DNA from: Candidatus Nitrospira nitrosa
GTDB taxonomy: Bacteria; Nitrospirota; Nitrospiria; Nitrospirales; Nitrospiraceae
Assembly (NCBI RefSeq): GCF_001458735.1
Contig: NZ_CZQA01000001.1
Coordinates: forward strand, 1,240,001 to 1,304,000
Length of the DNA: 64,000 bases
Direction: 5' to 3'
The notes beneath the pieces were generated by a model. It had not been told where the DNA came from. It worked only from the letters and a program-made list of their open reading frames with translations, and did not search any database. Numbering within the stretch: position 1 is the first letter of the stretch; each line of letters starts with the position of its first letter. Both the position numbers and the translations under genes were made by a program. Below are positions 1-64,000 of the stretch, one piece after another.

Positions 1-166
1 CCGCCAGCGGACGCCCAGGGCCGTCGGTCTTGGGGTACACCGGCTCGATGCCCGTCATCAATTCCGCCCACGGCACCACGCGATTCATCTCGTTGAGAAA
101 CTGCTCGCGGCGAGAGAGCTTGCGATATTGTTCGAATGGGACTTCGGCAAAGGTCTGTTGGTGCAT
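1..166 (-). CDS. IS5-family transposase, N-terminal part
   Basis: The first 55 codons are visible; the rest is beyond the window edge. The start ATG at 164-166 follows an AGGAGA ribosome site. The N-terminus carries a PWAEL..IEPVYPK pattern that parallels the PWQNMVEVIEPFYPK region at the start of the E. coli IS5 transposase. The DDE catalytic residues would lie in the missing part. It would catalyse cut-and-paste transposition of the surrounding element. Whether the gene is intact cannot be seen here. Confidence 0.75.
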   Translation of the reverse strand, partial: MHQQTFAEVPFEQYRKLSRREQFLNEMNRVVPWAELMTGIEPVYPKTDGPGRPLA

Positions 167-234
167 GCGCGTGTCTCCTGTTCAGTGCGGCCTTCCTCTT
201 AGCCCATCACCGACGGGGAATAATCAGACCTTCC
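1..234 (-). mobile_element. IS5-family insertion sequence, one end only
   Basis: The element runs off the left edge of the window. Read on the minus strand it begins with GGAAGGTCTGATTATTCCCC (ending at 234), which resembles the GGAAGGTGCGAA start of E. coli IS5, and a transposase gene starts 68 bases inside. The four bases just outside, 235-238, are CTAG, matching the YTAR target that the IS5 subgroup duplicates. The other end and the second copy of the target site lie outside the window, so completeness cannot be judged. Confidence 0.7.
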
Positions 235-646
235 CTAGGGTGCGCTGCTAAAGCAGTTGTGTGCCACACCAAAACCTACAGAGGAGATTTGCGAGTGCAT
301 AAGTTTTAGTTTTTCCGCGCAGGGTATCCTTTTAGATTCTGGATCGGAACAGATACAGCTGGTGGCAGCGAGTGGGGTTGGCGCAATCCACGCATCCTGG
401 CCGATGTAAATTACTTGAGAAGTGATATGGCTGAGTGGGTTAACGCTCCGGTACGTAATTTGCTCGTCAAGCCCGGTAAGCGTTTCACTGTTCGTTATGC
501 AGGAAGCTGTATTAAGACAGTGCAGTGTGCATGTTGAGTCGAAATGCAAACCATGGTTGATGGGAAGGAGGTTCTTTCAAGCATGGAATGTGTGACCTTG
601 GTCTCAATGTGTTGAGATAACTAAGAACAACGGAGGGCAAAGACTG

Positions 647-2074
647 ATGAAGAAGCTAACACTGATCGTCGCGTTTCTTCTGTCGCTAACGTGGGTGATC
701 CCTGCAGTAGCCAACGCAGGAGGTCCGGTTGTACTAATGGGCATTGACGCCGAGGATGGTGGCGTTGGAGGCCATGGTCCCATCAGCGTCTATCAAAGCG
801 TGGCGACGAGCATTTTGAGTCAGGTTACCAAACCTGGTGCCACGGGCATCCTCGTCATCGGTGGAGACAATATCCAGGTCCAGCCATGGTGGCAGGCGCT
901 GGGAGCCGGGGTTGGGCAGACCGTGACGTTTGTGAGCGGTCCGGCTATCGCCACACAGGATTTCACTTCCTATAAGATGATCGGGATTGCTAGCGACTAT
1001 CTGAACACCTTTGGCGGGATGACGGAAGCCGATAACAACTTGCTGACTGCCAGAGCGGGTGACATTGCTGCGCATATCAACAGTGGTGGCGGCCTTCTGG
1101 GATTTTCAAGCTGTGCCTTAACCACTCCCTATGGCTATCTAGGAGGGGCGGTAACCTGCGGGTCCCTCGATGCATCTGATATCACCCCAACGGCTGCTGG
1201 TACGGCTGTCGGTATTTCCGATGCCCTAGACATTTGCTGCTGGCATGATAACTATGTAACCTTCCCGAGTTTTCTAAATATCTTGGCCACATATCCTGCC
1301 GCCGGGGGGTTAGTAGCTGCCATTGGCGGCGCTAATGTGGTTGTCCCAGGGTTCGTGCTCACCCCTGCGACAGGCACCAACATCGTCGGGACCTCCCACA
1401 CGGTTACGATCGCCGTCAGCCAAACGACTGGTGGAGTGACATCTCCAGTTTCTGGTGTCACGGTAAGCTTCGCCGTGACCGGAGCCAATACAGCCAACGG
1501 CACCTGTGTAACTGTTGCCAATGGCCAGTGTACCTTTACCTATACGGGGAACACGGTTGGCAATGATACCATCACTGCCATGGCAACAGTTGTAGGCCAG
1601 TCACAGACGGCAACTGCGACTAAGACGTGGATAGCTCCCCCATCGGTAGAGGTGCCGTTCGATATTCATCCCACATCCTGCCGTAATCCGCTCAATGCGA
1701 AAGAGCCGGGTGGTGGTGAGAGGACCGTGATCCCAGCCGCGATCCTGGGTACCGTTACCTTTGATGTGACCAAAATCAATGTGGCTACAGTCAGACTCGA
1801 AGGGGTTCCAGCGATACGATCCTCCATTGAGGATGTGGCAACACCCTTTATACCCTTCATCGGTAAAAAGAACGCGACGGATTGCAACACCGGGGGGGCT
1901 GATGGCTTCCCAGATCTCACCGTGAAGTTTAACAAGCAGGCCGTGATCAACGCGCTGGGTGGCGCAGGCGCTCTCAGCAATGGCCAAGTGCTGGTGCTGC
2001 ATCTCACCGGTAATTTGTTGGATGGGACACCCATCGTCGGCGAAGACGTGGTGGTTATCCTCAACAAGCCGTAG
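647..2074 (+). CDS. secreted protein with Ig-like domain
   Basis: A 475-residue protein with a clear Sec signal peptide (K-K, hydrophobic run, cleavage near VANA-GG around residue 24). Residues ~26-245 form a domain I do not recognise, Gly/Ala-rich with several Cys. Residues ~245-325 look like an invasin/Big-1-type Ig-like domain (TVTIAV..., GQCTFTYTG, NDTITA). Residues ~330-475 match a recurrent C-terminal module of secreted bacterial proteins (FDIHP.SC.NP, VIPAAILGT..FDV, VRLEGV, EDVATP, DGFPDLTVKF). An exported or surface role is inferred; no enzymatic motif is visible. The start is set by a GGAGGG site 10 bases upstream. It is transcribed alone and a hairpin follows the stop. Confidence 0.75.
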   Translation: MKKLTLIVAFLLSLTWVIPAVANAGGPVVLMGIDAEDGGVGGHGPISVYQSVATSILSQVTKPGATGILVIGGDNIQVQPWWQALGAGVGQTVTFVSGPAIATQDFTSYKMIGIASDYLNTFGGMTEADNNLLTARAGDIAAHINSGGGLLGFSSCALTTPYGYLGGAVTCGSLDASDITPTAAGTAVGISDALDICCWHDNYVTFPSFLNILATYPAAGGLVAAIGGANVVVPGFVLTPATGTNIVGTSHTVTIAVSQTTGGVTSPVSGVTVSFAVTGANTANGTCVTVANGQCTFTYTGNTVGNDTITAMATVVGQSQTATATKTWIAPPSVEVPFDIHPTSCRNPLNAKEPGGGERTVIPAAILGTVTFDVTKINVATVRLEGVPAIRSSIEDVATPFIPFIGKKNATDCNTGGADGFPDLTVKFNKQAVINALGGAGALSNGQVLVLHLTGNLLDGTPIVGEDVVVILNKP

Positions 2075-2088
2075 ACGCGTGTATCATT

Positions 2089-2120
2089 GGGGAGGGGGGG
2101 CTATTCAGGCCTCCTCTCCC
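2089..2120 (+). terminator. possible terminator after the secreted-protein gene
   Basis: A G-run arm (2089-2100) can pair with CCTCCTCTCCC (2110-2120) across a short loop, 15 bases after the stop codon. The 3' tail is only weakly T-rich, so intrinsic termination is plausible rather than certain. Confidence 0.4.
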
Positions 2121-2483
2121 TCATAGTATTCTGAACGCAAACGAACGGGGAGGCCTCCATGAAGTGATTCAAACGATTCTTTGAAAAGAAGGCAGTGCGT
2201 GGAATGGACTATTCCCCGAGAAGGCACCTGAGCACCGTCGACGTTGAGATGCTGGAGCCAAGGCTGCCCCCGAGTGCGCTCTGCGATTTTCAAGTGGTTG
2301 GGCAGACAGGGACTTTCAATTCCAATGTTGGGAACCAAGTCATTTCGAGCCTGTCTGATGCCTCTAGCCAGACTTTCGCTATTCAACGGTTTTCGCGCGC
2401 GGATCTATTGATCCGCTCATTGCAAGGTCCCCGAGATTGGCCCAACACTGTGTCTGCGGGAGCGATGGTTTGAGAGGGTGGCT
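2121..2483. other. gene-poor stretch left of IS30 copy 1
   Basis: About 360 bases with overlapping small reading frames on both strands (for example 2195-2473 plus and 2105-2386 minus). None has a convincing ribosome site, family motif or codon pattern. I see no supportable gene. Confidence 0.5.
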
Positions 2484-3554
2484 TGAATTCAAGGTTGAAG
2501 TGCAACACCTGCGGCCCGCGCAAAGACTTCGGCTGGGGTCCGATAGGCGAGGCATTTCCGGGGTCGATTATTCAATTCCTCCACGACCGACGCAAGTCGG
2601 TGTGCCGTGATCGTGGAGAAATCCGTCTGTTTCGGGAAATAATCGCGTAATAAGCCGTTGGTGTTCTCATTCGTCCCACGTTCCCATGCCGCATAGGGAG
2701 CGGCAAAGTACACCTGGAGCCCCAGGGTCCGTTGAAGACAGCGAAACGACGCCCATTCACTCCCGTTATCCACGGTGAGGGTCCGCCGTACATGCGCTGG
2801 AAGCGGGTGCAGAAGTTTCCGCGTGGCCACCGTGACCTCTGTAGCAGTCCGGCGTGACACCTTGGCCGCCAGAAGAAAGCGACTGCGCCGGTCCACGTGC
2901 GTAGCCACGAAGCCGCGCTGGCCTCGACCGACCACGAGATCCCCTTCCCAATCTCCCAGGCGTCCTCGGCGTTGTGCAATGGCCGGTCGCTCGGCGAGAG
3001 ACACGCGTCCCACTCCCGTAGCGTTTCCGACGCCGACAATGGTGGCGGAGGTACCGCGACCAAGATCCTCCCGTGCGGTGATCAGCTGCCAACCATGTAT
3101 AGATCGTTTGATGGCTGATCCGCATCTGAGTGGCGTGGGGATAGTCAACCCGCACACGGTGAGCAATCTGTTCGGGCGACCAGCGGCACTGCAGCTTCTC
3201 TTGGACATAAGTTGCCAGCATACCACTCGTCAGATGTGACCGCCGAATGTTACGGCGACGGCGCTGCGCATCGCAATGGGCCCAGTACCCAGCATAGGCT
3301 CCACTTCCATCACCGTTCCGTCGCAGTTCCCGGCTGATGGTACTCGGCGCTCGCCCGAGCTGGGCTGCAATGGACCGAATAGACCAGCCAAGCATTCGCA
3401 TCGGGGCCATCATTGACCGTTCTTCCAAGGTGAGGTGCTGATAGGGCATGGCAGACTCCTCGTTGCTGGAGGTGAAATGTCTGCCCCACTCTATCGAACC
3501 GCACCACCCAAATCTCTTCGTCGCGACCTGCGTTGCACTTCAAATTAGAATTCA
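2484..3554 (-). mobile_element. IS30-family element, copy 1 (deleted)
   Basis: The element is bounded by imperfect 23-bp inverted repeats (20 of 23 match), beginning TGAATTC at 2484 and ending GAATTCA at 3554. It is 1,071 bp long, exactly 23 bp shorter than the second copy at 23796-24889. The two appear otherwise identical in the parts compared. Possible 2-bp flanking GG repeats exist if one counts two further bases (CT left, TC right) that both copies share. The internal deletion inactivates its transposase. Confidence 0.9.
2489..3449 (-). pseudogene. IS30 transposase, frameshifted by 23-bp deletion
   Basis: Reading from 3449 the frame gives the N-terminal helix-turn-helix region (HLTLEERSMM, RAPSTISRELRR) and then leaves frame near 3010. 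The catalytic part continues in another frame down to 2489 (GDWEGDLVVG, TVDNGSEW, ERGTNENTNG). Compared with the intact 327-residue copy, 23 bases are missing at the 3010/3011 junction, between imperfect repeats ACGCGTCC and ACGCGGCC. The product would lack a joined DNA-binding and DDE domain, so it should be inactive. It might still be mobilised in trans by the intact copy. Confidence 0.9.
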
Positions 3555-3837
3555 TCGGGAGAAGTTTGAAGTTTCAGGGTCGGATACCTTTTCTAGCCTC
3601 CAAACATCAATGCTATACGATGCGGAGCGGATTGATGGAAGATAGTCGTGGTGCTCAATGCCGCTTGACTCACTTGCGAGTCTTAAGCCTAGAAGCCTTC
3701 TGCATTGGCGACGCGCTTCATCGGTGTCCTCAACGAAATCGGTGATCGAGCCCAGCTGACTGACCGCCGTAAATTTGGTTTGCTGACCATGACAGCGTAG
3801 GTCAGTTTGCGCGACTCGCCTTCACGTGGCCGCTCCG

Positions 3838-3877
3838 TTGACAGAGGTCGTGTCCACGTATATCGTGATGCATATAC
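3838..3877 (+). promoter_or_regulatory. vapB promoter and operator-like inverted repeat
   Basis: TTGACA (3838-3843), a 17-base spacer and TATCGT (3861-3866) form a promoter-like pair. An inverted repeat GTATAT...ATATAC (3858-3877) overlaps the -10 region, the usual arrangement for toxin-antitoxin autoregulation. This is a pattern match only. Confidence 0.45.
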
Positions 3878-3902
3878 ACTGCCATGTCGAAGGGGGCTTG
3901 CA

Positions 3903-4154
3903 ATGGCGACGCGAAAAAAGACGAAGCTCTTTATGAGCGGTAACAGTCAGGCCGTGAGAATCCCCCGAGAATTTCAGCTGGAGGGTGACGAAGTCGAGAT
4001 TGAACGGAGGGGTAATACGCTCGTCATTCGTCCGAAGGCGCGGACGTGGCAGCTGCTTCTGGACAGCCTTGCCCTGTTTACCGACGACTTCATGGAAAGG
4101 GGGAGGCAGCAACTGCCGGTCCAGAAGCAAAACTCTTCCTTCGCACGAAGGTGA
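3903..4154 (+). CDS. vapB: VapB-type antitoxin (AbrB fold)
   Basis: An 83-residue protein beginning MATRKKTKLFMSGNSQAVRIP. The 'SGNSQAVRIPREF' stretch is the hallmark of AbrB/MazE-fold VapB antitoxins, with the DNA-binding beta-barrel in residues ~5-50 and a toxin-binding tail after it. The start was moved inward from a longer upstream frame because ATG 3903 has a GGGGG ribosome site 7-8 bases upstream and matches family length. Its stop overlaps the vapC start by one base. In intact modules it neutralises VapC and represses the operon; here the toxin gene is truncated, so it may be a leftover antitoxin. Confidence 0.85.
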   Translation: MATRKKTKLFMSGNSQAVRIPREFQLEGDEVEIERRGNTLVIRPKARTWQLLLDSLALFTDDFMERGRQQLPVQKQNSSFARR

Positions 4155-4312
4155 TGCTGGATACCAACATCTGTATTCACCTCATCAAACAACAAACTCC
4201 CACCATCCTTGAACGTTTTCTCTCTCATCCGGTCGGAGATATCGGTATTTCCAGTGTCACAGCTGCTGAATTGGCTTATGGAGTGACCAAGAGTCGTCAC
4301 GCGCTTGCATGA
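4154..4312 (+). pseudogene. vapC: vapC toxin, truncated PIN domain
   Basis: The frame opens MLDTNICIHLIK and continues to TAAELAYGV, giving the first catalytic Asp (residue 3) and the conserved Glu of a PIN-domain ribonuclease. It then stops after 52 residues, where VapC proteins usually reach about 130. The remaining acidic residues of the active site are missing, so RNase activity is unlikely. The sequence after the break (GGGTCGGGTCTTG...) is unrelated and looks like the remnant of an insertion or rearrangement. Confidence 0.8.
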
Positions 4313-4629
4313 ATGAACTGGGGTCGGGTCTTGTATCGTGCATTGTGAAATCCAAGTCGATTCTCAATGTGCCTGTCCCCCAAAAGCATACTGATTAGGG
4401 TCTGTGCTGCGCCGAGCGGCTGATGCAAGTATGCACGATGTCGGTGGTCAGGCTTTGATAGAACAGGCCTACCTCGGCGGCTCGCCGCTTGAGTAGTTTA
4501 CGGTCGGTGGTTGATCACCGTATGGTGATGTGGGTGTGTTTGCGAGTGAAAATGGAAAGTGGAGACTGACTGTGAACTGTGCATCGTCCTTCATACGGGC
4601 ATGGTGAAATTGTTCCCAGCGGTACAGAA
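4313..4629. other. gene-less stretch after the vapC break
   Basis: About 317 bases without a supportable gene. It begins with TGGGGTCGGGTCTTG, which reminds me of sequence found next to REP-associated transposase genes, but no transposase reading frame is present. It also holds a small inverted repeat (TGATCACCGTATGGTGATG). Confidence 0.35.
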
Positions 4630-5841
4630 CTACGAATACGACTCATCCCAGAGCGCTTTCACGAACTCATGGATCGGAAGGATCGTCACTTCTCCCATCT
4701 GTCTTCGACGTGTTTCCAAGCTCACGCAAAGATAGCGCTTGAGTTTTCGCTCCTCTGCCAACGCTTTTAAGGATTTCAGGTCATTGGGGCCGACGTTTTC
4801 ACTCGCCTTAAGTTCGATCGCGGTGTGATCTCCCAAGATAAAATCGACCTCAAAACCGGACTTGGATTTCCAAAAGGCGAGAGTCTCACCAGAGACATAG
4901 TCCACATAGCTCTTGAGTTCGTGGAAGAGATAGGTTTCCACCGCTTGCCCGTACTCCGGGGTCCCTCGACGGTATTGCCGTTCCTGCAGGGCGGCTACGA
5001 CGCCGATATCAAAAAAATAGTATTTGGATGAGGCCAATGGTTTGCGTTGCTTGGTTTCGCGCCAGGCCGGCAGTTCATGGAGAATGAGTGTATCTTTTAA
5101 GATCTCAAAGTACTCGTAGATGGTGGTGCGGGGGACTTGGGCGTCGGTGGCGACGTTGGTGAAATTGATGATGGTGGCATTGCAGTAGGCCGCTACCTTC
5201 AGGAACCGGCTGAAGGCCGAAATGTTTCGTGTGGCTCCCTCAGCGACGATTTCCTGCTGCAGATAGGATCCGATATAAGCGACAAGATCGGCGCGAGGAT
5301 CGTCGGAGAAATAGATGGAGGGGAGACCCCCGCAGGAAATAAACTTGCCGAGGTCGAAGTGTTGTCCCAATTCTCCCTGCGTGAGTGGGTGCAGGTATTT
5401 GGTTCGTGCACGTCCGCCTAAGAGATTAATCCCTCCTTGGCGAAGCTTGCGGGCGCTTGACCCTGTGAGCAGAAAACGAATCCCTCGTTGTTCGATGAGG
5501 CGATGGACTTCGTTCAGCAGTCCGGGAATCCGTTGAATCTCGTCGATGACCACCAGCCGATCTATGGGAGTGAGTTCTTCTGCCAGTCGCTGTGGGCGCT
5601 GGCTGAAGGCTAGATAGACCGACGTGTCCAAGAGATCGTACACGCGAGCACTCCGGAAGCTTTGGGTAATGAGAAAGCTCTTCCCCGTTTGGCGGGGCCC
5701 TAACAGGAAGTGAGACTTCTTCTCTGCCAGATGTTCTAAGTTCAGGACTCGAGGAATGGTTGGTAGGCGGATCATGAAGGTAAGGTGCCAGGTGACGACT
5801 CTCTCGTCAAATGGCATGCCAAATGACGACTCTGCCGACAC
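4630..5841 (-). CDS. AAA+ ATPase with DUF4143 domain
   Basis: The protein has a Walker A motif (GPRQTGKS) about 24 residues after an internal methionine, a Walker B (LVVIDEIQRI) and a sensor-like LLTGSSARKL. Its C-terminal half is typical of the AAA_14/DUF4143 family, including a DUF4143 nuclease-like segment (GFEVDFILG...AIELKAS). The family is widespread in accessory DNA and its function is poorly known; the VDFI...ELK pattern resembles a PD-(D/E)XK core. The longest start is GTG at 5841 with GAGG 7 bases upstream; ATG at 5775 fits the family N-terminus better and is an alternative. It stands alone on its strand. Confidence 0.85.
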   Translation of the reverse strand: MSAESSFGMPFDERVVTWHLTFMIRLPTIPRVLNLEHLAEKKSHFLLGPRQTGKSFLITQSFRSARVYDLLDTSVYLAFSQRPQRLAEELTPIDRLVVIDEIQRIPGLLNEVHRLIEQRGIRFLLTGSSARKLRQGGINLLGGRARTKYLHPLTQGELGQHFDLGKFISCGGLPSIYFSDDPRADLVAYIGSYLQQEIVAEGATRNISAFSRFLKVAAYCNATIINFTNVATDAQVPRTTIYEYFEILKDTLILHELPAWRETKQRKPLASSKYYFFDIGVVAALQERQYRRGTPEYGQAVETYLFHELKSYVDYVSGETLAFWKSKSGFEVDFILGDHTAIELKASENVGPNDLKSLKALAEERKLKRYLCVSLETRRRQMGEVTILPIHEFVKALWDESYS

Positions 5842-6032
5842 CGCATTACCTCAGGAAGTGTGCTTACGATCGAGGAATTGCCGCCGGCAGTATGCCTTGC
5901 CCTCGTATGCGCCTCACAATAGTTGCCGAGGGGCTGATCTTCTGAAGGGCTCGTGGTCGCTTTCTACCTCCAGTAGCGTTGACTCAAGAGAAACCCGTTT
6001 ATATACTTACGAATCACCCGGAGGCGACTCAA

Positions 6033-7682
6033 ATGAAAATAGCCATCGGCTTGCTCGTCCTCGTCGTGCTTCTCGTCGGCGGGGTGCTCGCACTCCCTTT
6101 TCTCGTCGACCTCAATAAGTACCAAGATCAGTACAAACCGCTCATCGAAGAGGCGCTGAATCGCAAGATTCAGCTGCAAGACATTCGCTTAACGGTCTGG
6201 CCAAGGATCGGCGCGCGTGTGGCGGGATTTGCGGTACTGGATGATCCGGCCTTCAGCTCAAGTTCGTTCGCGTCCCTTTCGTCATTGGACGTGGGTGTGA
6301 AGCTGATGCCGTTACTGAGCGGCAAAGTCGAGGTCGAAGAGATCACGCTCCATAATCCGGTCATTACGGTGATCAAAAATAAGAACGGAGTCCTCAACGC
6401 CTCGACGATTGGACGAAAAGGTGTGCCGGTTCCAGAGAAGCCCTCGCGTGCTCCGATTCCTTCGACGGAAGGTCCGCTCAAGCTTCTGGCGTTGCTCGCC
6501 GTGGACCGCGTATCGCTCGACGGGGGGAAGGTGACCTACCGTGACCTGTCGGCTGCAAACCCGACAGAGTATGTGCTGCAAGATCTGGAGCTGATCTTGC
6601 GTGAGGTTCGTCTTGGTCAAACGCCACAGCTCCATGTTGCGACACTCGTACAGCCATTCAATCTTCCGGTGAAGCTCGATGGGACGTTTGGCCCGTTGCG
6701 AGAGACGATGGACATCGATGCAGTCAATTTCCAGCTGGGTATAGGGAAAACGGATTTCACAATCACTGGGAAAGCAGCCGGGAATGATGCAACGATCAAC
6801 ATCAGTTCACCGATGATCAGTACGGCAAATCTCCCAGTGACGCTTCCTCTGAAGAAGCCAGTCGAGGTCAAAAACTTCCAGCTTGCCGCCGAGGTAAAAG
6901 GGCAAGAGGCTAAGCTGAATTCCTTGTCGTTCAAACTGTTTGAGGGACAGGTCAAGGGGCAGGGAAAGATGATTGCGGGAGCAGAGCTGCCTCCATTCAA
7001 GGGTATGGTCACGATTCAAGACTTACAACTCGGCCCGGCGCTGAATGCCGTTTCGGACGCGCCGGTGTCGGTGAGCGGTACTGCCGGGGCCGACCTGTCG
7101 CTACAAGGCAAGGGGTTCTCCATGCCGGATCTGACCAAGGCCTTGGAAGGGACCGGTCATCTGGCTGTGAAAGATGGGAAGATCGAAGGAGTGAATATCC
7201 TCCAAGAAGTGGCCGACGCGCTCAAGGTTGCCGGCATTTCGATGGGTGACGCGAAGACCACGGCGTTTTCGACGATCGAGACCGATCTGGCTATCAAGCA
7301 AGGGGTGATCAATGTGCAGCGGCTCTTGATGGACAGCCATGATTTTCAGGCGACCGGCGGAGGCACCATTGGATTTGACCAAAAACTGAACTTGATCGTG
7401 AACCTCAATCTGTCACAAGATGTGAGTCAAAAGATTTCAGCTGCGTCGCCCGTCGTCCAAATCGCTATGAAAGAGGGGCGACTCAGCCTTCCGCTCACGA
7501 TTTCCGGAACGGCTCAGGCTCCTTCGTATGGAGTCGATGTGAAGGGCCTGACCGGAAAGGTACAGGAACAGGTGAAAAAGAAGGTGGAAGAAGCCGTCGG
7601 TGGATTGCTCAAGGGCACGACGAAACCAGAAGACTTGAAGAAGGAAGGGCAAGAGCTCCTCAAGGGGCTCTTCGGGAGATAA
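6033..7682 (+). CDS. AsmA-family protein
   Basis: About 549 residues with an N-terminal membrane anchor (KIAIGLLVLVVLLVGGVLALP, residues ~2-22) followed by 'DLNKYQDQYKPLIEEALNRKI', the classic AsmA N-terminal signature. The long beta-rich body is consistent with the AsmA/DUF748 bridge-like lipid-transfer superfamily acting between the inner and outer membranes. The C-terminal AsmA domain (F..G.GTIGFDQKLNL, LPLTISGTAQAP) is present and a Lys-rich helical tail follows. The start at 6033 is chosen because GGAGG lies 9 bases upstream; the longer frame from 5979 lacks this. The mscS-like gene starts 4 bases after its stop, so they are probably co-transcribed. Confidence 0.9.
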   Translation: MKIAIGLLVLVVLLVGGVLALPFLVDLNKYQDQYKPLIEEALNRKIQLQDIRLTVWPRIGARVAGFAVLDDPAFSSSSFASLSSLDVGVKLMPLLSGKVEVEEITLHNPVITVIKNKNGVLNASTIGRKGVPVPEKPSRAPIPSTEGPLKLLALLAVDRVSLDGGKVTYRDLSAANPTEYVLQDLELILREVRLGQTPQLHVATLVQPFNLPVKLDGTFGPLRETMDIDAVNFQLGIGKTDFTITGKAAGNDATINISSPMISTANLPVTLPLKKPVEVKNFQLAAEVKGQEAKLNSLSFKLFEGQVKGQGKMIAGAELPPFKGMVTIQDLQLGPALNAVSDAPVSVSGTAGADLSLQGKGFSMPDLTKALEGTGHLAVKDGKIEGVNILQEVADALKVAGISMGDAKTTAFSTIETDLAIKQGVINVQRLLMDSHDFQATGGGTIGFDQKLNLIVNLNLSQDVSQKISAASPVVQIAMKEGRLSLPLTISGTAQAPSYGVDVKGLTGKVQEQVKKKVEEAVGGLLKGTTKPEDLKKEGQELLKGLFGR

Positions 7683-7686
7683 GCAC

Positions 7687-8493
7687 ATGCCGTCAATGAA
7701 TGTTGTGGATATGCTCGCGCAGTATGCCGTGCAGTACGGGCTGCAGGCGGCCGTTGGGCTGGGTATCTTGGTCGCGGGCATGATGGCCTCGCGTGGGGCC
7801 GGGAATGTTGCTCAACAGGCGCTCGAAAAGCAGACGCTTGAACCGCCGGTCCGTTTGCTCCTGGTGCGCATCGTCAAGATCGTGGTGATGCTGTTTACGG
7901 CCATGATCGCTTTGCAGACAATGGGTGTGCCCATTGCCCCGTTGATCGCCGGCGTCGGTGTCGCCGGCGTGGGCATCGGACTGGCCTTGCAAGGCGTGTT
8001 GAGCAATGTGATGGCCGGGCTCTCGATTATCTTCAGCAAACCCTATAAGGTCGGTGAACATATCTCGCTGTTGGGCGTGCATGGGGATGTCGAGGTCATC
8101 GATATCTTTACGACGACACTGAAGCATGCGGACCATTCCCGCGTCATCATTCCCAATCGCAAAATTGTGGGAGAAATTTTGCACAATTTCGGGGTGATCC
8201 GTCAGGCTCAGGTGACGGTCCCGCTGTCCCATCGCGCCAATGTCGATGATGCGCTGGCGCAGGTGCAAGACATACTTCAGCAGCATCCTAAGGTGTTGAA
8301 GGAACCTGCTCCCGGCGTAGGAGTGTCGGCTGTGGGTGAGTCATCTCTGACGCTCGCTGTGAGTCCGTGGACTGCAGTGGGAGATTACGGGGCAGTACAA
8401 GGCGAGCTGAATAAGCTGATTCTCGAGCGATTTCGGGCGCGTGGGATCGAACTCCCCACTTCTCGCCATCAGGTTCATCTGGTGAAAGACTAG
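7687..8493 (+). CDS. MscS-family mechanosensitive channel
   Basis: 268 residues with three hydrophobic segments: residues ~17-35, ~56-75 and the pore-lining TM3 at ~80-110. The TM3 stretch is rich in small residues (GVGVAGVGIGLALQGVLSN), as in MscS. The beta domain follows (FSKPYKVGEHI...GDVEVIDIFTTTL, IIPNRKIVGEIL). It would open under membrane tension to release solutes on osmotic downshock. It follows the AsmA gene after 4 bases. The length is close to E. coli MscS (286 residues). Confidence 0.92.
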   Translation: MPSMNVVDMLAQYAVQYGLQAAVGLGILVAGMMASRGAGNVAQQALEKQTLEPPVRLLLVRIVKIVVMLFTAMIALQTMGVPIAPLIAGVGVAGVGIGLALQGVLSNVMAGLSIIFSKPYKVGEHISLLGVHGDVEVIDIFTTTLKHADHSRVIIPNRKIVGEILHNFGVIRQAQVTVPLSHRANVDDALAQVQDILQQHPKVLKEPAPGVGVSAVGESSLTLAVSPWTAVGDYGAVQGELNKLILERFRARGIELPTSRHQVHLVKD

Positions 8494-8722
8494 TGCCCTC
8501 CGGATCACGAACGTCCGGCCTCCCCTCAAGGTGAAGGATCAACCCAAGCCCATCGATTCTGTCTTGTTGGCGTCGGCTTGCCGGTGCTAGGATAATCTCC
8601 TCCACGTGGCAAACGGGAAGGAACGCGAACCACAGGAGAGCATGTTAGGAGAACGCCGATCTTTCGGTCAGATCTATGTTGTGGGGTTGTTTACATCCAT
8701 CGCCATCTCGTGAGGTGAGGTC

Positions 8723-9340
8723 ATGAGTCGATTAACCACTACCGACCAATCTGTTGAGGCGCATCAAGGTCAAACGGAGCGTCCTCTTCAGAAAGGCGAA
8801 TTCCCTCCTCCTGACGATCCATCGGCCAGTGGTCATCTCGACAAGATTCGGGACATTCTCTTCGGCGCACAGGCCCGGGAGCATGACCGCCGGTTTGCAC
8901 AACTTGAACAGCACTTGCTGCGGGAAGCCACCGATCTCCGTCATGATCTCAAACGACGCTTTGAGAGTCTCGAACTCTACATCAAAAAGGAAGTTGAGTC
9001 TCTGACGAACAGGCTGTCGACGGAACAGGACCTCCGAGGAGAGTCTGTGACGAGACTGACGCAGGATCTCACGCAACTGGCCGCGACCTTGGAGGAGAAG
9101 GCCCACCGACTCGAACAACAGGCGAGCCAAGCACAGTCTCATGTCTTGCAGCAGTTGGCGGAGCGTACCAACGAGCTGGCGGATGATGTTCGTACTCGTC
9201 ATGCAGAAACGACATCGGCTCTCGAAGGAGCAGTTCGGGACCTCCGTGCCGAAAAGACGGATCGCACATCACTCGCAGCCATCTTGATGGAGGCAGCGCA
9301 ACGACTCTCGAACGGCGAGGCACCTACCAGTCGAGCCTGA
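8723..9340 (+). CDS. coiled-coil protein, unknown function
   Basis: A 205-residue hydrophilic protein with no signal peptide or membrane segment. Residues ~45-190 are an almost continuous heptad-like helix (FAQLEQHLLREATDLRHDL, LTQDLTQLAATLEEKAHRLE). The N-terminal 40 residues are polar and Pro-rich. I do not recognise a family. GTGAGGTGAGGTC directly precedes the ATG. It lies 112 bases before the OmpA-domain gene and on the same strand, so it may be the first gene of the GTPase/sigma-54 operon and could act as a cytoplasmic scaffold. That role is inference only. Confidence 0.7.
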   Translation: MSRLTTTDQSVEAHQGQTERPLQKGEFPPPDDPSASGHLDKIRDILFGAQAREHDRRFAQLEQHLLREATDLRHDLKRRFESLELYIKKEVESLTNRLSTEQDLRGESVTRLTQDLTQLAATLEEKAHRLEQQASQAQSHVLQQLAERTNELADDVRTRHAETTSALEGAVRDLRAEKTDRTSLAAILMEAAQRLSNGEAPTSRA

Positions 9341-9452
9341 GGCAGGCTCAGGCTCCCGGCCAAACTTGAAGGCGTGCGCACTGCGGCTTGTAAGAGTCAG
9401 TTTCACGGATGCTTCTTCGGTGGTGTTTTACGCGAGACGGTAGTGTGACGCT

Positions 9453-11186
9453 ATGTCGACTGATCCACACAGACCTCGCCAACATTCTCAACCCTCACCG
9501 GCACGCGTGCCGGTCGACGAAGACTGGACCCAGCTCCGGACGCTGTTACTGGCTCCGGAACAGACGCAACTCGACGAACTCCGAGATCGACTCGACAATC
9601 GATCAGTGGAACCTCGGGATGTCAGCCGAGTCCTTCCCGAAGCCTTTGCTCTACGCGGAGGGGGCGACAAGCAGATATCGGCCGTCCTGACTCCCTATGT
9701 CGAAAACGGCTTTATTGCGACCGTGCGGAAGTCACCGCAGGCGATCGTTGATGCGATCGCACCCATCATGGGTCCGGCCATTCGGCAGGCCATTGCACGT
9801 GCCTTGCAAAGCATGACGGAGGCCTTCAACCACTCGCTGGACGAAAGCCTCTCATTTCGGGGGTTCCAGTGGAGACTGGAAGCTTGGCGAACCGGCCGCA
9901 CGTTCGCAGAGGTAGTCCTGTTCCATCGACTGCGATATCGGGTGGACCAAGTATTTCTCATCCATCGGGATACGGGGCTGCTGCTCCATCACGTCGCAGC
10001 AGAGGGCGTGGTCGTCCAGGACCAACATGTCCTATCCGGCATGCTGACGGCGATTCAAGATTACGTTCGTGATTCGTTCGGAGCCACGCAAGACCAGACA
10101 CTCGACCAGTTCCAAGTTGGAGAGTGGACGGTCTGGGTCGAGCAAGGGTCCCGCGCCTATCTGGCCGGTGTGATTCGAGGAACCCCCCCGGCTAGTCTCA
10201 GAGAGAGGTTCCGGGATGTGCTGGATCGTATTCACGCCGAACAGGCCGAGTCCTTGGTGTCTTTTGAGGGAGATGCCGCCCCGTTTCAAACAGTGCAGCC
10301 TCGCCTCGAAGACTGTTTGCAAGCCCATTATGAATCAGCTCAGCCACGAAGCGCACTGAAGCTCTGGATTCTTGGAGGTGCTGTTGTGCTGGCGTGTTTC
10401 TGGTGGGGATGGACCGCCTATCAAACCCATGCCCGATGGACTCATTTCCTTGTGCAACTTAGGACTGAGCCGGGGATTGTTGTAACGAATGAGCGCTCGA
10501 CGTGGGGCGGGCATCATCTCGAAGGGTTGCGAGATCCTCTGGCCAAAGACCCGTCATCCTTGATCAATGAGGCCGGTCTTGACGAGTCAACCGTGACGGC
10601 CTCGTGGTCTCCTTTTTATGGGCTCGATCCTCAACTGATTAGGAGACGAGCGCAGGTGATGCTGAAGCCCCCAAGCACCGTCCAGTTTCGCGTTGATGGG
10701 GATACACTGGTGGTCACTGGGTCGGCATCGATTGAATGGGGCAATGAGACGAAGCGGCTGGCGTCTTTTGTGCCGGGAATTGCACACTACAGTGACGAGG
10801 GACTCGTCACCGTCTCCATCTCCGATCTCCTGAATCGGCTCAACCATGCCGTTATTCATTTCAGTTCCGGCTCAGCGACGATCGAACCGTCGGAACGTTC
10901 GGCGGTGAATGCGGTCTTGGTTGTGTTGCGGGATCTGGATCACGCTGTTTCTCAATCGGATCAACGCGTGCGGGTGGACATACTTGGGTGGGCTGATCAG
11001 ACTGGGTCGGCGGCCCTCAATCTCAATCTCAGCAGACACCGGGCTGAGGCTGTGCTGGCTGCTCTGGGAGGAGTACACCCGAGAATCCTCACAACCGTGA
11101 GAACAGGCACAAGTGCTGAGCGAATTGTGACATTTCGAGCGTCGCTTGAAGCTTCTACCAAGGACTCTGAGCCTGCTCAGCCATGA
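9453..11186 (+). CDS. membrane-anchored protein with C-terminal OmpA domain
   Basis: 577 residues. There is no signal peptide; residues ~1-295 are soluble, presumably cytoplasmic, and include a long helical region and a RVDQVFLIHRDTGLLLHH segment suggesting a small sensor-like fold. One membrane segment follows (WILGGAVVLACFWWGW, ~303-320). The C-terminal ~130 residues form an OmpA/MotB-type peptidoglycan-binding domain (IHFSSGSATI..., LGWADQTGSAALNLNLSRHRAEAV). The topology would link cytoplasm to cell wall. Its stop overlaps the GTPase start (ATGATG/TGA), so the two are translationally coupled. The combination suggests the GTPase acts on the cytoplasmic half. Confidence 0.8.
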   Translation: MSTDPHRPRQHSQPSPARVPVDEDWTQLRTLLLAPEQTQLDELRDRLDNRSVEPRDVSRVLPEAFALRGGGDKQISAVLTPYVENGFIATVRKSPQAIVDAIAPIMGPAIRQAIARALQSMTEAFNHSLDESLSFRGFQWRLEAWRTGRTFAEVVLFHRLRYRVDQVFLIHRDTGLLLHHVAAEGVVVQDQHVLSGMLTAIQDYVRDSFGATQDQTLDQFQVGEWTVWVEQGSRAYLAGVIRGTPPASLRERFRDVLDRIHAEQAESLVSFEGDAAPFQTVQPRLEDCLQAHYESAQPRSALKLWILGGAVVLACFWWGWTAYQTHARWTHFLVQLRTEPGIVVTNERSTWGGHHLEGLRDPLAKDPSSLINEAGLDESTVTASWSPFYGLDPQLIRRRAQVMLKPPSTVQFRVDGDTLVVTGSASIEWGNETKRLASFVPGIAHYSDEGLVTVSISDLLNRLNHAVIHFSSGSATIEPSERSAVNAVLVVLRDLDHAVSQSDQRVRVDILGWADQTGSAALNLNLSRHRAEAVLAALGGVHPRILTTVRTGTSAERIVTFRASLEASTKDSEPAQP

Positions 11187-11704
11187 TGCAAAAGAAAGTT
11201 TGCATGTTAGGGGGATTTGCCGTCGGGAAGACCAGCCTCGTTCGACGATTCGTGACCAACGTGTTTTCAGCGCACTATCAGACGACGATTGGGGTAACCG
11301 TCGAGAAGAAGACGGTCACGGTCGATCATCAGGACGTGATGCTCATGCTGTGGGACCTCTATGGTGAGGATGAATTCCAACATGTCCGGGAATCGTATTT
11401 GCGCGGATCATCTGGTTATATCCTGGTCATAGACGGCACGAGGAAGGCCACGCTCGACACGGCTCGTCTGCTCCAGCAGACTGTTGTGCGGACGGTTGGA
11501 CCCCTTCCATTTGTCGCGATCATTAACAAGTCCGATCTCCGGTCGGAGTGGGAGATCGATCAGCCGGTTATCGAACAGCTACGTGAACAAGGGTGGTCGG
11601 TCTTCTTCGGGAGTGCCAAGCTTGGGCAGGGGGTTGACGAACTTTTCGGCTGTCTTGCCGCGATGCTGCTGAGTCCGGCGCCTCCGTCAAGGATTTGTCC
11701 ATGA
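11183..11704 (+). CDS. small Rab/Ras-like GTPase
   Basis: 173 residues with a complete set of small-GTPase motifs: P-loop G10-GFAV-GKTS, a switch I threonine region (YQTTIGVTVEKK), switch II DLYGEDEFQ in place of DxxGQE, NKSDL (G4) and SAKLG (G5). It lacks a C-terminal prenylation motif. The family includes bacterial Rab-like proteins and MglA relatives that act as switches for polarity or envelope machines. It sits between the OmpA-domain gene (4-base overlap) and the sigma-54 activator (4-base overlap ATGA at 11701-11704), so all three are tightly coupled. The Gln usually needed for GTP hydrolysis in switch II is replaced by Glu, which may mean slow hydrolysis or a need for a partner. Confidence 0.88.
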   Translation: MMQKKVCMLGGFAVGKTSLVRRFVTNVFSAHYQTTIGVTVEKKTVTVDHQDVMLMLWDLYGEDEFQHVRESYLRGSSGYILVIDGTRKATLDTARLLQQTVVRTVGPLPFVAIINKSDLRSEWEIDQPVIEQLREQGWSVFFGSAKLGQGVDELFGCLAAMLLSPAPPSRICP

Positions 11705-13494
11705 CGGACCAATCCCATCTTCACGACCCCTCGCTGTCCGATCATGTATTGGCCGCGCTGGATATCGTCGTGTTGGAGTGGGAAGAAAAATCGGGAGAAT
11801 TTCGGCTTCAAGGGGCTCCACCTGAATGGTGGGGCCAGCGCTTTGGTCCGGCCATCCGCTGCGCGCTGGATCCTAGCCAATGCTCGCCGTTCTTGCAAGA
11901 TTATCTAACCGGCATTCACACGGTGTGGCAGGGCGGTCCAGGTACGATTGAAAAATCCGGTCCCTGGACGGAGTCCGACCAACAGGGTGGCACGATGACA
12001 CTGGAAGCCAGGGCGCTGTCCCTTGGGCTTCGCAAGCTCGTGCTTATAGAGCGTCTTGGCTCGGACTTTGAGAACATGCGGTCCATCGTTCAACGGGCTC
12101 GTGAACGGATGCTTGCCGAAGACATCACCGCAAAGTCGCATCACAAGACGGAGACACGCTTGATCGGCCGATTAGAAGCGAGTGAGCGTACGAAGGACGA
12201 TGCGCTGGCGTTGCTCCAGCAACTAGGACTTGCCGCGATGGTCTTGGACGAGCGCGGACAGATCGCATTTGCGACGGATCGCACGCTCGAGATGCTCGGT
12301 ATTGCCGCTCAGGAGGCTATCGGTCAACCCTGGGATCAGGTCTTATCATTCAGTAAGGAAGACCGTCGGTTGGTTCAACATCTCCTCGACGGCTCCTCGC
12401 AAACTCGTTCCGGCGGACCATTGTGTCTGGAGGGGGCTTGCTCCAGATGGATTGAGTTGGAGGTCCACAGAGACTTGCGTCATCCCGTTCGACGTATTCT
12501 GATCCTTTCCGACCGCACGGAGCTCCATGCGCTTCGCCAAGCCCTCAATGAACAAGCGTCGTTTCATGATCTGGTCGGGAAGAGCTCCGTCATGCTTCGT
12601 GTCTATCAATTGGTGCGTGACGTGGCACAGGTTGATACCACGGTGTTGATCGAAGGTGAGACGGGGACGGGAAAGGAACTCATTGCTCGAGCGATCCATT
12701 CATCCAGCGGCAGAAGGAACAAACCGTTTCTCGCGGCGAATTGTGCGGGTTTGACCGATTCTATTCTGACCAGCCAGCTCTTCGGGCATAAGCGCGGAGC
12801 CTTTACCGGCGCCATCCAGGATCAGCAGGGCTTGTTCGAAGCGGCGGAGGGAGGCACGTTGTTTCTGGACGAAATCGGAGATATTCCGCCTCAGGTTCAA
12901 ACAGCACTGTTGCGGGTCTTGCAGGAGAAGGAAATCACCCGTCTAGGGGAGGCCAAACCTCGTACCGTCAATGTTCGTGTTGTGGCGGCTACCCATCACA
13001 ACCTCAGCGAAGACGTTCTTCGAGGATCGTTTCGGGCTGATCTGCTCTACCGAATACGAATCGCGCGAGTCCAACTTCCCCCTCTTCGAGACCGGCGTGA
13101 AGATATCCCTCTGCTGGCACAATCGATGCTCGGGAAAATCTGTGCTCCGACCGGGAAGACGGTCGAGCGGCTGCACCCGGACACACTTCGCGTACTGATG
13201 AGCTATTCCTGGCCTGGGAATGTGCGTGAGTTGAAGAGCGCGGTTGAGTTCGCCGTGATCAGTTGCAAGGGGAATGAGATCTGCCCCGCTGATCTTCCTC
13301 CGGAGATTGCCGGAGCCACTCTGGCAGCCAGCCCGTCCGTCTTCATCCCGTTGTCGAATCAAGACGAGAAAACTCGATTATTGACAGCCCTTTCAGACGC
13401 GAACGGCAACCGAACCGAAGCTGCCAAACGATTGGGGATCAGCAGAGCAACGTTTTATCGTCGTCTCGTCGAGTTCGATATCCACGCGCACTGA
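11701..13494 (+). CDS. sigma-54-dependent transcriptional activator
   Basis: 597 residues. The N-terminal ~175 residues are an unassigned sensor segment; a PAS-like domain follows (GLAAMVLDERGQIAFATD, ~180-290). The AAA+ core runs ~300-530 with Walker A GETGTGKE (~318), the sigma-54-contacting GAFTGA loop (~367), Walker B FLDEIGDI and an arginine-finger region. A Fis-type helix-turn-helix closes the protein (NRTEAAKRLGISRATFYRRL). ATG 11701 overlaps the GTPase stop by 4 bases; a TTG start 6 bases earlier is possible. Co-translation with the GTPase and OmpA-domain protein suggests it reports the state of that envelope complex. A perfect palindrome 140 bases downstream may be its binding site. 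Confidence 0.93.
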   Translation: MTDQSHLHDPSLSDHVLAALDIVVLEWEEKSGEFRLQGAPPEWWGQRFGPAIRCALDPSQCSPFLQDYLTGIHTVWQGGPGTIEKSGPWTESDQQGGTMTLEARALSLGLRKLVLIERLGSDFENMRSIVQRARERMLAEDITAKSHHKTETRLIGRLEASERTKDDALALLQQLGLAAMVLDERGQIAFATDRTLEMLGIAAQEAIGQPWDQVLSFSKEDRRLVQHLLDGSSQTRSGGPLCLEGACSRWIELEVHRDLRHPVRRILILSDRTELHALRQALNEQASFHDLVGKSSVMLRVYQLVRDVAQVDTTVLIEGETGTGKELIARAIHSSSGRRNKPFLAANCAGLTDSILTSQLFGHKRGAFTGAIQDQQGLFEAAEGGTLFLDEIGDIPPQVQTALLRVLQEKEITRLGEAKPRTVNVRVVAATHHNLSEDVLRGSFRADLLYRIRIARVQLPPLRDRREDIPLLAQSMLGKICAPTGKTVERLHPDTLRVLMSYSWPGNVRELKSAVEFAVISCKGNEICPADLPPEIAGATLAASPSVFIPLSNQDEKTRLLTALSDANGNRTEAAKRLGISRATFYRRLVEFDIHAH

Positions 13495-13632
13495 CTCGCT
13501 GCGTTCCCAACCTGTCCCTCCTCGTCCGGCGACCACTCTACAATTGTGCCACTCCTGGTGGTACTGGGGCGTCCACTATCTCCCGGACAGAATTCGTCAT
13601 TGCCGCACACAGAACCCTGTCTCATTTCTTGT

Positions 13633-13658
13633 TGTGACTGTCTCATGAGACAGTCACA
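13633..13658. promoter_or_regulatory. perfect 26-bp palindrome, candidate enhancer site
   Basis: The two 13-base arms are exact reverse complements, centred at 13645/13646, with core TGTCTCATGAGACA. No T-run follows on either strand, so it is unlike a terminator. Its centre lies about 105 bases upstream of the -24 element of a candidate sigma-54 promoter, a typical distance for an upstream activating sequence. Binding by the activator encoded just upstream is inference. Confidence 0.6.
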
Positions 13659-13749
13659 TTGGATCAGCTGAGACGCCTTTCCTGGGCCGATAATGCATGG
13701 ACATGTGAAAATCCCTCGACAATCAATGCAACTGCATACACCAGGATGC

Positions 13750-13764
13750 TGGCATAAGGATTGT
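13750..13764 (+). promoter_or_regulatory. candidate sigma-54 (-24/-12) promoter
   Basis: TGGCAT at 13750-13755 and TTGT at 13761-13764 have the sigma-54 spacing (eight bases between TGG and TTG). The -12 element has GT instead of the near-invariant GC, which lowers confidence. Transcription would begin near 13775, 45 bases before the next gene. Confidence 0.4.
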
Positions 13765-13819
13765 TAGAGGCATCATGGCATGACAGCGCTATCGCACCTG
13801 CGAAACGCTGTTCACGACC

Positions 13820-14173
13820 ATGAACGCTGATACCTGGAGAGAGGATATCCCTGTGACGACTCAAGGCCTTCTTGTCAAAGGGACACATGGTGAGGACTAC
13901 TTGCTCACGACCGAAGCCAATCGTGGGATGCGCACTCATCGGCTGGTGGTGTTAAAAAAAGTGAATGACCAGTGGAAATCTGTGGAGGGCACTGAGGAGC
14001 TGGTTTGTCGTGAGGGGTTGATCGGTGCGTTCGTCGACTATGTTGTCGATCTCTGCAGAGTGTTGAACTCCTCCGGCCATCAACAGACATCGGAGACTGC
14101 TTCTATTCAGCGGTCATCCATAGGATGCGGCCAGCTAGTAGAGCCTGCAGTGCTCCCACAGGGAAGAACGTGA
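13820..14173 (+). CDS. hypothetical protein downstream of sigma-54 site
   Basis: A 117-residue protein with no signal peptide or recognisable domain. Residues ~10-60 look like a compact beta-rich domain (GLLVKGTHGEDYLLTTEANRG..., RLVVLKKVND), and the C-terminal ~40 residues are polar and low-complexity. The ribosome site is weak (GTTCACGACC). It is the first gene after the palindrome and candidate -24/-12 promoter and is followed closely by a small zinc-ribbon gene, so they may form one transcript. The function is unknown. Confidence 0.5.
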   Translation: MNADTWREDIPVTTQGLLVKGTHGEDYLLTTEANRGMRTHRLVVLKKVNDQWKSVEGTEELVCREGLIGAFVDYVVDLCRVLNSSGHQQTSETASIQRSSIGCGQLVEPAVLPQGRT

Positions 14174-14233
14174 TGGTCAAGCGGACGCGCCTTACCAATC
14201 TCAAACTCGAGGGTCAATACGAAGGATCGTCGT

Positions 14234-14470
14234 ATGCGCTGTAAACGGTGCAATGGTTTGATGCTGGTGGAGCATTACGCAGAAGATGAGCGCGAAGAGC
14301 AGGAAGCAGGCCGGGGAGCTCTGCGTTGTGTCAATTGTGGAGCGATGGTCACCGTCAGAATGCTCAGAAATCTTGTGGCTCGACAAGCAGAGCGAATCAA
14401 GACGTCAACGTCTACTGGTGTGTACCCGCGACATGCGAAGCGCACCATGAGTGTCACGGGGACGCTCTGA
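14234..14470 (+). CDS. small zinc-ribbon protein
   Basis: 78 residues with two CxxC pairs (CKRC near residue 3 and CVNC near residue 32) separated by an acidic helix; the arrangement predicts one zinc-binding ribbon. The C-terminal half is basic (RNLVARQAERIK). Small proteins of this kind are frequent hypotheticals and may bind nucleic acid. It begins 60 bases after the preceding hypothetical gene, on the same strand, with AAGGA about 8 bases before the ATG. Confidence 0.7.
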   Translation: MRCKRCNGLMLVEHYAEDEREEQEAGRGALRCVNCGAMVTVRMLRNLVARQAERIKTSTSTGVYPRHAKRTMSVTGTL

Positions 14471-14621
14471 GAACACTGAGTAGAGGATCGGAGACCGTGC
14501 ATCGCACAACATCGGCATAGGGGTAGGATTTGCAGAGGCTCAGCCGAAGAGTCTCACGGGCGCCTCGTGGAGTGTCTACGGGGAGTAAGCGGTGGTGATC
14601 GAAACAGCAGGGAGTCAAGTC

Positions 14622-15350
14622 ATGAGTCTCGTGCAGAAGTGGGAGCGTTGTATGGAGCAATCAGACAAAGAGCGGCGGCCGATTCGTGTGCTCATCATTG
14701 ATCGTTCCATCCTGACACTTCAGGGAATCAAAGACTTTTTCTCCAGAAGCCATCATATCGAAATCATTGGTATGGCCGGGACTCGACAGGAGGCACTCCA
14801 CGCCATTCATGCCGAACAACCCGACCTGGTCTTGGTGGAGGCTCAAGTGGGACAGGACAGCGGGATCGAGCTCTGTAAAACCATTCGGCAGCTTCATCCT
14901 CAGGTAAGAGTTCTCTTCTTTACCACGCAGGATGATAAGGACGTCTTGCGTGCCGCGATTATGGCTGGAGCGCATGGATACCTGCTGAAGAGTGCGACAG
15001 CCGAATCGATAACGAAGAGTCTTGAGATTGTGGCGAGTGGAGGGGCCATCATGGATCAGCACTTAACCGAGCAAGTGATCCAGTGGCTCCGTGATGGCCG
15101 TACGTCAGGGCATGAGCAATGGAAAAAGACCTGCTCAAGTGAAGAACGACACTTGCTTTCTTTAGTGGCCTCCGGGAAGACCAACAAAGAAATCGGACAG
15201 GAGCTGAATGTCGCGCATACGGTGATTGCTTCTCGTCTACAGAAGATCTACAAGCGTCTCAGAATTTCCAGGCGCTCTGAAGCGGCTCGGTATTACGTCG
15301 ATCTCGAACAGAAGAGGCAGAATGGACCGGGCCCCTTTTGCAGCGAGTGA
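14622..15350 (+). CDS. LuxR-type regulator with atypical receiver domain
   Basis: About 242 residues. Residues ~20-140 form a receiver domain (VLIIDRSIL, LHPQVRVLFFT, LLKSA) and residues ~170-235 a LuxR/FixJ-type helix-turn-helix (SSEERHLLSLVASGKTNKEIGQELNV). The expected phospho-acceptor Asp is replaced by Glu73 (LVLVEAQ), and the acidic pair near D27 has Arg28 as its second residue. The conserved Lys and the helix-turn-helix are intact. Phosphorylation by a kinase is therefore doubtful; Glu may mimic the active state. ATG 14622 is chosen for a GGGAG site 7 bases upstream; GTG 14592 and ATG 14652 are alternatives. No histidine kinase is adjacent. Confidence 0.85.
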   Translation: MSLVQKWERCMEQSDKERRPIRVLIIDRSILTLQGIKDFFSRSHHIEIIGMAGTRQEALHAIHAEQPDLVLVEAQVGQDSGIELCKTIRQLHPQVRVLFFTTQDDKDVLRAAIMAGAHGYLLKSATAESITKSLEIVASGGAIMDQHLTEQVIQWLRDGRTSGHEQWKKTCSSEERHLLSLVASGKTNKEIGQELNVAHTVIASRLQKIYKRLRISRRSEAARYYVDLEQKRQNGPGPFCSE

Positions 15351-15559
15351 TGATCCCGTTCCACTCTTCTAGAGCAAAGCGGGATCCGATGTCCGTCGTG
15401 TCGTGGACGCAGTGGGTGAAGAGAGGATCACGGGCGAGCGATATGGAAGGGTTGTGCATACCGAATCCAAAAGGATTTCTTGCAGTGATCTTGTAAACAC
15501 GGTATATCCGTAAGTCCGAGTAGCGTTAGGAAATTACGTATCAATATAAAGGAGGACCG

Positions 15560-16675
15560 ATGAGGCCATCGATAGTCATGTTTGGGTTGATCGTGGTGTG
15601 GTGTCTGACAACGATGGAGCACGTTGCCTTTTCTGCCGATGACGCCGCGCTCGTGTCACAGGTCGAACCGGCTTTCGATGTGGTTACCCTGAAAGACGGC
15701 AGTGTGATACACGGCGAAGTGATCGAAATGACCGGTGGGCTCTTGGTGATCAAAAGCGTTCTGGCTGCAGACTTCATCAAGGTCAAGTGGTCTGAGGTGA
15801 CTAAGCTGGCTGTCTCACATCCAATTCCCTTTCATCTAAAGGATGGGACCGTTCTTAACGGGACGGTGGAAGAAGGGGACCCGGGGATGATGAAGGTGAA
15901 GGCGGGCCCAACCGGCGGTACCATGACGGTCCCGATGGATGCGGTGACTCAGGTCAATCCGGTCATCCAATCTCCGGTCATTTACACCGGGAGTCTCAAT
16001 GCCGGCTACTCACAATCCACGGGAAACAGCCATCTGCGGAACGTCAGCGTACTCGGAGATTTGGTGGCTCGGAGTGAACAATTGCGGTTGACCTTATTGG
16101 GCCGCTACGTGTACGGAGACAACCACGGGAGTTTACAGGTAAGGAATGGTCGCGGAACCATTAAGTTGGACTTCTTCATTACCAAGCGATTGTTTTGGTA
16201 CGCGTCGGCCTATGTCGAGAACGATTTTCTTCAAAATCTCAAGCTGAGAACGGCGATCTCCAGTGGACCGGGATATCAATTCATCGAGCGCGGAGACTTT
16301 AACGGTATTTTTAAAGACATGACGTTTTACGCCGAGGCCGGTCCGACGTATTTCAACGAGGACTACCGTAATAATAGCCTCACCGGGGATCGGGCGAGCT
16401 TTCGCGCGCGTGTCGCAATGAAATGGGATTGGCCGCTGTTTGATGGTCGAGTGACGCTCTACCACTACAACGAGATTTTCCCCTCGGTCCAGAATGCATC
16501 GGACTTCTTCTTTACGATGGATAACGGGGTTCGCATGAAGATCATTGCCGGTCTGGCGAGCGGGTTCCAGGTGACCACGCGCTACAACAATCGGCCGCCT
16601 GCAGGAACGAGCGATACTGATAACTTGTACTTATTCACGCTAGGGTATGCATTCGACACCACTCGCAAACGCTAG
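15560..16675 (+). CDS. DUF481 outer-membrane beta-barrel protein
   Basis: 371 residues with a signal peptide (cleavage near AFS-ADD, ~25). Two short tandem repeats follow (VTLKDGSVIHGEV and FHLKDGTVLNGTV), each like a small SH3/LSm-type strand unit. Then comes a DUF481/YdiY-type barrel from residue ~145 (GSLNAGYSQSTGNSHLRN...), ending in a C-terminal aromatic strand (LYLFTLGYAF). It should sit in the outer membrane; the family is linked to salt stress in E. coli but has no clear molecular role. AAAGGAGGACCG precedes the ATG. MscL follows on the same strand, an osmotic theme shared with its neighbours. Confidence 0.85.
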   Translation: MRPSIVMFGLIVVWCLTTMEHVAFSADDAALVSQVEPAFDVVTLKDGSVIHGEVIEMTGGLLVIKSVLAADFIKVKWSEVTKLAVSHPIPFHLKDGTVLNGTVEEGDPGMMKVKAGPTGGTMTVPMDAVTQVNPVIQSPVIYTGSLNAGYSQSTGNSHLRNVSVLGDLVARSEQLRLTLLGRYVYGDNHGSLQVRNGRGTIKLDFFITKRLFWYASAYVENDFLQNLKLRTAISSGPGYQFIERGDFNGIFKDMTFYAEAGPTYFNEDYRNNSLTGDRASFRARVAMKWDWPLFDGRVTLYHYNEIFPSVQNASDFFFTMDNGVRMKIIAGLASGFQVTTRYNNRPPAGTSDTDNLYLFTLGYAFDTTRKR

Positions 16676-16723
16676 CGTCCTTGCGGGGCGTAGGTCAACG
16701 AGTTCGTTGAGGAGGAGGGCATT

Positions 16724-17146
16724 ATGTTAAAGGAATTCAAAGAATTTGCCATGAAGGGCAATGTTCTGGATATGGCGATCGGTGTGATTATCGGTGGGGC
16801 ATTCGGGAAGATTGTGTCGTCCATGGTCAGCGACGTCCTCATGCCGCCGATCGGATTAATGATGGGCAAGGTTGATTTTTCCAGTTTGTTCATCGATTTA
16901 TCCAGGACGTCTCCACCGTCGTTAGCTGCGGCAAAAGCGGCTGGAGCTCCCACGCTGAATTACGGAGTTTTTTTGCAAAGTGTGTTTGATTTCCTTATCA
17001 TCGCATTTGTCATCTTCATGTTGGTCAAACAGGTGAATCGGTTCAAAAATGAAGCTCCACCACCAGCACCACCTGCGCCGCCGGAACCAACCAATGAAGA
17101 AAAGTTATTGAGAGAGATCCGCGATCTCCTCAAGAACCGTCAATAA
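16724..17146 (+). CDS. mscL: large-conductance mechanosensitive channel MscL
   Basis: 140 residues matching MscL throughout. It has the amphipathic N-terminal helix ([17 protein letters not shown]), TM1 with the pore sequence [16 protein letters not shown], a periplasmic loop with LNYG, TM2 ([17 protein letters not shown]) and a cytoplasmic C-terminal helix ([13 protein letters not shown]). A Pro/Ala linker ([11 protein letters not shown]) precedes that helix. The channel opens as an emergency valve at near-lytic membrane tension. GAGGAGG lies upstream of the ATG. The OmpA lipoprotein gene follows after 66 bases. Confidence 0.97.
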
Positions 17147-17212
17147 GTCGGCCGCATAACCTGACCGGAGCGTTGCGGGGCGATGCCGCGCAACTGAGGA
17201 GGAGAGGACACC

Positions 17213-18196
17213 ATGCGAACGTTCGAAACCGCCGTGGTCGTAACAGGGCTGGTTGCCTTAGTCGGCTGTTCTTCGTCTGCCAAGCACACTGGTTCTTATA
17301 TTAAGCAGCCGGAAGTGTGCATCGACAAGAAATGGTACGGCTATCACCTGGGAAGCGGATGCCCTTCTACGGTACAAGCGGTGGCATCCGATCCAACAGC
17401 TGATCGCCTGGCGGCTCTTGAGCGGGAACGTCAACGGTTGGCTGATGAGCTCGAAGCCGCGCGGAGACAAAATGGAGATCTGAGCCGCCGGGTGGGTGAG
17501 TTAGAACGGCAACTGGCGGACCGCGAACATGAGATTTCCCATCTTCGCTCTGGATCGAGTGATCAGGATGCCTTGTCGAGCCAGCTTTCGTCGGCCAGAG
17601 GCGATATCGGTCAGTTGCAAAGTGAACGGGATAGGCTTGCAGCAGAATTGGCCGCCGCGAAGCAGCGGATGGCGGATCTTGAGGCACAGCTGGCCGATCG
17701 AGACAAAGACCTTTCGGGCCTTCGGGGTGACCTCTCTGCGGAAATGGCAAAATTGAAGCAGGCAGAGCGGGGATTGATCCGGGCACTCAAGCCGCAAATC
17801 GATGAAAAGAATATCACCGTCGATCTGAATAACGAGCGGTTGCTCATCAATCTGGCATCAGGCTATTTATTTGGGTCCGGTGAGGACCAGCTCAAGCCGG
17901 GAGGAGCGGATGCGCTTAAGCAGGTTGGTTCCATCCTGAAGGATTTTCCGGAGTATCAGGTGCATGTCGAAGGTCACACCGACAATCGGCCGATTCTCGG
18001 CGCATTGAAAAAGAAATTCCCGTCCAATAAGGAATTGTCCGAAGCGCGTGCAGCGAACGCCGCGCAAGCCTTAGCAGGCGGTGGGTTTTCAGGTGCCCAT
18101 TCAATGGGAGCAGCCGATACCAAACCGGTGGTGTCCAATGCGACCAGTGAAGGACGGGCCAAAAATCGCCGCGTCGAAATCAGCGTGACCAAGTAG
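17213..18196 (+). CDS. OmpA-family lipoprotein with coiled coil
   Basis: 327 residues with a lipoprotein signal peptide and lipobox ending at Cys19 (ALVGC). Residues ~60-180 are a long coiled coil made of repeated QRLADELEAARRQ- and LEAQLADRD-like segments. The C-terminal ~125 residues are an OmpA peptidoglycan-binding domain (VHVEGHTDNRPI, LSEARAANAAQAL, NRRVEISVTK). It would be anchored in the outer membrane and span to the cell wall. It is near the MotB-type OmpA lipoproteins in architecture. AGGAGGAGAGG precedes the ATG and a 10-bp perfect hairpin follows the stop. Confidence 0.9.
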   Translation: MRTFETAVVVTGLVALVGCSSSAKHTGSYIKQPEVCIDKKWYGYHLGSGCPSTVQAVASDPTADRLAALERERQRLADELEAARRQNGDLSRRVGELERQLADREHEISHLRSGSSDQDALSSQLSSARGDIGQLQSERDRLAAELAAAKQRMADLEAQLADRDKDLSGLRGDLSAEMAKLKQAERGLIRALKPQIDEKNITVDLNNERLLINLASGYLFGSGEDQLKPGGADALKQVGSILKDFPEYQVHVEGHTDNRPILGALKKKFPSNKELSEARAANAAQALAGGGFSGAHSMGAADTKPVVSNATSEGRAKNRRVEISVTK

Positions 18197-18213
18197 TCGG
18201 GTATCGTTTTAGA

Positions 18214-18237
18214 GGAGCGGCGAGATGTCGCCGCTCC
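18214..18237 (+). terminator. hairpin after the OmpA lipoprotein gene
   Basis: GGAGCGGCGA and TCGCCGCTCC pair perfectly over ten bases around a GATG tetraloop, 17 bases after the stop. The tail is not T-rich, so it may act as an RNA-stabilising stem or a weak terminator. Confidence 0.5.
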
Positions 18238-18277
18238 GTTCGCTATCATCTGCGAGTCGAGTAGAAGGAGATTCATC

Positions 18278-18535
18278 ATGCAGCGGAGAAGGAGCTTAGT
18301 GGGTGCGGCCGTAGTACTTGTCATGGTTGGTCTGGGGTCGGCAGTATGGGCTGTCGACATGGGCGCCATGAAGCAAAAGGTTGAGACCGTGAAAGGCCAG
18401 GCGGAGAACGTCAAAAAGGAAGGTGGCGAAACCGCACAAAGCGCCAAGGATCTGAAAGCACAGGATGCGATGAAGAATGCAGGAGAAGCAAAGGATGAGG
18501 GCAAGAAACTGAAAGATGCCGTTACTGGCAAGTAG
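18278..18535 (+). CDS. small secreted Lys/Ala-rich helical protein
   Basis: 85 residues with a Sec signal peptide (RRRSLVGAAVVLVMVGLGSAVWA, cleavage near residue 27). The mature part is a highly charged amphipathic helix without Cys or aromatic residues (KQKVETVKGQAENVKKEGG...). Such proteins are usually periplasmic, sometimes compared with YtxH- or apolipoprotein-like helices, but I cannot name a family. AGAAGGAGA precedes the ATG. It lies just after the OmpA lipoprotein hairpin and is followed by its own terminator. Confidence 0.7.
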   Translation: MQRRRSLVGAAVVLVMVGLGSAVWAVDMGAMKQKVETVKGQAENVKKEGGETAQSAKDLKAQDAMKNAGEAKDEGKKLKDAVTGK

Positions 18536-18563
18536 GGTGCGCAGAGATTTCTTCTGGGTTTAG

Positions 18564-18588
18564 GTCGGCGCGTCGCAAACGCGCCGAC
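18564..18588 (+). terminator. intrinsic terminator
   Basis: GTCGGCGCGT pairs perfectly with ACGCGCCGAC around a five-base loop, followed by a pyrimidine-rich tail TCTTCCTCC. It lies 28 bases after the stop of the small secreted protein gene. Confidence 0.65.
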
Positions 18589-18786
18589 TCTTCCTCCTAC
18601 CTCACGTACCAGCAAACCTTTCCCCTTGCTCTTGCTACTCACTGTAGACTCTCTGAAAGTCTCCATGAGCTGAGACTGTGAGGGTCGTCTAGATCCACTT
18701 CATTTCCTCAGCGAATCCTGCGCATAGTGGTCAGCACTATCTCGGGATCCAAGCTATACATGACGACAGAATTTCTACTCTCTTCG

Positions 18787-18847
18787 TCATTCCGGGCTTG
18801 ACCCGGGATCCAGTCCTACTCTGGATTCTCGCTTTCACGGGAATGAC
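18787..18847. repeat. dispersed inverted-repeat element (GTCATTCC type)
   Basis: The element starts GTCATTCC and ends GGAATGAC, with an inner ATCCAG/CTGGAT inverted pair and the phrase CTTGACCCGGGATCCAG. This resembles a palindromic intergenic repeat found in many Gram-negative genomes. It lies in a ~550-base gene-less region (18540-19091) in which I see no other feature. Confidence 0.6.
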
Positions 18848-19091
18848 AGACACTGCCGTGATGAACGTCGCTGCGTATAGACGCCATTTGCAGCGCGATG
18901 TGATCACAATGCGTTGTGAGAATTGGGAAAAGGAAGGGAAACGGGATTGTCCATTGCGGGATCTCTGAGCCATGCATTTGAGAGCGTGGAGGACGATAGG
19001 TCCCGGACCGAAGATTGTCAGTCAGCTGATTTGCGATGCGCGCAGATGGACGGGCCGCCCAACCGAGTGGCTCCTTCCACGGTTACCTGCC

Positions 19092-19584
19092 CTAAAATGT
19101 CTGCTGTGCCAGGATATCGAGAGTCATCTGGTCAGGCCTGCCGTCGAAGTACTTGAGCAGGGCATCTTTGAAGAGCGTGTTGTCGGGAGTCGCGCTCATA
19201 AACAGGGTCATGCAGGAGCGGAATTTCAAATTGTCGGGATAGCCGAAGATTTCGTCAGCGCTGCGTCCTTCCACGTTCAGAACAAGCTGGGTACATTCTC
19301 GAAGTCTGGGACCTAAGCCCGCATTATTCACGAGGGTTCGTAACGAAACCGCCAAGACGCCACGCGAGACGGGCGCGCGGAGCTGAGAAGAAAGGAGGCA
19401 TACTTGAAACAGTATGTCGACTGACTGAGCGGCAAGCCCGCCCGCTGCTAGGATTGTCGTAGCGGCGTATCGGCGGTTGCAGTAGAAGTCTTCGTGGATA
19501 TTGCGGGCATGACCGGGTGTTCCACATAAGCTTTGGCCTCATCGAGCGAGCCAATGGCGAATTCTTGGCCATCGCACTGTGACC
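19092..19584 (-). pseudogene. DUF1810 gene remnant, C-terminal part
   Basis: Read on the minus strand, the sequence matches the intact DUF1810 protein at 22043-22486 from its GHSSMA position to the end (RLRECTQLVLNVEGRS, NLKFRSCMTLFM, LLKYFDG.PDQ.TLDIL). It lacks the N-terminal ~48 codons, has a one-base deletion near 19563 and is interrupted by a ~195-bp MITE-like repeat (19313-19508). The missing N-terminal part exists 1.5 kb away at 21100-21234, in the correct order and orientation, so these are probably two halves of one gene split by an insertion. Confidence 0.85.
19313..19508. repeat. MITE-like element, copy 1
   Basis: The element starts CTAAGCCCGCATTATTCACG and ends GGATATTGCGGGC. It is about 195 bp, has no coding capacity and sits inside a DUF1810 remnant. 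Its reverse complement aligns along most of its length with the element at 23366-23580, including GAAACCGCCAAGACGCCA and GGCATACTTGAAACAGTATG. The terminal repeats are more degenerate than in copy 2. Confidence 0.75.
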
Positions 19585-19689
19585 CTGACTATTCAGTCTA
19601 TGGACTCAGTTATGAAGCGAACAGATTCCACCACGGTGAGCGCGGCCTCACGTCTTCAGGAAGTCGCTGCCAAGTTCCCGTGCTGTCGT

Positions 19690-20877
19690 TCACAGCTGTG
19701 GTGAGCTCTTCACGGGAACGGGAAATAGAGCCAGCCATGCAGACACGAAAGACAGTGCCGTCATGATCCACAAACCAATTCGCCACCGCGTGATTTCTCT
19801 GCCATGCACATGGAAACTGACATAGGTGCTCACCCCTGGCAGACCGTCACGTATTGAATACTCTACCCATTCGAACTCAACTGCTGGGTCTCCGTCGCGT
19901 CCCCACTCACGCATATGCTCTTCAGCGATACGACGCAATCGCTGTGTCGCCTGCCGCCCCTTGATGGACAGAGAAGGCACACGCCACACATCAAAACCAT
20001 AGGATCCCCCCTGCGGCACGGTCGCACGGATAAATGGGGTGAGGGAAGAATCCATCTTAGCGGCCATCGCTGGACAGACACGGAACCGAGGTGGAGGAGT
20101 GATGGAACATCCAGACCGTGGGAGCATCATCGGTGTTTCTGGTTCGGAGGAAAGTGGAGTCCGAATACTCAGGTTGAGTGGTGTGGTCAGAGCCCAATGC
20201 AGGGCTCGCCGAATCGCGCTCAAGGGATGATCCGGGAACCTTTCATCAAGCGTGGGATCATCGATCATGGCCTGAGAAATTTCAGAAAGTCCAGCGTCAC
20301 CATCCTCTCCAGGCTGCTGACGGGTGATCACGAGAAAGCTCTCCCGCACCCCGGTCATATCAGCTCGCCGAAGTGCGCTGAGATAGATCGTCCCCTGTTC
20401 AAGCGAGATCACAATACGCCCGATGATCAATTCATCTCCGGCGCTGTAGGTCAGTCGATGGATCACCACCAGTACCGGCACATCACTGATCGTCGCTCGT
20501 TCAATGGAAACGACCGGAGACCAGTTCGGATCTCGCTTGGTTCGTGGTAACGAGAGGAGATTGTGCACAGTCTCTCGCGTGACAGCATCTAGATCTACGC
20601 CCTGCTCCACAGGGGGAATGGGAGACTCGGTTTTCGCCATCGCAAAGTAAGACTCAAAGACGGTAATCGTGTCGTGACGAAGATCTTCTCGTAGCAGCTC
20701 ATCGTGCCTGGTTGAGAGATCAACGATCAGCGGTGAAAACTCCAGATACCAATCGACCCGATGTGTGGCATCGCGAAAAGAGACAAACGCATCCTCGTCA
20801 GCGTCGAGCTGCCATGAAGATGGAGGCGTGAACTGCAGACCATGACTACCGGCATGGAGATCAGCAAGAAGACTCAT
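19690..20877 (-). CDS. hypothetical protein with C-terminal membrane segment
   Basis: 395 residues and no family recognised. The N-terminal half looks like a soluble alpha/beta fold (GLQFTPPSSWQLDADED, VDWYLEFSPLIVDL, SGLEQGTIYLS-type strands), with a DcrB-like flavour to the opening 'FTPPSSW'. The last ~40 residues contain one membrane helix (IGLWIMTALSFVSAWLALF). There is no signal peptide. It lies alone on the minus strand in the 1.5-kb segment that separates the two halves of a DUF1810 gene, so it may have arrived with that insertion. The start ATG at 20877 has GGGAGGAG about 8-14 bases upstream. Confidence 0.65.
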   Translation of the reverse strand: MSLLADLHAGSHGLQFTPPSSWQLDADEDAFVSFRDATHRVDWYLEFSPLIVDLSTRHDELLREDLRHDTITVFESYFAMAKTESPIPPVEQGVDLDAVTRETVHNLLSLPRTKRDPNWSPVVSIERATISDVPVLVVIHRLTYSAGDELIIGRIVISLEQGTIYLSALRRADMTGVRESFLVITRQQPGEDGDAGLSEISQAMIDDPTLDERFPDHPLSAIRRALHWALTTPLNLSIRTPLSSEPETPMMLPRSGCSITPPPRFRVCPAMAAKMDSSLTPFIRATVPQGGSYGFDVWRVPSLSIKGRQATQRLRRIAEEHMREWGRDGDPAVEFEWVEYSIRDGLPGVSTYVSFHVHGREITRWRIGLWIMTALSFVSAWLALFPVPVKSSPQL

Positions 20878-21043
20878 GGGGCGATACTCCTCCCATTAGA
20901 TACAGGCAAGTGAAACCAGCATGCAGACCGTCAGTATTTCCTCACACCCATCACTTGCCGCCACCAGAAATGAATCATCCCTACCCATGAGCATACAATA
21001 TAGATTCGTGGTTTGATGACCAAATTAGCGAAAGGTGGCTTGT

Positions 21044-21063
21044 GTGAATCACAAAAGATTCAC
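21044..21063. other. small hairpin at the edge of the inserted segment
   Basis: GTGAATC and GATTCAC pair perfectly around ACAAAA. It lies about 37 bases from the point where the N-terminal DUF1810 remnant breaks off. No T-run follows. Confidence 0.4.
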
Positions 21064-21099
21064 GCTGAGTCTTTTGGGGCTCACCTTGATTGCTAATTC

Positions 21100-21234
21100 A
21101 AGACCGGCGATCTGCGGGAAGATGAACCAGATCCAGTGAGTGGACTTTTCCCCGGCGCGGAGTTTGGTGAGGATCGTGCCGTAGACGGGTGTTTGGACGT
21201 TGAGAAGGCGGTGGAGGTTGAAGGAGTCAGCCAT
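21100..21234 (-). pseudogene. DUF1810 gene remnant, N-terminal part
   Basis: The minus strand encodes MADSFNLHRLLNVQTPVYG...HWIWFIFPQIAGL, matching the first ~47 residues of the intact DUF1810 protein at 22043-22486. Homology stops exactly after the GGTCTT (Gly-Leu) codons. The continuation, starting at the next codon, is found at 19584. The ~130 bases upstream also resemble the upstream region of the intact copy, so the promoter was duplicated with it. Confidence 0.85.
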
Positions 21235-21360
21235 AAACTATCCGCGGTCAAGCATATTCTTTCCAGGGCGATATCATGCCGGGCACCGTAGGATTGCAAA
21301 GCCGAACACTCCCACTCGGCCTGGATAGCACTCTTTCCTGGCCGAATCCCCAGTGTGTGA

Positions 21361-21400
21361 TTGACAGTTCAGCGGCATCGCGTATATGGTTGCCATATAC
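21361..21400 (+). promoter_or_regulatory. brnTA promoter with operator
   Basis: A perfect -35 TTGACA (21361-21366) is followed after 16 bases by TATATG. A perfect inverted repeat GTATATGG-TTG-CCATATAC (21382-21400) covers the -10 element. This is the expected layout for autorepression by the BrnA antitoxin or BrnTA complex. Confidence 0.7.
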
Positions 21401-21415
21401 AACATAAGGCATCAG

Positions 21416-21736
21416 ATGACGCGACTGCCGGGTGTGGAAGGGTTTAATTGGGACGAGGCAAATCTTGCCAAGAATTGGGAGAAGCACCGGGTGACTCCGT
21501 GGGAATGCGAGCAGGTCTTCTTCAATCTGCCGCTGGTGGTCGCCGATGACCTCGCTCATTCTATGGTGGAGCCTCGATATTACGTGCTGGGACAGACTGA
21601 TGCCGGACGCCGCTTGTTTATCGTCTTCACCATCCGTCGACGGCGTATCCGCATTATTTCAGCCAGAGATATGAGTCCCAAGGAGCGGAGGATGTATCGT
21701 GACCAAACTCAAAAAAAGACCGACGTTCAAGAGTGA
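21416..21736 (+). CDS. brnT: BrnT-family toxin (DUF497)
   Basis: 106 residues from ATG 21416, which follows ATAAGG by 6 bases; a longer upstream frame would run through the operator. The family signature is clear: FNWDEANLAKNWEKHRV, the F..P.....D section, RYYVLGQTDAGRRLFIVFTIR and RIISARDMSPKERRMY. BrnT toxins have a RelE-like RNase fold and inhibit translation. The antitoxin gene starts inside its 3' end (21699), giving a 38-base overlap, and the toxin comes first, as in known brnTA operons. Confidence 0.9.
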   Translation: MTRLPGVEGFNWDEANLAKNWEKHRVTPWECEQVFFNLPLVVADDLAHSMVEPRYYVLGQTDAGRRLFIVFTIRRRRIRIISARDMSPKERRMYRDQTQKKTDVQE

Positions 21737-21989
21737 GAAACAGGAAGCTGAGTTTTGGGCGTCACACGACTCAACGGAGTATGTCGACTACTCCAAGAGC
21801 CGTCGGATGGTGTTTCCCCGGTTGAAGCCATCCACCGAGACGATCTCGCTTCGTCTGCCGAAATCCCTCTTGGATCAACTCAAGACGATCGCGAACAAAC
21901 GCGACGTTCCGTATCAGACACTGCTCAAGCTCTTCGTGCTCGAACGTGTCCAGGCCGAGTTGCATCACAAACCCGCCAAAGCCTCTTAG
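21699..21989 (+). CDS. brnA: BrnA-family antitoxin
   Basis: 96 residues, likely starting at GTG 21699 within brnT. The N-terminal ~50 residues form the toxin-binding part (SEKQEAEFWASHDSTEYVDYSKSRR). The C-terminal half is a ribbon-helix-helix DNA-binding domain (ETISLRLPKSLLDQLKTIANKRDVPYQTLLK). It would neutralise BrnT and bind the GTATATGG operator upstream. GAGGATGTATC precedes the start. Confidence 0.9.
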   Translation: MTKLKKRPTFKSEKQEAEFWASHDSTEYVDYSKSRRMVFPRLKPSTETISLRLPKSLLDQLKTIANKRDVPYQTLLKLFVLERVQAELHHKPAKAS

Positions 21990-22042
21990 CGACGTTCGGG
22001 AGAAACGGGTGTGAATGTGGCGGCGGGCAGCGCGCATGCTTC

Positions 22043-22486
22043 CTAGCACCGTGGCATGTTTTGCCGCGCCAGGATATCCAGCGTGACTTGGTCGGGTTGG
22101 CCGTCGAAGTATTTGAGTAGGGCGGATTTGAAGAGTGCGTTGTCGGTGGTAGCTACCATAAACAAGGTCATGCAGGAGCGGAATTTCAGATTGTCCGGGT
22201 AGGGGAAGATCTCCTCAGCGCTGCGTCCTTCCACATTCAGAACAAGCTGAGTACATTCTCTGAGTCTAGGGCCTAGGATTGGGTGTTGGAAATATGCCTT
22301 GGCCTCATTGAGTGAGCCAATGGCGAATTGCTGCGCCATGCTGCTGTGACCAAGACCGGCGATCTGCGGAAAGATAAACCAGATCCAGTGGCTGGACTTT
22401 CTTCCGGCTCGGAGCTCAGCGAGGACAGTGTCGTGGACGAGCTCTTGGGCATCGAGGAAGCGGTGGAGATTGTAAGCGTCGCTCAT
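22043..22486 (-). CDS. DUF1810 family protein, intact copy
   Basis: 147 residues, full length for the DUF1810 (YcgG-like small helical) family: NLHRFLDAQ, HWIWFIFPQ, LRECTQLVLN, DNLKFRSCMTLF and LLKYFDGQPDQVTLDIL are all present. It is a small soluble protein of unknown biochemical role. It lies convergent with brnTA, 53 bases away. Partial copies lie at 19092-19584 plus 21100-21234 and at 23581-23764, with shared upstream sequence, so the unit has been duplicated locally. This is the only copy with an unbroken frame. Confidence 0.88.
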   Translation of the reverse strand: MSDAYNLHRFLDAQELVHDTVLAELRAGRKSSHWIWFIFPQIAGLGHSSMAQQFAIGSLNEAKAYFQHPILGPRLRECTQLVLNVEGRSAEEIFPYPDNLKFRSCMTLFMVATTDNALFKSALLKYFDGQPDQVTLDILARQNMPRC

Positions 22487-22684
22487 ACACTGTCCGTGGT
22501 CAAGTATGATCTTCCCAGAACGATATCATGCCTGGCAATGTTGGATTGCATGACCTGACACGCAGTACTCTTTTGGCGCGCCCCGCCCAATTGGCATGAC
22601 ACGTTTTCACAAGTGGTCAGCTTTGTGGCGAAATAATTCAACCCCCGCCACTATTGGGCCATGCGCTCTGTCTGGAGTTATGTT

Positions 22685-22713
22685 TTGACACGTGTTACGT
22701 TACAAGCTACAGT
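22685..22713 (+). promoter_or_regulatory. higBA promoter
   Basis: TTGACA (22685-22690), 17-base spacer and TACAGT (22708-22713, 4 of 6). The predicted start point (~22720) coincides with the likely GTG start of higB, which has no visible ribosome site, so the transcript may be leaderless. Confidence 0.45.
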
Positions 22714-22719
22714 CTCCCA

Positions 22720-23010
22720 GTGAAGATACGGAACTTTATTCATAAAGGCTTGCAACGACTTTATCTGGACGGCAGCGCCAAGGGTGTACCGCCAGATACC
22801 GTGGACAAGCTGCGGAAGATGTTCGCGTTTCTGGAGGTGATGAGCAGTGCCGACGAAGTGCGCGCCCTCACCTCATGGAAGGCGCACACGTTGACCGGCG
22901 ACCGTAAAGGCACGGTTAGCTTGAGCGTGACACGCAACCGCCGCTTGACGTTCCGCGTTGATACCGCGGAACAAGAAATTTATGACGTGAATTTCGAGGA
23001 TTATCACTAG
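22720..23010 (+). CDS. higB: HigB/RelE-type toxin
   Basis: 96 residues from GTG 22720 (VKIRNFIHKGLQRLY). The opening, the LRKMFAFLE helix, the LTSWKAHTLTG...GTVSLSVTRNRRLTFRV core and the closing VNFEDYH are those of HigB host-inhibition toxins, ribosome-dependent mRNA interferases. A longer frame from 22654 would run through the promoter. The antitoxin gene follows after 17 bases, giving the toxin-first order typical of higBA. Confidence 0.9.
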   Translation: MKIRNFIHKGLQRLYLDGSAKGVPPDTVDKLRKMFAFLEVMSSADEVRALTSWKAHTLTGDRKGTVSLSVTRNRRLTFRVDTAEQEIYDVNFEDYH

Positions 23011-23027
23011 CACAGGAGTACCAGACC

Positions 23028-23327
23028 ATGCCCATGAAGAACCCCCCCCACCCCGGCGATTTTATCCGAACGGAAATTATTCAACCGGCTGGCCTGTCCG
23101 TGACCGCCGCCGCCGCCGTGCTGGATGTGTCGCGCCCTGCCCTCTCGAATCTATTGAACGGCAAGGCCGACCTGACCGGTGATATGGCTTTGCGGATCGA
23201 AAAGGCGTTCGGCGTCAAAATGGATACATTGATGAAGATGCAATCCAACTATGACATTGCTGAGACGCGCCGCCGGGAGAAGGAAATCAAAGGTGTGCGG
23301 CGCTTCCATGCGACGCTGCACCCGTGA
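23028..23327 (+). CDS. higA: HigA-type antitoxin (XRE helix-turn-helix)
   Basis: 99 residues with the HigA opening (NPPHPGDFIRTEII), a helix-turn-helix (LSVTAAAAVLDVSRPALSNLLNGKADLTGDMALRIEKAFG) and a short C-terminal helix. It neutralises HigB and represses its operon. ACAGGAGTACC precedes the ATG. A MITE-like element begins 38 bases after its stop. Confidence 0.92.
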   Translation: MPMKNPPHPGDFIRTEIIQPAGLSVTAAAAVLDVSRPALSNLLNGKADLTGDMALRIEKAFGVKMDTLMKMQSNYDIAETRRREKEIKGVRRFHATLHP

Positions 23328-23365
23328 GGGCTTTCTTGTCTATAGGAGCTTCAACGGTTTTGTCC

Positions 23366-23580
23366 CTAGCCCGCATTATTCATGACTCTTCTGCTGCAAT
23401 CGCCGATACGCTGCTACAACAGGCGTGGCCGCAAGCTTCGCATGGCCAGCGGGCGGGCTCGCCCCTCGTCACCTCAACATACTGTTTCAAGTATGCCTCG
23501 GCTTCTCGGTGCTCCGGACGCCAGTCTCGCCTGGCGTCTTGGCGGTTTCGTGACGAACCGTCATGAATAATGCAGGCTAG
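23366..23580. repeat. MITE-like element, copy 2
   Basis: 215 bp with 21-bp terminal inverted repeats (CTAGCCCGCATTATTCATGA... against its mirror) differing at one position. It is non-coding and contains internal hairpins such as GACGCCA...TGGCGTC. It interrupts a DUF1810 remnant on its right side. The same element, in the opposite orientation and more diverged, is at 19313-19508. Confidence 0.8.
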
Positions 23581-23764
23581 CCTCATCGAGTGAGCCAATG
23601 GCGAACTGCTACGCCATTGCACTGTGACCAAGATTGGCGATCTGCGGAAAGAAGAACCAGATCCAGTGGCTGGCCTTTCTCCCGGCCCGTAACTCTTCAA
23701 GGACTGTGTCGTAGGTGGGCGCTTGGGCGCTGAGGAAGCGTTGTAAGTTGTAGTCATCACTCAT
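23581..23764 (-). pseudogene. DUF1810 gene remnant, N-terminal part with stop
   Basis: From ATG at 23764 the minus strand gives MSDDYNLQRFLSAQAPTYD...SHWIWFFFPQIANLGHSAMA and then an in-frame TAG, followed by QFAIGSLDEA before the MITE-like element cuts it off. It matches the first ~65 codons of the intact copy. Its upstream region is interrupted by IS30 copy 2. Confidence 0.8.
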
Positions 23765-23795
23765 ATACTATGCGCGGGCCGGTATATTTATACCT

Positions 23796-24889
23796 TGAAT
23801 TCAAGGTTGAAGTGCAACACCTGCGGCCCGCGCAAAGACTTCGGCTGGGGTCCGATAGGCGAGGCATTTCCGGGGTCGATTATTCAATTCCTCCACGACC
23901 GACGCAAGTCGGTGTGCCGTGATCGTGGAGAAATCCGTCTGTTTCGGGAAATAATCGCGTAATAAGCCGTTGGTGTTCTCATTCGTCCCACGTTCCCATG
24001 CCGCATAGGGAGCGGCAAAGTACACCTGGAGCCCCAGGGTCCGTTGAAGACAGCGAAACGACGCCCATTCACTCCCGTTATCCACGGTGAGGGTCCGCCG
24101 TACATGCGCTGGAAGCGGGTGCAGAAGTTTCCGCGTGGCCACCGTGACCTCTGTAGCAGTCCGGCGTGACACCTTGGCCGCCAGAAGAAAGCGACTGCGC
24201 CGGTCCACGTGCGTAGCCACGAAGCCGCGCTGGCCTCGACCGACCACGAGATCCCCTTCCCAATCTCCCAGGCGTCCTCGGCGTTGTGCAATGGCCGGTC
24301 GCTCGGCGAGAGACACGCGTCCTTTGAGGCGTGGAGCACGCGGCCCACTCCCGTAGCGTTTCCGACGCCGACAATGGTGGCGGAGGTACCGCGACCAAGA
24401 TCCTCCCGTGCGGTGATCAGCTGCCAACCATGTATAGATCGTTTGATGGCTGATCCGCATCTGAGTGGCGTGGGGATAGTCAACCCGCACACGGTGAGCA
24501 ATCTGTTCGGGCGACCAGCGGCACTGCAGCTTCTCTTGGACATAAGTTGCCAGCATACCACTCGTCAGATGTGACCGCCGAATGTTACGGCGACGGCGCT
24601 GCGCATCGCAATGGGCCCAGTACCCAGCATAGGCTCCACTTCCATCACCGTTCCGTCGCAGTTCCCGGCTGATGGTACTCGGCGCTCGCCCGAGCTGGGC
24701 TGCAATGGACCGAATAGACCAGCCAAGCATTCGCATCGGGGCCATCATTGACCGTTCTTCCAAGGTGAGGTGCTGATAGGGCATGGCAGACTCCTCGTTG
24801 CTGGAGGTGAAATGTCTGCCCCACTCTATCGAACCGCACCACCCAAATCTCTTCGTCGCGACCTGCGTTGCACTTCAAATTAGAATTCA
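23796..24889 (-). mobile_element. IS30-family element, copy 2 (intact)
   Basis: 1,094 bp between 23-bp imperfect inverted repeats (TGAATTCAAGGTTGAAGTGC... at the left, GAATTCA at the right). Counting two further bases shared by both copies (CT left, TC right), the flanks carry a 3-bp direct repeat TAC (23791-23793 and 24892-24894), within the 2-3 bp range of the IS30 family. It is inserted in the upstream region of a DUF1810 remnant, whose promoter-like sequence continues on the far side (GACATCATGTCTTGGAATG). Confidence 0.92.
23801..24784 (-). CDS. IS30-family transposase
   Basis: 327 residues. The N-terminal helix-turn-helix (LTLEERSMMAPMRMLGWSIRSIAAQLGRAPSTISRELRR) is followed by a second DNA-binding segment and a DDE integrase core with GDWEGDLVVG, TVDNGSEW and the Glu of ERGTNENTNG, so all three acidic residues are present. 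The stop codon lies inside the left inverted repeat. GAGGAGTCTGCC precedes the ATG. The gene is the intact version of the frameshifted copy at 2489-3449. Confidence 0.95.
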   Translation of the reverse strand: MPYQHLTLEERSMMAPMRMLGWSIRSIAAQLGRAPSTISRELRRNGDGSGAYAGYWAHCDAQRRRRNIRRSHLTSGMLATYVQEKLQCRWSPEQIAHRVRVDYPHATQMRISHQTIYTWLAADHRTGGSWSRYLRHHCRRRKRYGSGPRAPRLKGRVSLAERPAIAQRRGRLGDWEGDLVVGRGQRGFVATHVDRRSRFLLAAKVSRRTATEVTVATRKLLHPLPAHVRRTLTVDNGSEWASFRCLQRTLGLQVYFAAPYAAWERGTNENTNGLLRDYFPKQTDFSTITAHRLASVVEELNNRPRKCLAYRTPAEVFARAAGVALQP

Positions 24890-25009
24890 TCTACTAGGAC
24901 GACATCATGTCTTGGAATGTTTGACCGCAAGACCTGACACTTCTTACTTACTGAAGCAGAATTCCACTTAGAGGAATACAGCCTGCTGTGTGTACACTTG
25001 AGCATCACG

Positions 25010-25076
25010 CCCTCTAACTCGCTGCTTAACCGGACGCGCGATGGCGACGTACGCGCCGGTTAGCATCACGTTGGGC
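25010..25076 (+). other. attC-like recombination site 1
   Basis: The site reads CTCTAAC at the left (R'') and GTTGGGC at the right (R', matching GTTRRRY). The inner arms GCTTAACCGGACGCG and CGCGCCGGTTAGC pair completely except for two unpaired bases on one arm. Extrahelical bases of this kind are characteristic of folded integron attC sites. It lies 20 bases before the restriction gene. No integron integrase is in the window. Confidence 0.6.
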
Positions 25077-25096
25077 AGCAGAACAAAGAGATCACT

Positions 25097-25975
25097 ATGA
25101 CGAAACGCAAGGACAAGGCATTCGGTGATTACCGCTCTGAAGGTCATCTCTGGATCACACTTTCAACGGGTGAATACTACCCGGACGTCCTCCCGCTCGC
25201 TTGTGAACTCTACAAGCCCGTGCTTGTCACCTTCGGCCAATTGCTGAAGACTGCACACTCGTCAACGGATCTCTTCATGTCTATCGCGGAAACGAATCCG
25301 CAATGGATGCGAATTCAGCTTTGCCGAGTGTTTCGCAAGTACGTAAGTCCAGAGACGCCCGTGGAAATGCTGAAGAAGAAGAGTGCTGCCCAGAAAATCT
25401 GCGAGCGCTTTGGGAAGGGCTTCAGAGCCGTAACGGAAGTTCAACAGCGATTCCACGAGCGTCCTATGCCTGACGAGGCACTCTGTGCGGTGCTATGGGA
25501 ATACAAAGACAGGGGGCAGAAGGGATACGATCTGACCGAGCGGCTTTTCACAATCATCCGAGAGAAGTTTCCCCAGCTGGAAATCACCGGACCGGAGCGA
25601 GCTGGCAAGGACATTCTGCTTGGCGAACTTTTTGACGATTACCCCAAACCTGACAGACCAGTTGATTTCGTCATGGCGCATAAGGGAACGCCCGTGGCTA
25701 TTGGGCTTGCGCGATACGATTCTGATCGAGGTGGAGCACAGGAAGACGATCGAACTGGACAATACAGGGACTGTGCCACAGAGGTCCTTAACTACGCTAA
25801 GAAGCACGGCCTTCCGTTGAAGGTGATCTTTCTCAACGATGGTCCCGGCCTTCTTCTTGGCTCAATGTGGCGCGACTATGCCTATATTGAGAGCTCGCAT
25901 TCTGGTTTGATTAAGGTTGTGACTCTGAGAATGATTCCAGAGCGGATCACAATGAAGTGGCTTCTTTCGAAGTAG
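25097..25975 (+). CDS. type II restriction endonuclease-like protein
   Basis: 292 residues. The N-terminal ~150 residues are helical and unassigned. The C-terminal half has a strand-loop-strand region PVDFVMAHKGTPVAIGLARYD followed by SDRGGAQEDDRTGQY, a motif I associate with type II restriction enzymes whose PD-(D/E)XK core is modified. The usual ExK is LAR here, so which residues bind metal is unclear. The methyltransferase-glycosylase gene follows after 9 bases on the same strand, supporting a restriction-modification pair. The assignment is from motif and context; recognition sequence unknown. The pair is flanked by attC-like sites. Confidence 0.65.
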   Translation: MTKRKDKAFGDYRSEGHLWITLSTGEYYPDVLPLACELYKPVLVTFGQLLKTAHSSTDLFMSIAETNPQWMRIQLCRVFRKYVSPETPVEMLKKKSAAQKICERFGKGFRAVTEVQQRFHERPMPDEALCAVLWEYKDRGQKGYDLTERLFTIIREKFPQLEITGPERAGKDILLGELFDDYPKPDRPVDFVMAHKGTPVAIGLARYDSDRGGAQEDDRTGQYRDCATEVLNYAKKHGLPLKVIFLNDGPGLLLGSMWRDYAYIESSHSGLIKVVTLRMIPERITMKWLLSK

Positions 25976-25984
25976 AGGATATAC

Positions 25985-27976
25985 ATGGCGACAGGCATCC
26001 CAAACAAGAATGGCAACGGCAATGGAGGTGCTCTTGAACTCACCTATCCTGGAAAGTTGTCGCAAGCGCAAATTCTTGCCGAGCCGGCCCTTGCGAAATT
26101 TTATGCGGCCCAACAGGTCGACTCACTAAATCGTCTGTATTGTGGAGACAATCTTGCGGCACTAAAGGCACTGATTGAAGACCCGGAGATTCGCGAAAAA
26201 GTCACACTTGTCTATATTGATCCACCGTTTGCAACCAAAGGCACATTTCTTTCTCGCAAACAAAAAATGGCCTATGACGATGACCTATGCGGGGCTGTGT
26301 ATGTCGAAAGTCTCAGACAACGCCTCCTTCTTCTTCGGGAACTTCTCTCCTCTTCTGGCTCGATATACCTGCATCTCGACGAAACCATGGTGTTCCAAAT
26401 GAAACTCGTCATGGACGAGGTGTTCGGAATCTCGAACTACCGCAACATGATAGTCAGGAAGAAATGCAATCCAAAGAATTACACTCGAAAAGCATACGGC
26501 AACGTTGCGGATTTCATTTTGTTCTACACCAAGACAGACCGATACACATGGAATCGCCCCGTTGAGCCGCTCACCGAACAGAGCACTAAAGAATACCACT
26601 ATGTGGAACCCGAGACGGGTCGACGTTTTATGAAGGTTCCGGTCCATGCTCCCGGGAAGCGCAATGGGGCTACAGGTGGAACTTGGCGCGGCAAGCTTCC
26701 ACCGCCGGGCAAACACTGGCAGTACACACCAGAGACCCTTGATGGGATGGATGCGAGGGGCGAGATTTTCTGGTCGAAGAACGGAAATCCGAGACGAAAG
26801 GTGTATTTGGATGAACACCCAGGGGTCGGCATTCAAGATATTTGGCTGGAGTTCAGAGATGCACACAATCAGAACATCGAGATAACGGGGTATCCTACAG
26901 AAAAGAACCCAGACCTTCTCCGGCGCATCATCCAAGCATCTTCCAATCCAGGGGATTTGGTTCTGGATTGCTATGCTGGATCAGGCACGACGATGGCCGT
27001 GGCGAATGATCTCCAGCGGCACTGGATTGGTGTCGATCGGAGCCCCGTAGCAATTAACACCATCTTTGAGCGTTTCGAACGTGGATTGATCCCCATGGGG
27101 GATTACGTTTCAAAACCGCCCAAGTCTATAAAGGCAGATCCTGAGCCCTCGCTGTTCGATTCTCTTGAGGAGATTCCCTCAACGGCAATGCCACAGCATG
27201 ACTCCACGCATGCACCTATCACCGATTTCTCGATCTATGTCGGAGACACAGCGCAATCAGAGATTTCGAAGGCGGTTGGTAGGTGGATACAACACCATGG
27301 TAGCAAGCGTGATGAGCACAGAATGGTCGTGTCCGAAGGCGGCAATCTAGCTGCCGCATGCTACAGACTTCATTGCAAAGACAAGCGGCTTGCGGGCATT
27401 ATCGACACCGTTGGGCCATGTAATCTGAGACCTCATGCACCTGAATTTGACTTTCTTGTAGACGCGATCATTGGCCAGCAACTCTCGAAGCAAGCTGCCG
27501 ACACAATCTCTTCCAGATTGAGAGAGTTGTTTAGAGAGCGCAGACCCACGCCGAAGGCGTTTATGAAAATCCATAAAGCGGATATCCTGTCAATTGGAGT
27601 ATCTCAGCGAAAGTATGATTACATCTTTGATCTTGCTCAACGTATTCACCAACGGGAGTTGCGCTTGGAAACACTGCCAGATCTTACCGATGCAGAGGTA
27701 CGTAACAGCCTGACAGCAGTGAAAGGTATCGGAGATTGGACTGTTGACATGTTTCTGCTTTTTGGCCTCGGCAGATTGGATGTCTTCCCTGTTCACGACT
27801 TGGCTTTGAGGAAAGCGATGGCCTCTGTCTATGGAGTTAAAGTCGGCGATCATGAGTCATTGGTTCAAATAGCCAATCGCTGGAGGCCATATCGCAGTGT
27901 CGGATCATGGTATATGTATCGAACTGCAAATGCCCAACAATCACTTGCGGCGGACGCGGACAAGCCGCGCCGCTGA
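25985..27976 (+). CDS. DNA methyltransferase fused to AlkA-like glycosylase
   Basis: 663 residues in one uninterrupted frame. Residues ~45-375 are a beta-class amino-methyltransferase: motif IV D79-P-P-F comes first, then the target-recognition region, then the AdoMet-binding motif LDCYAGSGTT (~327-336), so it should make N6-methyladenine or N4-methylcytosine. After a linker (~375-460), residues ~467-650 are an HhH-GPD glycosylase of the AlkA/Mag1 type: GQQLS, the helix-hairpin-helix VKGIGDWTVDMFLLFGLG and the catalytic Asp605 in VFPVHDLALRK. Both catalytic centres look intact. AGAGGATATAC precedes the ATG. The last codons run into an attC-like site. I know of no described system with this fusion. 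Confidence 0.9.
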   Translation: MATGIPNKNGNGNGGALELTYPGKLSQAQILAEPALAKFYAAQQVDSLNRLYCGDNLAALKALIEDPEIREKVTLVYIDPPFATKGTFLSRKQKMAYDDDLCGAVYVESLRQRLLLLRELLSSSGSIYLHLDETMVFQMKLVMDEVFGISNYRNMIVRKKCNPKNYTRKAYGNVADFILFYTKTDRYTWNRPVEPLTEQSTKEYHYVEPETGRRFMKVPVHAPGKRNGATGGTWRGKLPPPGKHWQYTPETLDGMDARGEIFWSKNGNPRRKVYLDEHPGVGIQDIWLEFRDAHNQNIEITGYPTEKNPDLLRRIIQASSNPGDLVLDCYAGSGTTMAVANDLQRHWIGVDRSPVAINTIFERFERGLIPMGDYVSKPPKSIKADPEPSLFDSLEEIPSTAMPQHDSTHAPITDFSIYVGDTAQSEISKAVGRWIQHHGSKRDEHRMVVSEGGNLAAACYRLHCKDKRLAGIIDTVGPCNLRPHAPEFDFLVDAIIGQQLSKQAADTISSRLRELFRERRPTPKAFMKIHKADILSIGVSQRKYDYIFDLAQRIHQRELRLETLPDLTDAEVRNSLTAVKGIGDWTVDMFLLFGLGRLDVFPVHDLALRKAMASVYGVKVGDHESLVQIANRWRPYRSVGSWYMYRTANAQQSLAADADKPRR

Positions 27977-27991
27977 ATCGTGCCGTTCGGC
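27932..27991 (+). other. attC-like recombination site 2
   Basis: GCCCAAC (matching RYYYAAC) and GTTCGGC (one mismatch to GTTRRRY) bracket a 46-base interior. The arms GCGGCGGACGCGG and CCGCGCCGC pair with two unpaired bases. The whole string GCCCAACAATCACTTGCGGC is typical of cassette attC sites. It overlaps the last codons of the fusion gene. Confidence 0.65.
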
Positions 27992-28108
27992 TCGGGTCCC
28001 CCATTACAAAAAGGAGGTTCACCACAAGTGTCGGAGAATAGGGATCCTTGCTTGACTTGGTACCTGAGGGGTGCTGTCCGCTCAATAAAATTTGGTGCTT
28101 GGAACGGG

Positions 28109-28192
28109 CTAGGCTGCTGCCTTTTTCACCCGGACTTCAGCCCAATGACCGGTTGCGGCCAGGGCTCGAATCAGCGCAGCGGTCGCCATTGT
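28109..28192 (-). pseudogene. remnant of an antitoxin C-terminus
   Basis: The minus strand encodes LIRALAATGHWAEVRVKKAAA and a stop, nearly the same as the end of the frame at 29935-30162 (LIWVLAATGHRAEVRVKKAAA). It is a 3'-end fragment of an XRE-type antitoxin gene with nothing upstream. Confidence 0.65.
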
Positions 28193-28198
28193 GGGGGC

Positions 28199-28352
28199 GA
28201 GAATGGCCTGGAGTCTTTTGTGTAGGTTCTAGAGTGGTTGTATGGAGCGTTTGTCCTGGATTTTGCCCAGAAACCACGCGACTTCGGTCAATACGGTGCA
28301 ATCAGCTTTTGGATTCTGAAGTTTTGCTGGCAGCGGCAGGACCACAGATGCA
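28199..28352 (-). pseudogene. degenerate copy of the HEAT-repeat gene 3' end
   Basis: Nucleotide alignment by eye to 31137-31290, inside the HEAT-repeat gene, shows matching blocks GAATGGCCTGGAG, GGAGCGTTTGTCC/GAGCGTTTGTCC and TTTTGCTGGCAGCGGCAGGACCA against the corresponding gene segment. Small indels break the frame. It is a decayed partial duplication. Confidence 0.65.
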
Positions 28353-28366
28353 TCACTGCTGATTCT

Positions 28367-29653
28367 TTACTCAGGGAGCAATTGTTGGATTGGGCTTTTG
28401 GCCTCCAATGATGCGAGTTCGAGCCCTTCTATTTCTTGAAGCGATTTTCCGGCAATCGCTTGTAAGTCGCCATACATGCCAACAGTTGATTGCATCACAC
28501 GCTCGATCTGTTCCTCGCGTTTTGCCCATTGTTTCGTAATGGCTTTCTTCTCTCGATCGAGATCTTCCTGCATGGAAGAGAAGGCTTCGACAATGGCTTC
28601 AACGCGATGACGGAAGCGTGGGCCGGTCAGATACTGATAGACCATTTCTGTTTTGGTCTGTTGCCCATTCAGTGCCTGTCGAGCTGAGGCGACTTCGATT
28701 AGGGAATGGCGGAGTGCAACTGCCAAGGAGAACACGGACTTGGTGTTCGTGACCCAAATGCCATCGACCAGATCAAACGACTCGACGCCTTTGGGGAGAA
28801 TCTGACTGACGATGATCGCAATTTCAGCCTTGGCAGTCCGTTGATCGTCGCGAAGTTTGGCCAACCACCCGTCACTCCAATTCTTGGTCCGTTTGGACTC
28901 CCATAAGATCATTCCGCATTGCTGACCGAGAGGGCCCATGACTCGCTGTAGGGCATCGCCGCCGAATTCACCTTTAGGTACAGGCTCGATCGTGTCCCTC
29001 GGGAACTTCGCTCTGAGTAGGGCTTCTAGCTCTAGCTCCTGAACTTCACCCTGGAGCTGCTGTGAGCCCTGTTCTGCTTTGCGCTTGAGTTCTTCGATTT
29101 GGGTTTGCATGGAGGCGATGGTTTGCTCCTTCTCCATGACCTTGAGCTTGAGCCCTTCCTCAGCTTCCTTCTTGGCCTGTTCGCGAGTCGCCAACAATCC
29201 ATCCTGCACCCGCTTTTCAACCGTGAGTTCCAGCTCGCGTTTGGCATCATCAAGTTCGCGCTTTTGTCGAATGAGATCAGCCTGTGCCTTCTGAGCCTCG
29301 GCGAGTTTCATATCGCGCTGAGTGAGGACTTCTTGGAGCTCGGCCAGTTCTCGTGCCTTTTGATCTATATCCGACTGAAGCGCGAGTTTGGCCTTCTTGG
29401 ATTCCTCGCTGACGATCTTTGCGCGTTCCGCGACGAGTTTCTCGGCAACCTGATCGTCGATGGCCTGCTTGGCTTTCGCGACAGCTTCCTCCCGCTCGTG
29501 CAACGATTCTTCTTTCTTGGCTATGTCCCTGTCTTTCAGCGCCAGCCGCTTCTCATAGTCGCGACGGGTTGATTCGATCAAGGGAGCCGCCAGGGACTCT
29601 GTCAGCTTGATCTCAGTTTTGCAGTTTGGGCAGGTAATCGTTGGTTCTGTCAT
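28367..29653 (-). CDS. DUF2130 coiled-coil protein
   Basis: 428 residues. It begins with a small zinc-ribbon-like pair CPNC, then a ~190-residue coiled coil (residues ~30-215). The C-terminal half matches DUF2130 (FPRDTIEPVPKGEFGGDALQRV, ILWESKRTKNWSDGWLAKLRDDQR, AIIVSQILPKGV, VAALRHSLIEVA-type). The WESKRTKNW region looks like a PD-(D/E)XK nuclease strand, similar in layout to RmuC. The role is unknown; the family often sits in mobile or defence-rich regions. AGGACTTC lies before the ATG. Confidence 0.85.
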   Translation of the reverse strand: MTEPTITCPNCKTEIKLTESLAAPLIESTRRDYEKRLALKDRDIAKKEESLHEREEAVAKAKQAIDDQVAEKLVAERAKIVSEESKKAKLALQSDIDQKARELAELQEVLTQRDMKLAEAQKAQADLIRQKRELDDAKRELELTVEKRVQDGLLATREQAKKEAEEGLKLKVMEKEQTIASMQTQIEELKRKAEQGSQQLQGEVQELELEALLRAKFPRDTIEPVPKGEFGGDALQRVMGPLGQQCGMILWESKRTKNWSDGWLAKLRDDQRTAKAEIAIIVSQILPKGVESFDLVDGIWVTNTKSVFSLAVALRHSLIEVASARQALNGQQTKTEMVYQYLTGPRFRHRVEAIVEAFSSMQEDLDREKKAITKQWAKREEQIERVMQSTVGMYGDLQAIAGKSLQEIEGLELASLEAKSPIQQLLPE

Positions 29654-29934
29654 GAAGTCCTACTCCGGCTAGTAAATTTGATGGCCAATGTCCTATCCCT
29701 CTGGTGAGTAGAAATCAAGACTACACAAAGGAGGAGGCTCAAGGGGAGGTCGCCACGATAAATTTTCACTTAGGTCGGTGAGGTGCGACGCTGCCGAGGG
29801 CGCTAACAATTCATCCCGTTCAGCCGGTGGGGCTGCGAATACGTCCTGCTTGAGGCCGCCGGTAGGACTTCTTCGGTCCGCTCCACCGGAATGACGGCGA
29901 GCTTGTCGCGTCCGTCCATCGGCAGATTATCGGA

Positions 29935-30162
29935 TTAGGCTGCTGCCTTTTTGACCCGGACTTCTGCCCGATGACCGGTTGCGGCCAGGACCCAAATCAG
30001 CACATCGGTCGAGACCCCGTCGGTATTTCCGTTCGCAATCGCCGTCACCCGCGTTCCTGAAGTGTCTGCGGGGGGTTTTGCTTCAGTGGCCTTCTGGCCT
30101 CTCTTGGCGTGGTATGCGAGGGGTTGGAGTCTACACGGTGGCGGCGTCATGCAATCCAACAT
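29935..30162 (-). pseudogene. antitoxin-like 3' fragment
   Basis: The C-terminal ~45 codons (TAIANGNTDGVSTDVLIWVLAATGHRAEVRVKKAAA) resemble the tail of XRE-type antitoxins, but the upstream part has no helix-turn-helix and looks like unrelated sequence. A shorter copy of the same tail is at 28109-28192. The 280 bases between this fragment and 29653 hold no gene I can support. Confidence 0.5.
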
Positions 30163-30181
30163 GGCTGTAGGCTCGCGCGAC

Positions 30182-30511
30182 TTATGCCGCCACTCCGGAG
30201 TTACGAGTTAAGACCCGTGCGATGTCACGGGGGGTTGCGCCGAGCGCCACCAAGCCACGCAACAGGAGATCGAGCGAGACAGTCTGGTCCGCCGCCTCCA
30301 TCTTTGCCACACGAGACTGACTCGACTGCAGGCGCTTGGCAAGCGCGACCTGGGAGAGTCCACTGGCCTCTCGCCTCACGCGCAGCGCCTGGCTTAACCG
30401 CAGTTTCATCTCGACGAGCGCGGTTTCTTCTTCGCTCAGTCCCAAGAAGTCGCTCGTGGTCCCCACTCGCCATCCCCTGGCCTCTAGCCGCTTTTGTTTT
30501 GCCTTGTTCAT
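30182..30511 (-). CDS. XRE-family antitoxin
   Basis: 109 residues with a helix-turn-helix in the middle (SGLSQVALAKRLQSSQSRVAKMEAAD, ~50-75) and a short helical tail (LLLRGLVALGATPRDIARVL). It starts within the last four bases of the toxin gene, in toxin-first order. It would neutralise the RelE-like partner and bind the palindrome upstream of the toxin gene. Confidence 0.88.
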   Translation of the reverse strand: MNKAKQKRLEARGWRVGTTSDFLGLSEEETALVEMKLRLSQALRVRREASGLSQVALAKRLQSSQSRVAKMEAADQTVSLDLLLRGLVALGATPRDIARVLTRNSGVAA

Positions 30512-30861
30512 CGTCCCGTCTCCTCACGCGCCGCCTGGTCGTAGGCGGCTAATCGTCGCTGACATGATTCGATCACTTGAAAAGGCGTCGCCCGCGTTTT
30601 TTTGCTGAATACCTCCACGATCACGATGGCATCGGTATCTGCACGATAGACAATGCGCCACGTCACCCGTTCGTCCCGGATTCTCAGTTCATGGCACCGC
30701 TGGCCCAAGCCAGGCATTGGTCTCGAATGAGGGAGCCCCAGGCGTTCTCCTTGTTGCAAACGACGGAGCAGCGCACCAGCCTCAAGACGAGCGGCCGGAG
30801 AGAAGGGCGGGCTTTTGACCTCTCCGTGGAGCCAGGCCAACGGTTTATCGGGGCGTGCCAT
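30508..30861 (-). CDS. RelE/HigB-like toxin (Gp49 family)
   Basis: 117 residues with the phage Gp49/HigB-like pattern: CHELRIRDERVTWRIVYRADTDAIVIVEVFSKKTRATPFQVIESCQRRL, giving a RelE-fold mRNA interferase core and C-terminal helix. The N-terminus (KPLAWLHGEVKSPPFSPAARLEAG) is typical for the group. The antitoxin gene overlaps its 3' end by four bases. The predicted transcript start lies directly at the ATG, so the mRNA may be leaderless. Confidence 0.88.
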   Translation of the reverse strand: MARPDKPLAWLHGEVKSPPFSPAARLEAGALLRRLQQGERLGLPHSRPMPGLGQRCHELRIRDERVTWRIVYRADTDAIVIVEVFSKKTRATPFQVIESCQRRLAAYDQAAREETGR

Positions 30862-30868
30862 CCGCGTT

Positions 30869-30897
30869 AGTATATGTCATATATGACATGGCCGCAA
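30869..30897 (-). promoter_or_regulatory. toxin-antitoxin promoter with operator palindrome
   Basis: On the minus strand TTGCGG (30892-30897), a 17-base spacer and TATACT (30869-30874) form a promoter whose start point falls at about 30862, next to the toxin ATG. A perfect 16-bp palindrome ATGTCATATATGACAT (30874-30889) fills the spacer, as expected for an autoregulated module. Confidence 0.65.
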
Positions 30898-31046
30898 GGT
30901 TCTTGTTTAAGGAGTATGGCCGAGGTCAGTTTTAGTGGTATCCGCTACTGGCAAACACGGCGTGTGCCCCAGATCTTCGGCTGTCCGAACCATCATGGGT
31001 TTGCTGGCTCTCGTCGTTACCGTTGGAGAAATTGGAGTCGGAAGGC

Positions 31047-32135
31047 TTAGCTGTACTGATCCCACGTGTCGCATTGCTTGATCGCCCAGAATACCGCTTC
31101 CTTCAGCCTCTTGAGCGTCACGTTGTCGGGATCACGAATGGCCTGGAGCTTTTTGTCCAGATCGTAGAGCGGTTGGATCGAGCGTTTGTCCGGGATCTTG
31201 CCGAGAGCCCAGCCCACCTCCGTCAAGACCGTCCAGTCTGTCTTTGGATCTTGCAGTTTTGCCAGTAAGGGCAGGACGACCGATGCGTCACCATGAAGGC
31301 CGCCGAGCTGTCCCAAGGATTTTGCTGCTGCGGCCTGCACCTCCAGCTGAGGTGAGGTGTTCATCATCTCAACAAGCAGGGGGATGCCGTCTCTGCCGAG
31401 GTTGCCGATTGCTGCGAGAGCTTGTTTGGCCAGATCGCGGTCTTTGAGCGCTTCCTTCAACTTCGGCATCGCGTCATCGGCCTGCATTTCGCCAAGCAGC
31501 GATATGATTTTCAGCTTCCTGGCTTGGCTGGTATCCGGAGAATCAAGCAACTTGAGTAGTCGATCCGAGTGACCCCATTCCGCCGCCAGCAAGAGGGGAA
31601 ACTCATACTTCTCCAAGGCTTCCTGTAGCTTCGTCATCGCGTAACGACCAGCATCCGGTTCCTGTGCTGCCTGGGCGGCAACCACGGCATCTTCAAATGC
31701 AGTGCGTACTTCTTTCTGCCACTTGATCTTCATGCCTCCGAGCAGGTAGGTCAGTTGACAGGCCGGTCCTTTCCAGAGCCGAGATGGGGCATCAGGAAGG
31801 TCTGCATCCCCACCCGTCACGGCCGTGCCTTCCCAGGTCTTGCGTTGTTCGCATTTCACGCGAACGACGACGTCATGAGCCTGCCCGGCACTTCGAACGG
31901 CTGAGTAGCCCACTTCAGTCAACCGTTGAACGATGGTGTCGATGAGGGGGGTGGAATCCGTTGTGCCTTTGTCGGTGAGGGTCAGAACGTCGACGAGCAC
32001 AGTCTGAACCTTCTCCAGTTGAGTTCGTTGTTCAGATGTAAAGTACTCGCGGTAGGCCAATCCCGCAGACTCAAGCAGGCTCAATACAACAGCGGATAGG
32101 AGTATTGGTACAACAATACGGAATAGATACTGCAT
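31047..32135 (-). CDS. HEAT-repeat protein with membrane anchor
   Basis: About 362 residues. An N-terminal hydrophobic segment (LFRIVVPILLSAVVLSLL) serves as anchor or signal. Residues ~30-150 are an uncharacterised domain. Residues ~185-355 contain HEAT/ARM-like repeats (KLKIISLLGEMQADDAMPKLKEAL, AKQALAAIGNLGRDGIPLLVEMM, QAAAAKSLGQLGGL, LTEVGWALGKIPDKRSIQPLYDL), a scaffold for protein contacts. A partner cannot be named. The internal ATG at 32135 is chosen over 32159 because GGAG lies 7 bases upstream. A decayed copy of its 3' end is at 28199-28352. Confidence 0.8.
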   Translation of the reverse strand: MQYLFRIVVPILLSAVVLSLLESAGLAYREYFTSEQRTQLEKVQTVLVDVLTLTDKGTTDSTPLIDTIVQRLTEVGYSAVRSAGQAHDVVVRVKCEQRKTWEGTAVTGGDADLPDAPSRLWKGPACQLTYLLGGMKIKWQKEVRTAFEDAVVAAQAAQEPDAGRYAMTKLQEALEKYEFPLLLAAEWGHSDRLLKLLDSPDTSQARKLKIISLLGEMQADDAMPKLKEALKDRDLAKQALAAIGNLGRDGIPLLVEMMNTSPQLEVQAAAAKSLGQLGGLHGDASVVLPLLAKLQDPKTDWTVLTEVGWALGKIPDKRSIQPLYDLDKKLQAIRDPDNVTLKRLKEAVFWAIKQCDTWDQYS

Positions 32136-32281
32136 CTCCTCACTCCACTTCCACCACATTATTTAAGTGGCAAGAGGCGCTCACTGGGCTCGATAGGAAC
32201 TCGTTTGTCGGCTCAGTTTTAGTATACACCGGGTCGTTCATCCGACGGTGTCGGGCGATTCAAATTGTGGAGAAAGTGATA

Positions 32282-32311
32282 TTGACAGTTCCTCATTCCC
32301 AATGCTACGTT
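32282..32311 (+). promoter_or_regulatory. possible promoter of the atp operon
   Basis: A perfect -35 TTGACA (32282-32287) is followed after 18 bases by TACGTT (3 of 6 at -10), about 70 bases before atpH. The weak -10 keeps this tentative. Confidence 0.35.
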
Positions 32312-32381
32312 CGCGAGCTCTGCTTCGTGACTTTCACGAAACTTTAAGGTCCGTCCAAATAATGTAGGTGAGTCGAGAACG

Positions 32382-32921
32382 GTGATTAAAACAACAGTTG
32401 CGCGACGTTACGCACAGGCACTCTTCGAACTTCTTGACCAATCCAGCATCGAAGTGACGCGAAATGCTCTCGATAGCCTGGGACAGGCTCTGAAGGAGTC
32501 TGACCAGCTTCGACATGTCGTGGCGTCACCGGCGTTTAGTGTTGAGGAAAAGATCTCAGTGCTGCAGGGGTTGGCTGAGCGATTGGGATGTGTACAAACT
32601 GGTCAGGCCTTCCTGGGGCAATTGGTGAAGAAGAGCCGAGTCGGCTTCTTGCCCGAGATTGCTGTGGCGTTTGGAAAACTGGTTGATCAGGCAAAGGGCA
32701 CTCAGCCGGTGACGGTGTCGTCGGCGACGGCACTGCCCACTACGGAACAAGAGCGGATTAAAGCGCGGCTACGGGACACACTCAAACGCGAAGTGGATGT
32801 CACGTTTCAGACCGACGCGAGTCATCTTGCCGGGCTGCAGATCCGTATCGGCAGCACGGTGGTCGACAGCACTGTCCAGGGTCGCCTGCGCGACCTGCAC
32901 GTGGTGTTGACACGAGAATAA
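32382..32921 (+). CDS. atpH: ATP synthase F1 delta subunit
   Basis: 179 residues from a GTG start ([18 protein letters not shown]), the standard opening of the delta subunit, with a helical N-terminal domain and the C-terminal [21 protein letters not shown] signature. It forms the top of the peripheral stalk linking F1 to the b subunits. The F0 genes atpB, atpE and atpF are not upstream; the HEAT-repeat gene is divergent there. It opens the atpHAGDC block, and atpA starts 10 bases after its stop. Confidence 0.95.
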
Positions 32922-32931
32922 AGGAGTCGTC

Positions 32932-34449
32932 ATGCAGATCAGGGCGGAAGAAATCAGTGCGATCATCAAGGAAAAGATCAAGGGGTTCGACAAGCAGGTT
33001 GATGTCAAAGAAACGGGCTCGGTCATTCAGGTCGGCGACGGTATTGCCAAGGTCTATGGCTTGGATGGAGCCATGGCCGGAGAGATGTTGGAGTTCCCTG
33101 GTGGACTCTATGGCATCGCGCTGAACCTTGAGGAGGACAACGTCGGCGCCGTGTTGATGGGTGACGACGTCGGAATCAAAGAAGGCGATCCAGTCAAACG
33201 GACCGGCCGCATCGCGGAGATTCCGGTCGGCGAAGCGCTCGTTGGTCGCGTCGTCAATGCCATCGGCCAGCCGATCGACGGCAAGGGACCGATCCAGTCC
33301 CCGCATCATTCCCGAATCGAAGTGGTGGCTCCTGGTGTGAATACCCGTCAATCCGTTCACGAACCGCTGCAGACCGGTATCAAGGCAATCGACGCCATGA
33401 TTCCGATCGGTCGTGGTCAGCGCGAGTTGATCATCGGCGATCGCCAGACCGGCAAGACGGCTATTGCGGTGGATACGATCATTAATCAAAAGGGTCTGGG
33501 TGTCTTCTGTATTTACGTGGCCGTCGGTCAGAAGCGCTCGACGGTTGCCCGTGTGGTGAAGACGCTCGAGGAAAACCATGCGATGGAGTACAGCATGGTC
33601 GTATCGGCAAGCGCCAGCGACCCGGCCCCGATGCAGTTTCTGGCACCCTTCGCGGGTGCGGCCATCGGAGAATATTTTCGCGATAACGGCAAGCATGCGC
33701 TGATCGTCTACGACGATTTATCGAAGCACGCCGTGGCCTATCGTCAGCTCTCGCTCTTGCTTCGTCGGCCACCGGGACGCGAAGCCTATCCGGGCGATGT
33801 GTTCTATCTGCACTCGCGCTTGCTCGAACGGGCCGCGAAGCTCAGCGAAAAACTTGGAGGGGGAAGTCTCACGGCTTTGCCCATCATTGAAACGCAAGCG
33901 GGTGACGTGTCGGCCTATATTCCAACGAACGTCATCTCGATCACGGACGGGCAGATCTATCTCGGTAGCGATCTGTTCTATTCCGGTATTCGTCCGGCCA
34001 TCAACGTCGGATTGTCGGTCTCCCGCGTCGGTGGATCTGCGCAGATTAAGACGATGAAACAGGTGGCCGGTACGCTCCGGTTGGACCTCGCCCAGTATCG
34101 TGAAATGGCGGCATTTGCCCAGTTCGGTAGCGAGCTCGACAAGGCAACTCAGCTACAGTTGGCTCGGGGTGTGCGCATGGTGGAGTTGCTCAAGCAGGGA
34201 CAGTATAAGCCGATGCCGGTGGCGGATCAGGTGCTCTCCATCTACGCGGGCACGCAGGGATTCCTGGATGACGTGGCGGTGGACAAGGTTCAGCAGTTTG
34301 AGGCGGACCTTCTGCACTATATTCAACAGAATCATCCGGATCTGAAGAAGGAAGTGACGACGATCGGCAAGATCGACGACAAGGTCGGTGGCCGGTTGAA
34401 AGAGATTATCTCGACCTTCAAGCAAAAGATGGGATACGGCGGGAAGTAG
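32932..34449 (+). CDS. atpA: ATP synthase F1 alpha subunit
   Basis: 505 residues, normal length. The Walker A motif GDRQTGKT (~169-176), the [13 protein letters not shown]-type segment and the [12 protein letters not shown] stretch (Arg finger region) are present. It forms the regulatory nucleotide-binding half of the F1 hexamer. AAAGGAGTCGTC precedes the ATG. The 67 bases to atpG hold imperfect GCTGAACGCT-type repeats. Confidence 0.98.
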
Positions 34450-34516
34450 TCAGCAGCATTCGGCTATCAGCTTTGCGCTGAAGGCTGAACGCTAACTGCT
34501 GAACGCTGAGAAGAAC
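34450..34516. repeat. short tandem-like repeats between atpA and atpG
   Basis: The spacer carries several imperfect copies of a GCTGAACGCT motif (GCTGAAGGCTGAACGCTAAC, then GCTGAACGCTGAG). It is non-coding. The atpG-atpD spacer (35396-35486) contains a different hairpin, CTGAGTGCC...GGCACTCAG. Confidence 0.55.
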
Positions 34517-35395
34517 ATGCCAAGTCTTCAATCATTACGCCGCAAGATTTCAGCCTTTAAGAATACGCAGAAAATTACCAAGGCCATGAAGATGGTGGCT
34601 GCGGCCAAGCTCAAACGGTCGCAGGACCGCATTCTGGCCGCGCGCCCTTATGCGCATAAAATGCGCGGGGTGTTGAGCAACCTGAGCCAGCGCGTGAACC
34701 GCTCGTCTCATCCCCTTCTGCAGAAGCGTGAGGGGAAGAAGGTCGAAGTGCTCGTGGTGACGAGCGACCGAGGACTCTGTGGTGGCTTCAACGGCAATAT
34801 CGCCCGCAAGAGTTCTGAATTCGTTCGACAGTGCGAAGCACGAGGGCTCCAAGTGAATCTCAGCATTATCGGTCGGAAGGGACGGGACTACTTTCGTCGC
34901 CGTGCGTGGCCGATTCGACAAGAATGGACCGGTGTCTTCGATAAATTAACATTCGAGCATGCCATCGATATCGGCGGCGATCTCACGGATAATTTCGTCA
35001 AAGGCACATTCGACGAACTCTACGTGGTCTACAATGAATTCAAGTCGGCCATTCAACAGCGAGTGATTGTCGAAAAGCTCTTCCCGATCGACGCTCAAGA
35101 GGAGTTCAGTGCGGCTTCCAGTGAAGGCCTTTTGAGTGGGAGCTATCTCTACGAACCGGAAGAGGCGGAGCTGTTGGCGGCCTTGATCCCGAAACATTTT
35201 CAGATCCAGGCCTATCGGATTTTGTTGGAGTCTGCGGCGGCCGAGCATGGGGCGCGCATGGCCGCGATGGACGGCGCCACGCGGAACGCCGGCCAGCTCA
35301 TCAAGAAAGTGACGCTGTATTACAACAAGACCAGGCAGGCGGCGATTACGAAAGAGTTGATGGATATCGTCGGCGGTGCCGAAGCGTTGAAATAA
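34517..35395 (+). CDS. atpG: ATP synthase F1 gamma subunit
   Basis: 292 residues. The N-terminal helix (SLQSLRRKISAFKNTQKITKAMKMVAAAKLK) and the C-terminal helix (AAMDGATRNAGQLIKKVTLYYNKTRQAAITKELMDIVGGAEAL) form the rotating central shaft; both are complete. The middle contains the SDRGLCGGFN motif. It transmits rotation of the c-ring to the catalytic sites. Confidence 0.98.
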   Translation: MPSLQSLRRKISAFKNTQKITKAMKMVAAAKLKRSQDRILAARPYAHKMRGVLSNLSQRVNRSSHPLLQKREGKKVEVLVVTSDRGLCGGFNGNIARKSSEFVRQCEARGLQVNLSIIGRKGRDYFRRRAWPIRQEWTGVFDKLTFEHAIDIGGDLTDNFVKGTFDELYVVYNEFKSAIQQRVIVEKLFPIDAQEEFSAASSEGLLSGSYLYEPEEAELLAALIPKHFQIQAYRILLESAAAEHGARMAAMDGATRNAGQLIKKVTLYYNKTRQAAITKELMDIVGGAEALK

Positions 35396-35462
35396 GTAGG
35401 TTGTACTGAGTGCCGAGTCATAACGGGTCGTCTGTTTTCAGCACTGGGCACTCAGAACTTAG

Positions 35463-36929
<1,467 letters not shown>

Positions 36930-37053
36930 ATAGGCGGCTGAACCGAGCGCCCTCCGTGCTCGCGCAGCGCGCGGTCTCGGAAGGCGTCCGTTGCATGCGC
37001 GCAGTTGAGGACACATCGGTTCCCGCCTTAAGGTGGGATGAAGGAAGAGCGAG

Positions 37054-37476
37054 ATGCCAGGGAAGTTTTTATTAGAGGTTGTGACGCCAGAAAAACTCCT
37101 CTTGAGTCAGCAGGTCGATGAAGTCATTGCACCTGGCTCCGAGGGTGAATTCGGGGTGTTGGTAGGGCATTGCCATTTTCTGTCGACCCTCCGGATCGGC
37201 GAACTCCGTTATCGGATCGATCAAGAAACCCATTCGATGGCGGTACTCTGGGGCTTTGCGGAAGTCACTCCGACTAAAGTCACGATCATGGCTGAGGTCG
37301 CTGAAAAAGCGGAAGACATCGATGTGGAGCGCGCAACCGCCAAAGTGGCTGAAGCTGAACGGCGACTTCAGGCCGGTGGCTTGCCGTCTGAAGTCAAAGA
37401 GGCCCAGGTGAGTCTCGAAAAAGCTCGCCTCCGTAAAAAAATTGCCGAGCGCGCCAAGAAACCAAGCCACGCCTAA
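37054..37476 (+). CDS. atpC: ATP synthase F1 epsilon subunit
   Basis: 140 residues: an N-terminal beta-sandwich (LLEVVTPEKLLLSQQVDEVIAPGSEGEFGVLVGH) and a C-terminal helical hairpin (EDIDVERATAKVAEAERRL, ARLRKKIAERAKK). It connects the gamma shaft to the c-ring and can inhibit ATP hydrolysis. GGAAGAGCGAG precedes the ATG. It is the last gene of the block; rluD follows. Confidence 0.97.
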   Translation: MPGKFLLEVVTPEKLLLSQQVDEVIAPGSEGEFGVLVGHCHFLSTLRIGELRYRIDQETHSMAVLWGFAEVTPTKVTIMAEVAEKAEDIDVERATAKVAEAERRLQAGGLPSEVKEAQVSLEKARLRKKIAERAKKPSHA

Positions 37477-37611
37477 TCTCACGGTTTGTCCTCGCCCCTT
37501 CTTCTACACCCTTTTCCTGCAGTCGAGCCATGGTTCAGGGCGACTTTTCGTCCTGTCCCTCAACGCTGCTCCGGTCAATTGCCTGTCATATTCGATAAGC
37601 TAGCAGGGGAT

Positions 37612-38616
37612 ATGATCACGGAATTTCACATCACAGCCGGAGAGCAGCCTAAGCGGTTGGATATCTTTCTCGTTGGTCGAGAGCGAGATGCCTCCCGGTC
37701 TTCGTTGCAGCGGTTGATAGAATTGGGCCGTATCCGGGTCAATGACCAGGTAGTGAAACCCAGCCACAAAATTAAACCAGGCGACCGGATCACGATGGAT
37801 GTTCCGAAGCCGGAACCGCTCTCCATGAAAGGAGAAGCGATCCCGCTCGAGGTCTTGTTTGAGGATGATTCTCTGCTGGTCTTAGACAAGCCACCCGGTA
37901 TCGTGGTCCATCCGGCGCCGGGTAATTGGAGCGGGACGCTGGTGAACGCCCTGTTGCATCATTTCCAAACGTCCGGCGGGACTATTTCAACAATCGGTGG
38001 GAAGGAACGTCCGGGGCTGGTTCATCGTTTGGATAAGGAAACCTCCGGTGTCATGGTGATTACCAAGACCGATACCGCACATCGGGCTCTTGCTGCCCAG
38101 TTCAAACTCCACACGATCACCAGAGTCTATGAAGCACTGGTCTGGGGAGTACCCAAAAAAGGGCGAGGGTTGATTGATCTCGCCATTGGGCGAGATAGTA
38201 AAGACCGAAAGAAGTTCTCCTCAAGAACGACAAGTCCCAAGGAGTCTGTGACCGAATATGTGGTGACCCGACGGTATGGTAAAGTAGCCGCACATGTCTT
38301 GCTCTATCCGCAAACCGGACGAACGCACCAGTTGCGGGTGCATCTCACCTCATTGGGCCATCCCATTCTGGGCGATCGCACCTATGGCGGCAACAGGGTG
38401 ATGGTTCTTGCGGATATCGAGATCCCACGTGTGATGCTTCATGCTAGGACATTAGGGTTTACGCATCCAACGTCAGCCGCGAGAGAGGAATTCACGAGGC
38501 CGTTCCCTGCGGATATGGAGCGCGTCATTCATGCACTCGAGCACCTGAATGCGACGGGGGATCGGATGCCCACTGGTACAACGACGATAGGAACAGCCGA
38601 GGAGGAGCGATGCTGA
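37612..38616 (+). CDS. rluD: RluD-type 23S rRNA pseudouridine synthase
   Basis: 334 residues from ATG 37612 (MITEFHITAGEQPKRLDIFL). The longer frame from 37486 adds sequence without family match. An N-terminal S4 RNA-binding domain (SLQRLIELGRIRVNDQVVKPSHKIKPGD, ~25-70) precedes the RluA-family catalytic domain. The catalytic Asp is in HRLDKETSGVMV (~144-155), and the GRTHQLRVHL motif follows. It converts uridines of helix 69 of 23S rRNA in E. coli. The C-terminal ~20 residues are extra. Its stop overlaps the next start by seven bases. Confidence 0.9.
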   Translation: MITEFHITAGEQPKRLDIFLVGRERDASRSSLQRLIELGRIRVNDQVVKPSHKIKPGDRITMDVPKPEPLSMKGEAIPLEVLFEDDSLLVLDKPPGIVVHPAPGNWSGTLVNALLHHFQTSGGTISTIGGKERPGLVHRLDKETSGVMVITKTDTAHRALAAQFKLHTITRVYEALVWGVPKKGRGLIDLAIGRDSKDRKKFSSRTTSPKESVTEYVVTRRYGKVAAHVLLYPQTGRTHQLRVHLTSLGHPILGDRTYGGNRVMVLADIEIPRVMLHARTLGFTHPTSAAREEFTRPFPADMERVIHALEHLNATGDRMPTGTTTIGTAEEERC

Positions 38617-39032
38617 CCGCGGAGGTGTTAGATGCGTTAGGCGGCCTCACGGCCCACGTCAAAAGCTATGCGGCGACTCTTCCCTCCATCGTACATTTGA
38701 AGGCAGTGCCGTCCGGGATGAAACCTTCTGTGGAGGCGATGGACAGCTATGAGGCGATTGTCTCACGAGCACAACGTCAAAGTGCCGGTACTCCATACAA
38801 AACGCTCAATGAATCATTGGTCTGCTCATTGGAAGCCTTCGAACAGGGGAATCTGATCGGGGCCGTCCAGGCGCTCCTTACCGTAATCGACCAGCTGGAA
38901 CGCATGCATCGAGATCAAGAGATTAAGGCCGGACGCATGGACGAGAAGCGACTCACGGAGTACCGCGTGGTCCTACGAAAAGTGCTTCCCGGGAACCAGC
39001 CGGAGCTGGCAGAGACAGGGCGAGGCTTGTAA
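38610..39032 (+). CDS. hypothetical helical protein
   Basis: 140 residues, mostly helical, no signal peptide and no motif I recognise. The segment LNESLVCSLEAFEQGNLIGAVQALLTVIDQLERM suggests a four-helix or HEPN-like bundle, but the HEPN catalytic motif is absent. Its start lies inside the rluD 3' end (7-base overlap) with GAGGAGCG just upstream, so it is translationally coupled to rluD. Confidence 0.7.
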   Translation: MLTAEVLDALGGLTAHVKSYAATLPSIVHLKAVPSGMKPSVEAMDSYEAIVSRAQRQSAGTPYKTLNESLVCSLEAFEQGNLIGAVQALLTVIDQLERMHRDQEIKAGRMDEKRLTEYRVVLRKVLPGNQPELAETGRGL

Positions 39033-39127
39033 GGGGCCGTGTTGAACCATGTGCGCTGAGCCCAAAGTTTGGCAGGGGAGGGGGCAGCGCACGCTTGTCA
39101 TCCATGACTCAAAAATCAGGGATGCGG

Positions 39128-39307
39128 CTAGTGCCCCATTTTTGGTCCTAAGGCATTGGATCCAGCCGTGACCAGCTTGAATCGCGCAAGGCTCCCACAG
39201 TGGGGGCACTTTGCACGAACTGTTTCAGCGTCGAGTATTTCATACTCATCCGCGCGTAACCACATGAGTTGGAAGCATTTAGAACAGGTACGGACTTGCG
39301 TTGACAT
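39128..39307 (-). CDS. small zinc-ribbon protein
   Basis: 59 residues from the internal ATG at 39307, chosen because AGGAAACC precedes it. Two CxxC motifs (CSKC near residue 8, CPHC near residue 36) predict a zinc ribbon; the tail is SNALGPKMGH. Its role is unknown. It is divergent from the GNAT gene, 49 bases away, so the two may share a control region. Confidence 0.65.
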   Translation of the reverse strand: MSTQVRTCSKCFQLMWLRADEYEILDAETVRAKCPHCGSLARFKLVTAGSNALGPKMGH

Positions 39308-39356
39308 TGGTTTCCTCGTAAACTTCAGATCAATCCGAGGGATACTGTAGTATAAG

Positions 39357-39788
39357 ATGCCTTCAACCCTCAAGCCTGCTGTCAGCTATTCTCATCATGA
39401 ACTTCCTGAAGCCTCGCAGCTCCTAGGACTCTTTCGGCAGGCTCCATGGGCGAAAGACCGCTCACTGGATGATGCCAAAGAAATGCTCCAGCGTACAGAT
39501 CTCACCATCTGTGCATGGGAGGGCAAGCGGCTGATCGGATTTGGGCGCGTCCTCACTGATTTTATCTACCGTGCGACCATCTGGGACGTGATCGTCGATC
39601 GGGCCTATCAAGGGCAGGGTATTGGCACCGAGATCGTCAAGAGGATTCTCGACCACCCACAATTGCAACGGGTTGAGCTTTTTTGGCTCTGTACCAGGCG
39701 TCCTGGTTTTTATGAGCGGCTTGGCTTCAGTTCCAAGGAACAGACAGGGATGGTCTGGAATCGGAGCAAGAATAGCCGACGTGAGTAG
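39357..39788 (+). CDS. GNAT-family acetyltransferase
   Basis: 143 residues with the acetyl-CoA-binding motif A (IWDVIVDRAYQGQGIGTEIV, QGQGIG) and the following motif B region (FYERLGFSSK). The length is normal for a single GNAT domain. The substrate cannot be read from the sequence; similar proteins acetylate small molecules or protein N-termini. The start ATG has no strong ribosome site; a promoter-like region shared with the divergent zinc-ribbon gene lies upstream. Confidence 0.88.
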   Translation: MPSTLKPAVSYSHHELPEASQLLGLFRQAPWAKDRSLDDAKEMLQRTDLTICAWEGKRLIGFGRVLTDFIYRATIWDVIVDRAYQGQGIGTEIVKRILDHPQLQRVELFWLCTRRPGFYERLGFSSKEQTGMVWNRSKNSRRE

Positions 39789-39848
39789 GAAAAAAGATGA
39801 GCATGCTATACGCCAAGACAGTGCCGTCCTGTCCGTCCTAGGTGAGGC

Positions 39849-40478
39849 TCAAAAGAACATCTTTCCACCAAATAAGAAACCGAACGAAGAGGCGTTCCAG
39901 TCGTTGTTCCGGCCACCAGTGCCGGTCGTATGCCCGTCGTTACGCTTATAGGCCAACTCCAGATTGAGGGCGAACCGTTCGTTGAGCTGATAATCAGTCC
40001 CCCATCCTAATCGCCAGGCGAAGGTATTACTCGGGCTGATCCGAAGGGTGGTATCCTCACCAAAGCTGTTGACGTTCACACCAAAACTCATATTCACATA
40101 GGGGCTGAGTGGGCCTGATCTGCCTGGACGTATTTCGAACGTCGGTAGGACCGATACCGTATCCTGCTGTCCAAGGTCTGCGTCTGGTTGTTCCACACTC
40201 ACCCCATGGCGTTCCCACTCGAGCATCATCCCCACCAAGAACCACGTATTGAGGCTGTACATTGCTTGGAAATTTACCAGCGGACCAATCGAAGTAGACG
40301 TCCCTTCCGACAGCTGTTGGGTCAGTGGCGAAAATCCGGCTCGAAATCCAACTATCCACCTGCTAGGTTCAATCCCTCCGAACTCTTGTGCAGATGTGAG
40401 AGTTGAAAAGGGGAAGGCCGAGACAAGCACAGAAAACAGCATGCCAGCCGCGAATCCCTTGCACCGTTGTTGGCGCAT
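39849..40478 (-). CDS. outer-membrane beta-barrel protein
   Basis: 209 residues with a signal peptide (AAGMLFSVLVSAFPFSTLTSA, cleavage near AQE-F). Alternating amphipathic strands follow (WIVGFRAGFSPLT, NTWFLVGMMLEWERH, LSPYVNMSFGVNVNSF, FAWRLGWGTDYQLNERFALNLELAYKRN) and a terminal Phe strand (FGFLFGGKMFF), predicting an eight-stranded OMP. The ATG has a strong GGAGGTGTTGA site upstream. It lies 171 bases downstream of the zinc-transporter permease on the same strand, so a link to metal uptake is possible but unproven. Confidence 0.8.
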   Translation of the reverse strand: MRQQRCKGFAAGMLFSVLVSAFPFSTLTSAQEFGGIEPSRWIVGFRAGFSPLTQQLSEGTSTSIGPLVNFQAMYSLNTWFLVGMMLEWERHGVSVEQPDADLGQQDTVSVLPTFEIRPGRSGPLSPYVNMSFGVNVNSFGEDTTLRISPSNTFAWRLGWGTDYQLNERFALNLELAYKRNDGHTTGTGGRNNDWNASSFGFLFGGKMFF

Positions 40479-40649
40479 TCAACACCTCCGTTCCCTTCTT
40501 GGGAGGAAAGCCGTTGAGCTATTACCCCAAGAAGATTCTTCAGTATCGGCAATCTAACACTACCAACAAGACCACTGCGCAATACCGTAGGTGAATGACT
40601 GTGTTCACCCATTGTTTATGGCATCGTGTGAAAGAGAATGACAAGGTGG

Positions 40650-41480
40650 CTAATGAGTGTGAACAACTCCAGTACGTTTTACGCGCTTGGGAGAGAGCAG
40701 GATCGCAGTAAAAAATATCGCGGTCGCTAACAACACAATCGCCGGCCCAGAGGGGATGTCCCAGATGGCGGAAATCAAGACTCCACATACCGAGGTCGTA
40801 ATTCCGATGAGTGCCGAATACACGGTCAAGGTTCTCAGGCTATGGGTGAGTTGATAGGCGGTCGAAGCCGGAATCAGAATCATGGCAAAGACGAGAATGG
40901 CCCCCACGGTCTTGAGTGAGACCACAACGGTAAGTGCAACGAGGGTCAGTAATAGAAAAAACATTTGTCGAGCCGGAACTCCGGATGCTTCAGCCATTTC
41001 TTGATCGAACGCGATGAAATAGAGTTCTTTGGCAAACAAGAGCAGCAGGCTCAACACCAGCACACTCAATGCCCCGATAATACGGAGCTCCTCAGGCGTG
41101 ACCGAAAGCACGCTGCCGAAGAGATAGCCGTATACCTCGGCATTGTAGGTCTTCATCAGTCCAATAAAGAGGATGCCCAGTGCCATGGTGGTGGTATAGA
41201 GAATGCCGATCGAGACGTCCAGCTTCATCCTGCCGCGCTCTTCAACCCAGCCCGTAATCCAGACCGTAGCCAGACCAAATAGAATAGCCAGCAACAGAGG
41301 CGGCCATCCCATCAAATAGCCGAGTGCGACGCCTGCAAAGGCAGCGTGGGACGTTCCTGCACCAACGAAGGCTAGTCCCCGTAGGACAACAAACACGCCG
41401 ATCACAGAGCAGAGCCCGCCCACCATCGCCGCGGCGAGGAGAGAGCGTTGCATGAAATCATAAGCGAGGAGATCGAGCAT
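40650..41480 (-). CDS. znuB: zinc/manganese ABC transporter permease
   Basis: 276 residues with about eight membrane helices of the ABC-3 family (QRSLLAAAMVGGLCSVIGVFVVLRGLAFVGAGTSHAAFAGVALG opening). It is the membrane channel of a metal uptake system, in an operon of the order binding protein, ATPase, permease. It starts 15 bases after the ATPase stop. The family transports Zn2+ or Mn2+; zinc is favoured by the His-rich loop of the binding protein. Confidence 0.9.
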   Translation of the reverse strand: MLDLLAYDFMQRSLLAAAMVGGLCSVIGVFVVLRGLAFVGAGTSHAAFAGVALGYLMGWPPLLLAILFGLATVWITGWVEERGRMKLDVSIGILYTTTMALGILFIGLMKTYNAEVYGYLFGSVLSVTPEELRIIGALSVLVLSLLLLFAKELYFIAFDQEMAEASGVPARQMFFLLLTLVALTVVVSLKTVGAILVFAMILIPASTAYQLTHSLRTLTVYSALIGITTSVCGVLISAIWDIPSGPAIVLLATAIFFTAILLSPKRVKRTGVVHTH

Positions 41481-41495
41481 AATCCGTTATTGCCA

Positions 41496-42314
41496 TTAGT
41501 GGTGATGATGGTAATCTTCGACGATCACGAGGTCCTTTTCAGTGATAACAAGCTCTTTCCCATACACCTGGTGAAGGATTTCCGGCTGGAGGACATCGGC
41601 TGGAGGACCGGCGGCGTAGAGCTTGGTCTTAAGAAGGACCAATCGATCTACTCGAGAACGGATCATATTGATGTCATGGGTAATCAACAGCACGGTCAGT
41701 TTGAGGTCGTCATGAAGGTGCTGGACGAGCTCGATGACGTTGTGTTGCATGGCGATATCCAGTCCAGTGGTGGGTTCATCAAGGATCAGGACTTTGGGCT
41801 GCTGTGCCAACGCTCTGGCGATAAAGACTCGTTGTTGTTGCCCGCCGGATAGATGTCCAAGCGCTGTATCTTTGTGCGACTCCATTCCAACCTGGGTGAG
41901 GGCCTCCATCGCGATCTGGCGGTCCTTCTTCCCTGGCCGCTTCAGTAGCCCGAGCGCGCCATAACGCCCCATCATGACTGTCTCGAGGACCGTCACCGGA
42001 AAGTTGCGATCGACCACGCCTTTTTGCGGGAGGTACCCGATCCGGGCTCGATGGTGACAGCGGAGTTCACTGCAGGCACAATCAAAAATATGAAGGTGAC
42101 CTTCTACCGGAGGAAGCAATCCTAGGACGGCACGGCAGAGTGTCGTTTTACCTGATCCGTTTGGACCAATCACACCGACGAACTCGCCGTCATAGATCGG
42201 CAGGGTGATATCCTTGAGCGCAATAAGCCCGGGGAAACCAAAGGACGCATGATCAAAACGGATGATCGGACTGCGACCTGTGGAGACGGATTCCCTTGTT
42301 CCTTCCGGAGACAT
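41496..42314 (-). CDS. znuC: zinc/manganese ABC transporter ATPase
   Basis: 272 residues from the internal ATG at 42314, which has AGGAAA 7 bases upstream. It has Walker A GPNGSGKTT, the Q-loop (GYLPQK), signature LSGGQQQR, Walker B VLILDEPTTGLD and the switch His (ITHD). The protein ends in a His cluster (EDYHHHH), unusual for the ATPase and perhaps a metal-sensing tail. It powers uptake of the metal delivered by the binding protein. Confidence 0.92.
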   Translation of the reverse strand: MSPEGTRESVSTGRSPIIRFDHASFGFPGLIALKDITLPIYDGEFVGVIGPNGSGKTTLCRAVLGLLPPVEGHLHIFDCACSELRCHHRARIGYLPQKGVVDRNFPVTVLETVMMGRYGALGLLKRPGKKDRQIAMEALTQVGMESHKDTALGHLSGGQQQRVFIARALAQQPKVLILDEPTTGLDIAMQHNVIELVQHLHDDLKLTVLLITHDINMIRSRVDRLVLLKTKLYAAGPPADVLQPEILHQVYGKELVITEKDLVIVEDYHHHH

Positions 42315-42336
42315 GAATGGATTTCCTGAGCGGCTG

Positions 42337-43245
42337 CTAGGTGGACTCCAATGCGTCAACCAATTGGAGCACATTGTAACGAAGCATGTCGAGGTAACTG
42401 TCAGTTCCCGGAATTCCACCCGGCATGGTGGTCAGCACAACGACACGTGCTTTCGTATCCCGTGCCAGTAGCTCCGGGAGGCGTTGGCTCAACTGGATTT
42501 CTGAGGCGATCACTCGAATGTGCTGGCTCTTGATTTTTGCGATCAAATGCTGAAGGTGAAGGGCGGAGGCCTCTGTGCCTGACTGGGTATGGATTGTGTC
42601 GACGATCTCAAGGCCAAATCGCTTGGCCAAGTATGGCCAAGCCGGATGATGGGCGATGAAACGCCGATCCGAAAGGCGTTGAGTACGAGTCATCAGCTGT
42701 TGCTGTACTTGCTCGAGCTGTTGCAGATATGTCTCTTGCTTAGCCTGAAAGTCAGCCGTGTGGACCGGATCGATCTCGCTGAGCGCACGGGTAATGTGGC
42801 CCAGCATGATGGCGACATTCATGGGGTCCAGCCAAATATGGGGGTTTCCCGGAGACTCGTCCGTATGTGCACCGTGGTGCATGTCGTCATGGGCATCCCC
42901 ACTATCTTGGAGCAGCACTACGCCTTGGGAGGTTGTGACCACACGCAATTTGGCACTCCCGGCATTTCTCACCAATGATCCCACCCAGACCTCGAGGCCA
43001 AGGCCGACTTCGAATAACAGCTTAGCCTTCCGTACTGCAATCAGATCACTGGGCTTCGGGGAGTAGGTATGCTCGTTCTCGTAGCCGCTCAGCAAAGACT
43101 TCACCTCTACCCATGGCCCACCAACCTGCTCGGTCAGGTCTTTTAAAACTGGAATGGTGACGACAATAGGGATCGGTTCACGAGCTTCTGCGGCCGCCGT
43201 GAAGAAGAGAGACGATAGGGTAAGGGCCAGGAGTGGAAACCTCAT
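42337..43245 (-). CDS. znuA: zinc-binding periplasmic protein, ZnuA-like
   Basis: About 302 residues from ATG 43245 with a Sec signal peptide (RFPLLALTLSSLFFTAAAEA). The cluster A-I fold is evident: the first metal His in GYENEHTYSPKPSDL, a His/Asp-rich loop (DAHDDMHHGAHTDE) followed by NPHIWLDP, the third His in FIAHHPAWPYLAKRFGLE, and the Glu/Asp region near the C-terminus. The His-rich loop is typical of zinc-specific ZnuA. It captures Zn2+ in the periplasm for the ATPase/permease pair. The longer upstream frame runs through non-homologous sequence. It is divergent from anmK. Confidence 0.9.
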   Translation of the reverse strand: MRFPLLALTLSSLFFTAAAEAREPIPIVVTIPVLKDLTEQVGGPWVEVKSLLSGYENEHTYSPKPSDLIAVRKAKLLFEVGLGLEVWVGSLVRNAGSAKLRVVTTSQGVVLLQDSGDAHDDMHHGAHTDESPGNPHIWLDPMNVAIMLGHITRALSEIDPVHTADFQAKQETYLQQLEQVQQQLMTRTQRLSDRRFIAHHPAWPYLAKRFGLEIVDTIHTQSGTEASALHLQHLIAKIKSQHIRVIASEIQLSQRLPELLARDTKARVVVLTTMPGGIPGTDSYLDMLRYNVLQLVDALEST

Positions 43246-43542
43246 ATGCCGCATGCCTTTGTAGGTGAGAGGAAACATTGGCGGCGACCGTATCATCCAT
43301 GTTTTCGCGCTGTCAACGCTATCTTGGGACTGTCCATCAGGTAGAGAGTCGGCCAGGTAGGTATGATGCGATGGTCTGGTTATGAAGGAACCAGCCGAGC
43401 GAGATGAGAACCAACCGTACAGACTTTTGCAGTTTCTTGATCGGCCCTGTCCATTCGTCTCCTTGACCATGGGCGCTAGTTCGATTAGCGTAGCGGACAT
43501 CCCCTCCATGAGACAAAATGTGGTGACGAAAGGATACTGCTG

Positions 43543-44733
43543 ATGAAGGTCGTTGGGCTTATGTCGGGAACATCGGCTGATGGCGTCGATGCGGCACTGG
43601 TGTCCATTGTGCAGAAAGCCAGTCGCCTTGAAGTAGAGATGGTGGCGTTCTATTCGCTGCCCTATCCTCGCTCACTCCAACAGCGACTTCTCTCGGCCTC
43701 CGTATCGGGGACGGTCACAGATCTCTGTCATTTGAACGCGCTTCTGGGGGAATGGTTCGCCGATGCCGCGTTGGGAGCGATTCGGGCGGCGCAGTTAACT
43801 CCGGAAGAGGTTGATCTTATTGGATCACATGGTCAGACTGTCCAGCATCTACCGAATGGGATTAAGGATACGCGGGTTGGCGCGATTCGCTCCACCCTCC
43901 AAATTGCCGAGCCGGCGGTGATCGCTGAGAGGACCGGAATTACGACGGTGGCAAATTTTCGCCCCCGTGACATTGCTGCTGGAGGACAAGGCGCGCCGCT
44001 GACGCCGGGGATCCATGCGTTGTTGTTTCAGCATCACCGTCGAGGGCGACTCATTGTCAATCTTGGAGGGATCAGCAATGTCACCTACTTGCCGCGTGGA
44101 GCCGGAGGGGAAGGCGTGATCGCATTTGACACGGGTCCGGCCAATATGGTCCTTGATGGTCTGATGTTTCGGAGTACGAGTGGCCGTTTTACCATGGATC
44201 GCGATGGACGCCTCGCGGCAAAGGGGCGGGTCGATTCACGATTATTGGCCAAACTGTTGGCCCACCCCTTTCTCTCTCAGGCGCCACCCAAATCGACCGG
44301 TCGAGAAATGTTTGGCGAAGTCATGCAGAGGGATTTACTTAGCTGGCCACAGGCGCGCAAACTATCACTCGAGGATCTATTGGCCACCTGTACCAGATGG
44401 ACGGCAGAGGCTGTTGGTACGGCACGGCGTTGGGTCAAGGGTGGAATCGACGAAGTGATCGTCGGTGGCGGGGGAGTGAAAAACCGGGCGATTATGGAAC
44501 ATCTGAAAGGCGTGTTTGCTCCAATTCCGGTCACCACCTTTGAAGCGCACGGCTGGGAGAGTAAGGCGCTGGAGTCTGTGGCGTTCGCGATTCTGGCCTA
44601 TCAAACTATGATGGAGCAGTGTGGGAACGTTCCGGCGGTGACAGGAGCAACAGCTCCCAGGCTGTTGGGGTGCATTGTTCCAAGTGGGCCAGGCTGGTAT
44701 GAGCGATTACATCCAAGGCGACGGAGAAAGTAA
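43543..44733 (+). CDS. anmK: anhydro-N-acetylmuramic acid kinase
   Basis: 396 residues with the family opening MKVVGLMSGTSADGVDAALV, the ATP-binding VNLGGISNVTYL, the FDTGPANMVLDGL motif and a VGGGGVKN motif near the end. It phosphorylates and opens 1,6-anhydroMurNAc to MurNAc-6-phosphate during cell-wall recycling. The start is set by family alignment; GAAAGGATACTGCTG precedes the ATG. The DUF2726 gene follows after six bases. Confidence 0.96.
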   Translation: MKVVGLMSGTSADGVDAALVSIVQKASRLEVEMVAFYSLPYPRSLQQRLLSASVSGTVTDLCHLNALLGEWFADAALGAIRAAQLTPEEVDLIGSHGQTVQHLPNGIKDTRVGAIRSTLQIAEPAVIAERTGITTVANFRPRDIAAGGQGAPLTPGIHALLFQHHRRGRLIVNLGGISNVTYLPRGAGGEGVIAFDTGPANMVLDGLMFRSTSGRFTMDRDGRLAAKGRVDSRLLAKLLAHPFLSQAPPKSTGREMFGEVMQRDLLSWPQARKLSLEDLLATCTRWTAEAVGTARRWVKGGIDEVIVGGGGVKNRAIMEHLKGVFAPIPVTTFEAHGWESKALESVAFAILAYQTMMEQCGNVPAVTGATAPRLLGCIVPSGPGWYERLHPRRRRK

Positions 44734-44739
44734 ACAACA

Positions 44740-45249
44740 ATGAAGCTTCTACTGCTTGTAACGATCGTCACTCTGATCATCTTCAGCATCTGGTGGTATC
44801 GACGGCGATCGCGCCGAAGCAAGAAACACGTATCGCGCAGGGTCATGCCTTCTGGCGTCACGCTCAGCCCCACACCGCTCTTGGCTGAAGACGAAGTGGC
44901 GCTCTATAACCTCCTGCGAATGGTGGTCCAAGAGCGCTATCTTGTCTTTGCAAAGGTGCCGCTCGGCTCATTTCTCACGGTTGATGCGGGGGGGAAGGAA
45001 CGGGTCCAAGTTCTCCGTCATCTTGCCCTTAAGCGGGTCGACTTTGCGTTGGTGCACCCAGGGTCACGCCAGGTTGAGCAGGTGGTGCAAATTGAGCCTC
45101 AATCTCCGGAACTCCATCAGGAGGAGTCACAACAAATCATCGAGTCCTTGCTTGATACGGCAGGGATCAAACTGAGAAAGCTTCAGGCCAAGAGGACTTA
45201 CCCTCTCGCGCATCTTGCCACTCGACTAGAAATTACCGCAGACCAGTAA
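44740..45249 (+). CDS. membrane-anchored DUF2726 protein
   Basis: 169 residues. An N-terminal membrane helix (LLLLVTIVTLIIFSIWWY, ~2-19) is followed by a basic stretch (RRRSRRSKKH) and a DUF2726 domain (~45-160: LAEDEVALYNLLRMVVQERYLVFAKVPLGSF, KRVDFALVHP). The DUF2726 fold resembles a PD-(D/E)XK nuclease relative, judging by the VDFAL strand, but catalytic residues are not obvious. It lies six bases after anmK and is probably co-transcribed with it. Confidence 0.75.
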   Translation: MKLLLLVTIVTLIIFSIWWYRRRSRRSKKHVSRRVMPSGVTLSPTPLLAEDEVALYNLLRMVVQERYLVFAKVPLGSFLTVDAGGKERVQVLRHLALKRVDFALVHPGSRQVEQVVQIEPQSPELHQEESQQIIESLLDTAGIKLRKLQAKRTYPLAHLATRLEITADQ

Positions 45250-45391
45250 CACCTGGATGAATCGAGTAAGGCCACTCGGTGGGCGCTACCGTGATGGTGG
45301 GGAGGTATCTTCACCGGTACGTATTGCCTTGATCGCTATGCGGGTCACTCCTACTTCCGAAGCACCAAAGTTTTGATCCATCAGATTGGAA

Positions 45392-45886
45392 CTAAGGGGT
45401 CGTAGTGGAGGGCTCTTCGCTGGGGGACATCGTCTCGATCGCTTTGTGCGCCGCCTCTGCTTCGGGACTGTCTGGATATTGATCGATCACGCGATCAAAC
45501 ATCAGCCTGGCCTTATCCTGATCTTTCAGTTTAATGTAGGTCTGACCGAGTTTTAGGGTTGAGGCGGCCAACTTTGGGCTGAGCGGATAATTGGACACGA
45601 CGTCATAGAACGACTGTAAGGCGTCTTGATACCGTCGCGTACGAAACTGGCATTCTCCAATCCAGTATTGTGCGTTGGCCGCCAGTGCCGATTGACCGTG
45701 AATCTCAATGAAAAGGCGAAAGCCGGCCATCGCCGCTTCGTAGTCGCGGTGTTTAAACTCCTCCATGATACGGTCATAGAGATGACGGGTTGTATCCTGA
45801 CGCTGCGCAGGGGCGGCAAATGGCTGACCCGCAGAGAGAAGAATAAAAAGCAGCAGAAGGATTCCAATACCCTGTCTTCCAACCAT
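45392..45886 (-). CDS. TPR protein, YbgF/CpoB-like
   Basis: 164 residues from the internal ATG at 45886 (GGAGG 6 bases upstream). It has a signal peptide (GIGILLLLFILLSAGQPFA), then three TPR-like repeats (LYDRIMEEFKHRDYEAAMAGFRLFI, AQYWIGECQFRTRRYQDALQSFYDVV, STLKLGQTYIKLKDQDKARLMFDRVI). This is the architecture of the C-terminal half of YbgF/CpoB, the Tol-Pal-associated coordinator of cell-wall synthesis; the trimerising N-terminal coiled coil is missing. Tol genes are not adjacent. It would be periplasmic. Confidence 0.85.
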   Translation of the reverse strand: MVGRQGIGILLLLFILLSAGQPFAAPAQRQDTTRHLYDRIMEEFKHRDYEAAMAGFRLFIEIHGQSALAANAQYWIGECQFRTRRYQDALQSFYDVVSNYPLSPKLAASTLKLGQTYIKLKDQDKARLMFDRVIDQYPDSPEAEAAHKAIETMSPSEEPSTTTP

Positions 45887-46323
45887 ATCAGGCCTCCATC
45901 GGTTCAACCGAAGTTGAGTGGGTTGTAACGCAATCAGTGTGCCAAGTGTATGGAGAAGTGCGAGAGGAAAGCATTGGAATAACAGGGCCTTACGTGGGGG
46001 CCATGCATGGGGAACCTCGGACCTTGCGGACAACGTGTTATGCAGGACACAGAATTGTACAAGAATGGTATGCATGCACGAGTGACAACAATTCATTATG
46101 AGTGTAAAGGCTGGAGGGGATCATGCTCACTGCACATGCACCATGCTGAACGGTCTCCTGTCTTCTCCTAATTCCGAATGGGTTGACCTGTATGTGATCC
46201 AATCAACAAGCCTCCCCATTAAGAGCCCGATTGATCTCAACTCCTCTCCCGCTTCCCTTGGCGACGACCGTTTGAGCCATAGCGAGCCTGAATGACCGGG
46301 AGCCAGGAAGAGCCGGCAACCCC

Positions 46324-47247
46324 TCAATTCTGACGGGCTGGGGATGGTGAATCATTTGGGATGTGAAACTGAAACGAGTTACCGCCTTGCTGTTTGGCGC
46401 GGTACATCGCGGCATCCGCATGTGTTAATAATTCATCGATGTCATGGTCGTCGGTCGGATAGATGGTGATTCCGATACTGACACTGATCACGGCATGGTG
46501 TTCTCCAAGTATGAACGGTTCCGAGAGAGAGGTGGTGATTCGTTGGGCTACCGATGAGATATCCTCCTCACACATCAACCCTTCGAGAATGATAGTAAAC
46601 TCATCTCCTCCCATGCGCGCAACGGTGTCCACCTCGCGCACACATTCGTAGAGCCGCTCGGCCACTACTTTCAACAGCTGATCACCGACACGGTGGCCGA
46701 GTGTATCGTTCACCGGTTTGAATCGATCGAGGTCAAGCAACATCAACCCAAGCGGCTGCTGGAGACGCTTACTTCGTGCCATGGCTTGTACGAGCCGATC
46801 GCGGAACAGGCTGCGGTTTACGAGTCCGGTGAGCTGATCGTACTGGGCGAGGTAGGTGAGTCGTTCCTCCGCACGTTTCCGCTCAATTCCATAATGGATT
46901 GAACGGGCCAATAATTCCGACGGACCTTCTCCCTTCACGAGATAATCCTGAGCTCCATTTTGGACGGCTTGCAAAGCCAGCGCCTGATCACTGAGTCCGC
47001 TCAGTACAATGATCGCGATGGTCGGATTGGCTGCGTGAATCTGACGTACCGTTGAGAGCCCATACCCGTCCGGGAGCGAAAGGTCCAAGAGTACCGCATC
47101 AAATCGAGCGCGAGCGAGATAGCGGAAGGCCTCACTCAGACGCGTCACATGAGTGATATCGAATTCTTCCAGCTGCCACTCTGCAAGGATATCCTGCGTC
47201 AGACGAGCATCGACAGCATTGTCTTCAACTAAGAGAATCTTGATCAT
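46324..47247 (-). CDS. response regulator with GGDEF domain
   Basis: 307 residues. Residues 1-~125 are a receiver domain with a standard acceptor (ILLVEDN, VLLDLSLPDGYG) and Lys (YLVKGE). Residues ~145-300 are a GGDEF domain with the active motif RMGGDEF and an intact RxxD product-inhibition site (REVD) five residues before it, so it should make cyclic di-GMP and be feedback-inhibited. A kinase partner is not adjacent. It probably converts a phosphorelay signal into c-di-GMP. It is transcribed alone. Confidence 0.93.
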   Translation of the reverse strand: MIKILLVEDNAVDARLTQDILAEWQLEEFDITHVTRLSEAFRYLARARFDAVLLDLSLPDGYGLSTVRQIHAANPTIAIIVLSGLSDQALALQAVQNGAQDYLVKGEGPSELLARSIHYGIERKRAEERLTYLAQYDQLTGLVNRSLFRDRLVQAMARSKRLQQPLGLMLLDLDRFKPVNDTLGHRVGDQLLKVVAERLYECVREVDTVARMGGDEFTIILEGLMCEEDISSVAQRITTSLSEPFILGEHHAVISVSIGITIYPTDDHDIDELLTHADAAMYRAKQQGGNSFQFHIPNDSPSPARQN

Positions 47248-47677
47248 ATCCGGTCCGGTTAGCCTCGTCGCTCATCGAAGACACCCTCTTTTGTGGATAT
47301 GTATCAAGTATAGCGTAAGGCTCTGATACAACAAGCAAATGGTTGAAGTGGTGACGGAGCAGATCGTATTGCCTGCCTCAGACCGACAGGACTCTTCAAG
47401 TAGGAGATCCGCTTCGGGCGGGATTCAGGAACGAGCGGGAGCTTCTAGGAATGAGCACTCGCCATGATGATCAGGAGATCGGGCTGTCGCAACAGGAAGC
47501 TGGTCAATCACAACAGCTGGTTAGAGAGTGGGAACTAACGGGCCACAGATGACCGTGGAAATGGAAGAGAGATTGAGGGTAGGAGGTGCTTAGGAGGCAG
47601 AGTTGTGAATTAACTTGGCAACCGTGCTAGCACCGCTGCATTGGAGAGAGATAGAGACGCAGGGATCAGTCGCGCGA
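47248..47677. other. gene-less stretch
   Basis: 430 bases with no supported reading frame. The sequence is purine-rich in places and lacks clear hairpins followed by T-runs. A small non-coding RNA cannot be excluded, but nothing positive supports one. Confidence 0.35.
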
Positions 47678-48019
47678 TCATGATCCATGAGAACCGCTGG
47701 GCATCGTTGCGGGGTATGCTCCGATCGGGGGTTGTTCAGGACCTAATGCCGCTTCACAGGCATACCCTGGCTGAAACGGCCAGAGGAGTGAACGACCGAA
47801 GACATTTCCTCGTATGTGAATATATCGCAACGTTGTACCCATACGAGCCGCTTCGTCCTTCACCTTCTCAGTGCATTCCTGCGCGGAGTAGCCGCGGCGA
47901 GAAATCAGCAATGGGGATCCAGAACCGCTGAGCACAGAATATTCGTTGATGCATCCGCTCAGACCAAAAAGGAGACAGAGAAGACCAGCGAAGCGAATGA
48001 CCACTGTTCCTGAGGCCAT
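47678..48019 (-). CDS. small lipoprotein
   Basis: About 113 residues from ATG 48019, with a lipoprotein signal peptide and lipobox GLSGC (Cys23). The mature part has two further Cys and motifs AQECTEKVKDEAARMG and YIHIRGNVFGRSLLWPFQPGYACE that I cannot assign. It would be anchored to a membrane facing the periplasm. A longer frame upstream lacks a ribosome site. The function is unknown. Confidence 0.65.
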   Translation of the reverse strand: MASGTVVIRFAGLLCLLFGLSGCINEYSVLSGSGSPLLISRRGYSAQECTEKVKDEAARMGTTLRYIHIRGNVFGRSLLWPFQPGYACEAALGPEQPPIGAYPATMPSGSHGS

Positions 48020-48336
48020 CGTGCGATGAGATCCGCTGTCCCTTCGTGTTCTACAAGAGGTCAAATCAACGCTCATGTCTAACCATACCACGAAAATAGG
48101 GTCCCAAGCGACCAGATAGGCCTGTCAATCTTTGATGCAGTGGAATTGCCCTACTTGTGAATTATGAAGCTGCGAGCAGGCGCGATTTGGGGCATGATCA
48201 GTTTCTTTCCGAAATGTTACGAATACGCTTATGGGCAACGACTGTTCCTCATAACGCTGAAAAGGATAGAAAAACTCAATCTGCATGCTTGTGGCAGGAG
48301 GGAAAAACGGGAGCAGCGAAACAAAGGTACAACGGG
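48020..48336. other. gene-less stretch
   Basis: 317 bases between the small lipoprotein gene and the next small gene on the minus strand. No convincing frame, hairpin or promoter was seen. Confidence 0.35.
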
Positions 48337-48534
48337 TTAGACCGGTTTCTCCGCGACGTATTCCATGTACTTCCAGAACAGCGTCGCTTCGTCTTCGTTC
48401 AGCACCACTGGAGTATTATTCGCAGTGCCAGTCATAAATACCTTGACGGAAACCGTATCGTGCCAGGCTTGAACCTCACAATGAGAAACCAGGTCCAGGT
48501 TGATGGCGCGGTTTCCGATACGGACAAAATGCAT
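48337..48534 (-). CDS. small conserved-looking hypothetical protein
   Basis: 65 residues starting MHFVRIGNRAINLDLVSHCEV, with alternating strand pattern (RIGNRAINLDLVSHCEV, DTVSVKVFMTG, PVVLNEDEATLFWKYMEYV) like a small beta-rich domain of the LytTR/PilZ size class. I cannot name a family. TGGAG lies 8 bases before the ATG, supporting a real gene. It is divergent from the ZorA-like gene. Confidence 0.6.
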   Translation of the reverse strand: MHFVRIGNRAINLDLVSHCEVQAWHDTVSVKVFMTGTANNTPVVLNEDEATLFWKYMEYVAEKPV

Positions 48535-48798
48535 AGTTGATCTCCACTCATCTCAGGCGACTGGCTAATCATACACGAAGGTCGCTCTGCCTGGAAGCAG
48601 AGGAGTACTCTCCTTCCCGATGTTCAACCAGATGCCGCATCATGGAAGAATGTGCCGATCCGTTCGGCAGGAAATGCCGACTGTTTTGTAAGGTTATGAC
48701 GAGAATGCCTGATAAACGGTGGTTTCGCACTGGCATGAAAGTTGAGCTCAGTGGACGGGGTATATCCCTGTTCTGTGTCTGGATAGAGGTGCGGCGAG

Positions 48799-50016
48799 AT
48801 GGATGCGACAAATGGGTGGAATGCGGTGAATGGCCTATGGGAATTCCTCACTCAGGATGTAGCAATCGTGGGCGGGTTGTCCAGTCCCATGCTGAGCTGG
48901 ATCGGCATGGCGGGGATTCTTGCCATGTGCGTGTGGCATGGAGCCGTACTCCTTCATGGAGCCTGGCGGATTCGACAGGCGTTGTGTCGAGTTCATTCAC
49001 AGGTGTCGAGCCTTCTCTTTACACGCCGACAATGGTCAACGGACTGGATTGTCACACCGACGTTGGGTAGAACGAGGCCGCGTCCGGATGAGTCGCAGGA
49101 GTCACGACGCGATCTCGATGATCTCCACGTGTTGGATCGGGCCATGCGCGTTGAACGGGCGTTTGCCGTAGATTGGCTGTCTTACCGAAAGACCTTCGCG
49201 ATTGAACAGTCAACCTGGTTTGCTGAGCCGACGGTATCTGCACAGAAATCGGCTGCGGAATTCTTTTCGTTTGAAGCCTCCATGGCGGAATACCTCAACG
49301 TCGGGTTCTATCGGCAACTTCCGTCTTTTCTGACTGGTATGGGACTGATGTTCACATTTCTGGCGATTCTGATCGGTCTGAGCAAACTTCACGCAAACGG
49401 CTCGCAGGTTGAAGGAATCGCAGGTCTCATTAACGGGCTCTCCGGAAAGTTTGTCACATCTATTGCCGGTTTGGCCTGTTCGAATGCGTTTACCCTTCTG
49501 GAAAACTCTGTTTGGTATCGTCTGAGCAACCGACATCGGCGATGTCTCTCGTTGCTCGATGAAGTCTTTCCTCAAAGGATTGTCGATCAACATGCTCAGT
49601 CTTCAGCGGGGCAGACTAGGCCTGTGTCAACCATCGTCAGTCCCACTCGAAACGACGGTGACAAACAATTGGCTGAGGTCGTTCACCATCGACTCGGTAC
49701 GGCAGTGGCTGCCTTAACAAAAGCGTCAGAGTCGCTCACAGCTATGAGTGCGACCCACCATGGTTCAACAGTGAACGATCTTCCAGGAGAGATTGGTCAT
49801 GAGGTTCAAAAAGCATTGAAGCGGGCGGTTCAGCCGTTGGCGGATGCGATTCAGGACCTCAATCAAACCATGAAAGGACAGGCGCTTCCGGTCCAGCTCT
49901 CGAAATCAGAAATGGAAACCATATTTCATGAGCTAAAGACCCATGGAGCGGCTATACAAACTACTCTTTCCGTCAAGACAGGGAGCAGTGGGAACGGCAC
50001 GCCTCATCACGAGTAA
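48799..50016 (+). CDS. ZorA/MotA-like stator protein
   Basis: 405 residues. One membrane helix is near the N-terminus (LSWIGMAGILAMCVWHGAVLL, ~31-51), and a pair comes later (LPSFLTGMGLMFTFLAILIGLS, ~170-191; LSGKFVTSIAGLACSNAFTLLE, ~213-234), with a cytoplasmic loop between. The C-terminal ~140 residues are helical and coiled-coil-like. The PSFLTGMGLMFTFLA helix followed by a T-S-I-AG segment matches the MotA/ExbB/ZorA proton-channel pattern; ZorA of Zorya defence also has a long C-terminal tail. It is followed after 15 bases by an OmpA-domain partner. No ZorC/D/E-type effector is nearby, so the pair is called stator-like only. Confidence 0.72.
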   Translation: MDATNGWNAVNGLWEFLTQDVAIVGGLSSPMLSWIGMAGILAMCVWHGAVLLHGAWRIRQALCRVHSQVSSLLFTRRQWSTDWIVTPTLGRTRPRPDESQESRRDLDDLHVLDRAMRVERAFAVDWLSYRKTFAIEQSTWFAEPTVSAQKSAAEFFSFEASMAEYLNVGFYRQLPSFLTGMGLMFTFLAILIGLSKLHANGSQVEGIAGLINGLSGKFVTSIAGLACSNAFTLLENSVWYRLSNRHRRCLSLLDEVFPQRIVDQHAQSSAGQTRPVSTIVSPTRNDGDKQLAEVVHHRLGTAVAALTKASESLTAMSATHHGSTVNDLPGEIGHEVQKALKRAVQPLADAIQDLNQTMKGQALPVQLSKSEMETIFHELKTHGAAIQTTLSVKTGSSGNGTPHHE

Positions 50017-50031
50017 CGCGAGAGTGGTCAG

Positions 50032-50673
50032 ATGAGACATCGCACATTGCCAATTGCACAGGACCCTTCCGTTTCACCTTCTGCTGTATCCAGTGGGGTG
50101 ACCGATCTCATGACCTCGCTCGCCGTGATCTTCATCCTTCTGTTTGCCGCGTATGTAAACCGGGTTCACGAAAGCCCCGAAAGTCATGCGCAGGATCCTC
50201 CATCTCCAAGGGAAGAAGGACAACAACTCAATCGCTCGCTACTCAAGCATGAAGACGGTAAGCCAGAGGTTTTAGCGGTTAATATACCGGATGTTGCGCT
50301 CACCTTTGACTTTGGGGAAAGCAGATTACTTCCTCCTGCGGAGGCCTATTTGTCGGAGACGATGCCACACTATGCAGCCATGGTGTGTGGGCAAGGGGGC
50401 AAAGAGGTGGAAGCCTTTGTCATAGAGGGATACACCGATGATCTTGGAGACGACATTCGCAATTTGCGATTGAGCCAGGAGCGTTCGTTCGCCGTATTGG
50501 CCAAGAGCGTGGAGGTGGTCCGTGAGAGGCTTCCCTGGGCCTATGAATGCTTTCTGCAAAAGGCGACGGCGAATGGTCGTGGGAGACAGAATCTTCTACG
50601 GGACGCTGTAGGAGATCCGGATCGTGAGCGGAGCCGTCGGGTGATGTTTAAAATACATCTGCGCCCTCAGTAG
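50032..50673 (+). CDS. ZorB/MotB-like protein with OmpA domain
   Basis: 213 residues with a cytoplasmic N-terminus, one membrane helix (TDLMTSLAVIFILLFAAYV, ~24-42) and a C-terminal OmpA domain (FDFGESRLLPPAEAYL, FVIEGYTDDLGDDIRNLRLSQERSFAV, SRRVMFKIHL). Asp25 at the start of the helix is positioned like the proton-carrying Asp of MotB/ZorB. With the preceding gene it should form a 5:2-type proton-driven stator that grips peptidoglycan. The gene follows the ZorA-like stop by 15 bases. What it powers is not visible. Confidence 0.78.
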   Translation: MRHRTLPIAQDPSVSPSAVSSGVTDLMTSLAVIFILLFAAYVNRVHESPESHAQDPPSPREEGQQLNRSLLKHEDGKPEVLAVNIPDVALTFDFGESRLLPPAEAYLSETMPHYAAMVCGQGGKEVEAFVIEGYTDDLGDDIRNLRLSQERSFAVLAKSVEVVRERLPWAYECFLQKATANGRGRQNLLRDAVGDPDRERSRRVMFKIHLRPQ

Positions 50674-50785
50674 CTGATGGGAAAGATCAGATGTGACTCT
50701 TTGGATCGTCCCGATTAGGTGTCTTACCCCAGAAGAATACTTCCTTCCTTGGTACGTCATCACCTCAATGAGCCATGACCCCTGG

Positions 50786-51589
50786 TTATGTCAGTTCTTG
50801 CATGAGGTGGTCCAATTCAAGAAACTGCTCAAGCGTCAGAGTTTCAGCACGAAGCGAGGGTGAGAGATGGAGTCTCGTCAAGGCAGTTTCAACAGGTCTC
50901 GAATCATAGCCTTCGTTCTTGAGCGAGTTAACGAGTGTCTTGCGTCGGTGGGCGAAGGCAGCTCGCACAAGCGCAGTGAATCGTTGTTCTTCTTCAAGCC
51001 GTCGTGCTCTCGGCTCGCAGGCCCGCAGCAGAACCACAGAAGAGTCAACCTCTGGTCGAGGGCGGAAACATTGTGGTGAGACTTTGAAAGCTTTTGAAAT
51101 ATGCGCGGAGTATTGAGCCATGACAGACAGGACACCGTAATCGGACGTCCCAGGCTTTGCGATAAGACGATCCGCAACTTCGTTTTGCAGCATCAAAACC
51201 ATTCGGGCAAAACGATTGCCCTGAGCAAGGAGCCGAAAGAGGAGCGGAGTAGAAATGTAATAGGGGAGATTGGCAACAACGATGGTTCCGATCGGTAAAT
51301 ATTCGATGGGACAAGTCAGGGCATCGCCGAGCACGAGAGTGACATTAGGAAGGCGTTCGGCTCGTTCGGAGAGGAACGTGTAAAGGCGAGGGTCAATTTC
51401 AATTGCCGTCACGTGACCGACAGCTCGGCACAGGGCCTCCGTCAGGATGCCTCGGCCTGGGCCGATCTCCAAAACCGTATCAGCGGGTGAAAGTTCCGCG
51501 AGTGCGACGATCTTGCGAACGATGTTCGGATCGATCAGAAAATTTTGGCCCAGCCGTTTGATTGCCGCAGGGGGAGGTGATGAGTCCAC
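50786..51589 (-). CDS. ksgA: 16S rRNA dimethyltransferase KsgA/RsmA
   Basis: 267 residues starting GTG at 51589, directly after the previous gene's stop, with GGGAG upstream. Motifs are complete: RLGQNFLID, the AdoMet site EIGPGRGILTE, GDALT and the catalytic NLPYYIS. It dimethylates two adjacent adenosines in helix 45 of 16S rRNA during ribosome assembly. It is the last gene of a minus-strand cluster with pdxA, as often seen in bacteria. Confidence 0.96.
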   Translation of the reverse strand: MDSSPPPAAIKRLGQNFLIDPNIVRKIVALAELSPADTVLEIGPGRGILTEALCRAVGHVTAIEIDPRLYTFLSERAERLPNVTLVLGDALTCPIEYLPIGTIVVANLPYYISTPLLFRLLAQGNRFARMVLMLQNEVADRLIAKPGTSDYGVLSVMAQYSAHISKAFKVSPQCFRPRPEVDSSVVLLRACEPRARRLEEEQRFTALVRAAFAHRRKTLVNSLKNEGYDSRPVETALTRLHLSPSLRAETLTLEQFLELDHLMQELT

Positions 51590-51591
51590 CC

Positions 51592-51909
51592 TCAACTCCC
51601 GGATGAAGAGAAACGAGAGAGTGTGTCGGCGAGGCGGACCAGCGGTGTACGGTAACATTCCACGAGATCGGAAAATTCTTCAAGCAAATCGTTGGTGAAG
51701 GAGGGGCCTGGCTGGATCTGGGCGAACCTTTCCCCATCTTCACGGCTGACAGCGGTGGTAATGAGTGTGACGGTGCGTGATTTCCATTTGGCTATGCGCT
51801 CCGTTCCCGCAACAGTATTCAGGTCCTGACAGGTCTGTTGAGCTAGCGCATCCAGTTCCGCAATCTGTTGCCGAATGGCAGTCACCTGCTTGGAGTTATC
51901 AATCGGCAT
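51592..51909 (-). CDS. hypothetical protein between pdxA and ksgA
   Basis: 105 residues from ATG 51909, which overlaps the end of pdxA by 11 bases. The first half is a coiled helix (VTAIRQQIAELDALAQQTCQDLNTVAG) and the rest is helical without Cys or membrane segments. No family recognised. Its position in the tightly packed pdxA-ksgA group implies co-expression; the stop is two bases from the ksgA start. Confidence 0.7.
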   Translation of the reverse strand: MPIDNSKQVTAIRQQIAELDALAQQTCQDLNTVAGTERIAKWKSRTVTLITTAVSREDGERFAQIQPGPSFTNDLLEEFSDLVECYRTPLVRLADTLSRFSSSGS

Positions 51910-52966
51910 GGCTGGGACGTCCCTTCTTGATACCTCGCTGAGCGATCCGTGCGGCCAAGGTGACTGCTTCGATGAGACTTCCTGGGTCGGCAATCCCTTT
52001 ACCCACAATGTCAAAGGCCGTTCCATGATCGACGGAGGTGCGAATGATGGGCAAGCCAACGGTAAGATTCACGCATGTGCCGAACGCCACCAGCTTCAGT
52101 GGAATCAAGCCTTGGTCATGGTACAAGGCCACAATTCCGTCATAGTGTCCCTTAGCCGCCTTCCCAAACAGTGTGTCGGCGGGCAATGGATCACTGGCAA
52201 GAATGCCCCGTGCCTGGGCGGTCCGAGCTGCCGGAAGAATGACGCGAGCCTCCTCATTTCCGAACAGGCCATGTTCGCCTGCGTGCGGATTGAGTGCGGC
52301 CACTCCGATCTTCGGTCGTTTGATTCCAAATAAAGTGGTGAGTGCCATGTGGGCCAACCGGATCGCTTTTTCAATCTTTGCTTGGGTGAGCAGCATTGGA
52401 AGGTCTTTGATGGCGACATGTGTCGTGACAAACATGATCCGTAATGGGCCGCCCACAATCATCATGCCGGATTCTTTCGCCTGGGTCAGGTCAGCCAACA
52501 ATTCTGTGTGTCCAGGGTATCGACAGCCGGCCATGTTGATGGCTTCTTTATTAATCGGAGCCGTCACGATCCCATCGAGACAACCCAATTGGGCGAGTTC
52601 AACGGCTTTCTCAATGAAGGTGACCGATGCCGCGCCTGTTTCTGCTGCTGCGAGGCCTGGTGCAAATCGGCCCAATGGGGTACTCAGCGGATCCAGTACG
52701 GCCACAGTCCCCGGGCGTGGTACTGCTGCGTCATGGCCATCCACGGGGAGCACCGTCAGCTTGAGTCGCAGAGCCTTGATGGTACGAGCCATGATGGGAA
52801 GCGCTCCAATCACCAGCGGTCGGCAAATCTTGTGCAGCCGTCCTCCGGACAGAGCTTTGGCGATCACTTCCGGGCCGATCCCCGCCGGGTCTCCCATCGT
52901 GATCCCGAGCAACGGAAGCAATGGCGATGCGGAGGCTTTTCGGATTGGGCGGGTTCTAGCTGGCAT
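51899..52966 (-). CDS. pdxA: 4-hydroxythreonine-4-phosphate dehydrogenase
   Basis: 355 residues from ATG 52966, overlapping the antiporter stop by 11 bases. Family motifs are present: GITMGDPAGIGPEV at the N-terminus, TAPINKEAI, the metal-binding PGHTELLA and HDQGLIPLK. It oxidises 4-phosphohydroxy-L-threonine in the DXP-independent branch of pyridoxal phosphate synthesis in the E. coli route. PdxA next to ksgA is a common conserved pair. Confidence 0.95.
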   Translation of the reverse strand: MPARTRPIRKASASPLLPLLGITMGDPAGIGPEVIAKALSGGRLHKICRPLVIGALPIMARTIKALRLKLTVLPVDGHDAAVPRPGTVAVLDPLSTPLGRFAPGLAAAETGAASVTFIEKAVELAQLGCLDGIVTAPINKEAINMAGCRYPGHTELLADLTQAKESGMMIVGGPLRIMFVTTHVAIKDLPMLLTQAKIEKAIRLAHMALTTLFGIKRPKIGVAALNPHAGEHGLFGNEEARVILPAARTAQARGILASDPLPADTLFGKAAKGHYDGIVALYHDQGLIPLKLVAFGTCVNLTVGLPIIRTSVDHGTAFDIVGKGIADPGSLIEAVTLAARIAQRGIKKGRPSHAD

Positions 52967-53960
52967 AGAGGTACACAGTATAGCCGATATAGAAGAGCGC
53001 ACCAGCCGCCAGTAACCACGGTCGCCAGCGCCCTCCAATCAGGATCTGGAGGAGGCAGAGTCCTACCGCCTGTACAGCCAAGACCATGGTGGTCAAGGCA
53101 GTGGGGGCGATGACCCACTCCGTTCCGATCAATCCGAGTGAGACGGGGAGCGTGCCTTGAAACACCATGGCACCCGTCACATTGGCCACGGCGAGCTTGT
53201 CCTTTTTCCGATACAACCATAGAAAGCTGTTGGACATCTCCGGTAATTCCGTGGCCAATGGTGCGATGAGGAGGGTCAAGATCAAAGGCGACATTGAGAA
53301 CAATCCCGCCATCGATTCTGCCGCCAACACGAACAAATGAGCACCCATGATCAAGCCACCAAGCCCTAACAGGGCTTGAAATGCAATCATCGGATGCGAG
53401 GGCGTCGTCGCGGTTTTGTCGAAGATGAGGGGGTCCAGCTCACCGCCTTCGCCCTCTCCAGCAGTCGGTGCAAACTTCAGTTTCATGTAGTAAATGTACA
53501 AGCAGATCAACCCTCCGGCGGCAATCAGATGGATCAGTCTCGATCGTTCAAAGGCGCACCCCAGTGCCACGAGGTAACCAATCATGAAAAACGTCAGGTC
53601 CGTGAGGACATCGCGGTAATTGAGATGAAATTGCGCGGTGCGCTTGCCCGCTCGTGCGTACAGCACCACCAACAGAGCCAAGAGCGGCAGTACGAGCGTG
53701 CTGAGCATAAACGGCGCACCGAGGATGGCGCCTAATCCGACGTCGATCTCTTCGTCGCTTTCGCCGAAGAAAATGGCAATGATCGGAATCGAGGTTTCAG
53801 GGAGCGTTGTGCCGATGGCCGCGAAGATACTCCCGACCGCGCCTTCAGAAATCCCGAGCCGTTTGCCCAGCCATTCGATCGCATTAGTGAACAGCGCACA
53901 TCCACCCAGTGTGACGACAACAGAAACGAGGAACAGGAGAATATAGTACAGGGTGCTCAT
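52956..53960 (-). CDS. sodium/calcium exchanger family protein
   Basis: 334 residues with about ten membrane helices and the two alpha-repeats of the CaCA superfamily (GSIFAAIGTTLPETSIPIIAI near residue 43 and LIAPLATELPEMSNSF in the second half). Acidic residues in both repeats (E of TLPE and ELPE) coordinate the cation. It exchanges Ca2+ (or another cation) for Na+ or H+. It overlaps larC by four bases (ATGA) and pdxA by 11, so the three are translationally coupled; a metabolic link is not evident. Confidence 0.92.
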   Translation of the reverse strand: MSTLYYILLFLVSVVVTLGGCALFTNAIEWLGKRLGISEGAVGSIFAAIGTTLPETSIPIIAIFFGESDEEIDVGLGAILGAPFMLSTLVLPLLALLVVLYARAGKRTAQFHLNYRDVLTDLTFFMIGYLVALGCAFERSRLIHLIAAGGLICLYIYYMKLKFAPTAGEGEGGELDPLIFDKTATTPSHPMIAFQALLGLGGLIMGAHLFVLAAESMAGLFSMSPLILTLLIAPLATELPEMSNSFLWLYRKKDKLAVANVTGAMVFQGTLPVSLGLIGTEWVIAPTALTTMVLAVQAVGLCLLQILIGGRWRPWLLAAGALFYIGYTVYLYAS

Positions 53961-55162
53961 GCGCGACCCCGCAGTTTCTTCTGGGTCGCTTGTCGATAGG
54001 CGTGCAAGGCTTCCTCCATGACGGTCTTCAGCGGACGACCGGATCGTTTGGCGATAGATTGACAGTCGATATATTCTGGTGCTGCCTTGTCCCAGCCCGC
54101 ACCCAGATCAGCCACCTTCATGCGAACGGTTCCTCCCTGTATTGAGACCGGGACGATACGGCGCGGGAGGATCTGGCGAGTGATTTCTTGCAGTCGCACG
54201 CCGAGCGTGGGCGTTTCCTGGAAGAGGATCTCAAGAACCGCGTTGGTCTGTTCCTTTGGAGTGAGACAGGTCAGTAACACACCTGGGCGACTTTTTTTCA
54301 TGACAACAGGACCCAGGGCAACATCGAGGGCGCCGAGATCGAAGAGTCGATCCATGATGTGCTCATAGATTTGTGGATTGAGGTCGTCGAGATTCGTCTC
54401 AATTTGCATGATGCGTTCGGTGTGATAGGTCTCCGGTGTCGAGTCGTCCTGAAGAAAGACGCGCAGCACATTTGGCCAGTCTTCTGGATCGCGGTCTCCG
54501 GCTCCATAGCCGACCGCGAGACTACGCATGACCGGCAAGGGGCCGAATCCCGATGCCAGGGTCCGCACGAGTGCCACGCCGGTCGGTGTGGCGAGTTCAT
54601 GCCGTGGGCCCTCGGAATAGACCGGAATACCTTTGGCCAGTGCCGTCACAGCCGGCCCCGGCACAGGTAAACGACCATGGGAGGTTTGAATCGAACCAGC
54701 TCCCACATTGATCGGGGAGGAAGTCGCACGAGTCACATTCAGGAGATAGCAGCCCAGGATTCCTCCCACCACGTCGATGAATGAATCGATGACGCCGACT
54801 TCATGGAAGTGCACGTCTTTCGTCGGCACCTGATGGGCGAGTCCTTCCGCGTCGGCTAATAGGTCGAAGACTGACAGACTGCGTGCTTTGACCGGCTCTG
54901 GGAGCGTGCTGCGGATAATAATGCTTCGAATCCGGGAGAGCGTGAGAGGTCGCTGAAATCCCTGTTGGATCAGAACGTCTACTTTCACGGCATGGAGTGC
55001 GCCACGATGCACCGCTCGCTTGCGTAATGTGTAGCCGGATAGTTTCAGCCGATTAAGGCCATTGACGAGGTCTGTCCATGGCAGACCGGCACTGACCAAT
55101 GCGCCCAAGACCATGTCCCCGCTCACGCCAGAAAAACAATCGAAATGCAGATGTCGGCCCAC
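53957..55162 (-). CDS. larC: LarC, nickel insertion for the pincer cofactor
   Basis: 401 residues in a single frame, matching LarC (HFDCFSGVSGDMVLGALVSAGLP, DVHFHEVGVIDSFIDVVGG, ETNLDDLNPQIYEHIMDRLF, CLTPKEQTNAVLEILFQET). It inserts nickel into the pyridinium bis-thiocarboxylate precursor in a CTP-dependent reaction. Unlike the Lactiplantibacillus gene, which needs a programmed frameshift to join two halves, this one is uninterrupted. larB is 770 bases upstream on the same strand. The target enzyme (LarA-like racemase) and LarE are not in the window. Confidence 0.93.
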   Translation of the reverse strand: MGRHLHFDCFSGVSGDMVLGALVSAGLPWTDLVNGLNRLKLSGYTLRKRAVHRGALHAVKVDVLIQQGFQRPLTLSRIRSIIIRSTLPEPVKARSLSVFDLLADAEGLAHQVPTKDVHFHEVGVIDSFIDVVGGILGCYLLNVTRATSSPINVGAGSIQTSHGRLPVPGPAVTALAKGIPVYSEGPRHELATPTGVALVRTLASGFGPLPVMRSLAVGYGAGDRDPEDWPNVLRVFLQDDSTPETYHTERIMQIETNLDDLNPQIYEHIMDRLFDLGALDVALGPVVMKKSRPGVLLTCLTPKEQTNAVLEILFQETPTLGVRLQEITRQILPRRIVPVSIQGGTVRMKVADLGAGWDKAAPEYIDCQSIAKRSGRPLKTVMEEALHAYRQATQKKLRGRA

Positions 55163-55340
55163 GGCTCTCCTTATTCAGCAGTGAAAAAGACCGCACATCT
55201 TACCGAAGGTCTGGCCGAACGGCAATCATTGGTTCATTGTTGCTGCTTCGTTGACAGCCCCTGGAGGCTATGTTATCCCCCATAAAAGATGAGTTACTTG
55301 CGGTGACTGTGAGTCACTGTGGCTACGTCACTATATCTCT

Positions 55341-55889
55341 ATGAAGGTAGGTGTTCTGTTGTTTATGAGATTACACCAGCAACGATGTAAAAGACTGACG
55401 CTCGGGCTTCTCTGCCTATACAGTTGTTTGGTTGGTTTTCCTGCGGCTGAGAGTTTCGCAAAGGAAAAGCCAGCTCGTGTTCCAAGGCCTGAACCGGAGC
55501 TCAAGATTGTTGATCTCGATATCGCCCCGATGCCGTACACGCAAGGCAATGGGCCGCTTCAGTTTTCAGTGACGGTTCAGCTTCCGAGAGAAGTGGATCC
55601 AACGAGGATTCTTGAAGTGACCTCCCTGATCAGTTCTCCGTCAAAGACCTCACTTCGGTTTCTCACGCATCGACAGCCTGTTCAGATCGATTCGACTCGG
55701 AATGGGGAACAGGAGCGTCGTAAGGTGGTGGTGGAACTCGTGTGGGACGGTCAGGATCACCGCAAGCAGGTTGCGGGCGTTGGTACCTACTCCTACGAAG
55801 TTCGGACAAAGTTGCTGGCCAACGGAGAACGAGGACTACGCACCATGATGGTGGCCTGGCCGAAGCGAGGGACGCTGGAAGTGAAGTGA
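55341..55889 (+). CDS. hypothetical exported protein
   Basis: 182 residues. An N-terminal hydrophobic stretch (LTLGLLCLYSCLVGFPAAESFA) after a basic run acts as a signal peptide. The mature part is beta-rich (KIVDLDIAPMPYTQGNGPLQFSVTVQLPREVD, VVVELVWDGQDH, TYSYEVRTKLL), reminiscent of an Ig-like fold. No family recognised. ATG 55341 lacks a good ribosome site; ATG 55365 is an alternative. It lies between larB and larC but on the opposite strand. Confidence 0.65.
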   Translation: MKVGVLLFMRLHQQRCKRLTLGLLCLYSCLVGFPAAESFAKEKPARVPRPEPELKIVDLDIAPMPYTQGNGPLQFSVTVQLPREVDPTRILEVTSLISSPSKTSLRFLTHRQPVQIDSTRNGEQERRKVVVELVWDGQDHRKQVAGVGTYSYEVRTKLLANGERGLRTMMVAWPKRGTLEVK

Positions 55890-55933
55890 TGTCGTCAACG
55901 GTGAAGTGGGGAAACGAGGGATTTTTCCTACCT

Positions 55934-56695
55934 TTACCTCTCACCTTTCACACCTAACATGTTGATCCGATGTGCGAGACAGGCGGCGCCGAAGCCGTTA
56001 TCAATATTCATGACGCCCACACCAGCTGCACAGGAATTGAGCATCGTCAATAACGCCGCTACTCCTCCGAAACTGGCTCCATACCCTCGGCTCGTTGGGA
56101 CCGCGATGACCGGACAGTGAACGAGTCCCCCTACGACGCTTGGCAAGACCCCGTCCATTCCAGCCACCACGATAATAACTTGTGCATCAAACAAGCGATC
56201 TTTCTTTCCAAGCAGGCGATGGATCCCCGCGACTCCAACGTCGTACAGTCGCTCGACACGACTTCCCATCACTTCAGCCGTGATGCGAGCCTCTTCCGCT
56301 ACCGGGACATCAGCTGTACCGGCAGTCACCACCAGAATCTGGCCTTGCGCCTTCTGCCGTGCCGGATGGATCGCGACAAGGCGTGCGTCAGAATAGTACC
56401 GCGCGCGACGATCAAGACGGCGAATTGCTCGGGCGACCGTCGGTTCCGCACGGGTGGCGAGGAATGGGCCTCCTTTTTTAATCAAGGCTCGAGCGATCGC
56501 GACGACCTGTTCCGTAGTTTTCCCCTCGCAGAGGACGACTTCGGGAAATCCTTGCCGCAGCGACCGATGGTGGTCGAGCGAGGCAAAGCCGAGATCTTCA
56601 TACGGGAGAGATCGCAGGCGCTGGAGCCCTTGTTCTACGGTCAGTTGTCCCATATGAACCTGTTGAAGTAATCGTTCAAGCCCTTCGGTAATCAT
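55934..56695 (-). CDS. larB: LarB, pincer cofactor carboxylase/hydrolase
   Basis: 253 residues from ATG 56695, three bases after the gpsA stop region. The C-terminal half resembles PurE (AIR carboxylase): TAGTADVPVAEEA, YDVGVAGIHR, VAGMDGVLPSVVGGLV and the TSRGYGASFGGVAALLTMLNSC tail of LarB proteins. It carboxylates nicotinic acid adenine dinucleotide, starting nickel-pincer cofactor synthesis. The start follows AAAAGGGTTGA. Confidence 0.93.
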   Translation of the reverse strand: MITEGLERLLQQVHMGQLTVEQGLQRLRSLPYEDLGFASLDHHRSLRQGFPEVVLCEGKTTEQVVAIARALIKKGGPFLATRAEPTVARAIRRLDRRARYYSDARLVAIHPARQKAQGQILVVTAGTADVPVAEEARITAEVMGSRVERLYDVGVAGIHRLLGKKDRLFDAQVIIVVAGMDGVLPSVVGGLVHCPVIAVPTSRGYGASFGGVAALLTMLNSCAAGVGVMNIDNGFGAACLAHRINMLGVKGER

Positions 56696-56697
56696 AT

Positions 56698-57714
56698 TCA
56701 ACCCTTTTCCAGTTTGGCATCCCGCTCCATGAGATCACTGACCGCCTGGCGACAGGACTTGTTCTCATGGAGGACGGCGTTGATCTCCTGAATGATGGGC
56801 ATCTCAACCTGGTGACGCAAGGCCAATGTGAGCGCGGCGCGAGCTGTTCTGACACCTTCGGCGACGGCCTGCATTCCGGTTACAATTGTCTCGAGCCGCT
56901 CACCTTTACCGAGTCGTACACCCACAGAATGATTTCGGCTGAGTGTTCCGGTACAGGTCAAGACCAAATCACCAACGCCGGAGAGTCCATAAAATGTGCG
57001 AGGATCCGCTCCCATCGCGACACCAAGCCGGATGATTTCTGCCAACCCACGGGTGATGAGGGCAGCGCGAGCATTCAGCCCGAGTTCGAGCCCATCGATA
57101 ACGCCCGCAGCCAACGCCATTACATTCTTCAACGCCCCTCCCAGCTGGACACCCAGTAGGTCGCTGTCGGCATAGACGCGCAACACCGGCGTCATCAAGG
57201 CGTTCTGAAAGCGCTGGACCAGCGGTGCGTTTCTGCCTGCGAGGCAAACGGCTGTGGGCTGACCCGCGCTAAGCTCAGCGGCGAAGCTGGGTCCGGAGAG
57301 CACCATCAGGGCGTCGTGCATGGAGGGGAGTAATTCATCCTCCATCACTTGGGTCATCAATTTGGCCGTCTCTTCTTCAATACCCTTGGTCGCGCAGATC
57401 AATGGGATGGGGTCGGATAAGAAGGGCCTCAGCTTCTGAAGCACTAGCCGCGTGGCATGGGAGGGCACGGCAAACACCAGCCCATCACACGAACTCGACG
57501 CCTCTTCCAAAGATGAAGTGGCAATCAATGCACGCGGGAGAGCAACGCCTTTGAGAAAAATCGGGTTTTCCTGAGAGGTGTTGATGGCGTGAACGACATC
57601 CCGTTCATAGGCCCAGAGACGTACCTCCAGCCCCTTCTCGGCCAGGTGTTTGGCCAGAGCCGTACCCCAAGCCCCGGCACCGATCACACACATCTTGCTG
57701 ATAGCACCAGGCAT
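56698..57714 (-). CDS. gpsA: glycerol-3-phosphate dehydrogenase [NAD(P)+]
   Basis: 338 residues with the nucleotide-binding motif GAGAWGTALAKHLAEKG, the conserved CATKGIE and the LSGPSFAAEL stretch, then GALKNVMALAAGVIDGLELG and the catalytic GLSGVGDLVLTCTG region. It reduces dihydroxyacetone phosphate to sn-glycerol 3-phosphate for phospholipid synthesis. ATG 57714 is preferred over the TTG six bases earlier. larB starts next to its stop, so they are likely co-transcribed. Confidence 0.96.
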   Translation of the reverse strand: MPGAISKMCVIGAGAWGTALAKHLAEKGLEVRLWAYERDVVHAINTSQENPIFLKGVALPRALIATSSLEEASSSCDGLVFAVPSHATRLVLQKLRPFLSDPIPLICATKGIEEETAKLMTQVMEDELLPSMHDALMVLSGPSFAAELSAGQPTAVCLAGRNAPLVQRFQNALMTPVLRVYADSDLLGVQLGGALKNVMALAAGVIDGLELGLNARAALITRGLAEIIRLGVAMGADPRTFYGLSGVGDLVLTCTGTLSRNHSVGVRLGKGERLETIVTGMQAVAEGVRTARAALTLALRHQVEMPIIQEINAVLHENKSCRQAVSDLMERDAKLEKG

Positions 57715-57975
57715 AAACAATCAGTTTGATCTCCACATGATCACCAACAACACCTGTGGGAGCCGATTATAGGAACGCGCTCAAGAACCTGTCAACGAAT
57801 GGGTAGGGGCTCCTATTCTCAAGATCCGCTAGAGGGGCATTGAAATCAATCTCTTGTGACGTGGCATGGAATCTGCTGTGCTGGTTGGTGAGGACTTGAA
57901 GAGCGTATTGGTCGGCCCGAATTAGGTCATAGGATGGGGCATAGCAATGAACACGGTGAGGAGGAGGAAGTAGTG

Positions 57976-58743
57976 ATGAAACCAAGGGTTGTGAAAGGAA
58001 ATGGATCAGGAATCGGGATGCGAGCCCTGTGGCTTACGGCTGTTCTGATGTCTCTGAGCGTCTCCAGCGCCTATTCAGAAATGTACATTGGCGGACAAGT
58101 TGGAACGACATTCTTCGGCGATAATAACAAGCTCACGAGAGTCGATCTGACCGATCTCGGGGGCCCTCCCGGATCTCTACTCACTCCTCGAGGATCAATA
58201 TCAGGTCGCGATCTGGCCAGCTCTCCTGTCTGGGGCGGGAAGATCGGCTACTACTTCCCAAGTATGAGCTGGTTCGGTGTAGAACTGGAGGCCTACTACA
58301 CCACCCCGCACATCGAACAAGGACCGACAAGGGTTACCATTCTTCCGGGAACCGTCGTCGTTGGAGGTTCAGTCGCGAGTGGGAGTGTGACGAACGTATT
58401 TCCAGGTGACTATTTTCGAGTCATCACTATTGCGCCGCTCAACCTCATGTTTCGCTACAACAAGGCACGCTTTCAACCCTATGTCGGGGTCGGGCCGGGG
58501 ATATTTCTGTCTCGAATCAACACGACCGAGGTGACGTTTGCAGGAACTCAGAGTTCAACGAAGGTGGGTCTGAATGTAAAGCTTGGTGCCGAATACTTCT
58601 TTACGGAACATATCACGGGATATGGAGAAGTGCGGTACAACTACACGAGGTTCAGTTTTGACGCGACCGAATCCGGATCGTTCGGCTTTGATGCAACCTA
58701 TAATCCGATCATTTTTTCCTTTGGCGTCGGGTACCATTTCTAG
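57976..58743 (+). CDS. outer-membrane beta-barrel protein (OmpW/OmpA-barrel type)
   Basis: 255 residues from ATG 57976, which has AGGAGGAAG upstream. The signal peptide (LWLTAVLMSLSVSSAYS) is followed by alternating strands: MYIGGQVGTTFF, WGGKIGYYFPSMSWFGVELEAYYTTPH, YFRVITIAPLNLMFRYN, FQPYVGVGPGIFLSRIN, LGAEYFFTEHITGYGEVRYNYTRF, and a terminal aromatic strand (IIFSFGVGYHF). This fits an eight-stranded barrel of the OMP_b-brl type. A cargo or binding role is not visible. Confidence 0.85.
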   Translation: MKPRVVKGNGSGIGMRALWLTAVLMSLSVSSAYSEMYIGGQVGTTFFGDNNKLTRVDLTDLGGPPGSLLTPRGSISGRDLASSPVWGGKIGYYFPSMSWFGVELEAYYTTPHIEQGPTRVTILPGTVVVGGSVASGSVTNVFPGDYFRVITIAPLNLMFRYNKARFQPYVGVGPGIFLSRINTTEVTFAGTQSSTKVGLNVKLGAEYFFTEHITGYGEVRYNYTRFSFDATESGSFGFDATYNPIIFSFGVGYHF

Positions 58744-58811
58744 CTGTCCGGAGGGCTAGCATCTCCGGGGCATTCCCATGTATGTAGGTGGCATACCGGG
58801 AATGACCAAAC

Positions 58812-59171
58812 ATGCAAGCCTGCCCTTTTTGTGACCGGTCACAACCAGAGATCAATCGGTTCTGTACTCAGTGCGGTCGGCGGCTTGATGGGACCGCAGT
58901 GCGTACATCGGGCGCTGAATCTCGCGTGACCCCTCCCGATCAGCTCAACCTTTCCATTCTCTATGGCATGGTCGTGGTTTTGATACTGGCGCTGCTGTTT
59001 CCACCGTGGGAAACGCCGCCAAGTCAGACTCCTGAATTTCTCGGGATGCATTTCATTCTCTCTCCCCCAGCTCCCGATGCCGTGATGAGTCGCATGCTCC
59101 TGACGATTGAATTGGTGACAGTTGCGATTGCCGGGATGTACGGGGCGTTTCTGTTCCGGAAAAAGTCATGA
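58812..59171 (+). CDS. zinc-ribbon membrane protein
   Basis: 119 residues. A zinc ribbon (CPFCDRS...NRFCTQCGRRLDG, residues ~4-28) is followed by two membrane helices (LYGMVVVLILALLFPPW, ~53-70, and a second near the C-terminus, LLTIELVTVAIAGMYGAFLF). The architecture (zinc ribbon plus TMs) is common in small uncharacterised membrane proteins. It starts 68 bases after the barrel gene on the same strand. Confidence 0.75.
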   Translation: MQACPFCDRSQPEINRFCTQCGRRLDGTAVRTSGAESRVTPPDQLNLSILYGMVVVLILALLFPPWETPPSQTPEFLGMHFILSPPAPDAVMSRMLLTIELVTVAIAGMYGAFLFRKKS

Positions 59172-59285
59172 AGAAGGTGTGACGAAGTTCATCAGTCGAA
59201 ACGTCACGTCCTCAAGCCGAAAGTCCGGGAAGAGCATTGTGATGAGATATCGAAAGAGATGAGGATCCGCTTGGGTGCAGCCCAA

Positions 59286-60086
59286 TCAATCCAACGCCAA
59301 AGTCAGGCATTTAGCTGACCCACCAGATTTCATGAACTCATCGAGCTGAACTGCATGGGTGTCATATCGCCGTTCCCGTAGCAACCCTTCTGTCGTGGGA
59401 CATCCGGCGGGAAGAACCACATGCTTCCCCACACAGACGGCGTTGCAGGCGAACCTCAGCGCTTCGTGTTCAGGGACCACCAGACGCTGCTCGGTGGGGA
59501 CTCGGGTAGCCAGTACTTCTTGACCTTCCAGATCGAATGCGGCGGGGAAATACAGCAGCTCGCCGCCGCTTAATGGGCAGAAACAGGTATCGAGATGGTA
59601 GAAGCGATTGTCGACGAGTTCGAGCGGAATGATTTCTCGATGGAAGTGCTCGCTGAGGATCGGGTAGACACCGATATCCGATCGCTGCCGATACCCACCG
59701 AACCAGGTATCGGACAATCCCAGGAGATCGCCCGCGCCCTCAAAGTGAAGGCCGGTCTGCACCGTCATGACGTCATACCCCTGCCGGCGAAACCAACGCT
59801 CGACATGCGCCTCCTCTCGCTGGCGCTCAGGATGTCGGAAGTGACTCACGACGGCCGTGCGTCCGACAACCAGTCCGGCATTCGCCGTAAACACAAGATC
59901 CGGTAGTCCTGGAATGGGGGGCATTCGTTCGAGCATCACACCCAATTCCTGTTCAAGAATCTCCATCAAGGTATGCCACTGTGAGACGGCTCGCTCGTGG
60001 TCGACTCGGTTGCTGAGGCGCATCCAGGGATTGATCTCATACTCGATACCGAAAAAATCAGGTGGGCAGACCAGGAGGCGACTCAT
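59286..60086 (-). CDS. arginine dihydrolase/amidinotransferase-family protein
   Basis: 266 residues of the guanidino-group modifying superfamily (DDAH, arginine deiminase, ArgZ). Visible motifs: PDLVFTANAGLV, the FEGAGDLL motif with acidic residues, YHLDTCFCPL with the catalytic His, and GGSAKCLTL with the nucleophilic Cys near the C-terminus. Length matches DDAH/ArgZ. In cyanobacterial AgrE this domain is the N-terminal half and converts arginine to ornithine, CO2 and ammonia. Its start overlaps the LOR/SDH gene stop by four bases, so the two form a split AgrE; that reaction is the best guess. Dimethylargininase remains possible. Confidence 0.85.
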   Translation of the reverse strand: MSRLLVCPPDFFGIEYEINPWMRLSNRVDHERAVSQWHTLMEILEQELGVMLERMPPIPGLPDLVFTANAGLVVGRTAVVSHFRHPERQREEAHVERWFRRQGYDVMTVQTGLHFEGAGDLLGLSDTWFGGYRQRSDIGVYPILSEHFHREIIPLELVDNRFYHLDTCFCPLSGGELLYFPAAFDLEGQEVLATRVPTEQRLVVPEHEALRFACNAVCVGKHVVLPAGCPTTEGLLRERRYDTHAVQLDEFMKSGGSAKCLTLALD

Positions 60087-61327
60087 GCTTGCCTTCCCAG
60101 AGCCCGAGCCAGTTCTGTGAGAAACGATGCTGCGTCCATGACAAGACCGACGGCTTGAAAGCTGCCGCGATCGGCTAATTTGGTAGGGACTGAGGGATTC
60201 ACGTCGACACAGACTGTCGGGATGGTCGCCGGGAGCAGATTGCCGGTGGCAATGGCATGCAGCGTGGACGCAACCAACAGCGCCAATCCCACACCGGGAA
60301 TCATAGCTCGCATGGCGCTTTGTGCTTCGACAGAATCCGTGATCACCCCAGGCAAGGGGCCATCGTCACGGATTGTCCCAGCGATGACGACCGATACCTC
60401 TTGACGGACACAGGCTGCCATTATCCCTTGCGTGATCACACCGGAAGTCACGGCTGCCTGAATACTGCCGATAGTACGAATGCGATTGATGGTCCGTAAA
60501 TGGTGTTCGTGGCCATGGGGAACTGCACGCCCGGCTGTGAGTCCGTACCCGAGCGAAGTGCCATACAGGTCGGCTTCCATGTCATGCGCAGCCAGTGCGT
60601 TACCGCAGAAGAGCACCTGGACAAAACCCTGTTCGATCAGCCACGTGAGCGGCTCCCGGCCACCGGCATGAATGATGGCCGGTCCGCCGGCAAGCAACAC
60701 TTTGGAGTCAGGTTGCCCTTTCTGGTATTGAGCGCGCAATCGTCTCATCCGAGCCGCGACATCAGCGATGACGTGCCCATGGGGTCGCTCCGCCGAGACA
60801 TGCGACTCCATGAATCCAAACACATCCCGCTCTTGCGGACGCTGCAAGGGAATGACCCGCACGCCAGTACGGCCGACGACGACTCGATTGCCACGGCGAA
60901 CCTCGCCCATCGGAACCGCGCACGCTGCCATGCCTTGTTCATCCACGAGGATCGCAAGGTCCATCTCGATGCGATCGACATCCAGCCACCGGCCATTGAG
61001 CCGAATCTGAGTGGGTAAGTGGGTCGTGGCGTAGAAATCGTCGGGTAACAGGCCATCGGCTGGCGCTTGATCAGTCCGACAGTCAGCCTCACCTTCAACT
61101 AAGGCTCCATGCGGCTGAATCGCGTTCAGAATGTCATCCAGAAGACTGCGCGAGGTCGCTCGGATAACGATGTGAGCACTGGAGGGTTCTTCACGCGTCT
61201 TTCCGATGCAGACGTCTTCAAGGTCGAAGGTCCCACCCATCATCACGATGAGGTCCAGTACCTTCGCCAGCACGAGCGAGTCGATGATGTGTCCTTGCAG
61301 AACGACAGTTTCGTGATACGTGCTCAT
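60083..61327 (-). CDS. ornithine cyclodeaminase (LOR/SDH, TIGR00300 type)
   Basis: 414 residues with the LOR/SDH family layout: an N-terminal FDLEDVCIGKTREEPSSA region, the middle FYATTHLPTQIRLNGRW segment, the PAIIHAGGREPLTWLIEQGFVQVLFCGNALAAHDMEADL stretch and the C-terminal NAD-binding part (LLPATIPTVCVDVNPSVPTKLADRGSFQAVGLVMDAASFL). Members in archaea and the C-terminal half of cyanobacterial AgrE convert ornithine to proline and ammonia. It is transcribed first, and the arginine dihydrolase-like gene overlaps its stop. Together they would run arginine to proline with release of three ammonia. Confidence 0.87.
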   Translation of the reverse strand: MSTYHETVVLQGHIIDSLVLAKVLDLIVMMGGTFDLEDVCIGKTREEPSSAHIVIRATSRSLLDDILNAIQPHGALVEGEADCRTDQAPADGLLPDDFYATTHLPTQIRLNGRWLDVDRIEMDLAILVDEQGMAACAVPMGEVRRGNRVVVGRTGVRVIPLQRPQERDVFGFMESHVSAERPHGHVIADVAARMRRLRAQYQKGQPDSKVLLAGGPAIIHAGGREPLTWLIEQGFVQVLFCGNALAAHDMEADLYGTSLGYGLTAGRAVPHGHEHHLRTINRIRTIGSIQAAVTSGVITQGIMAACVRQEVSVVIAGTIRDDGPLPGVITDSVEAQSAMRAMIPGVGLALLVASTLHAIATGNLLPATIPTVCVDVNPSVPTKLADRGSFQAVGLVMDAASFLTELARALGRQA

Positions 61328-61398
61328 AGCCTCGTGTGTTACAGCTGGCCGTATTGTATCACTCGGAGGAGGAGGAGAAAGAAAATGAGAATTGACCG

Positions 61399-62445
61399 CT
61401 ATGGGGTGGGCTGAGATGGTTTCATCAATTCTCGTAACACGCTTGTCGCATAAGCACCTGGAGGCAGGCTAAATGAGAGAGTGAGGATATTCTGGTTCAA
61501 CGACCAGACTAGTTCGGTCAGCGGGACGCGAAGTGCACGACGTTCTCCTCGAAATCCGCAGGCCTTGGCGGCGGTAATGAGGACGTCTTTGGTAGCGCCT
61601 GCTTCGGTGATGACCGTCTCTTCGATCACACCGGGTTCACCTCCGGCCCAAGATACGCGTGACCCAAAGAGAATCCCGGTCGGGCTGATCTCAAAGCGAT
61701 CGGCGCGTGGTTGCTCCTTCTCCGCATCGTCAACCTGGAAGCAGGCGCCGTTGTCCTGTTTCATTGCCCAGTCGCCGATGAACAGACGATCAATCTGGTC
61801 GATCCGGCGGGCAAGGATCCGATTGAACAGAAAGGACTGATAGGTATTGAGATACCAGATACGCTGGTTACGATTCATCTTCTCGCGTCGACGGGCATCG
61901 TGGAGTAAGGCCGCGCCGGTTTGGTAGTTGGTCCCATCCTTTCCTTGCCGTTGAGGACCGAAGTAGTTCGGGACTCCGCGTCTGGTGAGCTGCTCAAGAA
62001 TCACTGGGACGGTGTCCTTGGCGTGGCCGGTAACTTCGCGAATGGTCAGATGGAAACGATTGCCCGCATGGTGACCGGTGCGAAGCCGATTGCGATGGCG
62101 TCCGAGGACGGTCACATTCAGGATGGTGTCATCGATGGAGAGGCTGGCGACCTGCTCAGGAGGCACACCTTGCAAAGAGATCATTTGCGTCGTGACGGCT
62201 CGCGCGTCTTTCAGGCCTGCGACCCCGATGGCTTGCGCCTTGATCCCCAATGTCGAGGAGAGCCGTCGGACGAGATCGGGCGTGGAAAGACCACGCTTCG
62301 TGATCGTGATGTAGAGGTGTTCTCCTTCGCCGCAGGGCAGGTAGAGGGGGCGCTCTTCAACCTGAAAGTCCTCAGGCACAGAACGCATTCGTCCACCGAT
62401 TCCGGGAAGATCACTCGTCAGAAATGGTTCGTTCAGTGGTTCCAT
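61399..62445 (-). CDS. truD: tRNA pseudouridine synthase D
   Basis: 348 residues from the internal ATG at 62445, chosen for GGAGA 5 bases upstream. TruD motifs: MRSVPEDFQVEERPLY, the catalytic Asp in GLKDARAVTTQ, HAGNRFHLTIR, RRGVPNYFGPQRQG and the C-terminal LPPGAYATSVLREL. It makes pseudouridine 13 in tRNA-Glu in E. coli. The divergent metallophosphoesterase gene starts 86 bases away. Confidence 0.95.
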   Translation of the reverse strand: MEPLNEPFLTSDLPGIGGRMRSVPEDFQVEERPLYLPCGEGEHLYITITKRGLSTPDLVRRLSSTLGIKAQAIGVAGLKDARAVTTQMISLQGVPPEQVASLSIDDTILNVTVLGRHRNRLRTGHHAGNRFHLTIREVTGHAKDTVPVILEQLTRRGVPNYFGPQRQGKDGTNYQTGAALLHDARRREKMNRNQRIWYLNTYQSFLFNRILARRIDQIDRLFIGDWAMKQDNGACFQVDDAEKEQPRADRFEISPTGILFGSRVSWAGGEPGVIEETVITEAGATKDVLITAAKACGFRGERRALRVPLTELVWSLNQNILTLSFSLPPGAYATSVLRELMKPSQPTP

Positions 62446-62531
62446 CGGTTCTCCGTACGGCATCGACTCAGTAACCGCATGCTATACTTTTTCTGATCCA
62501 TGGAGGGAAAAGGATTGAGGATAGGGTGAGT

Positions 62532-63359
62532 ATGGGACGTACGTCGTCATGGCCCGATCTTTTGCGAGCTTCCATCGGCCATGCCATGGGCCAGTCTCTC
62601 TATCAGCTGTTCAGCCTTGCTCCAGACTGGGAATTTGGTCTCTCCGACTATGAGGTGACACGATATACCCATATGCATGGGTTGCTTGCCGGGCATCGTG
62701 CCGTCCATCTCACCGATCTACACATCGATCGATATTATCCGCGTCATGATCGTATTGTCCAAAACACCGGCGATCTCAGACCAGACTGGATTGTCATCAC
62801 CGGCGACCTGCTCAATGTACCAGAAGGGCTGCCGCATCTGTTCCGGTTTCTCAGCCGTCTTCGCGACATTGCGCCAGTGTATGTGACCCTGGGCAATCAC
62901 GATCATTACAGCGGGGTCTCGGTGACAGAGTATGCCGAACTGGCCGATCGGCACAAGATCACCTTGTTGGTGAACCAGAGTGCGGTTGTCTCAGTAGCAG
63001 GGGGAGAGTTGGTGATTGTCGGTGTCGATGATCCTTCGCTCCATCGGGCCGATCTGCGATGTCTGCCACCTCGCGCGGACCATCGCTTTACGCTGTTGCT
63101 GGCCCATGCACCGAATATTCTGGATCAAGTGGAGCCGCACCATGCCATCGATTTGATCTTGTGCGGGCACAGTCACGGTGGGCAGTGGCGGGTGCCGGGA
63201 GTTCCGGCCTTCTGGCTCCCGCCGGGATGTGGCGGCCGGGTTGCAGGCTGGCATCGGTCTGGTGTCCACAGGCTGTACGTCAATCGAGGACTCGGGTGGT
63301 CCTTTCTCCCCTTTCGATGGAACTGCCGGCCAGAAATCGCCCTCATCGAGTGGGTGTAA
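62532..63359 (+). CDS. metallophosphoesterase (YkuE/LpxG-like)
   Basis: 275 residues from ATG 62532 (AGGG 5 bases upstream; GTG 62526 is an alternative). The calcineurin-like motifs are complete: LTDLHID (DxH), ITGDLLN (GDx), LGNHDHY (GNHD) and CGHSHGGQ (GHxH), implying a di-metal centre. No signal peptide or membrane segment is obvious; the N-terminus may be peripheral. Relatives include UDP-2,3-diacylglucosamine pyrophosphatases (LpxG) and YkuE, so a lipid A role is possible. Confidence 0.92.
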   Translation: MGRTSSWPDLLRASIGHAMGQSLYQLFSLAPDWEFGLSDYEVTRYTHMHGLLAGHRAVHLTDLHIDRYYPRHDRIVQNTGDLRPDWIVITGDLLNVPEGLPHLFRFLSRLRDIAPVYVTLGNHDHYSGVSVTEYAELADRHKITLLVNQSAVVSVAGGELVIVGVDDPSLHRADLRCLPPRADHRFTLLLAHAPNILDQVEPHHAIDLILCGHSHGGQWRVPGVPAFWLPPGCGGRVAGWHRSGVHRLYVNRGLGWSFLPFRWNCRPEIALIEWV

Positions 63360-63472
63360 GCGAAACCCCAATCCAGATTCATACCCCAGAGACCCTATTT
63401 ACTCCCTCCAGGCCCATGGCATAGGATGAGCCGCTAGTTTGATGTTCCGCAATAACGTGTCACCGCATCTCG

Positions 63473-64000
63473 ATGCTCGATTTATCTTTTCAACCCACTC
63501 GGGAACAACTGGCGGCGCTCCTTTCTGTGAGTCGGCTACTCACCTCGTCGATGGATCTGCCTGCGCTGTTGAACCTGATCGTCAACTCCGCCGGAGAATT
63601 GCTGGCCTGTGAAGCCAGCAGTCTGTTTCTGGTCGATCCGACAGGGGAACAGTTAGTGCTCAAAGTGGCGACCGGACCCGTGAGCGGCGAGGTGAAAGAG
63701 CTGCGATTGAAGATGGGGGAAGGCATCGCCGGCTGGGTCGCCACACATCAGAAGGGGTTGATTGTGAACGATGCCCAGCACGATCCGCGTTTTGCGGCCT
63801 CGGTCGATCAGGCGACAGGGTTTGAGACCCGGTCGGTGCTGGCTGTGCCGCTTGTCGATCGCCAGCAGGTCGTCGGCGTGCTGGAAACGCTCAATACGGC
63901 CAAGGTGAAACAATTTGATCAGACCGATCTGGAGCTGTTGACCGCATTCAGTTCCTATGCCGCCGTGGCAGTACGAAACGCCAATCTGGTGGCGTCAATG
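63473..64000 (+). CDS. GAF-domain protein, 5' part
   Basis: The first 176 codons are present; the gene continues past the right edge. Residues ~15-170 form a GAF domain (LLTSSMDLPALLNLIVNSAGELLACEASSLFLVD, GEGIAGWVATHQKGLIVND, RSVLAVPLVDRQQVVGVLETLN). GAF domains bind small ligands or c-nucleotides and usually precede a kinase, GGDEF or PP2C output; which one follows cannot be seen. The start is the first ATG of the frame. Confidence 0.85.
   Translation, partial: MLDLSFQPTREQLAALLSVSRLLTSSMDLPALLNLIVNSAGELLACEASSLFLVDPTGEQLVLKVATGPVSGEVKELRLKMGEGIAGWVATHQKGLIVNDAQHDPRFAASVDQATGFETRSVLAVPLVDRQQVVGVLETLNTAKVKQFDQTDLELLTAFSSYAAVAVRNANLVASM

Follow-up and report, generated by a model that had tools for sequence, protein, structure and literature searches.

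The window, i.e., the whole stretch of 64,000 nucleotides of the Candidatus Nitrospira nitrosa genome analysed here (contig NZ_CZQA01000001.1), carries two adjacent genes on the minus strand, which encode a TIGR00300-type ornithine cyclodeaminase (positions 60083..61327; 414 aa) and an ArgZ-like guanidino hydrolase, a predicted arginine dihydrolase (59286..60086; 266 aa). The cyclodeaminase gene is transcribed first and the hydrolase gene second, and in the window sequence their open reading frames share four bases, ATGA (60083..60086, minus strand), comprising the stop of the former and the start of the latter. This overlap, kept in 40 of the 52 distinct Nitrospirota genomes examined, likely reflects translational coupling. 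The preliminary description of this DNA had recognized the identities of the two genes, their four-base overlap and their order (LOR/SDH gene first, the reverse of AgrE), all of which we confirm; its designation of the hydrolase as the first protein does not hold, because the cyclodeaminase gene is the one transcribed first.

On the same strand, truD (61399..62463; PF01142, E = 2e-85) lies 71 bp upstream of the pair in a synteny conserved in relatives, and truD and the pair are possibly on one transcript. Two genes for the biosynthesis of the nickel-pincer nucleotide (NPN) are located 3–7 kb downstream, also on the minus strand: larB (55934..56701; NF033503, 290.9 bits, cut-off 175) and larC, with both LarC1 and LarC2 (53957..55162; TIGR00299, 183 bits, cut-off 90; NF052512, 137 bits, cut-off 50). 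Between the pair and larB, gpsA (glycerol-3-phosphate dehydrogenase; 56698..57720, minus strand) is a conserved neighbour that probably does not belong to the arginine pathway. LarE was found elsewhere in the genome, and LarA was not found in the genus in our Nitrospirota survey. While the pair itself had been noticed before, the downstream larB and larC, LarE at another place in the genome and the lack of LarA had been overlooked. Elsewhere in the window, an open reading frame for an IS30-like transposase (23801-24784), followed after 1.2 kb by a large open reading frame that may encode a DNA methyltransferase (25985-27976), was recognized from the sequence alone.

The cyclodeaminase belongs to TIGR00300 (457.9 bits, curated cut-off 410.8, residues 7–410) and contains the Pfam domains PF04455 (N-domain), PF21571 and PF21570 (Rossmann domain). 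It matches AgrE 6lrf (phmmer, E = 5e-92) and 3c2q (E = 5e-89), is 33–38% identical to AgrE/ArgZ, and has a predicted fold that superposes on 3c2q (Z 41.5) and on ArgZ 6juy (Z 36.9). In the family alignment, the window protein shares the residue at every column conserved in 90% or more of the other rows; the invariants of TIGR00300 include H13, H273, H357 and D375, and K383 is near-invariant. The protein very probably converts ornithine to proline and ammonia, as predicted from its family and residues. It resembles the stand-alone ornithine cyclodeaminase of Methanococcus maripaludis (3c2q) in being free-standing, in passing the family cut-off and in its matching fold, but differs in that its gene is followed by an ArgZ-like gene, in a genome that also encodes PutA. 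In three Nitrospiraceae assemblies, the cyclodeaminase gene is in two frames or truncated while the hydrolase gene is intact (G195:C22:696045-697341, G187:C1:2936975-2938181 and G206:C54:38138-38380), due to either sequencing error or decay.

The cofactor of the cyclodeaminase could be NPN or NAD+, with about even odds. NCBIfam currently names TIGR00300 ‘ornithine cyclodeaminase, nickel-pincer nucleotide-dependent’; our literature search found no publication behind this name, nor any linking TIGR00300 with NPN. In 53 of 58 Nitrospiraceae genomes, larB shares the strand of the pair and is within 2.4–5.4 kb of it. Across the survey of 245 Nitrospirota genomes, LarB was detected in all 69 genomes passing the TIGR00300 cut-off versus 121 of the 176 others, and among 50 named genomes in 24 of 30 with TIGR00300 versus 10 of 20 without it, both comparisons being confounded by ancestry and by the incompleteness of metagenome-assembled genomes (MAGs). 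The split pair may constitute an NPN-dependent arginine-to-proline pathway, in which the cyclodeaminase would be a client of the NPN made by the neighbouring larB/larC, a proposal that we hold to be as probable as its opposite. The co-occurrence with LarB was rejected as proof of NPN use; it is suggestive but confounded, and is contradicted in part by genomes that keep larBC and do not have the pair.

On the other hand, the larB/larC neighbourhood may be incidental, with the cyclodeaminase using NAD+ and NPN serving another enzyme. This explanation, which concerns only the cofactor, is a serious one to which we give somewhat below an even chance. The AgrE crystal 6lrg holds both ornithine and NAD+, and the predicted catalytic domain of the window cyclodeaminase resembles NAD-dependent deoxyhypusine synthase (Z about 17–18.6 over about 220 residues), although with only 11–16% identity, a different reaction and substrate, and an aligned part limited to cyclodeaminase residues 166–413. 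Among the matches listed beyond the TIGR00300 relatives, the fold search returned deoxyhypusine synthases and Sir2-type proteins and no LarA. In addition, three Nitrospiraceae relatives have lost the pair and keep the order truD-DZR-gpsA-larB-larC, with only the pair missing, and a fourth pair-less relative keeps larB and larC on a contig that ends before truD. Among the 245 Nitrospirota genomes, 190 are over the cut-off for LarB versus 69 for TIGR00300 and 21 for LarA, and more than 100 of them appear to make NPN without a known client enzyme. Against NAD+ stand the NCBIfam name and the confounded distribution of LarB described above. As a side observation, the distance of K383 of the cyclodeaminase from the end of the aligned part is about that of the catalytic K329 in human deoxyhypusine synthase, which is an estimate of position and not a residue-level alignment.

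For the hydrolase, Synechocystis ArgZ (6jv0; phmmer, E = 6e-72) and Anabaena AgrE are the best solved relatives. Its best family is NF052232, arginine dihydrolase (Arg_dihydro), with 279.3 bits; since this is below the curated cut-off of 450, the protein cannot be filed as a member and would not receive the name arginine dihydrolase from NCBI. None of the 245 Nitrospirota genomes passed this cut-off. The residues N19, N69, E116, H164 and C260 of the window hydrolase correspond to N22, N71, E118, H168 and C264 of ArgZ, and N22, D65, N71, R90, E118, R139, H168, D170, N219 and C264 (ArgZ numbering), all present in the window protein, are invariant in 113 of 113 homologues. The hydrolase thus keeps every catalytic residue of ArgZ/AgrE that could be mapped. 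N71 and C264 can be regarded as functional sites of ArgZ because they are mutated in PDB entries (ArgZ N71S and C264S chains; AgrE C264A, 6lrh), and Asn-71 was reportedly found to be essential for dihydrolase activity in the work on the AgrE structure.

A hydrolase that is instead a dimethylargininase (DDAH) or a one-step, arginine deiminase-like enzyme would stop at citrulline and leave the cyclodeaminase to use biosynthetic ornithine, so that the two functions would be loosely related. We consider this unlikely. The protein does show secondary matches to the DDAH models NF045659 (235.1 bits, cut-off 300) and NF045660 (72.5 bits, cut-off 340), as well as to PF19420, but it remains below both cut-offs and that of the third DDAH model, NF045658 (45.9 bits, cut-off 450), and scores higher on Arg_dihydro; its score for arginine deiminase (PF02274), 19.8 bits, is also under the gathering cut-off of 22.8. 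DDAHs (NF045658/NF045660) belong to the same guanidino-modifying superfamily, but in five DDAH-like paralogues of the order, the FTAN of ArgZ and the window hydrolase is replaced by FIED, with Asp instead of Asn at position 71, and one of these five reaches 214 bits on NF045660. The catalytic-residue alignment suggested in the preliminary description thus places the hydrolase on the side of ArgZ. The distinction is less sharp for the Mycobacterium-type hydrolases (NF045659), free-standing relatives on which the window protein scores lower than on NF052232 (235 versus 279 bits). A Nitrospirota lineage scoring best on NF045659 (f18) also has N71 and the FTAN motif, is found elsewhere in the tree and is without TIGR00300. 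N71 therefore separates the window hydrolase from DDAH but not from this lineage, and does not alone prove a second hydrolysis. Rv2323c, an NF045659-type protein, carries the annotation dimethylarginine dimethylaminohydrolase, but is itself required for the growth of M. tuberculosis on arginine (PMC4569260). Moreover, the pairing with an ornithine-using enzyme suggests that the hydrolase is an ornithine-producing partner.

This pairing is highly regular in the Nitrospirota. In the genome survey, which had been proposed beforehand for Nitrospira, all 71 Nitrospirota genomes with a recognizable cyclodeaminase gene had an ArgZ-like gene close behind it, in the same orientation. Considering this recurrence, the recurrence of the overlap, the TIGR00300 membership and the ArgZ match, the pair does not result from chance; it is real, conserved and functionally coherent. 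It is absent from Nitrospiraceae with smaller genomes (1.7–2.7 Mb), i.e., L072 (G159), L073 (G163), L074 (G236) and L071 (G102); truD and the zinc-ribbon gene now adjoin in the first three, and G102 is also without a PutA match.

A wider scan of 84,980 named species genomes, from which 80 diverse loci were taken, revealed separate pairs with the cyclodeaminase first also in the Planctomycetota, Omnitrophota, Methylomirabilota, Chloroflexota, Verrucomicrobiota and further Nitrospirota, so that the split layout is present in at least six phyla. The fused protein with the hydrolase first was seen in Cyanobacteria only, and an unfused pair with the hydrolase first at none of the 80 loci. The structures 6juy and 6lrf have the hydrolase domain at the N-terminus (residues 6–270) and the cyclodeaminase domain at the C-terminus (288–694), and the order of the window genes is thus opposite to that of AgrE (Anabaena Alr4995) and ArgZ (Synechocystis Sll1336). 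The window pair shares with these enzymes both domains, the conserved catalytic residues and the predicted overall reaction, but consists of two polypeptides that both fall outside the cyanobacterial clade. Likewise, the model for the bifunctional AgrE/ArgZ (NF052231, cut-off 1025) gives only 278 and 373 bits with the two window open reading frames, which are in the opposite order. The split layout is common in several phyla, and the fused cyanobacterial enzyme looks like the exception.

The linkage is looser outside the Nitrospirota: where the hydrolase gene was unlinked (23 genomes), a cyclodeaminase was encoded elsewhere in 9. In several phyla, the hydrolase occurs with no cyclodeaminase linked to it, so that an ArgZ-like hydrolase can work alone, a point against the two-protein unit proposed below. 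Inspection of the translated neighbours at 13 loci with unlinked ArgZ-like genes, without a family search, revealed no recurring partner such as ornithine aminotransferase. In the Gastranaerophilales and Vampirovibrionales, which are non-photosynthetic relatives of the Cyanobacteria, only a PF04455 domain (or little more) precedes the hydrolase, either standing alone or as an N-terminal fusion (L082, L083, L099, L119, L121, L133 and L140); searches of six genomes of these groups did not find the full catalytic domain of the cyclodeaminase.

The trees of the two genes agree in placing the window genes among the split pairs of Nitrospirota and in uniting the fused halves from Cyanobacteria in a single clade, separate from the split pairs (SH-aLRT 96 and 100). 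These trees are unrooted and quick, with several long branches and one archaeal sequence only; we therefore limit our claim to a fused form that is a separate clade, confined to one phylum in our sample, and the direction of fusion is not proven. The term ‘split AgrE’ used in the preliminary description, if understood as an AgrE taken apart, is not supported by this phylogeny or by the spread of the split layout. The special meaning that had been attached to the pair in a nitrifier is also weak, as it is equally present in Planctomycetota, Omnitrophota and others. Over the 49 split loci compared, the two sets of gene distances correlate (r 0.93, with 0 of 5000 Mantel permutations as high), which supports that the two genes travel together.

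We propose that the pair is a translationally coupled arginine-catabolic unit that does the job of AgrE with two separate proteins, a reading to which we assign a probability of roughly 80%. In this scheme, the hydrolase, the product of the downstream gene, would hydrolyse arginine twice to ornithine, CO2 and two NH3; the cyclodeaminase, encoded upstream, would cyclise ornithine to proline with the loss of a third NH3; and PutA, encoded elsewhere in the genome, would oxidise proline to glutamate. A comparable route through AgrE, which converts arginine to proline, CO2 and three NH4+, plus PutA has been described (PMC8262935). Our data demonstrate gene identity, adjacency, the conservation of residues, co-inheritance of both genes and the co-occurrence with PutA; the activities of both enzymes, hydrolysis in two steps, the role in physiology and the choice of NPN or NAD+ as cofactor are inferences. 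The earlier suggestion that arginine is turned into proline with release of ammonia is supported as a proposal by the conserved residues, the regular pairing and the presence of PutA.

The PutA of this genome comprises PutA_N, proline dehydrogenase (Pro_dh) and aldehyde dehydrogenase (Aldedh) domains. For the 50 genomes of the order that both searches covered, PutA was detected in 43 of 44 with the pair versus two of just six without it (Fisher p 3e-4). ProA and ProC are both encoded in this genome and are near-universal in the order, also where the pair is missing. For cyanophycin synthetase, no genome of the order exceeded the cut-off, the matches covering part of the model only. The presence of ProA and ProC, the lack of a detected cyanophycin synthetase and the association with PutA together make the pair look like one of arginine catabolism. 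Cyanophycin as the source of arginine was rejected, the partial matches being taken for Mur-ligase and ATP-grasp proteins.

In methanogens without the glutamate route, TIGR00300 homologues supply proline, and proline is also the end product here, but that the pair would be mainly a proline-biosynthesis route of this kind is very improbable given the near-universal ProA and ProC and its association with the proline-consuming PutA. An essential role in proline biosynthesis was rejected on the same grounds.

As far as our literature search shows, the unfused, reversed and translationally coupled layout and its breadth outside the Cyanobacteria are new, while both enzyme families were already known; no description of the pair in Nitrospira was found. 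Being small and separate, the proteins allow each activity, and any channelling between the two, to be tested one by one. Because the cofactor genes are near the enzyme gene and LarA is absent, the pair is also a suitable natural system for settling the question of NAD+ versus NPN in TIGR00300 enzymes. If NPN is indeed the cofactor, the many LarB-positive Nitrospirota without LarA or TIGR00300 would point to further undiscovered NPN enzymes. Overall, these results support that a route from arginine to proline, known from a single fused enzyme of Cyanobacteria, is widespread in other phyla as a unit of two genes, also in the family of Nitrospira.
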